From positions 1-34,683 of the forward strand of contig JAEMQF010000298.1 of assembly GCA_022758925.1 (NCBI GenBank): a stretch of DNA of 34,683 nt. Direction: 5' to 3'. The notes under the pieces were generated by a model that ran no database searches, had not been told where the DNA came from, and saw only the letters and a list, made by a program, of their open reading frames with translations. Origin of the DNA: Burkholderiales bacterium (GTDB taxonomy: Bacteria > Pseudomonadota > Gammaproteobacteria > Burkholderiales > Burkholderiaceae_C). Shown in pieces: positions 1 to 34,683 of this stretch. Position numbers and translations under genes: made by a program. How positions within the stretch are numbered: position 1 is the stretch's first letter; each line of letters begins with the position of its first letter.

Positions 1-504
1 ACCCGAGCCTACCTGTTGCGCGAGGGTGAATGCCGGCAGTTGACCCAGGACCACTGTCTGGAACAGGCCCACTCTCCCAGCCAGCGGACCAAACCAACCC
101 GGGCGCTGGGACAAGACGATGCAATCCACGTCGACCACCAACAAGGCGAGCTGCTGCGCGACGATGCTTTCGTTCTCGTTTCCGGCGGCGTGCACGGCAA
201 TCTGGCCGAATCTCGAATCGCATGGCTCGCGGCCCAAGGCAGCGCTGGTTTGGCGAGCAGCGGCCTGGTTGCCGCGGCCGTGGCCGCAGGCGGCACCGAC
301 GATGCCAGCGCCCTCGTGGTGCGCGTGCACAGCCTGGCGCCCTCGCGGCTCGACGATGCGCTTCGCAACAGCGGTCAAGGCGCGCCACCCAGCCGCAAGA
401 ACTTGGGCGGCATTCCCGGCGGCCGCGTTGTCACGGCGCGCATTGCCGAACCTGGCGTGCATCAAGTCCATCCGACACGTGACCCCGCGACGGGCAACTT
501 CTAA
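1..504 (+). pseudogene. Truncated PP2C-type phosphatase fragment (bifunctional Ser/Thr kinase/phosphatase remnant)
   Basis: The frame is open from base 1, so the 5' part lies outside the window. It reads as the C-terminal half of a PP2C-like phosphatase domain: TRAYLLREGECRQLTQDH, RALGQDD, DAFVLVSGGVHG and GGTDDASALVVRV follow the family order. The linker after it (SLAPSRLDDALRNSG, then GRVVTARIAEPGVHQV) resembles the join to the kinase domain in proteobacterial bifunctional kinase/phosphatases, but a TAA stop comes where the kinase should begin. The usual metal-binding Asp of the (S/T)DG motif is Gly here (SGGVHG). Loss of the kinase and of a metal ligand suggests a dead remnant. The stop overlaps the stop of the convergent TauE/SafE gene. 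Family assignment is from motif recognition only; the upstream part cannot be judged. Confidence 0.6.
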
Positions 505-1352
505 AACGTCATGCCCCTCACGAGCATATATCCAGCAAGTGTGAGCAGCAGGCAGGCGAAGGCGCGCTTGAGCTGCCGCACATTCATGCGGTGCGCCACC
601 CGTGCACCCCAGGGCGCGGCCAGCATGCTCCCGGCGGCGAGCGTGAACAACGCGGGCAGGTAGAGATAACCGATGGCACCGCTGGGCATGTCTTGCAGCG
701 ACCAGCCGGCGATGATGTAGCCAAGGGTTCCGGCCACCGCGATCGGAAATCCGAGTGCCGCCGACGTTGCCACCGCATTGATGATCGACACGTTGCACGC
801 GATCATGAACGGCACCGTGATGAAGGCGCCGCCGGCACCGACCAGGGTCGAGATGACACCGATTGCGGCACCGGCCGCGAACAGCGCGCTGCCCTGCGGC
901 ATGGTTCGCCCCGGCTTGGGCCTGCGCTCGAAGAACATCTGCATCGCCGAGAACGTGAGAAACACGGCGAACAAAGACGCGAGAACGGCCGAGGGCAGGG
1001 CTTTGGCGATCTGCGCCCCCAGCAGCGATCCGAACACGATGCCGGGAGCGAGCAGCTTCACGACATCCCAACGCACGGCGCCGCGCCGGTGGTGGGCGCG
1101 CAGCGACGACATCGACGTGAAGCAGATCGTCGCCAGCGAGGTTGCGACCGCCATTTTCACGATGTGCTGGGGCGGCATGTTCTTGAACGACAGCACGAGT
1201 GTCACGAAAGGAACGAGCAGCGCGCCGCCGCCAATGCCCAGCAGGCCGGCGAGAAAACCCGCCACACCCCCCAGCAGCAGCAGCTCGATGACGAGCTGCC
1301 ATTCGTTGGGCGAGCTCAGACCCTGCCCAGCAGCTTGTTCACGGCCAACCAC
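501..1352 (-). CDS. TauE/SafE family sulfite/organosulfonate exporter-like membrane permease
   Basis: Polytopic inner-membrane protein of about 270-283 residues. The N-terminal GGVAGFLAGLLGIGGGALLVP and the second-half repeat IGVISTLVGAGGAFITVPF are the paired glycine-rich motifs of the TauE/SafE (DUF81) family, whose members move sulfite, sulfoacetate or other small anions. I count about eight hydrophobic segments. The tracked GTG start lies inside the upstream EVE gene, giving a 37-base overlap. Homologues begin close to the WQLVIELLLLGG segment, so the true start may be a rare codon (for example CTG) about 35 bases further in. The gene is probably coupled to the EVE gene. The substrate cannot be inferred. 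Confidence 0.85.
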   Translation of the reverse strand: MVGREQAAGQGLSSPNEWQLVIELLLLGGVAGFLAGLLGIGGGALLVPFVTLVLSFKNMPPQHIVKMAVATSLATICFTSMSSLRAHHRRGAVRWDVVKLLAPGIVFGSLLGAQIAKALPSAVLASLFAVFLTFSAMQMFFERRPKPGRTMPQGSALFAAGAAIGVISTLVGAGGAFITVPFMIACNVSIINAVATSAALGFPIAVAGTLGYIIAGWSLQDMPSGAIGYLYLPALFTLAAGSMLAAPWGARVAHRMNVRQLKRAFACLLLTLAGYMLVRGMTF

Positions 1353-1780
1353 TCTGGTGCGGTGACGGGCGTGATCGAGAGCCGGTTGCCGCGGCGCAAG
1401 ACCAGCATCGTGGCCAGCGTCGGCTCTTCGCGCATTCGGTGCAGGCCGAGCAAGGGCGTCTTGCGCACCAGCTTCACGTCGACATGCACCCAGCGTGGTG
1501 CGGCGCGCGTGGCACTGCTGTCGAAGTAGTCGCTCGTCTTGTCGAACTGTGTCTCGTCCGGGTAGGCGCTGCTGGCGACGACAGCCAGGCCGGCGATGCC
1601 GGGTTCAGGGCACGACGAGTGATAGAACAGCACGCCATCGCCGACTTGCATTTGATCGCGCATGTAGTTGCGCGACTGGTAGTTGCGCACGCCGATCCAC
1701 GGCACCGTCTGCCGCGCGGCTTTGGCGAGATCGTCGATCGAGCACTCGCCGGGCTCGCTTTTCATCAACCAGTAATTCAT
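1316..1780 (-). CDS. EVE domain-containing protein
   Basis: A 154-residue single-domain protein. NYWLMKSEP at the start, then WIGVRNYQSRNYMRDQ, VGDGVLFYHSSC, PGIAGLAVV and a C-terminal LSITPVTAPEW are the conserved blocks of the EVE domain. This is a PUA-like fold thought to bind modified bases in nucleic acid. The ORF track begins at a TTG; the ATG giving MNYWLMKSEP is preferred because family members start there. It lies downstream of 6S RNA on the same strand, an arrangement seen in other betaproteobacteria, and overlaps the TauE/SafE gene. The ligand is unknown. Confidence 0.9.
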   Translation of the reverse strand: MNYWLMKSEPGECSIDDLAKAARQTVPWIGVRNYQSRNYMRDQMQVGDGVLFYHSSCPEPGIAGLAVVASSAYPDETQFDKTSDYFDSSATRAAPRWVHVDVKLVRKTPLLGLHRMREEPTLATMLVLRRGNRLSITPVTAPEWLAVNKLLGRV

Positions 1781-1828
1781 CGGGGGCAACCTGCAACGAG
1801 CCGCGGGCGAAGAGCCTGGGCGAGAAAG

Positions 1829-2007
1829 TGTCCGCCGCGAACCGTAGGCCGCATTCCTGAACCCAGGCAGTTCAGGTGGGCGAGGTCAGCCGGGCTTCGG
1901 GTTCATCTGACGCGAGACGATCACACCAACCCGGCGATGTTCCAAGCCCCAGCTCATACGAGCATCGGTTCAAGGAAATTAAAGACCTACGCGAATGCGA
2001 CGGACGA
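1829..2007 (-). ncRNA. ssrS: 6S RNA (ssrS)
   Basis: The 277-base gap between zapA and the EVE gene holds a 6S RNA on the minus strand. Read 5' to 3', the ends pair as GTCCGTCGC (2005-1997) with GCGGCGGAC (1838-1830), followed inward by GTAGGTC with GGCCTAC. The 3' half has a perfect CCTGAAC/GTTCAGG hairpin (1856-1876) at the place of the E. coli CCTTGAAC/GTTCAAGG hairpin. The 5' segment CTTGAACCGATG matches E. coli CCTGAGCCGATA, and CGGGTTGGTGTGA matches CGGTTGGTGAGC. Length is about 179 nt. 6S RNA binds the sigma70 holoenzyme as an open-promoter mimic in stationary phase. The position just after zapA is the conserved proteobacterial context. Ends are approximate. Confidence 0.9.
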
Positions 2008-2011
2008 ATTT

Positions 2012-2017
2012 ATTCTA
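2012..2017 (-). promoter_or_regulatory. Putative -10 box of the 6S RNA promoter
   Basis: TAGAAT on the minus strand lies six to seven bases upstream of the first paired base of the 6S closing stem, the correct distance for a sigma70 -10 element. No convincing -35 box is visible 16-18 bp upstream, so promoter strength cannot be judged. Confidence 0.5.
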
Positions 2018-2057
2018 CGCCGCGCATTGCCCGTCCACTCGCTGAGGATTCACGCCG

Positions 2058-2366
2058 TCACAACAGTCGACCATCTTCGCTGAGTGCCTGGTCGAGTTTG
2101 CGGATTAGTGCATCGATGTGCGATTGGTCGTCGCCGGAAGTGCGCGCTTTCGCTGCCGGCGCGCTACCCTGGGCCGACGCCTCGTACGCGAGGTTCAGCG
2201 CGGCGAGCACGGCGATGCGTTCGCGGGACTTGACCTTGCCCTTGGCGCGGATCGTCGACATTTCGCGGTCGACCTGAGCCACGGCGTCGCGCAAGCCCGA
2301 CTCGCCGCCTTCAGGGCAGGCGAGCACATAACTCTGGCCCATGATCGTGACGTCGACTTGCTTCAC
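2058..2366 (-). CDS. zapA: Cell division protein ZapA
   Basis: 102 residues, the usual ZapA length. The N-terminal KQVDVTIMGQSYVLACPEGGE is the typical beta-strand head that binds FtsZ, and the following helix (LRDAVAQVDREMSTIRAKGKVKSRERIAVLAALNLA, interrupted here only by position) leads into a coiled-coil tail ending in IDALIRKLDQAL. ZapA cross-links FtsZ filaments and stabilises the Z ring. The GTG start overlaps the TGA stop of the upstream zapB-like gene (GTGA), and 6S RNA follows. This order strongly supports the call. Confidence 0.93.
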   Translation of the reverse strand: MKQVDVTIMGQSYVLACPEGGESGLRDAVAQVDREMSTIRAKGKVKSRERIAVLAALNLAYEASAQGSAPAAKARTSGDDQSHIDALIRKLDQALSEDGRLL

Positions 2367-2614
2367 GCGGCGCGCTCGGTCGGATCGCTGTCGCCCGGTC
2401 GCGCGGGTGCACCGCCGACGCTCACTTCTCTCGGCAAGCGCTCGAGCAGGGCATCGATCCGGCCGCGCGCCGCGCTCAAGCGCGAACGCAGGCTGTCGCG
2501 TTCGCGGCCGATCGCCTCGAGTTGCTCACACAACAAGACGTTGGTCCTCTTCAACTCGTCGTGACGCAGCAGCAGGCGCTCGACGCGATCGGTGAGGTCT
2601 TCAAGCTTGGGCAT
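2363..2614 (-). CDS. Small coiled-coil protein, TIGR02449/ZapB-like
   Basis: 83 residues, almost entirely one heptad-rich coiled coil (LEDLTDRVERLLLRHDELKR, then LCEQLEAIGRERDSLRSRL) with a charged tail. Small coiled-coil proteins of this type sit directly upstream of zapA in many beta- and gammaproteobacteria and are presumed to help FtsZ ring assembly like ZapB. The stop overlaps the zapA start by GTGA, so the two are translationally coupled. A TACAAT hexamer on the minus strand lies about ten bases before the ATG, too close for a normal leader, so promoter placement is uncertain. Confidence 0.8.
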   Translation of the reverse strand: MPKLEDLTDRVERLLLRHDELKRTNVLLCEQLEAIGRERDSLRSRLSAARGRIDALLERLPREVSVGGAPARPGDSDPTERAA

Positions 2615-2674
2615 GGCTGCTGTGATTGTAGGGTCCGGCGCCGTCGCGCGAGCCCAAACTGACGCGTACCGTGC

Positions 2675-2729
2675 TCTACGGCGACGCCAATCTGGATGTC
2701 GACAAAATCAAGAACCCGCTGGCCAGCGC
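2675..2729 (-). repeat. Second copy of the 3' end of the eamA gene (left direct repeat)
   Basis: 55 bases here match 5169-5223 at roughly 49-50 positions, from CTACGGCG through GCTGGCCAGCGC. On the minus strand it encodes ALASGFLILSTSRLASP then stop, against ALASGFLTLPASRLAPP in the intact EamA protein. It is therefore a fragment of a second, related eamA gene or an old duplication. Its upstream end joins an IS1380-like fragment with no spacer. Confidence 0.8.
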
Positions 2730-2730
2730 C

Positions 2731-2812
2731 GACCGGACAGATCCAGCTGCGCTTCCTTGATCCGGTTCTCGGTCTCGCCGCGCGGAGTACTCGTGCTCGA
2801 TATCGTGCACAG
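2731..2812 (-). mobile_element. IS1380-family transposase remnant
   Basis: On the minus strand a short reading frame gives RGETENRIKEAQLDLSGR, close to the C-terminal RGxxENRIKEQQLDLF motif I know from IS1380-family transposases. The preceding HDIEHEY followed by S/C-A-R looks like the adjoining region, but a small deletion between them shifts the frame. Nothing else of the element survives, and no terminal inverted repeats are visible. The fragment ends exactly where the eamA-like fragment begins. Identification rests on one motif. Confidence 0.5.
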
Positions 2813-2830
2813 GCCTAACGACTAGCCTGT

Positions 2831-3183
2831 CATCGGCTGCCCCCGCGCTTGAAGCAGCGCCAGAACACCAAAGCCGGAGCGTTGTCCGGTGGCGAACTGT
2901 GGTGCTGACGCTGTCCCTCACGCTCATGGGCCGCCCCGAGCTTCTCATGGTGGACCAGCCTACCGACGGCCTGCCGCAGAAGATCGTGGCCCTCGTGGCT
3001 GACTTCATGCCTGATTTCGACCATCGTGGTATGGGGGTGCTGCTGGTGGAACAGAAACTAACCTTCGCCCTGGACGTGGCCGACCGCGGCCTGCTCATGG
3101 GCCACAGCCAAGTCGTCTTCCAAGCGACGCCGGCCGATCTGCGCGCCGATTCCGAGATCCGCAAGGTTTGGTTGGCGGTCTGA
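2831..3183 (+). pseudogene. Broken livF-like ABC transporter ATPase fragment
   Basis: C-terminal half of a branched-chain-amino-acid-type ABC ATPase. A first frame reads LKQRQNTKAGALSGGEL (signature motif) and then stops. After a frameshift near base 2895 it continues as LTLSLTLMGRPELLMVDQPTDGL, LLVEQKLTFALDVADRGLLMG and a normal C-terminus ending RKVWLAV. The Walker A half is missing. The Walker B catalytic Glu is Gln (VDQPTDG rather than VDEPTEG). Missing N-terminus, frameshift and lost catalytic residue together mark a pseudogene. It is not part of the intact liv operon at 17434-24162. Confidence 0.8.
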
Positions 3184-3299
3184 GGGTGTTGGCGCAGTTG
3201 AGAATCCACTCGCCATGCCGGCCGCTTCGTGGCACTATTCGGTTGCGCGCCGCCAGCGATGCGACGCGCCCAAGAAGGTCAGCTCATCGGGGGTGCCAC

Positions 3300-4487
3300 A
3301 TGTCGCAGCAGCTCGCCGCGCCACTCGAGGCGTGGGAAGGGACGCAGGTTAGCGGCCGGCGATTGCCGGTGTCGGGCTTTGCGCGCGCAGACCTGGTGCG
3401 GGCCCTGTTGCGTTTTCGCCGGCCCGATTCGGCCATCGGCGTGCGCTTGCTGGTGATCGATGTGCTCATCGTTGCCGGCGCCTGGGCGCTGGTGCTCTGG
3501 GCCGACCACCTTGCGCTACGCTTGGCCGCCGGCGTGCTGGTGGGTTTCAAGTTGGCAGCCGTGTACACGCTGGCGCACGACGCGGTGCACGGCAATCTGG
3601 TGGGCTCAGCGCGGTGGAACCGTGTGCTGGGCACGTTCGGCTACTGGCTCACCTTCCACAACTACCGCATCCGTCACTACGACCATCTGCTGCTGGGCCA
3701 CCACCCGCACCTGTGCGGCCCGCAGCACGATGCCTATCGGCCGATGAGCCCACAGCAGTACGCTGCGGCTTCGCCATTGCGGCGCGCCTGGGAGCGCTTC
3801 CAGCGCGCGCCCATCGTCATCTCGTTCTTCGCCTACGGCGTGGCCCAGCGCTGGTGGTGCGTGGAGTTCTTCCCGCCCGCCGCCATGCCGCCGCAGCACA
3901 AGGCCGAGGCGCGCTGGCTGCAGGCAGCGGTGATCGGCTGGATCGCTGCGCTGGTGGCGCTGGCGTGGGCCAGCGCCCGATGGCGCGGCGGCGGCTTTGG
4001 GATGGAACTGGCCGTGGTCTTCGGCTTGCCGGTCTTCGTCTTCCAGACCACGCAGGCGATGGTGTTGTACGTGCAGCACACGCACCCCGACATCCCCTGG
4101 TTCGGCCCGGGTGACGATTTGATCGACCGCTTCGGCCCGGAGTCGCTCACCGTGCACATCGAGGCGCCGCGTTTCATCGGCGCGGCCTCGCACGACATCA
4201 TGGAACACCCGGCGCACCACGTGATCCCGGCCATTCCCTGCTACCGCCTGCACGAAGCGCAGACCGAGCTCAACCGCATCCTGGGCACGAAGGCGCTGCG
4301 CACGCACGTGTTCGCGCTGCGCCGCCTCGGGTTCATCATGCGCAACTGCAAGCTTTACGACTATGAGCGCCATTGCTGGACCGACTTCGAAGGAAGGGTC
4401 ACCTCGTACACCCAGGCCGCGGCTTTGCTGAACGAGGACGCGGGCCACGATGGGGCCGCCGCACCGCGCGAGCTGGCGGCCGCTTAG
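3300..4487 (+). CDS. Membrane fatty acid desaturase (omega-6/DesA-like)
   Basis: 395 residues from the ATG at 3300; the tracked upstream extension is not family-like. The three histidine clusters of the di-iron membrane desaturases are present: HDAVH (residues 93-97), the HYDH / GHHPH region (126-137) and HPAHH (303-307), followed by VIPAIPCYRLHEAQ, typical of delta-12 type enzymes. Hydrophobic segments lie around residues 47-66, 75-92 and 250-300. It probably introduces a double bond into membrane acyl chains; position and substrate cannot be read. It stands alone on the plus strand, surrounded by gene fragments and between direct repeats of the eamA 3' end, so it may have been brought in by rearrangement. 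Confidence 0.88.
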   Translation: MSQQLAAPLEAWEGTQVSGRRLPVSGFARADLVRALLRFRRPDSAIGVRLLVIDVLIVAGAWALVLWADHLALRLAAGVLVGFKLAAVYTLAHDAVHGNLVGSARWNRVLGTFGYWLTFHNYRIRHYDHLLLGHHPHLCGPQHDAYRPMSPQQYAAASPLRRAWERFQRAPIVISFFAYGVAQRWWCVEFFPPAAMPPQHKAEARWLQAAVIGWIAALVALAWASARWRGGGFGMELAVVFGLPVFVFQTTQAMVLYVQHTHPDIPWFGPGDDLIDRFGPESLTVHIEAPRFIGAASHDIMEHPAHHVIPAIPCYRLHEAQTELNRILGTKALRTHVFALRRLGFIMRNCKLYDYERHCWTDFEGRVTSYTQAAALLNEDAGHDGAAAPRELAAA

Positions 4488-4572
4488 GCAGGAGCGCTGC
4501 GCGCGGGATCGCCGCGCCTTCAGAGCGCCGCGCTGCCGGTCAGCTGCCGCGTGAGCAGGGCCTGAAGCGACG

Positions 4573-4860
4573 TCAGCTGCCTTCGCCAGCCTCAGCATGG
4601 CGCCGCGCACCCACCACACCGGGATACGCTGCGTCGTTGAACAGTTGCACCAGCGCATTGGCGCCCAGGCAGGTGGACAGCGTGGTGCGCCGATGGTCGA
4701 GCAATCTCGCGTGCAGGCCCAGGTCCTCGAGGATGCGGCGCGTACGGTGCGTGAACGCAACGTCGAGCCCGTCCTCGCCCGGATCTGCAACCAACGCTTC
4801 GCCGTGCTGTTCCAGCACCGGGCGAGCATAGATTCTGTCAACGTCAGTTCTTTGTCCTGC
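4573..4860 (-). pseudogene. Unidentified coding fragment
   Basis: On the minus strand this frame reads like real protein with GC-rich third positions (GEALVADPGEDGLDVAFTH, RILEDLGLHARLLDHRR, LGANALVQLFNDAAYPGVVG). It has no credible start: its upstream end runs into the wHTH fragment in another frame, and it stops soon after the conserved-looking part. I do not recognise the family. It is most simply a truncated gene in the rearranged block; a chance open frame cannot be excluded. Confidence 0.35.
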
Positions 4861-4870
4861 GCCAAGACGA

Positions 4871-5146
4871 TCAGTGCACGACGCCCGAGTAGACATTGGG
4901 GAGGTGGTGCTCGCGCAGGGACAGAGAGGTGCACATGAAGTTTCGGCCGAAGTTGGTAACGCGCCAGCGACGCGTGCGCGGGATCTTCGCCGTCAGGCTC
5001 TGGGGAAATATGCGGCGGAAGCGGCGCCTTACCTTTGCACTTGCCGTCTTCGGATCGAGTGCGCACGAGCGCAGCAGGCGTCTCGATGTCAACCGCGCGC
5101 CGATGTCCCGGTTGGTGAAACCATGCAGGCAATGCTCTTCTGCCAT
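4871..5146 (-). pseudogene. C-terminal winged-helix fragment, probably mobile-element-associated
   Basis: 91 residues: HGFTNRDIGARL, then a basic helix, then LTAKIPRTRRWRVTNFGRNF and SLREHHLPNVYSG. This resembles the C-terminal winged-helix part (GFxNRDIR ... GLIAKIPRTRRWRVTxxGR) of a larger protein type I associate with mobile or accessory DNA. The N-terminal part is absent because the fragment begins about 20 bases from the end of the eamA gene. It is interpreted as a truncated remnant; the family is from memory and not certain. Confidence 0.45.
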
Positions 5147-5168
5147 GATGCTCTTGACCAGTGCGCCG

Positions 5169-5223
5169 CTACGGCGGCGCCAATCTGGATGCCGGCAACG
5201 TCAAGAACCCGCTGGCCAGCGCG
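5169..5223 (-). repeat. 3' end of intact eamA (right direct repeat)
   Basis: Partner of the repeat at 2675-2729 in the same orientation, including the shared TAG stop. The two copies bound about 2.4 kb that contains the desaturase gene and all the gene fragments. Confidence 0.8.
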
Positions 5224-6068
5224 GTGCCGAGCAGTATCGTCGCGCAGCCGAACAGCATCGCGCCCGTGACCATCTCATCGAGGAACAACACGCCCCAGGT
5301 GATGCCGAACACAGGAATCAGAAATGTCACCGTGATCGCCCTCGACGCGCCGAGGTGGGCGATGAGGCGAAAGAACAGGATGTAGGCCACGCCCGTGCAC
5401 ACGACCGCCAGCGCCGCGAGCGCGCTCCACGCACGCAGAGAAGGTGGCTCGGCCGGCCACCAGACGAGCGCCGGGACAAGCAGGAAGAGTGCCGCAAAGC
5501 CCTGGCTGCCGCTGGCCACCGCGAGCGGCGCCACACCGTGAAGGCGCCGCTTCGTGTAGTTCGCCGAGAAGCCGTAAAGCAGCGTCGCGAACAGGCACGC
5601 GACGATGGCCCAGCCGCTGCCCCCGGGCTTGAATCCGGCTTCAACGTTCACGTTGCTCCATGCCAGACCGAGCACGCCCAGCAGGCCGATCCCCAAACCG
5701 AGAATCCGCGAACGGTTCAACTGCTCGTTCAGCCAGGCCCAGGCGACCGCGGCACCGAAGAGTGGCGCCGCGGCGTTGAAGATCGACGCCAGGCCGCCGG
5801 TGATCGACAGCGTGGCGAAGGCGAAGCAGACGAAGGGCAGGGCGGAATTCGTGAGGCCGACCCACGCAATCGGCCGCCAGTTCGCGCGCAGCGCGCCGAA
5901 CTGGCCGCGCAGCACAAGCAGCGGCAACAAGAACAGGGCAGCACCCAACACGCGCAATCCGGCCAGCGCGAACGGCCCGAACTCGGAAGCGCCCATGCGC
6001 ATGAACAGGAACGACCCGCCCCACAGCGCAGCGAGGGACAGCAACTCGACAGCGTTTCCAGCGTTCAC
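5169..6068 (-). CDS. EamA/DMT-family transporter
   Basis: 299 residues with about ten hydrophobic segments in two EamA repeats. The first contains LAALWGGSFLFMRMGASEFG and SIFNAAAPLFGAAVAWAWLNEQL; the second ends with FLIPVFGITWGVLFLDEMVTG, the typical P-x-x-x-x-x-x-G-x-x-x-x-x-E end of the repeat. Members export amino acids, nucleosides or other metabolites. The GTG start overlaps the stop of the upstream ogt gene (GTGA), placing it last in the alkylation-repair operon, although no functional link is obvious. A second copy of its 3' end lies at 2675-2729. Confidence 0.9.
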   Translation of the reverse strand: MNAGNAVELLSLAALWGGSFLFMRMGASEFGPFALAGLRVLGAALFLLPLLVLRGQFGALRANWRPIAWVGLTNSALPFVCFAFATLSITGGLASIFNAAAPLFGAAVAWAWLNEQLNRSRILGLGIGLLGVLGLAWSNVNVEAGFKPGGSGWAIVACLFATLLYGFSANYTKRRLHGVAPLAVASGSQGFAALFLLVPALVWWPAEPPSLRAWSALAALAVVCTGVAYILFFRLIAHLGASRAITVTFLIPVFGITWGVLFLDEMVTGAMLFGCATILLGTALASGFLTLPASRLAPP

Positions 6069-6616
6069 GCGGCGGCCTCAAGCGGCAACGCACTTTGCGC
6101 CGGGCGCCGGCGGCGCAGCTCGAGCTCGAGCAGCGCCACTTTTCGCCCCAAGCCACCGGCATAACCCGTGAGCGCACCGCCAACGCCGAGCACGCGGTGG
6201 CACGGCACGATGATCGACAGCGGATTGCGCCCGACGGCCGCGCCGACCGCGCGCGCCGCGGCGGGCGCGCCGATCATCGCCGCGACCTCGCCATAGGTGC
6301 GCGTGGCGCCGCGCTCGATGCGCAGCAGTGCCTGCCACACCCGGCGCTGAAACACCGTGCCGTGCAGATCGAGCGGGACATCGAAGCGCACGGGCTCGCC
6401 GTCGAAATAGCGCGACAGTTGTTGCGCGGTGCGCCGCAGCAGCGGATCAGCCGGCGCATGGCGGGCAGTCCACGCCGCCGGATGGTGTTGCTGGTCGTCG
6501 AACCACACGCCGGCCAGGCCTGCCACGGTACGCGCGAGCAGCAGCGGCCCGAGCGGTGAATCGACTCGGCACTGCGCCGTGCAGGCCTGCTGGATCGAAA
6601 CAAGGGTTGAACTCAT
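6065..6616 (-). CDS. ogt: Methylated-DNA--protein-cysteine methyltransferase
   Basis: 183 residues from the ATG at 6616; the 74 extra residues in the track lie inside the upstream gene. VFQRRVWQALLRIERGATRTYGEVA is the helix-turn-helix region and NPLSIIVPCHRVLG contains the active-site Cys (PCHR) that accepts the alkyl group from O6-alkylguanine or O4-alkylthymine. The protein is used once and not regenerated. Its ATG overlaps the TGA of the Ada/AlkA gene (ATGA), and its own stop overlaps the eamA start. Together the two repair genes cover direct reversal and base excision of alkylation damage. Confidence 0.95.
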   Translation of the reverse strand: MSSTLVSIQQACTAQCRVDSPLGPLLLARTVAGLAGVWFDDQQHHPAAWTARHAPADPLLRRTAQQLSRYFDGEPVRFDVPLDLHGTVFQRRVWQALLRIERGATRTYGEVAAMIGAPAAARAVGAAVGRNPLSIIVPCHRVLGVGGALTGYAGGLGRKVALLELELRRRRPAQSALPLEAAA

Positions 6617-8097
6617 GGGGCAGTCTCCAAGCTGTTCCAAAGACGCAATACTGCGTAGGAGCGCCAAGGCCGCCACGCCTGGGCGTGCGCCTCGGCGGCA
6701 GCCGGCGTCGTGACGCCGAAGAGCTGCTGCATCGCTTTCAGCGCCGCAACGTCGCGCGGCGGAAACGCATCTGGCCAGCTCAAGGCGCGCATCGCGATGT
6801 AGTGGGCAGTCCAGGGCCCGATGCCCGGCAGCGCGCACAAGGCTTCGAGCAGTGGCTCGACCACGGCCTGCGGCGCTGCACCTGCGCGCAACAGCGCATC
6901 GATCTCGGGCCAGCCCTGCGCGAGCGCGACGATGGCACCAGCGCGGCTGCGAATGATGCCAAGTGCGGCGATGTCTTCAATCGGCGCCGCGGCCAGGATT
7001 TCGGGTGCGGGAAAGGCGCGGTCGACGTCGGGCCACGGCGTGACCTGCGCACTGCCGAAGCGCGCCACGAGGCGCCGAGCCAAGGTGCGCGCCGCGGCGA
7101 CCGTGACTTGCTGGCCGAGCACGGCGCGCACGGCGAGTTCGAACCCGTCCAGGCTGCCGGGCAGGCGCAGCCCGGGCGCACCGGGCAGATCGACCAGAGC
7201 CGCGTCGATGCTGTGCGGCGCGGCGTCGAGGTCGAGCCAACGCCGCGCCGCGCTTGCGACGCGCGCGCTTGCCATCGCCCATTGCGGGCAATAGCGCAAA
7301 CGCAGCTTCGACGCCTTGGGCTCGAACACCGCTTCGATCCAACCGGCGGCATCGGCGACGACGCCGGCACGCAGCGTGCGGCGCAAGGCCCATGCTTCGA
7401 CGCTTTCGATTCCGGGAATCGCGCGTTGCGCAAAGAAGCGCAGCAACGATGGCGCGTCATACGGCTCGCGCCAACCGAGCGTCAAGGTCACCCCCGGCGA
7501 AAGCACCTGCGCGTCGGGAGCGGCGCTGCGCCGCAACCGCCCCGGGCTCATCCGGTAGCTGTCGGCAAACGCGGCGTTGAAGCGGCGCAGGCTCTTGAAA
7601 CCGCTCGCGAGCGCGACCTGCGTCACCGGCAGTTGCGTGTCGGTGAGCAGTTGTTTCGCGAGCAGCAGCCGGCGTGTCTGCAGATACTGCAGCGGCGTCA
7701 CGCCGTGTTCGGCAAGAAAAATTCTTCGCAGATGGCGCTCGCTCACGCCGAGCAGCGCCGCGAGGTCGCCAATATTCGGTGCATCACCGGACGCGGCGCG
7801 CTGGTCCAGGTGCTGCGCCGCCTGGCGCGCGAGCGTTCGCGAAGCGTCCATCACGCTCCACGGCAGCGCTGCGCCGGGTGCGATTTCAGGGCGGCATTTC
7901 ATGCACGGCCGAAACGCCGCCGCCTCGGCCTGTGCCGGCGTGTCGAAGAAGCGGCAGTTCTCGCGCTTGGGCGTGCGCACGCGGCAGATCGGCCGGCAGT
8001 AGACGCGCGTCGTGGTGACACCGACGAACCAGCGCCCGTCGAAGCGCGCGTCGCGGGCGGTGAGGGCTTGATAGGCGCTGTCGGCGTCGATGGGCAT
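6613..8097 (-). CDS. alkA: Ada-type sensor fused to 3-methyladenine DNA glycosylase (AlkA)
   Basis: 494 residues in three parts. Residues 1-75 form the Ada zinc domain with C34, C38, C65 and C68 (YCRPICR, FRPCMKC); the first Cys would take methyl groups from phosphotriesters. Residues about 85-190 are an AraC-type helix-turn-helix (LLGVSERHLRRIF, VALASGFKSLRRFNAAF). From about 205 onward lies AlkA, with a helix-hairpin-helix LPGIGPWTAHYIAM at 423 and catalytic Asp449 in PPRDVAALKAM. It excises alkylated purines and may also act as a methylation-switched activator of this operon. Unlike E. coli Ada, the O6-methyltransferase is a separate downstream gene. A CATAAT hexamer just upstream of the ATG suggests a very short leader; this is speculative. 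Confidence 0.94.
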   Translation of the reverse strand: MPIDADSAYQALTARDARFDGRWFVGVTTTRVYCRPICRVRTPKRENCRFFDTPAQAEAAAFRPCMKCRPEIAPGAALPWSVMDASRTLARQAAQHLDQRAASGDAPNIGDLAALLGVSERHLRRIFLAEHGVTPLQYLQTRRLLLAKQLLTDTQLPVTQVALASGFKSLRRFNAAFADSYRMSPGRLRRSAAPDAQVLSPGVTLTLGWREPYDAPSLLRFFAQRAIPGIESVEAWALRRTLRAGVVADAAGWIEAVFEPKASKLRLRYCPQWAMASARVASAARRWLDLDAAPHSIDAALVDLPGAPGLRLPGSLDGFELAVRAVLGQQVTVAAARTLARRLVARFGSAQVTPWPDVDRAFPAPEILAAAPIEDIAALGIIRSRAGAIVALAQGWPEIDALLRAGAAPQAVVEPLLEALCALPGIGPWTAHYIAMRALSWPDAFPPRDVAALKAMQQLFGVTTPAAAEAHAQAWRPWRSYAVLRLWNSLETAP

Positions 8098-8187
8098 GGC
8101 GCCGATTATGGGCGGCGGCGGGGAACAGACTCGCCGTTTTCGGACATGTCGCGCCGTGCGGCGCGGGTGGTTCGCGCGTGAGCCGTG

Positions 8188-8481
8188 TCAGGGCGGCGCA
8201 AGGCGAGAACCTCGCCAGATCGTCTTGCGCTCGACCCAGGCGGACGTGGCCTGGCTCATCTGCAGGAAATGCGCTGTCTGCAGGTGGGCCTGGATTGCCG
8301 CTTCATCTTCGTACAACTCGTAGAGGAAGAACAACCGCGGGTCGGCGGCGTCGCGGCAGACGTCGAACTGGTGGCAGCCTGGTTCCGTGGCGCGCGACGC
8401 GCGGGCGTTTTCGACGATGGCTGCCGCGAAGGCAATGATGAATTGCGGCTTGATCCGGAACTCGACCGTCAGCACTTCCAT
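8188..8481 (-). CDS. Antibiotic biosynthesis monooxygenase (ABM/YgiN-like) small protein
   Basis: 97 residues from the internal ATG (MEVLTVEFRIKP). RATEPGCHQFDVCRDAADPRLFFLYELYEDEAAIQAHLQTAHF is the typical ABM dimeric alpha-beta barrel sequence. Relatives are cofactor-free quinol monooxygenases or small isomerase-like enzymes. It lies 37 bases after dctM on the same strand and is probably the last gene of the TRAP operon, where it could act on a catabolic intermediate. The specific reaction is unknown. Confidence 0.8.
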   Translation of the reverse strand: MEVLTVEFRIKPQFIIAFAAAIVENARASRATEPGCHQFDVCRDAADPRLFFLYELYEDEAAIQAHLQTAHFLQMSQATSAWVERKTIWRGSRLAPP

Positions 8482-8518
8482 CGTCAACTCCCGGCCACGT
8501 GTGGGCAACGCATGGCCA

Positions 8519-9811
8519 TCAGCGGAATGACGCGATGAATCGCGGCAGCCACAGCGAAAGGCTCGGGATATAGGTCACGAGCAGCACCACCGCAAGAGTC
8601 GCAGCCAGCAGCGGCCACAAGTGCTTGGTGATCTCGCCGATGCCCACCTTGGCCAGCTTCGCGGCAACGAACAGGGTGCCGCCGACCGGGGGCGTGTAGA
8701 GCGCAATCGCCAGGTTCGCGGTCATGACGACACCGATGTGCACCATATCCATGCCGAAGTGTTTGGCCAATGGCAGGAACAGCGGGGCCGATAGCAGCAT
8801 CGCAGGCAACGGCTCGATGAAGACGCCGAGCAGCAACAGTGCGATGTTGAACAGCAGCAGAAACATCCACGGTTCGGTGGCGACGATCTGGACCCAGGTG
8901 GCAAGCTGTAGTGCCACCTGCTCGACCGTGATCAGCCACGCCATCGCTCCAGTCGCGCCGATCACGAGCATGACGGTGGCGCTGGTGGTGAAGGCGTTGA
9001 GCAGCATTCGCGGCATGTCACGCCAGCTCAGGTCGCGGTAGTAGAAGAGTGACACCACGAGGCCGTAGACCACCGCCACCGCGGCCGATTCGCTGGGTGT
9101 GAACACGCCGGTCCAGATGCCGCCGATGATGATCACCGGCATCAGCAGCGCTGGCCCGGCGTCGCGCGTCGCGGCCCAGATCTGCGCCGGGGACGAGCGT
9201 TCCTCGCCGTTGTCGCATCCGCTGCGTTTGCCATGCCAGACGCAGACCACGATCAGCGCCAGTGCCGAGGCCAGCGCCGGCACCAGGCCGGCCATCGACA
9301 GCGTGCGCATCGACACGCCGGAGATGAAGGCATAGACCAGGAACGGAATCGACAGCGGCATCAACAGTGCGATGGTGCCGGCCACCGCCAGCAATGCCGC
9401 GGCGAAGCCGCGCGAATAGCCGCGCGCCACCATCGACGGAATGACGAGTGAGCCGATGGCAGCGGTGTCGGCGATGGCTGAACCCGAGACGCCACCGAAC
9501 AACGTGCAGCTCATGACCGTGACCACGCCCAGGCCGCCCGGCAGCCAGCCGAACAGCACGCGCGCAAAGGCGACGATGCGTTTGCCGACTCCGCCCTGCG
9601 CCAGCAGTTCGCCGGCAAAGATGAACAGCGGTACGGCGATCAGGATGAAGGGCTCGACGCCGCCGATGAAGGACAGGTAGATGGTTTCGAGTGGGTGCGA
9701 CAGGCCGGCGGCAACGATCACGCCGACGGTGGTGCCGAGCAGCGCATAGAGCAGCGGCACGCCGGCCAGCGCGAGGCCGAAGAACACTGCAAACAGGATA
9801 CCCGCGAGCAT
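8519..9811 (-). CDS. dctM: TRAP transporter large permease (DctM)
   Basis: 430 residues, the usual DctM length, with about twelve hydrophobic segments. Diagnostic stretches are LIAVPLFIFAGELLAQGGVGKRIV, GVSGSAIADTAAIGSLVIPSM and, near the C-terminus, NLAIALYTPPVGGTLFVAAKLA. It forms the sodium-coupled transport channel that receives substrate from the DctP receptor. The start lies three bases after the dctQ stop. The downstream ABM gene is close enough to share the transcript. Confidence 0.95.
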   Translation of the reverse strand: MLAGILFAVFFGLALAGVPLLYALLGTTVGVIVAAGLSHPLETIYLSFIGGVEPFILIAVPLFIFAGELLAQGGVGKRIVAFARVLFGWLPGGLGVVTVMSCTLFGGVSGSAIADTAAIGSLVIPSMVARGYSRGFAAALLAVAGTIALLMPLSIPFLVYAFISGVSMRTLSMAGLVPALASALALIVVCVWHGKRSGCDNGEERSSPAQIWAATRDAGPALLMPVIIIGGIWTGVFTPSESAAVAVVYGLVVSLFYYRDLSWRDMPRMLLNAFTTSATVMLVIGATGAMAWLITVEQVALQLATWVQIVATEPWMFLLLFNIALLLLGVFIEPLPAMLLSAPLFLPLAKHFGMDMVHIGVVMTANLAIALYTPPVGGTLFVAAKLAKVGIGEITKHLWPLLAATLAVVLLVTYIPSLSLWLPRFIASFR

Positions 9812-9814
9812 CGT

Positions 9815-10372
9815 TCAGGCGCCCCAGCGCTGCGCGCGCGTCTCGCCACGAACGATGCGAAGCAGGTCCCAGCCGACCCAGACCGCCATCGCGAAGCAAC
9901 CCACGGGCATGCCCAGGTACTGCACCGACATCGGAATCTGCAGCACCGTGAGCTCATTGCTCCAGCCGGTCACGACCAGGCTCGCACCGAACCAGACCAG
10001 CGAGCCGAGCACGGCCAGCGCGACGACGTTGACCGCTGCGTCGGCCACGTCGCGCGCTCGGCCGTCGAGCTTGTCGATGACTTCGGTGATCGTCATCTGG
10101 GCACCGCGGCGCGCCGCGCAGGCGCCACCGAGAAAGGTGACCCAGACCATCAGCAGTTCGGCCAGTTCCGTGACCCAGGCCAGGTCTTTCTGAATCACGT
10201 GCAAGAGCACGTTGAAGAAGATGAGACCGATCATCGTGGCGCCGATGACGATGACGGCCCAGTCGATGACATCGCCGAACAAGGCGAGTCCGCGCGGCGC
10301 GGGCGGCGCGAGCGGCAGAAACGAGCCGTCCTGGCCGCTCCCGCCCTCGATGGAATGCTGCGTCTCGCTCAC
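9815..10372 (-). CDS. dctQ: TRAP transporter small permease (DctQ)
   Basis: About 185 residues with four hydrophobic segments (around VIDWAVIVIGATMIGLIFF, AELLMVWVTFLGGACAARRG, VVALAVLGSLVWFGASLVV, PVGCFAMAVWVGWDLL), the DctQ pattern. The GTG at 10372 is preferred over the tracked one at 10378 because a GGAGG sits five bases before it, whereas 10378 overlaps that site. It lies between dctP and dctM with only a few bases either side. Confidence 0.92.
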   Translation of the reverse strand: MSETQHSIEGGSGQDGSFLPLAPPAPRGLALFGDVIDWAVIVIGATMIGLIFFNVLLHVIQKDLAWVTELAELLMVWVTFLGGACAARRGAQMTITEVIDKLDGRARDVADAAVNVVALAVLGSLVWFGASLVVTGWSNELTVLQIPMSVQYLGMPVGCFAMAVWVGWDLLRIVRGETRAQRWGA

Positions 10373-10387
10373 TCGCACCTCCCGCCG

Positions 10388-11401
10388 TCACTTGGCCGGC
10401 ATGGCCTTGCGCACGACGTCGGCGTCGGCCAGGATCGCATCGACGTCGGCGCCGTACTTCTCCTTCGCCTTGGCGTAAGCCGGCTGCACGGCGTCACGGA
10501 ACGGCGCCAGATTCGGCCGGCCGATCTTCGCGCCCTTGCCTTGCATGTCGGCCAGCTGTGCATCCTCCGCCGCGCGCACTTCCTTGCGGCTCCAGTCGGC
10601 TGCCTCGGTCGCCGCTTTGGTGATCGCGTCGCGGTCGGCGGGCGAGAGCTTCTGCCAAGTCTTTTCCGAGATCGTCAGCGGAATCGGGCTGTAGACATGT
10701 TTGGTGAGAGTGACATGCGGCGCGACCTCGTAGAACTTGTTGGCGTAGATGGTGTCGATCGGGTTTTCCTGGCCCTGCACGGCGCCCTGTTGAATCGCGA
10801 GATAGACCTCGGGCAAGGGCATGATCTGCAGCGTGAAGCCCATCGCCTCGAGCGTCCAGCGCATCATTTCGTTCGGAAACGTGCGCAGCTTCTTGCCCTT
10901 CGCGTCGGCCGGTGTGTTGAGCACGTCCTTGGTGGTCATGCTGCGAAAGCCGGCCTCGAAGTTCGACAGGAAACGGAAGCCCTTGTCCGGCCCCTTCGCA
11001 AACTGCGCTTGCAGCCACTTCGATTCGTCATACAACTTCCAGCCCTGGTCGTAACTCTCGACCAGGTAGGGCAGCGCCGTCAGGTTCAGCGTCGGGATGT
11101 GTGTGGCGTAGGTGCCGGTGCCGCTGACCGTGACATCGATCCCGCCGAGCTGCAGTTGCTCGACCGCCTTCGGGTCGTTCGCGAGCTGGCCGGCCGGGAA
11201 CACCTGCACCTTGTAGCGGCCGCTGGTGTACTGATCGACCTTTTGCCCGAACAGCTCCGCCGCCTTTTGGCGCAGGCCGCCCGGCTGGTCGGTGTGGCTG
11301 AACTTGAGAATGGTCTGGGCCAGTGCCGGTGTGGCCAGGCCGACTGCCGCGGCGAGCGCGGCGGCGAGGGTGATGCGGCGCATCGTGTGTTTGGATTGCA
11401 C
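10388..11401 (-). CDS. dctP: TRAP transporter periplasmic substrate-binding protein (DctP)
   Basis: 337 residues if started at the GTG at 11401, which has AGGAGA four bases upstream; the ATG at 11383 is the alternative. Both give a signal peptide (LAAALAAAVGLATPALAQ). The mature part has KFSHTDQPGG, the conserved PLPEVYLAIQQGAVQGQENP region and a C-terminal helical tail. The Arg usually contacting a substrate carboxylate precedes GKKLRTFP. It presents an organic acid to DctQM. Neighbouring dehydrogenases and an SMP-30 lactonase suggest a sugar acid or hydroxy acid; this is inference. Confidence 0.93.
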   Translation of the reverse strand: MQSKHTMRRITLAAALAAAVGLATPALAQTILKFSHTDQPGGLRQKAAELFGQKVDQYTSGRYKVQVFPAGQLANDPKAVEQLQLGGIDVTVSGTGTYATHIPTLNLTALPYLVESYDQGWKLYDESKWLQAQFAKGPDKGFRFLSNFEAGFRSMTTKDVLNTPADAKGKKLRTFPNEMMRWTLEAMGFTLQIMPLPEVYLAIQQGAVQGQENPIDTIYANKFYEVAPHVTLTKHVYSPIPLTISEKTWQKLSPADRDAITKAATEAADWSRKEVRAAEDAQLADMQGKGAKIGRPNLAPFRDAVQPAYAKAKEKYGADVDAILADADVVRKAMPAK

Positions 11402-11436
11402 GGGGTCTCCTTCAGAGGTTGGGGTGGGGTGGTGAC

Positions 11437-12504
11437 TCAGCCGGCGTCTGGTGCTCTCGGCTGCAAGGGATCGAATCTGGCCAAGACAATGCGCCGGTGC
11501 ACGGCGGCAGAGTGATAGACAGCGGCCTGCACGCGCAGGTTGGTCAGGTATTCGCGAGCCGTGTTTTCGAGTGGCGTGCCAGAGCGAAAATGGGCCACGA
11601 CATGGCGTTGCAGCCACTCGCAGGCGCCGCCGCCGAAGGTGTCGTCCGGGCCGCGGTCGTAGGCGTGTTCGGCCTCGGCGCCATGATGCGGCTTCCACCA
11701 CAGGCGCGCTTCGCCGTCCAGGCGCAGTACACCGGCTGAGCCTTCGATCCAGGCTTCGCCCATCGTGCGCCTCGGGTTGGTCGCGACATGGTCGTTGAGG
11801 CGATTCGCGTCGAACAGGCCGGTGGCACCGCCGTCGAATCCGAAGACGACGATGCCGGCGTCTTCACCCGCGATCACCGGGTTGATGCGCCGCAATGAGG
11901 CGTAGACCGACCGCACCTCGCCGGCCAGGTAGCGGAAGGTGTCGATCCAGTGGATCGCCGTCTCCTTGATCAGGAAGAGCGGCATCTGCTGGAAGTAGGG
12001 CTGGCGGTCGAGATAGGCGCGCGGGCCTTGGCCGTCGCCCGGGCGCAGGCGGAACGCCACGCTGTGCAAAGTGCCGAGTCTGCCGGCGTCGAGCAGGCGT
12101 TTTGCTTCCCGGTACCAGGGTTGCCAGCGGATGTTTTCGTGGATCACCAGCGCCACGTCGGCCTTTTCAGCCAGTTCCGTGATCGCCACCGCATCGGCAT
12201 AGTCGACACCGAACGGCTTTTGGCAGATGGTCGGGATGCCGGCTGCAACGCACTGCGCAACGAAGGCGTGGTGCGTATCGGGCGGCGTGATGATGTCCAC
12301 CAGATCTGGCCGCGTGACTGCCAGCGCGGCATCCAGCGAGCCGAACACGGCGCCGATGCCGAAGCGGTCAGCCAGCGCCTTCGCCTTCGCAGAATCGCGG
12401 TTGACGATACCCACGCACTCAACTTCGGCGATGCGTTGCCAGCCCAGGTACTGGAACTGGCTGAAGTAGCCGGCACCGACGCCGAGCACGCGCAGAGGGT
12501 TCAC
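11437..12504 (-). CDS. Gfo/Idh/MocA-family NAD(P)-dependent oxidoreductase
   Basis: 355 residues from the GTG giving MNPLRVLGVGAGYFSQF; the longer tracked frame runs into the upstream dehydrogenase gene. The N-terminus is a Rossmann fold (GVGAGYF), followed by VDIITPPDTHHAFV and CQKPFGVDYADA, where the catalytic-region Lys of the EKP motif is kept but Glu is Gln. The C-terminal domain includes LIKETAIHWIDTFRYLAGE with the usual active-site His. Members oxidise hydroxyl groups of sugars, inositols and sugar acids. Its place in the TRAP operon points to oxidation of the imported compound. Confidence 0.9.
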   Translation of the reverse strand: MNPLRVLGVGAGYFSQFQYLGWQRIAEVECVGIVNRDSAKAKALADRFGIGAVFGSLDAALAVTRPDLVDIITPPDTHHAFVAQCVAAGIPTICQKPFGVDYADAVAITELAEKADVALVIHENIRWQPWYREAKRLLDAGRLGTLHSVAFRLRPGDGQGPRAYLDRQPYFQQMPLFLIKETAIHWIDTFRYLAGEVRSVYASLRRINPVIAGEDAGIVVFGFDGGATGLFDANRLNDHVATNPRRTMGEAWIEGSAGVLRLDGEARLWWKPHHGAEAEHAYDRGPDDTFGGGACEWLQRHVVAHFRSGTPLENTAREYLTNLRVQAAVYHSAAVHRRIVLARFDPLQPRAPDAG

Positions 12505-12514
12505 GCCTGCGGCC

Positions 12515-13600
12515 TCAGAGGTTGGAAGCGACCGCGGCGGCGATCGCGGCAGTGCCGTCACGCCCGCCGAACTCGTAGGGCAGGATGCGGCCTGAGGCGA
12601 ACACGGCGTCCACCGCCTGCTCGATGCGCCGCGCGCCGGCGGCGAGTGCTGGGTTGGCATGCCGCTCGGCGAGCCAATCGAGCATCAACGCGGCCGACAG
12701 GATGGTGGCGGTGGGGTTGGCCTTGCCCTGGCCCGCGATGTCGGGCGCGGAGCCGTGGCAGGGCTGGAACAGGCCATGGTGGTCGCCGACATCGGCTGAC
12801 GGCGCCATGCCCATGCCCCCGATCAGCGCCGCGGTCTGGTCCGACAGAATGTCGCCGAACATGTTTTCGGTGACCAAGACGTCGAACTCCCAGGGCCTGC
12901 GAATCAGGTCAAGCGCGGTGGCGTCGATGTAGTTGTGGCGCGCCTCGATCTCGGGGAAGGCGCGGGCGCGTTCGTCGAAGATCTTGCGGAAGAAGGCCAT
13001 CGACACGAACACGTTGGCCTTGTCGACGCAGGTCACACGCCCCGGCAGGCCACGCAGCTTGCGGCGCTGCGCGAGCCTGAACGCGAAGTCGTGCACGCGC
13101 TCGCTGCCACGCCGGCTGATGACCATCGTGTCGCGGGCCTCGCGGTCGTCGTCGATAACGCCCTTGCCGCGCGAGGCGAACAGGCCCTCGGTGGACTCGC
13201 GCACCACGACCAGGTCAATGTCCTTGGCGCGAGGGTCTGCCAGCGGCAGACGCACACCGGGGATCGCACGCGCCGGCCGCACACCGGCGTACAACTCGAG
13301 TTCGACCCGCAAGTCGAGCTGCGGCGCGATCTCGGTGCCGTCGGGATAGCGGATCTCGGGCCAGCCCATCGCGCCGAACAGGATCGAATCGGCCTTGCGT
13401 GCGGCCTCGAGCGTGGCCGCCGGCAAAGCGTCTCCGCTTTTGCGAAAGTGCTGTGCGCCGGCGGGATGGTCGTGAAAGCGAAAGCCGAACGGCGCACCCT
13501 GCGCCACACGCTCGATCAGGGGCACCGTGGCGGCAATGACTTCAACGCCGATGCCGTCGCCGGGCAGCACGCAAATGTCGAAGCTTGTCTTGATTGACAC
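12515..13600 (-). CDS. Isocitrate/isopropylmalate dehydrogenase-family enzyme
   Basis: 361 residues starting at GTG (MSIKTSFDICVLPGDGIG). Family motifs: LPGDGIGVEV at the N-terminus, VVVRESTEGLFASRGKG, the catalytic Lys/Asp region VTCVDKANVF and NMFGDILSDQTAALIGGMGMAPSADVG, then HGSAPDIAGQGKANPTATILSAALML. These enzymes oxidatively decarboxylate 2-hydroxy acids such as 3-isopropylmalate, tartrate or malate with NAD. Because it sits in a catabolic TRAP operon away from leuCD, a tartrate- or substituted-malate-type substrate is more likely than leucine synthesis. It follows the GntR gene by 13 bases. Confidence 0.9.
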   Translation of the reverse strand: MSIKTSFDICVLPGDGIGVEVIAATVPLIERVAQGAPFGFRFHDHPAGAQHFRKSGDALPAATLEAARKADSILFGAMGWPEIRYPDGTEIAPQLDLRVELELYAGVRPARAIPGVRLPLADPRAKDIDLVVVRESTEGLFASRGKGVIDDDREARDTMVISRRGSERVHDFAFRLAQRRKLRGLPGRVTCVDKANVFVSMAFFRKIFDERARAFPEIEARHNYIDATALDLIRRPWEFDVLVTENMFGDILSDQTAALIGGMGMAPSADVGDHHGLFQPCHGSAPDIAGQGKANPTATILSAALMLDWLAERHANPALAAGARRIEQAVDAVFASGRILPYEFGGRDGTAAIAAAVASNL

Positions 13601-13613
13601 GTGGGGTTCCGAT

Positions 13614-14294
13614 TCAAAGGTGTTGCAGGCGGTAGTGTTCGAAGATCGCGATCAACTCAGCGCTCGCCCGCGCACGGTGCGCACGCGTGACCCGGGCGGC
13701 GCCCTCGGCATCACCTGCACGCAGGCGCTCCACCATCTGCATGTGCTCCCTGGTCGAGCTCACCGGCTTGGGCCGCAGGCGCAAGGTGAACAAACGCGCA
13801 CGATGCGCCCGGTCCCAGTAGTTCAGGACCGTGGCCTGCAACTGGCGGTTGCCGGCGAGGTCCAGCAAGTGGGAGTGAAAGCGCTCATCGGCTGCGGCCC
13901 AGGCGTCGAGGTCATCGGCCTTGAGCGCCTTGTCCATAGCTCTGTTCGCATCGAGCAAGGGCTTCAATTCGGCATCGCTCGGCTTGCGCCGCGCCAGCAA
14001 CTCGGCCGCCATGCATTCGAGTGCGGTGAGGATTTGGTAGATCTCGCGCATGTCGGCCGGCGACACCGGCAGCACCCGCATGCCGTGGCGCGGAATCACC
14101 TGCACCAGGCCTTCGTTGTGGAGTCGACTCAGGGCCTCGTGCACCGGCGTGCGGCTCATGCCGAGCGCGAGCGCCACCTCCTGCTCGAGCGCGCGGTGGC
14201 CGGGCGGCCAGACGTTGTCGAGGATGCGCCGGCGGATCTGTTCGTAGGCGGCATCGACCATCGAAGCGGACGCGTTCACCGGCTGCGTCTTCAT
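13614..14294 (-). CDS. GntR-family (FadR/FCD subfamily) transcriptional regulator
   Basis: 226 residues from the ATG at 14294. The N-terminal winged helix reads AYEQIRRRILDNVWPPGHRALEQEVA then LGMSRTPVHEALSRLHNEGLVQVIPRHGMRV, classic GntR. The C-terminal helical FCD domain has the metal-binding Asp/His pattern (around FHSHLLDLAGN and REHMQMVERLRAGD). It would sense a small carboxylate, often with a bound metal. Its start overlaps the SMP-30 stop by ATGA, so it is expressed with the operon it probably controls through the palindrome at 15285-15314. Confidence 0.93.
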   Translation of the reverse strand: MKTQPVNASASMVDAAYEQIRRRILDNVWPPGHRALEQEVALALGMSRTPVHEALSRLHNEGLVQVIPRHGMRVLPVSPADMREIYQILTALECMAAELLARRKPSDAELKPLLDANRAMDKALKADDLDAWAAADERFHSHLLDLAGNRQLQATVLNYWDRAHRARLFTLRLRPKPVSSTREHMQMVERLRAGDAEGAARVTRAHRARASAELIAIFEHYRLQHL

Positions 14295-15292
14295 GCCACG
14301 TTCCAGTGCGCCGGTACCGCGCCGGCGACCGGCAGCGCCAGCGTCGCGAGGCTGTCGCCGAGCAGGCAGCCGAGCACGGCCGTGCGGCGCTGCGGCCCCG
14401 CGAAAGCGATGCTCGAGATGTTGCGCAGTACCTGGCTGCGAACGCCGTCCAGATGCGGGCGGCCCATCTGCGCCGCTTCGTAGGCCGCCTCGACCCACGC
14501 CAGGTGCTCGGCGTCAGCGTCTTCGAGCCAAAGTGTCTGGCTGCCGTCAGGTGCGACACGGATCAGCCGGTTGCTGACGATGCTCACGACCCAGGCGTGG
14601 CCGGCTTCGTCGAACGCCAGGCCATCGGGAAAGGTGCCGGGGCCGAATTCCGTGACCGTCTCGCGTGCCCCGAGCGACCCATTCGAGCGCAGCGAAAAAC
14701 GCGACAGGCGGCGCGCGAAGGTTTCGTTGACATAGAGCCATGCGCCGCCAGGATGCAGGGCCACTTCGTTCGTGTAGCCCAGGCCGTCGGCGACCACCGC
14801 AGCCCGGCCGTCTGGCTGCACGCAGGCGATGAAGCCGTCGTTGCAACTGCGCCGGTAGCCCAGCGCGCGCGGCACGAGGCGTGTGCTGACCGTGACCCAG
14901 GTGCGCCCAGCCGCGTCGCGGAGCACGAAGTTGGTCGGTGGCAGCGCCTCGCCCGCCACCTCCAGCAACCAGGGTTCGACCCGACCGTCGCGCATCAGCC
15001 GATACACGCCGCCTTGCTCAGCACCCAGGTGTGCAATCAGGAAGCTGCCGTCGGCGAGCAGCGCGATTCCGTTTGGCCGAAGCCCAGCGCCACCCGGCAG
15101 CCGGCCGGAGTAGAGCCGCTGCGTTCCGTCTGGCAGGCGATGCGCCACGCCGCCGCGCCAATCGGCGCTGTAGAGGTCGCCATGGGCCGTCGCCAGCACA
15201 CATTCCGGGCGCACAAGACCGGTGCCGACATGGCCGAGAGATTGCAGTGAAGAACGCGGCGCGGCAGCGCCACTGTACGTCAAGGAATTCAT
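14291..15292 (-). CDS. SMP-30/gluconolactonase-family protein
   Basis: About 333 residues forming a six-bladed beta-propeller. Family landmarks are LVRPECVLATAHGDLYSADWRGG at the N-terminus (metal-binding Glu region), LGYTNEVALHPGGAWLYVNET (Asn) and FPDGLAFDEAGHAWV (Asp). It probably hydrolyses an aldonolactone or similar lactone. The start is uncertain: in-frame GTG/ATG codons at 15328, 15316, 15304 and 15292 all lie in or beside the palindromic operator and none has a clear ribosome-binding site. 15292 is chosen as the first ATG that leaves most of the palindrome upstream. It is the first gene of the TRAP operon. Confidence 0.87.
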   Translation of the reverse strand: MNSLTYSGAAAPRSSLQSLGHVGTGLVRPECVLATAHGDLYSADWRGGVAHRLPDGTQRLYSGRLPGGAGLRPNGIALLADGSFLIAHLGAEQGGVYRLMRDGRVEPWLLEVAGEALPPTNFVLRDAAGRTWVTVSTRLVPRALGYRRSCNDGFIACVQPDGRAAVVADGLGYTNEVALHPGGAWLYVNETFARRLSRFSLRSNGSLGARETVTEFGPGTFPDGLAFDEAGHAWVVSIVSNRLIRVAPDGSQTLWLEDADAEHLAWVEAAYEAAQMGRPHLDGVRSQVLRNISSIAFAGPQRRTAVLGCLLGDSLATLALPVAGAVPAHWNVA

Positions 15293-15314
15293 TAACGTAT
15301 ACATTAATGAATTC
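15285..15314. promoter_or_regulatory. 30-bp palindromic operator, probable GntR/FadR-type site
   Basis: GAATTCATTAA and TTAATGAATTC form a perfect 11-bp inverted repeat around CGTATACA. Extending inward, 14 of 15 base pairs match, with GTATAC at the dyad. Inverted repeats with GT...AC at the dyad are typical for FadR-subfamily GntR regulators, and such a gene is encoded two reading frames downstream. The site is AT-rich in a GC-rich region and coincides with the putative start region of the SMP-30 gene, so binding there would block transcription or initiation. Confidence 0.75.
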
Positions 15315-15424
15315 ATCGACACATGCACATCGGGGTGAACCCTTGCTGCGCCTGAATCTGCGCGGGGCAGCCAGCTTCAGCCTCGGGCAGCGCACCCACC
15401 GCGCCTGCCGCGGCCTGTTGCGAA

Positions 15425-16231
15425 TCAGGCCGGGGGATCGAACGAACCGTGGCGGCCGGCGCCGCTCATGAATCGCGCCGCACCGGCAACGCCTTCGCCG
15501 CTGCGCAGGCTCAACCGGCCAAGCTCGAATTCCTGGGCGAGCGCGTCGGCCAACGACAAGCCGAACTGAGCGATCACGCTGGCCCGGTCGTTGCGCATGC
15601 ATTGAGGTGGGTGCCGAGCGATCTGTTCGGCGAGCTCGTGCGCGGCGGCGAGCGCTGCGCCGCGCGCGACAACGCGGTTCACGAGACCGAATTCAAGCGC
15701 CTCGGGTGCCGCGACAGGCCTGCCCGTGAGTATCATGTCCAGCGCCCGGCTCTGCCCGATCAGGCGCGGCAAGCGCACCGTGCCGCCATCGATCAGCGGC
15801 ACGCCGAAGCGCCGGCAGAAAACGCCAAGAATCGCGCTCGCGCTCGCGACGCGCAAGTCGCACCACAGCGCAAGCTCGAGCCCACCGGCCACGGCATGGC
15901 CTTCGATCGCTGCAATCACGGGCTTGCGCAAGCGCAGACGCGTCGGCCCCATCGGGCCGTCGGCCTGCATGTCGTCGTTCAGCGCCAATCCCGCGCTGTT
16001 GCCGGGGGTGCCGGTGTCGCCGGCCGCGACCGTGCGCAGGTCAGCGCCGGCACAGAAGTCTTTGCCCGCGCCCGTGAGCACGGCCACCTGTGCTGTGTGA
16101 TTCGCGTCGAATTCGCGGAACACCTCGCTCAGCGCGCGTGCCGTCGGGCCGTCGACGGCATTGCGAACCATCGCGCGGTTCAGGGTGACGGTCCAGATCG
16201 GGCCGCTGTTGTCGACGATGAGATCAGGCAT
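15425..16231 (-). CDS. Enoyl-CoA hydratase/isomerase (crotonase) family protein
   Basis: 268 residues. VLTGAGKDFCAGADLRTVA contains the first oxyanion-hole segment and IAAIEGHAVAGGLELALWCDLRVAS the second; CRRFGVPLIDGGTVRLPRLIG is the active-site loop, with Asp in the place of one of the Glu residues of classical hydratases, so the exact reaction (hydratase, isomerase, hydrolase) is open. It lies 27 bases after the Bug receptor gene on the same strand and about 110 bases before the TRAP operon palindrome, so it more likely belongs with the Bug gene. Confidence 0.88.
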   Translation of the reverse strand: MPDLIVDNSGPIWTVTLNRAMVRNAVDGPTARALSEVFREFDANHTAQVAVLTGAGKDFCAGADLRTVAAGDTGTPGNSAGLALNDDMQADGPMGPTRLRLRKPVIAAIEGHAVAGGLELALWCDLRVASASAILGVFCRRFGVPLIDGGTVRLPRLIGQSRALDMILTGRPVAAPEALEFGLVNRVVARGAALAAAHELAEQIARHPPQCMRNDRASVIAQFGLSLADALAQEFELGRLSLRSGEGVAGAARFMSGAGRHGSFDPPA

Positions 16232-16258
16232 GGAGTGCTGCTGCCGGCATCGTGTGCA

Positions 16259-17215
16259 TCAGTCGAGTTTGATTCCGACCTTGTCGATGATCGCGCCCCA
16301 CTTGCGTGCCTCGAGATCGATGAAGGCCTTGAATTCCGCAGCCGAGCTGCCGCCGATGAGGAGTCCTTGTTTGGCAAAGGACTCGCGCACGGTGGGCTCG
16401 CTCAACACGGCATTGACGTCGGCGTTGATGCGTTCCAGCACCTCGAGCGTCGTCCCGGCCGGCGCGAACAAGCCGTTCCAGGCGAGCGCCTCGAATCCGG
16501 GGTAGCCGGACTCCGCAAGCGTTGGCAAGTCTTTCATGGCGTCGAGGCGCCGCGCGCTCGTGATCGCGAGCAACCTGATGCGCCCGCCTTGCACCAGCGG
16601 CAGCAGCGCCGGAGCGACGCTGAACAGGGCTTGCGTGTCGCCCGCCGCGAGCGACTGCCCGGCCGGCGGCGAACCGGCATAGGGTACGTGCACGGCCTCG
16701 AAGCCTGCCACGCTCTTGAGCAGTTCCATCGTCAGGTGCGACGAACTGCCGTTGCCCAGGGATCCATAGGAGACCTTGTTGCCTTGTTGGCGCGCCCAGG
16801 CGACGAATTCGCCAAAGGTCTGCGCCGGCACGGACGCATTCACCGCCAACACGTTCGGCTGTGACGTCGTGAGGATGATCGGCACAAGGTGTTTGGCCGG
16901 GTCGTAGGGCATCTTCTTGTAGAGATAGGGCGCGAAGGCGACTGGACCGTTGAACCCGATGCCCAGCGTATGGCCGTCGGGCGCTGCCTTGGCGACGACG
17001 TCCATGCCGAGCATGCCGCCTGCGCCCGCCTTGTTCTCCACGATCAGCGGCTGCTTCCAGCGCTCCTTCAGCTTCTCGCCCAAGGTGCGCACGATGATGT
17101 CCAGCGAACTGCCGGCCGGCGCCGGGACGATCACGCGTACGGGTTGTTGCGGCCAGCTCTGCGCGTTGGCGGCGTTCAGCGTCAGAAGCAGGAAAGAGGC
17201 GAGCAGGAGTTTCAT
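16259..17215 (-). CDS. Bug/TctC-family tripartite tricarboxylate transporter receptor
   Basis: 318 residues with an N-terminal signal peptide (LLLASFLLLTLNAANAQ). The mature start WPQQPVRVIVPAPAGSSLDIIVR, then VENKAGAGGMLGMDVVAKAAPDGHTLGIG and VHVPYAGSPPAGQSLAAGDTQALF, are the Bug signature blocks. These periplasmic proteins bind carboxylates and other small molecules. No TctA/TctB membrane partners are in the window, which is usual for the expanded Bug family of Burkholderiales. It is divergent from the liv operon and probably co-transcribed with the crotonase. Confidence 0.94.
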   Translation of the reverse strand: MKLLLASFLLLTLNAANAQSWPQQPVRVIVPAPAGSSLDIIVRTLGEKLKERWKQPLIVENKAGAGGMLGMDVVAKAAPDGHTLGIGFNGPVAFAPYLYKKMPYDPAKHLVPIILTTSQPNVLAVNASVPAQTFGEFVAWARQQGNKVSYGSLGNGSSSHLTMELLKSVAGFEAVHVPYAGSPPAGQSLAAGDTQALFSVAPALLPLVQGGRIRLLAITSARRLDAMKDLPTLAESGYPGFEALAWNGLFAPAGTTLEVLERINADVNAVLSEPTVRESFAKQGLLIGGSSAAEFKAFIDLEARKWGAIIDKVGIKLD

Positions 17216-17433
17216 GTCGATCCAGCGGTTGTCGCGGTGGCGCGGGTTACGCGATGAATTGTCGGTGTCTCGGGGGTTTCCACGTGGCGCGATCGCCCCA
17301 ACTTCGCTACAAAGCAGGGCCTGCCGAGAACGGATTTCGCAGCATAGCCCGGGCGAGGTGGGTCGGGCATCGGGTCAAATGCCCACGGGGCACGGTGCTC
17401 GGCACCGATTCGCAGCACAGGGGAGCAGCGCAG
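17216..17433. other. Divergent intergenic region between Bug gene and liv operon
   Basis: 218 bases separate the minus-strand Bug start from the plus-strand livH start and should contain both promoters. I see no convincing sigma70 -35/-10 pair and no strong palindrome. The only clear signal is AGGGGAG eight bases before the livH TTG. Confidence 0.4.
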
Positions 17434-18309
17434 TTGCAGGTTTTGCAGATCATCATCGGCGGAATGGCGCAGGGCTGCATCTATGGCCTGATCGCGCTCG
17501 GGTTCGTGCTGATTTACAAGGCGACGGAAACGGTCAGTTTCGCGCAGGGCGAGTTGATGATGCTCGGCGCCTTCGGTGGCCTGGCCGCGATGACGCTGTT
17601 CGGTTTTCCGTTCTGGCTTGCAGTCCTGTGTTCGATCGTCGTGATGGGCGCGTTCGGTGTCTTGCTCGAACGTGCCGTGATCAGCCCCATCCTGGGCCAG
17701 CCGGCGTTTTCGATCGTGATGCTGACGATCGGCATCGGCTACGTCGCACGCGGTCTGATCACGATGATTCCCAACATCGGCACCGAAACGCACACGCTGC
17801 CCGTTCCCTACAAAGACCAGGTCTGGAAGCTCGGGACCCTGGTGCTCAACGTCGAGCAGATGGTCGTGATCGTTGCCACTGCCGTGCTGTGTGCCGTGCT
17901 CTACGCCATGTTCAAGTACAGCAAGCTGGGCGTGGCAATGCAGGCTTCGTCGCAAAACCAGCTCGCCGCCTACTACATGGGAATTCCGGTGAAACGCCTG
18001 AATGGATTGGTGTGGGGGCTTGCCGCAATGGTTGCCGCCGTGGCTGGGTTGCTGCTCGCGCCCATCACCTTCGTGCACGCGAACATGGGCTTCATCGGCT
18101 TGAAGGCCTTCCCGGCGGCTGTGGTGGGCGGCTTCGGCAGCTTGCCCGGTGCAATTGTCGGCGGGCTCGTGATCGGCGTGGTCGAGGCGCTGTCGGGCTT
18201 TTTCCTGCCCGAAGGCTTCAAGGACATCGCGGCCTACGTTGTCGTGCTCGTGATGCTGATGGTCAGGCCGAATGGCCTGTTCGGTGAAAAGCTGCGCAAG
18301 AAGGTCTGA
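17434..18309 (+). CDS. livH: Branched-chain amino acid-type ABC transporter permease (LivH-like)
   Basis: 291 residues from the TTG at 17434, which has AGGGGAG upstream; the tracked N-terminal extension of 60 residues is not membrane-like. LQIIIGGMAQGCIYGLIALGFVLIYKATE is the standard LivH start, followed by about eight membrane segments and the C-terminal AFPAAVVGGFGSLPGAIVGG, the coupling region contacting the ATPase. It forms half of the importer channel. The gene order livH-M-G-F continues with short gaps. Confidence 0.94.
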   Translation: MQVLQIIIGGMAQGCIYGLIALGFVLIYKATETVSFAQGELMMLGAFGGLAAMTLFGFPFWLAVLCSIVVMGAFGVLLERAVISPILGQPAFSIVMLTIGIGYVARGLITMIPNIGTETHTLPVPYKDQVWKLGTLVLNVEQMVVIVATAVLCAVLYAMFKYSKLGVAMQASSQNQLAAYYMGIPVKRLNGLVWGLAAMVAAVAGLLLAPITFVHANMGFIGLKAFPAAVVGGFGSLPGAIVGGLVIGVVEALSGFFLPEGFKDIAAYVVVLVMLMVRPNGLFGEKLRKKV

Positions 18310-18318
18310 GGCACACCG

Positions 18319-19395
18319 ATGCGATTCATCTTCAAGACCTCCTACGAACAGGACATTCGTCTGGCGAAACACGGTGGCCATGTCTTTTGGTACAGCGCGT
18401 TGCTGCTGTTGATGGTTGTCGCGCCGTGGCTCGTGTCGGAGTACTGGCTCGCACAGCTGACATTCGTGCTGATCTATTCCGTTGTCGGCCTGGGCCTGAT
18501 GCTGCTGGCCGGCTTCACGGGCTTGTTTTCCTTGGGGCATGCGGCGTTCCTGGGCGTTGGCGCGTACACCCAGGCGGCCCTCACCGGCGCCGGTGTGCCG
18601 TTCCCACTCGCGCTGGTCGCGGCCGGGTTGCTTTCGGCAGCGGTGGGGATGGTCGTCGGCCTGCCGGCGCTGCGCGTGAAGGGCATCTACCTTGGCATTG
18701 CAACCCTCGCTTTCGGATTCATCGTTGAAGAAGTCTTCGCGCGTTGGGAATCGGTGACCGGTGGCAATGCCGGCATCCACCTGAAGGCGCCCGAGTTGCT
18801 CGGCTGGAAGCTCGAATCGGGCGAGTCGTTTTACGGCCTGTGCCTCGTCGTCACGGTGCTGGCCACGTTGGCCGTGCTGAACCTGCTGCGTTCGCCCACC
18901 GGGCGCGCGTTGGTCGCCATCCGCGACTCGGAAATCTCGGCGCAGAGCATGGGCATTCATCTGGCGCGCTACAAGACGACGTCGTTCGCGTTCTCGGCGG
19001 CACTGGCGGGCGTCGGTGGCGCGCTCTATGCCCACAATCTGCGCTTCATCTCGCCGGACCAATTCAACATCGTGCAATCGATCGATTTGCTGTTGATGGT
19101 GGTGATCGGCGGCCTGGGTTCGGTGCACGGTGCATTTCTCGGTGCGATCTTCCTGATCACGATGCCTCAGGTGATTGCCATGGGCAAAGACTACCTGCCC
19201 GCGGTGATCGGCCAGGCGCCGGGCTTGCAAGGCCTGGTCTACGGCGCGGTGCTGATCGGCTTCGTGCTGTTCGAGCCGATGGGCCTGTACGGGCGCTGGC
19301 TCAAGGTGCGCACCTGGTTCCAGGTGTTTCCGTTCTACCGCAAGGGCATGTTCAAGCGCCAGAAGAGTTTTCAGAAATCGGAGCGGTTGCGATGA
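18319..19395 (+). CDS. livM: Branched-chain amino acid-type ABC transporter permease (LivM-like)
   Basis: 358 residues. Membrane segments start around residue 25; YSVVGLGLMLLAGFTGLFSLGHAAFLGVGAY and LPALRVKGIYLGIATLAFG are LivM hallmarks, and VVIGGLGSVHGAFLGAIFLI is the ATPase-coupling loop. An N-terminal extension of about 25 residues and a basic C-terminal tail are present. The stop shares bases with an ATG that opens a 26-codon frame running to the livG start. Confidence 0.94.
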   Translation: MRFIFKTSYEQDIRLAKHGGHVFWYSALLLLMVVAPWLVSEYWLAQLTFVLIYSVVGLGLMLLAGFTGLFSLGHAAFLGVGAYTQAALTGAGVPFPLALVAAGLLSAAVGMVVGLPALRVKGIYLGIATLAFGFIVEEVFARWESVTGGNAGIHLKAPELLGWKLESGESFYGLCLVVTVLATLAVLNLLRSPTGRALVAIRDSEISAQSMGIHLARYKTTSFAFSAALAGVGGALYAHNLRFISPDQFNIVQSIDLLLMVVIGGLGSVHGAFLGAIFLITMPQVIAMGKDYLPAVIGQAPGLQGLVYGAVLIGFVLFEPMGLYGRWLKVRTWFQVFPFYRKGMFKRQKSFQKSERLR

Positions 19396-19472
19396 GCCCT
19401 GCACCCGGTCGCCCGAAGCAGGGCCACAACCGCATCGCGCGCGGGCGCGCAGCGCCCGGGGGCCCTCGATGA
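19392..19472 (+). CDS. Possible 26-residue bridging peptide between livM and livG
   Basis: A 26-codon frame starts at an ATG overlapping the livM stop (ATGA) and ends at a TGA overlapping the livG start (ATGA). The peptide would be basic and rich in Pro, Gly and Arg (MSPAPGRPKQG...), with no recognisable family. Its value may be to carry ribosomes across the 73-base gap and couple livG to livM rather than to make a functional peptide. Chance cannot be excluded because GC-rich DNA has few stops. Confidence 0.3.
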   Translation: MSPAPGRPKQGHNRIARGRAAPGGPR

Positions 19473-20272
19473 GCGGCGAAATCCTGCTTTCGGCGCGAAA
19501 CCTGAGCGTGAATTTTGGCGGCGTGCTGGCCGTGAACGACGTCAGTTTCGACGTGCGCCGCGGCGAGGTGTTCACTCTCATCGGGCCCAACGGCGCGGGC
19601 AAGACCACGGTGTTCAACCTCATCAGCCGCATCTATGAACCGACGTCGGGCGAGATTCATTTCGAAGGCAAGGCACTTGCGGACATCGCGCCCCACGGTA
19701 TCGCCCAGATCGGCATTGCGCGGACATTTCAGAATATCGAGTTGTTCGAACATGCCACAGTGCTGCAAAACCTGTTGATCGGCCGCCACACGCATCGCGC
19801 GACCGGGCTGCTGAGCGACTTGTTTTTCACGACCAAGACACGCCGCGCCGAGGTGCAGGCGCGGGAAAAGGTGGAGCAGGTGATCGATTTGCTCGATCTG
19901 CAACATCAACGCGATTCCCTGGTTGCCGGCCTGCCTTATGGGGTGCGCAAGGTCGTCGAACTGGCGCGCGCGCTGTGCACCGAGCCGAAGCTGTTGTTGC
20001 TGGATGAGCCGTCTTCGGGACTGAATGTCGAAGAGACCGGCGACATGGCATTCTGGATCGAAGACATACGCGATGAATTGGGCATCACGGTGCTGATGGT
20101 TGAGCACGACATGACGCTCGTATCGCGCGTATCCGACCGCGTGCTCGCGATGAACCAGGGCGAGGTGCTGGCTTTGGGAACACCGCAGGAAGTGCAGGCG
20201 AATGCGGCGGTGGTGGAGGCCTATCTGGGTGCCGGCGATGACCTGGCGTCGCTGCGCAGGCAGGCCGCATGA
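19469..20272 (+). CDS. livG: ABC transporter ATP-binding protein (LivG-like)
   Basis: 267 residues. Walker A is GPNGAGKTT, Q-loop region ARTFQNIELF, Walker B LLLLDEPSSGLN and H-loop MVEHDM. The signature motif is LPYGV (AGLPYGVRKVVELARAL) instead of the usual LSGGQ or LSYGQ; I recall this form from LivG proteins in clusters with acyl-CoA synthetases, so it is probably a subfamily trait rather than a defect. It energises import through LivHM together with LivF, whose start overlaps this stop by ATGA. Confidence 0.94.
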   Translation: MSGEILLSARNLSVNFGGVLAVNDVSFDVRRGEVFTLIGPNGAGKTTVFNLISRIYEPTSGEIHFEGKALADIAPHGIAQIGIARTFQNIELFEHATVLQNLLIGRHTHRATGLLSDLFFTTKTRRAEVQAREKVEQVIDLLDLQHQRDSLVAGLPYGVRKVVELARALCTEPKLLLLDEPSSGLNVEETGDMAFWIEDIRDELGITVLMVEHDMTLVSRVSDRVLAMNQGEVLALGTPQEVQANAAVVEAYLGAGDDLASLRRQAA

Positions 20273-21081
20273 ATACCCAGGCGTTTGCTTCTGGCCTTGC
20301 GCAGACCGCAGCCGCGCCCGCGCTGCGCCTGCAAAACGTGGAAAGCGCGTACGGCCCGATCCGGGCGATTCGCGGTGTCAGCCTGCAGGTCGGGCAGGGC
20401 CAGATTGCGACGGTGCTCGGCTCCAACGGCGCGGGCAAATCGACGATTCTGAAAACGATCTCAGGCATCATCGACCCGCGCAAAGGCAGTATCGAGTTCG
20501 AAGGCGAGGACATCACGGCGCGCGACCCGTCGCTCATCGTGCAGCGCGGTTTGAGCCACGTGCCCGAAGGGCGCGAAGTGTTCGCGTTGCTCTCGGTGCA
20601 CGACAACCTGATGATGGGAGCCTACACACGGCGCGACCGCGATGGTGTGGCACGGGACCTCGAGTCGGTCTACGCCTACTTCCCGATCCTGCGAGAGCGC
20701 GCTGCGCAAGACGCCGGTCTGCTGTCGGGAGGGCAGCAGCAGATGCTGTCGATCTCGCGTGCCTTGATGGCCGCGCCGCATATGATCCTGCTCGACGAGC
20801 CGAGCCTGGGCCTTTCACCACTGCTCACGCGCGAAATCTTTGAAATCGTGGTGCGCATCAACCGCGAACGTGGGACGACGATCCTGCTGGTCGAGCAAAA
20901 CGCGAACATGGCGCTGAATGTCGCTGATTTCGGCTATGTGCTGGAGAGCGGCCGCATCGTCATGGAAGACACCTGCGAGCGGCTGCGCGAAAAGGACGAC
21001 ATCAAGGAGTTCTATCTCGGAATGAAGGAAACCGGTGTTCGCGGCGAGCGGCGCTGGAAGAAGAAGAAGAACTGGCGCTGA
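20269..21081 (+). CDS. livF: ABC transporter ATP-binding protein (LivF-like)
   Basis: 270 residues. Walker A GSNGAGKST, Q-loop region VLGSN...RGLSHVPEGREVF, signature LSGGQQQMLSISRAL, Walker B MILLDEPSLGL and LLVEQNANMAL are all intact. The N-terminus has about 20 extra residues before the ABC domain, and the C-terminus ends in a run of Lys (WKKKKNWR). It pairs with LivG. The acyl-CoA synthetase gene begins 11 bases downstream. Confidence 0.94.
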   Translation: MNTQAFASGLAQTAAAPALRLQNVESAYGPIRAIRGVSLQVGQGQIATVLGSNGAGKSTILKTISGIIDPRKGSIEFEGEDITARDPSLIVQRGLSHVPEGREVFALLSVHDNLMMGAYTRRDRDGVARDLESVYAYFPILRERAAQDAGLLSGGQQQMLSISRALMAAPHMILLDEPSLGLSPLLTREIFEIVVRINRERGTTILLVEQNANMALNVADFGYVLESGRIVMEDTCERLREKDDIKEFYLGMKETGVRGERRWKKKKNWR

Positions 21082-21092
21082 AGAGGGCAGCA

Positions 21093-22949
21093 ATGAGCAA
21101 CCTATGGAACCTTGACCGCTTGAAGCCCAGCGACAGCGTCGTCGTGCCGGGCGAGACGCTGCCTGCCATGTTCTGGAACGGAGCTGCCCAGCGTGCCGGT
21201 CAGGTATTCATGCGGCAAAAAGAATACGGCGTGTGGCGCGAGTGGACATGGCAGCAAACGGCGTCGGCGGTGCGCGAAATCGGCAACGGGCTGCTGAGCC
21301 TGGGTTTGCAGCCGGGAGAGTGTGTTTCGATCTTGTCGAACACCGTGGTCGAATGGGTGCTCACCGATCTGGCCGTGCTCAGTTGCGGCGCCGTGTGCAA
21401 CGGCATCTATCCCACCGATTCGAGTTCACAGACGCATTACCTGTGCGAGGACTCTGCCACGCGGATCTTGTTCGTGGAAGACGATGAGCAGCTCGACAAG
21501 GCCCTGGAGGTGCGGCAGCGCCTGCCGCTGCTGCGCAGAATCGTCGTCTTCGACACGAAAGGCTTGCGCGACTTTTCGGACCCGGGCGTGATCGACCTCG
21601 CGGCGCTTCGCGAACTGGGGCGAAACCACGCCAAGGCTCAGCCGACGCAACTTGACGAACGCTCGGCGGCGTGCCGGCCGCAGGACCTGGCGATCCTGGT
21701 CTACACCTCGGGCACGACAGGCCGACCGAAGGGCGCGATGCATTCGCACGGCGGCCTGGTCTACGCCGTGCGCGGCTACAACCAGATCGTGGTGCAGGAC
21801 GCGAGCGACGAGCGAATGTGTTTTCTGCCGCTGTGCCACATTGCCGAGCGCGTGGGTGGGGAATATTCAGCCGTCTACACCGGGGCGGTGCTGAACTTCG
21901 TCGAGAACCCGGAGACCGTTCCCGAAAACGTTCGCGAGATCGCGCCCACCGTGTTCACTGCCGTGCCGCGCGTGTGGGAGAAGTTCTACTCCGCAGTGGC
22001 GATCTCGCTGCGTGAGTCGGGGAAGTTGCAGCAGGCCGTGTACGCCTGGGGCCTCGGGGTAGGCGCGCGCATCGCTGAGATCGTGCTCGCGGGGAAGCCG
22101 GTGCCGACCCGTCTCAAGGCTCTGTTCATGATCGCGCGCTGGCTGGCACTGGACAACGTGCGGCGCCTGATCGGGATTCACCGCGCTCGTTTCCTCGTCA
22201 CCGGCGCCGCGCCGATTTCTCCCGACCTGGTGAAGTGGTACCTCGCGCTGGGGGTGCCGATGCTCGAGGTCTGGGGCATGACCGAGTCCTGCGGCGCAGC
22301 GACCTACATGCCGGCGAGCCGCATCAAGCCGGGCTCGGTGGGTCCGGCGTGCCCCTACAACGAGGTCAAGCTCGACCCTGCGACGGGCGAAATCCTGGTG
22401 CGAGGCCGCAACGTCTTCATGGGCTATCTGAACCAGCCTGAAAAGACTGCCGAGACGGTCGATGCGCAGGGTTGGTTGCACACCGGCGATGTGGGAACGG
22501 TCGATGCAGAGGGGTACTTCCGCATCACCGACCGCATGAAAGACATCATCATCACCGCGGGAGGCAAGAACGTCACGCCCAGCGAATTCGAAAACGACTT
22601 GAAGTTCTCGCCGTACATCACCGACGCCGTCGTCGTCGGCGACAAGCGCGCCTACCTCACCGTGATCGTGATGATCGACCAGGAGAACGTCGAGAAATTT
22701 GCGCAGGACCGCGACATACCGTTCAGCAACTACACCAGCCTGACGCGGGCGAAACAGGTGCAGGAGTTGATCTGGGGCGAGATCGAGCGCATCAACCACA
22801 AGTTCGCGCGCGCCGAGCAGATCAAGAAGTTCTACCTGCTCGAGACGCAGCTGGGCGCCGAAGACGATGAACTCACGCCCACCATGAAGCTCAAGCGCAA
22901 GTTCGTCGAGAAGAAGTATGCTGCGCACATCGAGGCGATGTACCGCTGA
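21093..22949 (+). CDS. AMP-forming long-chain acyl-CoA synthetase
   Basis: 618 residues, the length of FadD15-like synthetases. The ATP-binding loop is VYTSGTTGRPKGAMHSHGG; further motifs are VTGAAPISPDLVKWYLALG, EVWGMTESCGAATYMP, HTGDVGTVDAEGYFRITDRMKD and the catalytic Lys region IITAGGKNVTPSEFEN. It activates a carboxylic acid to its CoA thioester through an acyl-adenylate. Lying between livF and livK in the same operon, it most likely traps the imported substrate as CoA ester, pointing to a fatty, alicyclic or aromatic acid rather than an amino acid. Ribosome-binding site AGGGCAG precedes the ATG. Confidence 0.93.
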   Translation: MSNLWNLDRLKPSDSVVVPGETLPAMFWNGAAQRAGQVFMRQKEYGVWREWTWQQTASAVREIGNGLLSLGLQPGECVSILSNTVVEWVLTDLAVLSCGAVCNGIYPTDSSSQTHYLCEDSATRILFVEDDEQLDKALEVRQRLPLLRRIVVFDTKGLRDFSDPGVIDLAALRELGRNHAKAQPTQLDERSAACRPQDLAILVYTSGTTGRPKGAMHSHGGLVYAVRGYNQIVVQDASDERMCFLPLCHIAERVGGEYSAVYTGAVLNFVENPETVPENVREIAPTVFTAVPRVWEKFYSAVAISLRESGKLQQAVYAWGLGVGARIAEIVLAGKPVPTRLKALFMIARWLALDNVRRLIGIHRARFLVTGAAPISPDLVKWYLALGVPMLEVWGMTESCGAATYMPASRIKPGSVGPACPYNEVKLDPATGEILVRGRNVFMGYLNQPEKTAETVDAQGWLHTGDVGTVDAEGYFRITDRMKDIIITAGGKNVTPSEFENDLKFSPYITDAVVVGDKRAYLTVIVMIDQENVEKFAQDRDIPFSNYTSLTRAKQVQELIWGEIERINHKFARAEQIKKFYLLETQLGAEDDELTPTMKLKRKFVEKKYAAHIEAMYR

Positions 22950-22995
22950 CCTTGAAAATCCCCGCTATCCCGTCAACCCCGCAAGGAGAGAGAAG

Positions 22996-24162
22996 ATGAA
23001 TTGGTTTCGCACAGCGATTGGCCTCGCCCTGGCTGCGTCTGCATCGTGGGTCCTGGCCCAGTCGCAGGGTGTCAGCAAGAACGAGATTCTGATCGGTTCG
23101 ATCCAGGACCTTTCTGGCCCGCTCGCGGGCTTCGGCAAACAGGTGCGCCTGGGCATGATGCTTCGCGTGGATGAAATCAACGAACAGGGCGGCGTCAACG
23201 GGCGCAAGCTCAAGCTGCTCTTTGAAGACTCGGGCTACGACCCGAAGAAGGCCGTGCTCGCGGCGCAGAAACTCGTGAACCAGGACAAGATTTTTTTGAT
23301 GGCCGGCCACATCGGCACCGCACAGAACAATGCGGCGATGCCGGTGCAGTTCGAAAAGAACGTCATCAACTTCTTGCCGGTGACTGCGGCACGCGAGATG
23401 TACGAACCGTTCCACAGGCTCAAGTACTCGTTTGCGGTCACCTACTACGACCAGATGCGCACCTTCCTGCCCAGGATCGTCAAAGACAAGGGCAGCAAGA
23501 AGCCCTGCACGATCTATCAGGACGACGAGTTCGGGCTCGAAGTCGTGCGCGGTGCGGAGGCAGGGCTGAAGGGCATCGGCATGGAATTCGCGGAGAAGAC
23601 GTCGTTCAAGCGCGGCGCGACCGACTTTTCGTCGCAGGTGGCGCGCATGAAGGCCGCGGAGTGCGACCTGGTGGTGCTGGGCACGATCATTCGCGAGACC
23701 ATCGGCACGATCGGCGAATCGCGCAAGACCGGATTCAACCCCGTGTTCATGGGTTCCAGCGCGGCCTACACTGACCTGATCCACAAGCTCGGCGGCAAGG
23801 CGATGGACGGGTTGTATGCGACCATGACCTCGCAGAATCCCTACCTTGACGATGCCTCGCAGAAGGTCAGTTTCTGGGCAAAGAAGTACAAGACGCAGTT
23901 CAACGAAGACCCGACCGTGTTTTCAGTCTACGGCTACGTCATCATCGACACCTTTGCCCTTGCGGCGGGCAAGGCCGGGGCGAATCTCACGACCGACAGC
24001 TTCATCAAGGCGATGGACACGCTGAAGATTGCCCCCGACATTTTCGGCAGCGCGGAGGCTTCGTTCACGGCGACCAAACGCCTGGGCAGCGACGCATCAC
24101 GCCTGTCGCAGATCGTCGACGGCAAATGGAAGGTGATGTCGGAGTACGCGAAACCGCAGTAG
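22996..24162 (+). CDS. livK: ABC transporter periplasmic substrate-binding protein (LivK-like)
   Basis: 388 residues from the ATG at 22996, preceded by AGGAGAG; the tracked start lies in the synthetase gene. Signal peptide FRTAIGLALAASASWVLAQ. The mature protein begins with SKNEILIGSIQDLSGPLAGFGKQ and continues with NEQGGVNGRKLKLLFEDSGYDPKKAV, the type I periplasmic-binding fold of LivJ/LivK-like receptors. It is the specificity component of the operon. The ligand cannot be deduced; the synthetase next to it favours a carboxylic acid. Confidence 0.94.
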   Translation: MNWFRTAIGLALAASASWVLAQSQGVSKNEILIGSIQDLSGPLAGFGKQVRLGMMLRVDEINEQGGVNGRKLKLLFEDSGYDPKKAVLAAQKLVNQDKIFLMAGHIGTAQNNAAMPVQFEKNVINFLPVTAAREMYEPFHRLKYSFAVTYYDQMRTFLPRIVKDKGSKKPCTIYQDDEFGLEVVRGAEAGLKGIGMEFAEKTSFKRGATDFSSQVARMKAAECDLVVLGTIIRETIGTIGESRKTGFNPVFMGSSAAYTDLIHKLGGKAMDGLYATMTSQNPYLDDASQKVSFWAKKYKTQFNEDPTVFSVYGYVIIDTFALAAGKAGANLTTDSFIKAMDTLKIAPDIFGSAEASFTATKRLGSDASRLSQIVDGKWKVMSEYAKPQ

Positions 24163-24184
24163 TGCACCGGGTCGCTGCCCGGCC

Positions 24185-25339
24185 TCAGCGGCGGGCCGGC
24201 AGCGTGTGCATGAACTTGCAGATGATGCCCAGCATGACTTCGTCGGCACCGCCGCCAATCGAAGCCAGGCGCCCGTCACGGTACATGCGCGAGACCGGGT
24301 TCTCCCACGTGTAGCCCATCCCGCCCCAGAATTGCATGCACGCATCGGGGACGGTGCGCGACAAACGGCCGGCCTTGAGCTTGGCCATCGAAGCCCATTC
24401 GGTGACGTCGCGCCCGGCGATGTAATGTTCGGTTGCCATGTAGGTCAGGCCCCGCAACGCCTCGATCTCGGTCTTGAGTTCGGCCAGCTTGAAGTGAACG
24501 ACCTGTTGGTCGAGCACGCTGCCACCGAAGATCTGGCGCTCGCGCGCGTAGTCAGCGGTGAGTTCGACACACCTCAGCAGGCTTTGGATCGACTGCGCCG
24601 CGGCCCACAGGCGCTCCTCCTGAAACTGCATCATCTGGTAGGTGAAGCCGGAGCCTTCGGCGCCGATGCGGTTCGTCTGCGGAACACGAACATCGTCGAA
24701 ATGGATCAGGCCGGTGTCGCTCGACATCATGCCGATCTTGCGGATCTTCTTGGCCTTGGTGATGCCGGGCGTGTTCATCGGCACGACGATCAGGCTCTTG
24801 TTCTTGTGGCCGGCCCCTTCCGATGTGTTCGCGAGCAGGCACATCCAGTCGGCCTGCAGGCTGTTCGTGATCCACATCTTGGCGCCGTTGATGACGTAGT
24901 CGCCACCCACCTTGCGTGCGGTGGTCTTGATCGCGGCGACGTCCGAGCCTGCGCCGGGTTCGGACACGCCAATGCATGCGACATGCTCACCACGAATCGC
25001 CGGCGCGAGAAACTCGCGTCGCAGCGCGTCCGAGCCGAAACGCGCGAGCGCCGGTGTCGCCATGTCGGTCTGTACGCCGATCGCCATGGGCACACCGCCG
25101 CAGGCGATGTCGCCCAGGGCTTCGGCCATCACGACTGAATACGAGTAGTCCAGCCCCATGCCGCCAAATTCGGTGGGCTTGGTCAGTCCGAGCATGCCGA
25201 GTTTGCCGAGGCCGCCGAAAACCTGGTGCGCCGGGAAGACTTCTGCCGCCTCCCAGGCGTCGACGTGCGGATTGATCTCTTCGGCGATAAAGCGCTTGAG
25301 TGTGCTCTTGATCGCCTCGTGTTCGTGCGTCAGCTGCAT
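24185..25339 (-). CDS. Acyl-CoA dehydrogenase
   Basis: 384 residues. ACIGVSEPGAGSDVAAIKTTA and YVINGAKMWITNSLQADW are the FAD-binding signatures; RERQIFGGSVLDQQVVHFKLAEL is the helix G region and MQFWGGMGYTWENPVSRMYRD the C-terminal signature. The Glu of the usual YEGTxEI motif is missing (ASIGGGADEVM), but a Glu precedes the TADYARERQIFG stretch as in long-chain/isovaleryl-type enzymes, so the catalytic base is probably there. It dehydrogenates an acyl-CoA at C2-C3. It converges on the liv operon and may process the CoA ester made by its synthetase. It follows the cytochrome c gene by 19 bases. Confidence 0.93.
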   Translation of the reverse strand: MQLTHEHEAIKSTLKRFIAEEINPHVDAWEAAEVFPAHQVFGGLGKLGMLGLTKPTEFGGMGLDYSYSVVMAEALGDIACGGVPMAIGVQTDMATPALARFGSDALRREFLAPAIRGEHVACIGVSEPGAGSDVAAIKTTARKVGGDYVINGAKMWITNSLQADWMCLLANTSEGAGHKNKSLIVVPMNTPGITKAKKIRKIGMMSSDTGLIHFDDVRVPQTNRIGAEGSGFTYQMMQFQEERLWAAAQSIQSLLRCVELTADYARERQIFGGSVLDQQVVHFKLAELKTEIEALRGLTYMATEHYIAGRDVTEWASMAKLKAGRLSRTVPDACMQFWGGMGYTWENPVSRMYRDGRLASIGGGADEVMLGIICKFMHTLPARR

Positions 25340-25358
25340 GGCGCGGCGCTGGGTCGCG

Positions 25359-25667
25359 CTACTTGATCGTCAGCAGCCACTGCACCAGTTGTTTGGCTTC
25401 GGCTTCGCTGACCTGCGCGTTCGGGGGCATGGGAACCGGCCCCCACACGCCAGAGCCACCCTTCAGGACCTTTTGCGACAGCTTGTCGACGGCGTCTTTC
25501 TGGCCTGCATATTTTGCGGCGACTTCCTTGTAAGCCGGGCCGACGAGTTTCTTGTCGACGGCGTGGCAGGCCATGCAGTTCTTCTTGGTGGCAAGGTCGG
25601 CATTGGCAAAGGCGGAACTCGTGCCAGCGGCAACGAGGGCAAGCGTTAAAGCAGGGAACAACTTCAT
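25359..25667 (-). CDS. Small periplasmic class I cytochrome c
   Basis: 102 residues from the internal ATG with AAAGGAAACC upstream. Signal peptide LFPALTLALVAAGTSSAFA; haem-binding CMACH shortly after; KLVGPAYKEVAAKYAG and a C-terminal VPMPPN carrying the axial Met ligand, ending EAKQLVQWLL. This is the cytochrome c551/c552 type, a soluble electron carrier. It is probably transcribed with the acyl-CoA dehydrogenase, although acyl-CoA dehydrogenases normally pass electrons through ETF rather than cytochrome c. Confidence 0.94.
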   Translation of the reverse strand: MKLFPALTLALVAAGTSSAFANADLATKKNCMACHAVDKKLVGPAYKEVAAKYAGQKDAVDKLSQKVLKGGSGVWGPVPMPPNAQVSEAEAKQLVQWLLTIK

Positions 25668-25799
25668 GGTTTCCTTTCGGTCATGGTCAATTGGCTGCCG
25701 GGATCGGGAATGGGCATCGTACATTCACGGCGACGGATTGTAAGTGCGACGGGTTGACGCGCCGTGAGCGCGGCGCGCCTGTGGCTGGGGAGTTCACGA

Positions 25800-26072
25800 A
25801 TGTGGTTCGTTGCAGTCGGTGTGATGTTGATCTTGCTCAATTTGCTGGAGGTCGGCCCGATCGGCGAGTGGACCTGGACCCTCGGCGGAGATCTGTGGAA
25901 GTTCGCTTTGCCCTTTGTCTTTGCCGTTGCCTGGTGGGCATGGTCAGACGCGACGGGACTGACCAAGCGCCGCGAGATGGAGCGCATGGATGAAAAAAAG
26001 GAACTGCGGCGCGAGAAGAACATGGTGGCACTGGGGTTGAAGATTGGGCCGCGGCGCAAGCCCAAACCCTGA
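25800..26072 (+). CDS. Small Trp-rich membrane protein (TIGR04438-like)
   Basis: 90 residues from the ATG giving MWFVAVGVMLILLNLLEVGP. Two hydrophobic stretches rich in Trp (EWTWTLGGDLWKFALPF, VAWWAWSDATG) are followed by a charged tail with KRREMERMDEKKELRREKN. I know this arrangement as a small Trp-rich protein family of Burkholderiales with no assigned function. It is divergent from the cytochrome c gene and convergent with ilvD. Confidence 0.8.
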   Translation: MWFVAVGVMLILLNLLEVGPIGEWTWTLGGDLWKFALPFVFAVAWWAWSDATGLTKRREMERMDEKKELRREKNMVALGLKIGPRRKPKP

Positions 26073-26107
26073 TCAGGCTTCAAGAGTGCCGCGCCGCGCA
26101 AGGTGGG

Positions 26108-27790
26108 CTATTCGTCTCGGTCCAGCACTGCCCCGGTGCTCGCGCTCGACGCATTCTTCGCAAACTTCGCGAGCACGCCACGCGTATAGCGGGGCGCAGG
26201 CGCTTTCCAATGTGCGCGGCGCTGCGCCAATTGTTCGGCAGAGATGTTGAGTTGCAGATTCAGCGTGTGCGCGTCGATCGTGATCGAGTCACCCTCCTGG
26301 ACCAGGGCGATCGCGCCGCCGGCGAAGGCTTCGGGCGCGACATGGCCGACCACCATGCCCCAGGTGCCGCCGGAGAAGCGCCCGTCGGTCACCAGCCCCA
26401 CCGTTTCGCCCAGGCCCTGGCCGACCAGAGCACTGGTCGGGGCCAGCATTTCGGGCATCCCGGGAGCCCCTTTCGGGCCGAGGTAGCGCAGCACCATCAC
26501 GTCGCCGTCCTTGATCTGGCGCGCCATGATCGCTTCCATGGCGCTCTGCTCGTCGTCGAAGACGCGCGCCGGGCCGATGATCTTGGGGTTTTTCAGCCCG
26601 GTGATTTTTGCCACTGCGCCGTCCGGCGCCAGGTTGCCGCGCAGGATGGCCAGGTGACCCTCCCGGTACATGGGGTTGGCGATGCTGCGAATCACATCCT
26701 GGTCGGTGCGGGGGCTATCGGAAACATCGGCCAGCGACTCGGCGATCGTCTTGCCCGTGATCGTCATGCAATCGCCGTGCAGCAGCCCGGCTCTGAGCAA
26801 GACTTTCATCACCTGGGGGATGCCACCGGCCTTGTGCAGGTCGACCGCCAGATACTTGCCCGAAGGTTTGAGGTCACACAGCACCGGAACCTTGCGCCGC
26901 ACACGCTCGAAATCGTCGATGCTCCACGGCACCTCGGCGGCGTGGGCGATGGCGAGAAAGTGCAATACGGCGTTCGTCGAGCCACCGATGGCCATGACGA
27001 CCGCGATCGCGTTTTCGATCGACTCGCGGGTGACGATGTCGCGCGGCCGGCGATTGGCCTTGACCGCGTCGATCAGGACGCGAGCCGCCGTCTTCGCCGA
27101 GACCACGATTTCGTCGTGCGGATTGGCCATCGTGCTCGAACTGGGCAGGCTCATGCCCAACGCTTCGAACGCCGAACTCATCGTGTTCGCGGTGTACATG
27201 CCGCCGCACGAGCCGCTGCCGGGGATCGCCCGGCGTTCGATCTGGCAGAAGTCTTCTTCGCTCATCTTTCCGGCGCTGAACTGACCCACCGCTTCAAAGA
27301 CGCTGACGATGTTCAAGTCCTGGCCTTTGTAGTGGCCCGGCAGGATGGTGCCGCCGTAAACATAGATCGCCGGCGCATTGGCGCGCAGGATGCCCATCAT
27401 GCCGCCCGGCATGTTCTTGTCGCAGCCGCCGATGACGAGCACGCCGTCCAGCCACTGGCCGCCGACGCAGGTCTCGATGCAGTCGGCGATCACCTCGCGC
27501 GATACCAGGCTGTACTTCATGCCTTCCGTACCCATTGCCATGCCGTCACTGATGGTGGGTGTGCCAAAGATCTGTGCGTTGCCGCCCGCTTCTTCGATGC
27601 CGGCAACGGCTGCATCGGCCAGCTTTTGCAGCCCCGAATTGCACGGCGTGATCGTGGAGTGGCCGTTGGCGACGCCGATCATCGGTTTCTTGAAATCGTC
27701 CGTCTCGTAGCCCAGGGCGTAGTACATCGAGCGATTCGGCGCGCGCGCTACGCCTTCGGTGATATTTTTCGAACGTCGGTTGGAAGTCAT
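26108..27790 (-). CDS. ilvD: Dihydroxy-acid dehydratase
   Basis: 560 residues from the ATG giving [13 protein letters not shown]. The iron-sulfur cysteines are in [17 protein letters not shown] and [14 protein letters not shown], and the C-terminal half has [22 protein letters not shown]. It dehydrates 2,3-dihydroxy-isovalerate and 2,3-dihydroxy-3-methylvalerate in valine and isoleucine synthesis. The tracked extra 30 residues overlap the probable promoter and are not part of the protein. Confidence 0.96.
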
Positions 27791-27830
27791 GGCAATCCGT
27801 AGGCCTGAGCGGTTGGGCGAAAGTGGGTGA

Positions 27831-27861
27831 ACTATAGCCAGCGGCGCGACCCGGAACTCAA
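27831..27861 (-). promoter_or_regulatory. Possible ilvD promoter
   Basis: On the minus strand TATAGT (27836-27831, five of six matches to TATAAT) lies about 40 bases before the ilvD ATG. TTGAGT (27861-27856) could be the -35 box, but the 19-bp spacer is long. Confidence 0.35.
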
Positions 27862-27917
27862 GGGGCTCAGCCGATCGCAAGCGCGGCTGCTCAAAGTCTT
27901 ACCCTTATCATCGCAGG

Positions 27918-28733
27918 ATGCTGGTCCATCCTCAATTCAGTCCCGTTGCCTTGCAACTCGGTCCGGTCGCGATTCATTGGTACGGGCTGACCTACCTTGT
28001 CGCCTTTGCCCTGTTCATCTGGCTTGCGACGCTGCGTGTCAAGCAACCGCAATTTGCACAGATCGGCTGGACACGCCGTGACGTCGAAGATCTCCTGTTC
28101 TTCGGCGTGCTCGGCGTCGTGATAGGTGGTCGGCTGGGTTACGTGATCTTCTACAAACCCGGCTACTACGCAGCCAACCCATTGGAAATCTTTGCGGTGT
28201 GGAAGGGTGGCATGGCGTTCCATGGCGGCTTGCTGGGTGTCGGAGCTGCGATGCTGTTCTTCGCGAGATCGCGTGGCCGAGGGTTTCTGCAGGTCTGTGA
28301 TCTGATCGCTCCTTGTGTGCCGACGGGCCTCGCATCAGGGCGCATCGGCAACTTCATCAATGGCGAGCTGTGGGGGCGTGCTGCCGACCCGACCCTGCCT
28401 TGGGCCATGGTGTTCCCGCAGTCGGGGACCAACATTGCGCGTCATCCGTCGCCGCTCTATCAGTTCGCACTCGAAGGGTTGCTGCTGTTCGTATTGTTAT
28501 GGCTGTATGCGCGCAAGCCGCGTGGAACAGGGCAGGTGATGGGAGCGTTCTTGCTGGGCTACGGCGTGCTGAGATTTGTTGCAGAGTACTTTCGCGAGCC
28601 CGACAACTTCTTGGGGTTGCAGGCTTTGAACTTGAGCATGGGCCAATGGCTGAGCGTGCCGATGGTCTTGGCCGGGTTCGCGGTGTGGGCCTGGGGGGCA
28701 CGTCAACCCCGCACTGCGTTGGCGCAGAAATGA
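27918..28733 (+). CDS. lgt: Prolipoprotein diacylglyceryl transferase
   Basis: 271 residues with about seven membrane segments. [20 protein letters not shown] and the Lgt signature [14 protein letters not shown] are present; [12 protein letters not shown] and a C-terminal [11 protein letters not shown] complete the pattern. It transfers diacylglycerol from phosphatidylglycerol to the lipobox Cys of prolipoproteins, the first step of lipoprotein maturation. GCAGG precedes the ATG. Its stop overlaps the dnaQ start (ATGA). Confidence 0.96.
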
Positions 28734-29446
28734 ACCTGCGGCAGGTTTTTCTGGACACCGAGACGACGGGCCTGAACCCGAACGCTGGCGACCGCATCAT
28801 TGAAATCGGCTGCGTCGAAATGCTCGGTCGCCGCCTGTCGGGGCGCAACTTGCATTTCTATCTGAATCCGCAGCGCGCGAGCCACGAGGACGCCTTCAAG
28901 GTGCACGGGCTGAGCGACGAATTCCTGGCAGACAAGCCGCTATTCGCGGCGATCGCCGATCAATTGCTTCAGTACCTCGAGGGTGCTGAAGTCATCATCC
29001 ACAACGCCGAGTTCGATGTCGGCTTCCTCGACCTTGAACTCGATCTGATCGCCAGGCCACGCTTCGAAAACCATGTGGTGCGCATTACCGACAGCCTGAC
29101 GCTGGCGCGTGAAGTGTTTCCCGGCAAGTCGAACTCACTCGACGCCCTGTGCAAGCGGCTTGGAGTAGGCCACTCGAGCCGTACCTCGCATGGTGCCTTG
29201 CTCGATGCCGGGCTGCTCGCTGAAGTCTACTTGCGCATGACACGCGGCCAGAAGTCGCTGGTGATCGACGCGGCCGAGCGCTCCGAGCTCGAACCCGGCC
29301 TCGCAGCCATCGACCTGCGCACGCTCGAACTGACCGTTGTCGAGGCCCACGCTGACGAACTTGCCGCCCACGCCGCAGTGCTGGCTGAGCTCGACAAAGC
29401 GAGTGGTGGCAAGACGATGTGGCGCAGGCTGCCGGCGCCGGCCTGA
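28730..29446 (+). CDS. dnaQ: DNA polymerase III epsilon subunit (3'-5' exonuclease)
   Basis: 238 residues from the ATG overlapping the lgt stop. Exonuclease motifs: [12 protein letters not shown] (Exo I), [14 protein letters not shown] (Exo II) and [18 protein letters not shown] (Exo III with catalytic His and Asp). It proofreads within the DNA polymerase III core. The C-terminal part beyond about 180 residues is the linker and tail that contacts the alpha subunit. tRNA-Val follows after 55 bases. Confidence 0.95.
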
Positions 29447-29501
29447 GCACACCCCTATGTCACAATCTCGCTCCTTCCGGCACCTGCGGCAAATCCAATT
29501 C

Positions 29502-29576
29502 GGGCGGTTAGCTCAGGGGTAGAGCGCCTCGTTCACACCGAGGAGGTCGCAGGTTCGAAACCTGCACCGCCCACCA
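29502..29576 (+). tRNA. tRNA-Val (anticodon CAC)
   Basis: 75 nt with encoded CCA. Acceptor GGGCGGT pairs with ACCGCCC; D arm TAGCTCAGGGGTAGAGC; anticodon stem CCTCG/CGAGG closes the loop TTCACAC, giving anticodon CAC (reads GUG); T arm GCAGGTTCGAAACCTGC. All stems are perfect. No T-run terminator is visible directly downstream. Confidence 0.97.
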
Positions 29577-29786
29577 GTCCCGCTTCGCCGCGGAACAATG
29601 CTGGTGTCGGCCGGTCTGCCACGCATTTGCTGCCGACCCTGGGGCCCCCGCATGCTGGCGATAGGTGCTGCGCACGCCATGCTCGAAATATGTGCGCACT
29701 CATGGCCAGCTCAGAACGTCTCGCGCATCGACGCTCCTTGCCAGTGCATACTGCCGGGTCTGGTTTGCGCCCTGGCGAAGGATGCG

Positions 29787-30788
29787 ATGAATTGCATTGG
29801 CAAGCTGCGGATCGTTCAACAAGTTCGAACACTGGGGCGTCTTGTTTGCCTGCTGGCGCTCGGCGCCAGCTTCCCAGGCCTTGCGCAGGACTATCCGGCT
29901 CGAAGCGTCAGGATCATCGTGCCCTTCGCCCCGGGCGGCCCGGCTGACATCTATGCGCGCTTCATCGGGCAGCGGTTGCAGGAGACCCTGGGTCAAACTT
30001 TCGTCGTCGACAACCGGCCGGGTGCCGGCTCGATCATCGGCACCGACGCAGTCGCCAAGAGTGCGCCCGACGGCTACACGCTGCTGCTGATGTCGAACAC
30101 GCATACCGTCAATGAATCGCTGATTCCGAACAAACCCTTCCAACTGCTGCGCGATTTCGAGCCCGTGGCGCCGATCAACTACTCCGACCTCGTGCTCGTG
30201 ACAAGGGCTGACCTGGCTGTCTCCAGCCTGGGCGATCTGTTGAGATTGGCCAAGGCCAAGCCGGGCGGCATGTCATATGCATCGAGTGGCCCCGGCACTC
30301 CGTACCACATGGCAGGCGAGCTGTTCAAGGCGATGGCCGGTGTGGACATCGTTCACGTTCCGTACAAAGGAAGTTCCGGCGCTCGGACCGACCTGCTCGG
30401 CGGCCAGCTCGAAATGATGTTCGACGCGATACCAACGATGGTGGAGCACATTCGCAGCGGCAAGGTCAAGGCCCTCGGTACCTCGGGCAAAGCGCGCTCG
30501 GCGGTGCTGCCCGACGTTCCCACCATTTCGGAAGCGGGCGTACCCGGTTACGAGGCGACGATCTGGCTCGGGCTGATGGCGCCGAAGAACACTCCGGCGC
30601 CCATCGTGGCACGCCTGAACGCCGAGATCGGTCGGATCGTCGGTCAGGCTGAAGTGCAGCGTGCCTGGGGTGCGCAGGGCGCGACGCCAATGCGCATGGG
30701 TGTCGAGGAATTCGGTCGCTATCTGCATGACGACATCGCCAAGTGGGCGCGCATCGTCAAGCTCTCGGGAGCGACGTCTGGGCAGTGA
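29787..30788 (+). CDS. Bug/TctC-family tripartite tricarboxylate transporter receptor
   Basis: 333 residues from the ATG at 29787 with GAAGGA upstream; the tracked start would add 63 non-family residues. Signal peptide around LGRLVCLLALGASFPGLAQ. DYPARSVRIIVPFAPGGPADIYAR, VVDNRPGAGSIIGTDAVAKSAPDGYTLL and VHVPYKGSSGARTDLLGGQLEMMFD are Bug signatures. It binds an unknown carboxylate-like ligand. A ModA-like gene follows almost directly; no TctA/TctB genes are near. Confidence 0.94.
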   Translation: MNCIGKLRIVQQVRTLGRLVCLLALGASFPGLAQDYPARSVRIIVPFAPGGPADIYARFIGQRLQETLGQTFVVDNRPGAGSIIGTDAVAKSAPDGYTLLLMSNTHTVNESLIPNKPFQLLRDFEPVAPINYSDLVLVTRADLAVSSLGDLLRLAKAKPGGMSYASSGPGTPYHMAGELFKAMAGVDIVHVPYKGSSGARTDLLGGQLEMMFDAIPTMVEHIRSGKVKALGTSGKARSAVLPDVPTISEAGVPGYEATIWLGLMAPKNTPAPIVARLNAEIGRIVGQAEVQRAWGAQGATPMRMGVEEFGRYLHDDIAKWARIVKLSGATSGQ

Positions 30789-30801
30789 GGCAATCGCGCA
30801 A

Positions 30802-31506
30802 TTGCACCTGCTCTGCGCTGGCGCAGTGCAGGGCTTTGTTGGCGCGATCGAAACCCGGTTCCAGGCCAAGACCGGAGCGCGCATCGTCGGACGCTTTGGC
30901 GCGGTGGGTGCGATGCAAGAGGCACTCCTGGCCGGTGAGCCATGCGACGTCTTGATCGTGACCGAGCCCATGATCGCCGCGTTGCGGGCGAGCCGAAACC
31001 TGCGTCCAGACAGCCCTGTGGCGCTGGGAACGGTGCGAACCAGTTTGGCAGTGAACGCCGATGATGTGGCGCCGGACGTCTCAAACGGGCCCGCGCTGGC
31101 CGCGGCCTTGCGTGCTGCGCCAGGTATTTACTATCCCGATCCGCTGCGCGCCACCGCGGGTCGGCATTTCGCCGATGTGCTGCACCGCCTGGGTCTGGAC
31201 GAAACGGTCGCCGCACGTTGCCATACGTTTGCCAATGGTGCGGCGGCGATGCGCGCCCTGGCAGCATCGCAGGGGGCAGGCTGTCTGGGGTGCACCCAGG
31301 TGAGCGAGATCATCGCAACCCCAGGACTGCGACCGTTTGCGGTGCTTCCGCCCGGCTACGAACTCGTGACGAGCTATGCCGGGGCCATCACACGAGAATC
31401 GATGCGGGCGACGCTGGCGGCGCAATTCCTGGCACTGCTGGGAAGCAATGAGACCCGGGGTCTGCGCGAGCGCTGCGGCATCGAAGGTGCAGCCGCAGGC
31501 GCTTGA
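30802..31506 (+). CDS. ModA-like substrate-binding protein without a visible signal peptide
   Basis: About 234 residues from the TTG at 30802, with GAGG about eleven bases upstream; the start is uncertain because the in-frame region further upstream overlaps the Bug gene. HLLCAGAVQGFVGAIETRFQAKTGARIVGRFGAVGAMQEALLAGEPCDVLIVTEPMI is the type II periplasmic-binding fold seen in ModA-like molybdate or organic-anion binders. The hydrophobic leader expected for export is absent, since the mature-like strand begins at once. It may work in the cytoplasm, or have a misread N-terminus. Probably co-transcribed with the Bug receptor. Confidence 0.75.
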   Translation: MHLLCAGAVQGFVGAIETRFQAKTGARIVGRFGAVGAMQEALLAGEPCDVLIVTEPMIAALRASRNLRPDSPVALGTVRTSLAVNADDVAPDVSNGPALAAALRAAPGIYYPDPLRATAGRHFADVLHRLGLDETVAARCHTFANGAAAMRALAASQGAGCLGCTQVSEIIATPGLRPFAVLPPGYELVTSYAGAITRESMRATLAAQFLALLGSNETRGLRERCGIEGAAAGA

Positions 31507-31512
31507 ACTGGT

Positions 31513-32259
31513 TCAGGCCGGCGCCGACTCGGCCGCGCGCCAGTGGCCGTCTTGCAAGATTTCGTGTGGACCGAACTGGGCTTTGTAGGCCATCTTCGCG
31601 CTGTCGGCGATCCAGTAGCCCAAGTAGAGATAGGGCAGATTCAGCATGCGCGTCTGCTCGATCTGCCAGAGCACGTTGAAGGTGCCATAGCTCGCACGTT
31701 CCTGCGGCTCATAAAAGGTGTACACGGCCGACAAGCCGTCGTTCAGCACGTCCAGGATGGACACCATCTTGAGCGCGCCGAGGCCGTCTGGGCTGGGTTC
31801 ACGAAACTCGACGAGGCGCGAGTTGACGCGGCTTTGCAGCAGGAACTGGGTGTACTGGTCGACGCTGTCGTGGTCCATTCCACCACCGCTGTGGCGACCC
31901 GCCTGGTAGCGGAGGTAGAGCTGGTAGTGCTCGGGCACGAAACACAGGCGCAGTACGCGCGCCTTGAGCGTGTGATGCGCGCGCAGCGCGCGCGTTTGGC
32001 TGCGCGTGGCTCTGAACGTCTGCACTGGCACACGCAACGGAACGCAGGCGCGGCAGCCGTCGCAATGCGGGCGGTAGGTGAACATGCCGCTGCGCCGAAA
32101 GCCGTTGGCCACCAGGCTTGAATAGGCGTCGGCATGGATCACATGGCTGGGCGTGGCCACCTGTGAACGCGCCATGCGCCCGGCGATGTAGCTGCAGGGG
32201 TAGGGCGCTGTCGCATAGAACTGCAATGACGCGAGCGGAAGCTCTTTGGGGTGGGTCAC
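31513..32259 (-). CDS. bpt: Aspartate/glutamate leucyltransferase (Bpt)
   Basis: 248 residues from the GTG at 32259 ([25 protein letters not shown]). The N-terminal Cys cluster region ([22 protein letters not shown]) and the C-terminal [26 protein letters not shown] are typical of bacterial ATE-like transferases. Bpt adds Leu to proteins with N-terminal Asp or Glu, making them ClpS/ClpAP substrates. Its GTG overlaps the aat stop (GTGA), so both N-degron transferases are made together. The 3' end is only six bases from the convergent ModA-like gene. Confidence 0.95.
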
Positions 32260-33044
32260 GTGGCGATGTCCTGGGCGACCGAGCGATCTCTTACGAGCTG
32301 GCCCGCGGGTTGACCCTCGAGGTGGCGCCAGAGGCGCGGATGATAAGTCCAATCCACGATCGACATCTCACTCAGCTGCTGCCTCAAACCGTGCTCGAAT
32401 TCGCTGCGCTTCATCTCGCGTGCGCCCATCGAGCCCAGATGTTCGGTGCGCTGCTGGCAGTCGATCATCGACACGGCGTGTTCCCGGCAAAAACACACCA
32501 GCGCGGCGAGCGCGATCTTGGACGCATCGGTCGCGTCTGAGAACATCGACTCGCCAAAGAACATACGGCCCAGACTCACTCCGTACAAGCCACCGACCAG
32601 CCGGCCGTCGACCCAGGTTTCGAAACTGTGAACCCGTCCCGCTTCATGCCAGGCGAGGTAGGCCGAGATCATTGCGGGAACGATCCAGGTGCCTGCCTGC
32701 CCCTGCCGGGGCGCGCGGGCACAGGCTTGGATGACGCTGGCAAATGATGCGTCGATGCGGATCTCGCAACCCGGCGTATGAACGAAGCGGGCCAGCGTCT
32801 TGCGCAGCGAACGCGACACTTTGAAATCGCTGACTCGCAGCACCATGCGCGGGTCGGGTGACCACCAGAGCACCGGCTGGCCCTCGCTGTACCACGGGAA
32901 AACACCCTTGGTGTAAGCCTCTTCGAGGCGCCCGGGCGTCAACTCGCCACCCGCCGCGAGCAGCCCCGGTGCGTCAGAGTCCGGTGGCAGCGCGAGAGAC
33001 GTCTGCGGCAGCGCATCGTCGGGTCCGCACAGCCAATGAATCAT
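32256..33044 (-). CDS. aat: Leucyl/phenylalanyl-tRNA--protein transferase
   Basis: 262 residues from the ATG at 33044 ([13 protein letters not shown]). [40 protein letters not shown] and [21 protein letters not shown] are the Aat hallmarks, followed by [15 protein letters not shown]. It transfers Leu or Phe to N-terminal Lys or Arg, marking proteins for ClpAP. The tracked upstream extension reads across the inverted repeat at 33071-33230 and is not protein. First gene of the aat-bpt pair. Confidence 0.96.
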
Positions 33045-33070
33045 GGCTGTGTCGCCGCAGCTGCGGCCAG

Positions 33071-33230
33071 GAGCGTGGGCGGCAGAAGAGATCGAAGCGA
33101 AACGGGTGGGGCGAGAGCCCAGTTTGCGCCCGGACTTGAGGCGCGTACCCGTAGGTACGCAACGAAAGGCCGGGACAAAGTGGGACTCGCCTCCACCCGT
33201 TGCAGCCGATCTCGTTCTGCCGCCCACGCT
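33071..33230. repeat. 160-bp imperfect inverted repeat (long hairpin element)
   Basis: The two arms are nearly complementary over their whole length. The outer 16 bases AGCGTGGGCGGCAGAA match exactly, then GAGATCG, AACGGGTGG, GGCGAG, CCCA, TTTG and CCCGG in the same order on both arms, with one- to two-base gaps between blocks. The tip is a perfect 7-bp stem GCGTACC/GGTACGC around CGTA (33143-33160). No transposase is encoded. It lies 26 bases upstream of the aat ATG, so it is probably in the aat-bpt promoter or leader. It may be a dispersed miniature element or a structured RNA. Confidence 0.8.
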
Positions 33231-33569
33231 GCTAGGTCCGCGGTGCGGTCAAGTTCGGCCCCGGCGGTGTCTTCTCCTCGGCGGCGCACGATTGTCTTTC
33301 TGCGTGGTGCGAACCAGAAGCAGCCGTCGGCGTCGCTGCGGCGCGGCGTGAGGCCGCGATCGACCCGCGCACAGCTGTTGAGTGCGGCTGCAACGCTATT
33401 TGGGTTCGTCAGGTGTGACAACTTGCGGTCGAGCCTACCGGTCGTGGATCCAGGTTTCCTCGGCGCGGGGCATTCAGTTTCATCGGGAAAGACCGAATAC
33501 CGCGATGTGTGCCGTATCGGCCATTTTGATTCAAGGACATCTCCCGCGCCGTCCACTCTTGCCGAGCCT
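33231..33569. other. Intergenic stretch with no recognised feature
   Basis: 339 bases between the inverted repeat and the PAS-GGDEF gene. The frame of the GGDEF gene stays open through much of it, but codon use is not gene-like and no homologous domain is visible. No promoter or ribosome-binding site stands out. Confidence 0.4.
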
Positions 33570-33590
33570 GTGATCCCTTTCTTGCCCAAC

Positions 33591-34683
33591 ATGAGTTTCT
33601 CGTTCCTGGAGTTGCTTGGGGTCGTACTATGGACGGCGGTGTTTGCCGCCTTGGTGTATTTGACCTGGCGAGTCCTGGGCGCCGGCGCACCGTATCCTCG
33701 CCCTTGGGTTAAGTGGGGCGCGTCCCCGACGCGCCGGGAAACCGAGGATCGGCTGAGATTGGTATTCGAAAACTCGATTGACGGCATCATCACGTTCCTG
33801 CCCGACGGAACGATTGTGTCGTGCAATGCCGCAGCTGGGCAATTGTTCGGGCGCGCGCCTGCCGGTCTGATCGGCCACCTTTTGAACGAGCATATGGCTC
33901 CGCTTCTCCACGCGCAGCCGGTCGGGCTGATTCCCATTGGCCTGCACGAAACAGTAGCGCGCCGCGTTGATGGGACCGCGTTCCCGGTGGAGGTGACGAT
34001 CAGCGAGTCGTGGCTCAAGGGGCAGCGGCAAATGATTGCGTTCATTCGCGACATCACGGAACGCAAGGCCGGGCAGGATCGCTTGGCCTTGATGGCCAAC
34101 TATGACAGCTTGACAGGATTGCCGAATCGCGTCCTGTTTCGCGACCGTCTGCGTGAAGGAATGAAACGGGCCAAACGCAGTGGACGCGTGATGGCGTTGA
34201 TGTTCCTCGACCTGGATCGGTTCAAGGTCGTGAACGACAGCCTTGGGCATGAGGTCGGCGATCGCCTGCTGCAGCACGTGGCCCAGGCCCTGACAAGCTG
34301 TCTTCGCAGTGTTGACTCAGTGGCGCGCAACGCGGTGAAAGACACGGTCACGATCGCGCGCCTTGGCGGAGACGAGTTCACGATCGTCATCGAGGGCATC
34401 GAAGGAGCCGACGACGCTGCGGCACTTGCGCGCAGAATCTGCGAGGGGCTGCTCGAGCCCTTTGTGGTGGAGGGCGAAGAGATCGTCATTTCTGCCAGCA
34501 TCGGCATCTCGCTGTACCCGCCAGACAATACCGATCTGGACGGATTGATTCGGCATACCGACATGGCGATGTATCGATCCAAGACGCTGGGACGCAATAC
34601 CTTCATCTTCTACAACGCTGATATGAACACCGAAGTCGAGGCACGCCTGTCGCTTGAAACCTGCCTTCGCCACGCACTTGACC
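33591..34683 (+). CDS. PAS-GGDEF (probably PAS-GGDEF-EAL) signalling protein, 3' end outside window
   Basis: 364 residues are present and the frame runs off the end, so the ORF track missed it. Residues 5-30 are one membrane segment; a PAS domain spans about 55-165 (VFENSIDGIITFLPDGTIVSCN, FIRDITERKA); the GGDEF domain begins YDSLTGLPNR and has LGGDEFT at 258-264. The inhibitory-site motif RSVD (239-242) is separated from GGDEF by 16 residues instead of the usual five, because of an inserted NAVKDTVTIAR-like stretch. The last residues (LSLETCLRHALD) look like the lead into an EAL domain. It probably makes cyclic di-GMP. Start is ATG 33591, or GTG 33570. Confidence 0.9.
   Translation, partial: MSFSFLELLGVVLWTAVFAALVYLTWRVLGAGAPYPRPWVKWGASPTRRETEDRLRLVFENSIDGIITFLPDGTIVSCNAAAGQLFGRAPAGLIGHLLNEHMAPLLHAQPVGLIPIGLHETVARRVDGTAFPVEVTISESWLKGQRQMIAFIRDITERKAGQDRLALMANYDSLTGLPNRVLFRDRLREGMKRAKRSGRVMALMFLDLDRFKVVNDSLGHEVGDRLLQHVAQALTSCLRSVDSVARNAVKDTVTIARLGGDEFTIVIEGIEGADDAAALARRICEGLLEPFVVEGEEIVISASIGISLYPPDNTDLDGLIRHTDMAMYRSKTLGRNTFIFYNADMNTEVEARLSLETCLRHALD

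Follow-up and report, generated by a model that had tools for sequence, protein, structure and literature searches.

A hairpin element upstream of aat belongs to a class-wide family of probable IS1182-dependent miniature transposons

Introduction

The DNA analysed here, a stretch of 34,683 nucleotides from a Burkholderiales bacterium (the window), carries a long inverted repeat directly upstream of aat and bpt, the genes for two N-degron transferases. Is this repeat a leader that controls the two genes, or a mobile element that came to rest beside them? Our analysis supports the second answer. With a probability of roughly 0.88, positions 33067-33235 are a MITE, a non-autonomous transposon that forms a hairpin of about 167 bp and depends, or once depended, on an IS1182-family transposase acting in trans for its movement.

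Results

Borders, fold and neighbours of the element

The inverted repeat upstream of aat is real and far beyond chance. It pairs in order from end to end, and the arms 33069-33087 and 33215-33233 are 95% complementary. Folded as RNA, positions 33060-33240 (181 nt) have a minimum free energy of -126.4 kcal/mol against -74.4 +/- 4.7 kcal/mol for shuffled sequences (z = -11.0), and none of 200 shuffles reached the native value. These figures bear out the first-pass annotation, which had described a gene-less inverted repeat with a 7-bp apical stem GCGTACC/GGTACGC. The extent that it gave, 33071-33230, was nearly right: comparison with other copies places the true borders slightly further out, at 33067 and 33235, so that the element measures 169 bp with its borders and forms one long hairpin of about 167 bp. 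The distance of 26 bases to the aat start codon likewise holds when counted from 33071, but is 22 bases from the true edge. Differences between the arms, thought to be mainly small indels, do include indels but also internal loops that are conserved between subfamilies. The orientation of the element was set so that the motif GGCTGC falls in the 5' arm, i.e. on the same strand as aat. Its features are as follows:

33067..33235, minus strand: whole hairpin element with CTAG-type borders (full-length match to family model R2, 128.7 bits, model positions 1-168; fold)
33067..33070, no strand: left border CCAG, a decayed CTAG target (end statistics, 90 ends)
33070..33087, plus strand: left terminal repeat GGAGCGTGGGCGGCAGAA (common to other copies and to tips of IS1182-family insertion sequences)
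33096..33100, minus strand: conserved 3'-arm loop motif TCGCT, opposite GGCTGC (family alignments)
33136..33143, minus strand: CGCCTCAA after the apical hairpin; family motif CGCCTCAAA (alignment A3)
33143..33160, no strand: apical hairpin GCGTACC-CGTA-GGTACGC (fold; covarying helix 4)
33161..33168, minus strand: CTTTCGTT before the apical hairpin; family motif TTTTCGTT (alignment A3)
33202..33207, minus strand: conserved 5'-arm loop motif GGCTGC (near-invariant columns of alignments A1 and A2)
33215..33232, minus strand: right terminal repeat GCAGCGTGGGCGGCAGAA, one mismatch (complementarity of the arms, other copies)
33232..33235, no strand: right border CTAG (end statistics; empty-site comparison of a relative copy)

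Positions 33067-33235 contain no recognisable gene. Pfam confirms the identities proposed for the adjoining genes: aat, which starts with the ATG at 33044-33042 (PF03588 Leu_Phe_trans), and the ATE/bpt gene (PF04377 and PF04376) are both on the minus strand, and on the other side of the element a divergent PAS-GGDEF gene occupies the plus strand. In the gap that separates the element from the start of aat, window positions 33055-33066 form a perfect 12-bp palindrome, CCGCAGCTGCGG. Elsewhere in the window there are genes for 6S RNA (1827-2007, minus strand; RF00013, 52.1 bits) and tRNA-Val (cac; 29502-29576, plus strand). A simple terminator was not called at the element.

Copies in the host genome and across the class

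The 4.6-Mb host assembly contains a second full copy on contig C82, which is 97% identical and has intact ends (CTAG-GAGCG...CGCTC-CTAG), and left-end fragments on contigs C227 and C378. A second subfamily combines the ends and the length of the window copy with an unrelated interior; it is represented by two copies that are 96% identical, on C270 and C110, and by a partial one on C96. Short palindromes of 36-46 bp with the tip of the element also occur elsewhere in this genome, several of them directly after stop codons. Allowing up to three mismatches, the terminal motif was found 114 times, compared with 16 times for a reversed control, most of the three-mismatch sites belonging to another repeat family. 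The host also harbours a more abundant second repeat family with the motif CGAGCGTGGGCCGGAGAA (e.g. G000:C6:10529-10835, L279, and many other contigs), often as inverted pairs about 288 bp apart; it is absent from the window.

Similar elements are multicopy in other genera. In the proteobacterial MAG BP6.bin59 there are eleven such copies (164-165 bp); about 20 places match in Rhodanobacter sp. FW106_bin.11, some of them partial, and a congener has more than 20 copies, nearly all of exactly 166 bp. Within one genome the copies are near-identical although they reside in unrelated places. Of 369 genomes sampled across the class, 69 (about one in five), from 55 of 272 genera, matched a covariance model built from 26 copies, the window's own genome counted. 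Among the matches listed, nearly all are full length (165-169 bp); the E-values are rough, and these matches lie far below the cut-off. Many genomes yielded at least seven scored candidates. The family thus consists of elements of the same size and fold with rewritten sequence, spread class-wide. Together with the copies in the host and the empty sites described below, the copies in other genera and orders corroborate the early suspicion of a dispersed miniature element.

Within the order to which the window belongs, the element occurs rarely and patchily, which fits horizontal spread. No complete copy turned up in 149 family-level relatives, and the insertion therefore looks lineage-specific. 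Plasmids contained no copy of the window subfamily; a class-wide relative had one partial match, in a Pseudomonas plasmid, and none in phages. A 15-mer scan of contigs returned mostly chance matches in unrelated phyla, and it also yielded loci in Burkholderiales and Rhodanobacter. In Rubrivivax several size classes use the ends of the element: palindromes with its tips measure 53-59 bp and about 272 bp (G387: L245, L246, L252, L253, L256, L257; L243, L259).

Empty sites and the insertion target

As the window copy has no close relatives for comparison, empty sites were compared for the Rhodanobacter relatives. A copy upstream of pgk is missing at the orthologous site in 13 congeners, which have no CTAG there but a small stem-loop instead; a degenerate stretch with similar ends adjoins this copy (L233 1152-1280). 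A second copy is missing at its site in six congeners. The third provides the one clean CTAG filled/empty pair, with CTGG-element-CTAG in the filled state and a single CTAG in a congener (flanks about 74% identical). The check for target-site duplications proposed in the first-pass annotation was thereby positive for this pair.

When the border positions are tallied over 90 ends (45 copies), C is found at 87%, T at 69%, A at 81% and G at 99%. These values fit insertion at CTAG with duplication of TA and an element starting with G. Duplication of TA and duplication of CTAG are indistinguishable here, and direct flanking repeats longer than 3 bp were not found beyond CTAG. In the same 45 copies the terminal CTAG has decayed mostly to CCAG or CTGG, as at window positions 33067-33070; such a conversion would be favoured by very-short-patch repair. 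Other copies adjoin unrelated genes, often at their 3' ends, and by crude ORF calling the terminal TAG serves as the stop codon of the adjacent reading frame in 15 of the 45.

Tips shared with IS1182-family insertion sequences

The tip of the element, C-TA-GGAGCGTGGGCGGCAGAA, is common to ISKpn6 and a multicopy Rubrivivax insertion sequence, both of the IS1182 family. ISKpn6 is annotated as IS1182-like, scores 398 bits with NF033551 and is bordered by CTAGGAGCCTGCGCGGCAGAAG and TCTGCCGCGCAGACTCCTAG. In a Rubrivivax MAG the exact tip of the window copy occurs at eleven contig ends, five of which lead into the transposase start of an IS1182 group; the Curvibacter copy of this transposase start matches NF033551. 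Two class-wide tip variants, GAGCCTGTCGGACTT and GAGCCTGTCCGAG, match the tips of a Mesorhizobium IS1182 element (353 bits) and of ISMno8. Altogether, three tip variants of the hairpin family each match IS1182-family elements. This joint variation of hairpin and insertion sequence tips is the main evidence that the IS1182 transposase family moves the hairpins, and judging from the tips, rather than from an observed reaction, IS1182-family transposases are probably the responsible enzymes. An IS1182 element with matching tips was not found in the fragmented assembly of the window's own genome; the one on contig C90 was considered as a source and rejected, as its ends differ (TGAGGCTGTAGAAAAAC). 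IS1272, another member of this family, is reported to replace stem-loops without target duplication (PMC5678879); since the whole element is a single stem-loop, this would be an intriguing parallel.

The element is short and without coding capacity, and we found terminal inverted repeats, dispersed copies, ends in common with an autonomous transposon and, for the Rhodanobacter relatives, target duplication and empty sites, all of which are hallmarks of a MITE. An autonomous IS1182 member encodes its transposase; no ORF for one is present inside the element, which can therefore be no more than a dependent of the family.

A conserved interior

In an alignment of 26 sequences, a hand-specified structure is 91.1% paired and 23 of its pairs have changed on both sides. 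The covariation score amounts to 0.296, compared with 0.122 for shuffled and at most 0.10 for slid partners. A larger alignment gave 0.546 versus at most 0.105, a value biased by the fitting of that alignment to the model. The stems change in a compensatory manner, whereas the length, the internal loops and the hairpin at the apex remain fixed, in line with the initial proposal that the pairing is under constraint. The loop motifs are conserved and asymmetric: YACTGCG or GGCTGC of the 5' arm faces CTCGCTACGA or TCGCTTCG of the 3' arm. At the apex the family motif reads TTTTCGTT-[hairpin]-CGCCTCAAA, and the window copy CTTTCGTT-[GCGTACC/GGTACGC]-GCCTCAAG. Correction between the palindrome arms could be an alternative source of covariation, but alone it would not keep the loops and the length. 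This conserved interior, the most surprising feature and unlike that of an ordinary deletion-derived MITE, suggests a requirement for the fold as such, perhaps in IS1182 transposition. Tentatively, and with rather less than even odds, the whole 167-bp hairpin, beyond its tips, may be a working part. Its fixed length and spaced asymmetric loops would then make up a DNA (or RNA) structure read as a stem-loop by IS1182-type transposases, and the elements would be old, class-wide, structure-dependent parasites, not deletion derivatives of single insertion sequences.

Could the interior instead work as RNA, the element being an IS1182 passenger whose many copies give rise to a small structured RNA? 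The fixed length, the asymmetric loop motifs and the compensation over 55 genera do exceed the needs of a deletion-derived MITE. We nevertheless consider this unlikely: none of the Rfam covariance models matches the element, the strand that was modelled shows no enrichment of wobble pairs, and arm correction can likewise yield covariation. On the aat-sense strand 16 G-U cells face 42 C-A cells. This lack of an RNA signature indicates that the structural constraint may act on DNA.

Host stem-loops and an aat leader as alternatives

The palindromes might also be targets rather than transposons, i.e. host stem-loops (terminators or REP-like) that IS1182 elements attack and whose sequence their tips have copied. 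The stem-loop replacement reported for IS1272, the short palindromes after stop codons and the small stem-loop at the empty pgk site speak for this scenario. It is very improbable all the same, given that 165-169-bp elements of one genome are missing at the same sites in congeners, that near-identical copies populate unrelated places within a genome, and that one empty site is a plain CTAG. Strict stem-loop replacement in the manner of IS1272 is weakened by this CTAG site, while the pgk site is still compatible with it.

Also very unlikely is the alternative first put forward for this locus, a cis-acting leader RNA whose 5' UTR hairpin controls translation or stability of both transferases: although the element lies just before the start of aat, and its RNA on that strand would have a very stable fold, this claim found no support, since the family-level relatives reveal no conserved position upstream of aat, copies elsewhere sit by unrelated genes, a promoter-like site was not called nearby (a weak test), and the wobble cells on the aat-sense strand carry no RNA signature.

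Discussion

For the hairpin transposon that we favour, we infer the following course of events. An IS1182-family transposase would recognise the terminal repeats, and insertion at CTAG would duplicate TA or CTAG. Compensatory changes preserve length, internal loops and apical hairpin in the class-wide family, and the fold itself would probably be part of what gets mobilised. Beside aat, the element would most likely be a passenger, inserted 22 bp before the start codon and without an essential role for this gene; an accidental effect on aat-bpt expression is possible.

For many MITEs of bacteria, the record is limited to a single species or genus, and no transposase has been assigned. In the present family, a hairpin without genes retains its size and fold across 55 genera even as compensatory changes rewrite its stems, and its tips vary in step with different IS1182 elements, which names a testable mobilising enzyme. 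This opens the question of why a non-coding passenger keeps a fixed interior, in a transposase family reported to act on stem-loops. For annotation, there is a warning that such hairpins in leaders or at stop codons can be insertions and not gene-specific regulators.

Among known systems, the IS1182-family insertion sequences ISKpn6, ISMno8 and the Mesorhizobium element have the same type of terminal repeat and the same CTAG borders; in contrast to them, the element has no transposase, and its structured interior is constant in length. It also departs from IS1272, for which no target duplication is reported (PMC5678879), in that one site has CTAG on both sides. ERIC, NEMIS/Correia and RUP are likewise gene-less and mobile with terminal repeats and TA at their ends, and RUP has been tied to IS630 by shared tips (PMC2229807), but their lengths and sequences differ. 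YPAL / RU-2 of Yersinia (about 168 bp) resembles the element in length, hairpin fold, intergenic place and mobility, and its targets, at or adjoining dyad symmetry, are a further likeness (PMC2229807, PMC2759123). Its termini without TA, internal inverted repeats and target duplications of 3-26 bp set it apart; membership in YPAL was rejected, a YPAL-like plasmid copy scoring below 9 bits with family model R2. A search of open-access papers for the tip sequences, with ISfinder outside its scope, found no relevant paper. Similar by description is also Bor-2 of Bordetella bronchiseptica, a family of 167-bp intergenic stem-loops from the same bacterial order, which may be an earlier sighting, in 2008, of the family described here (PMC2267715).
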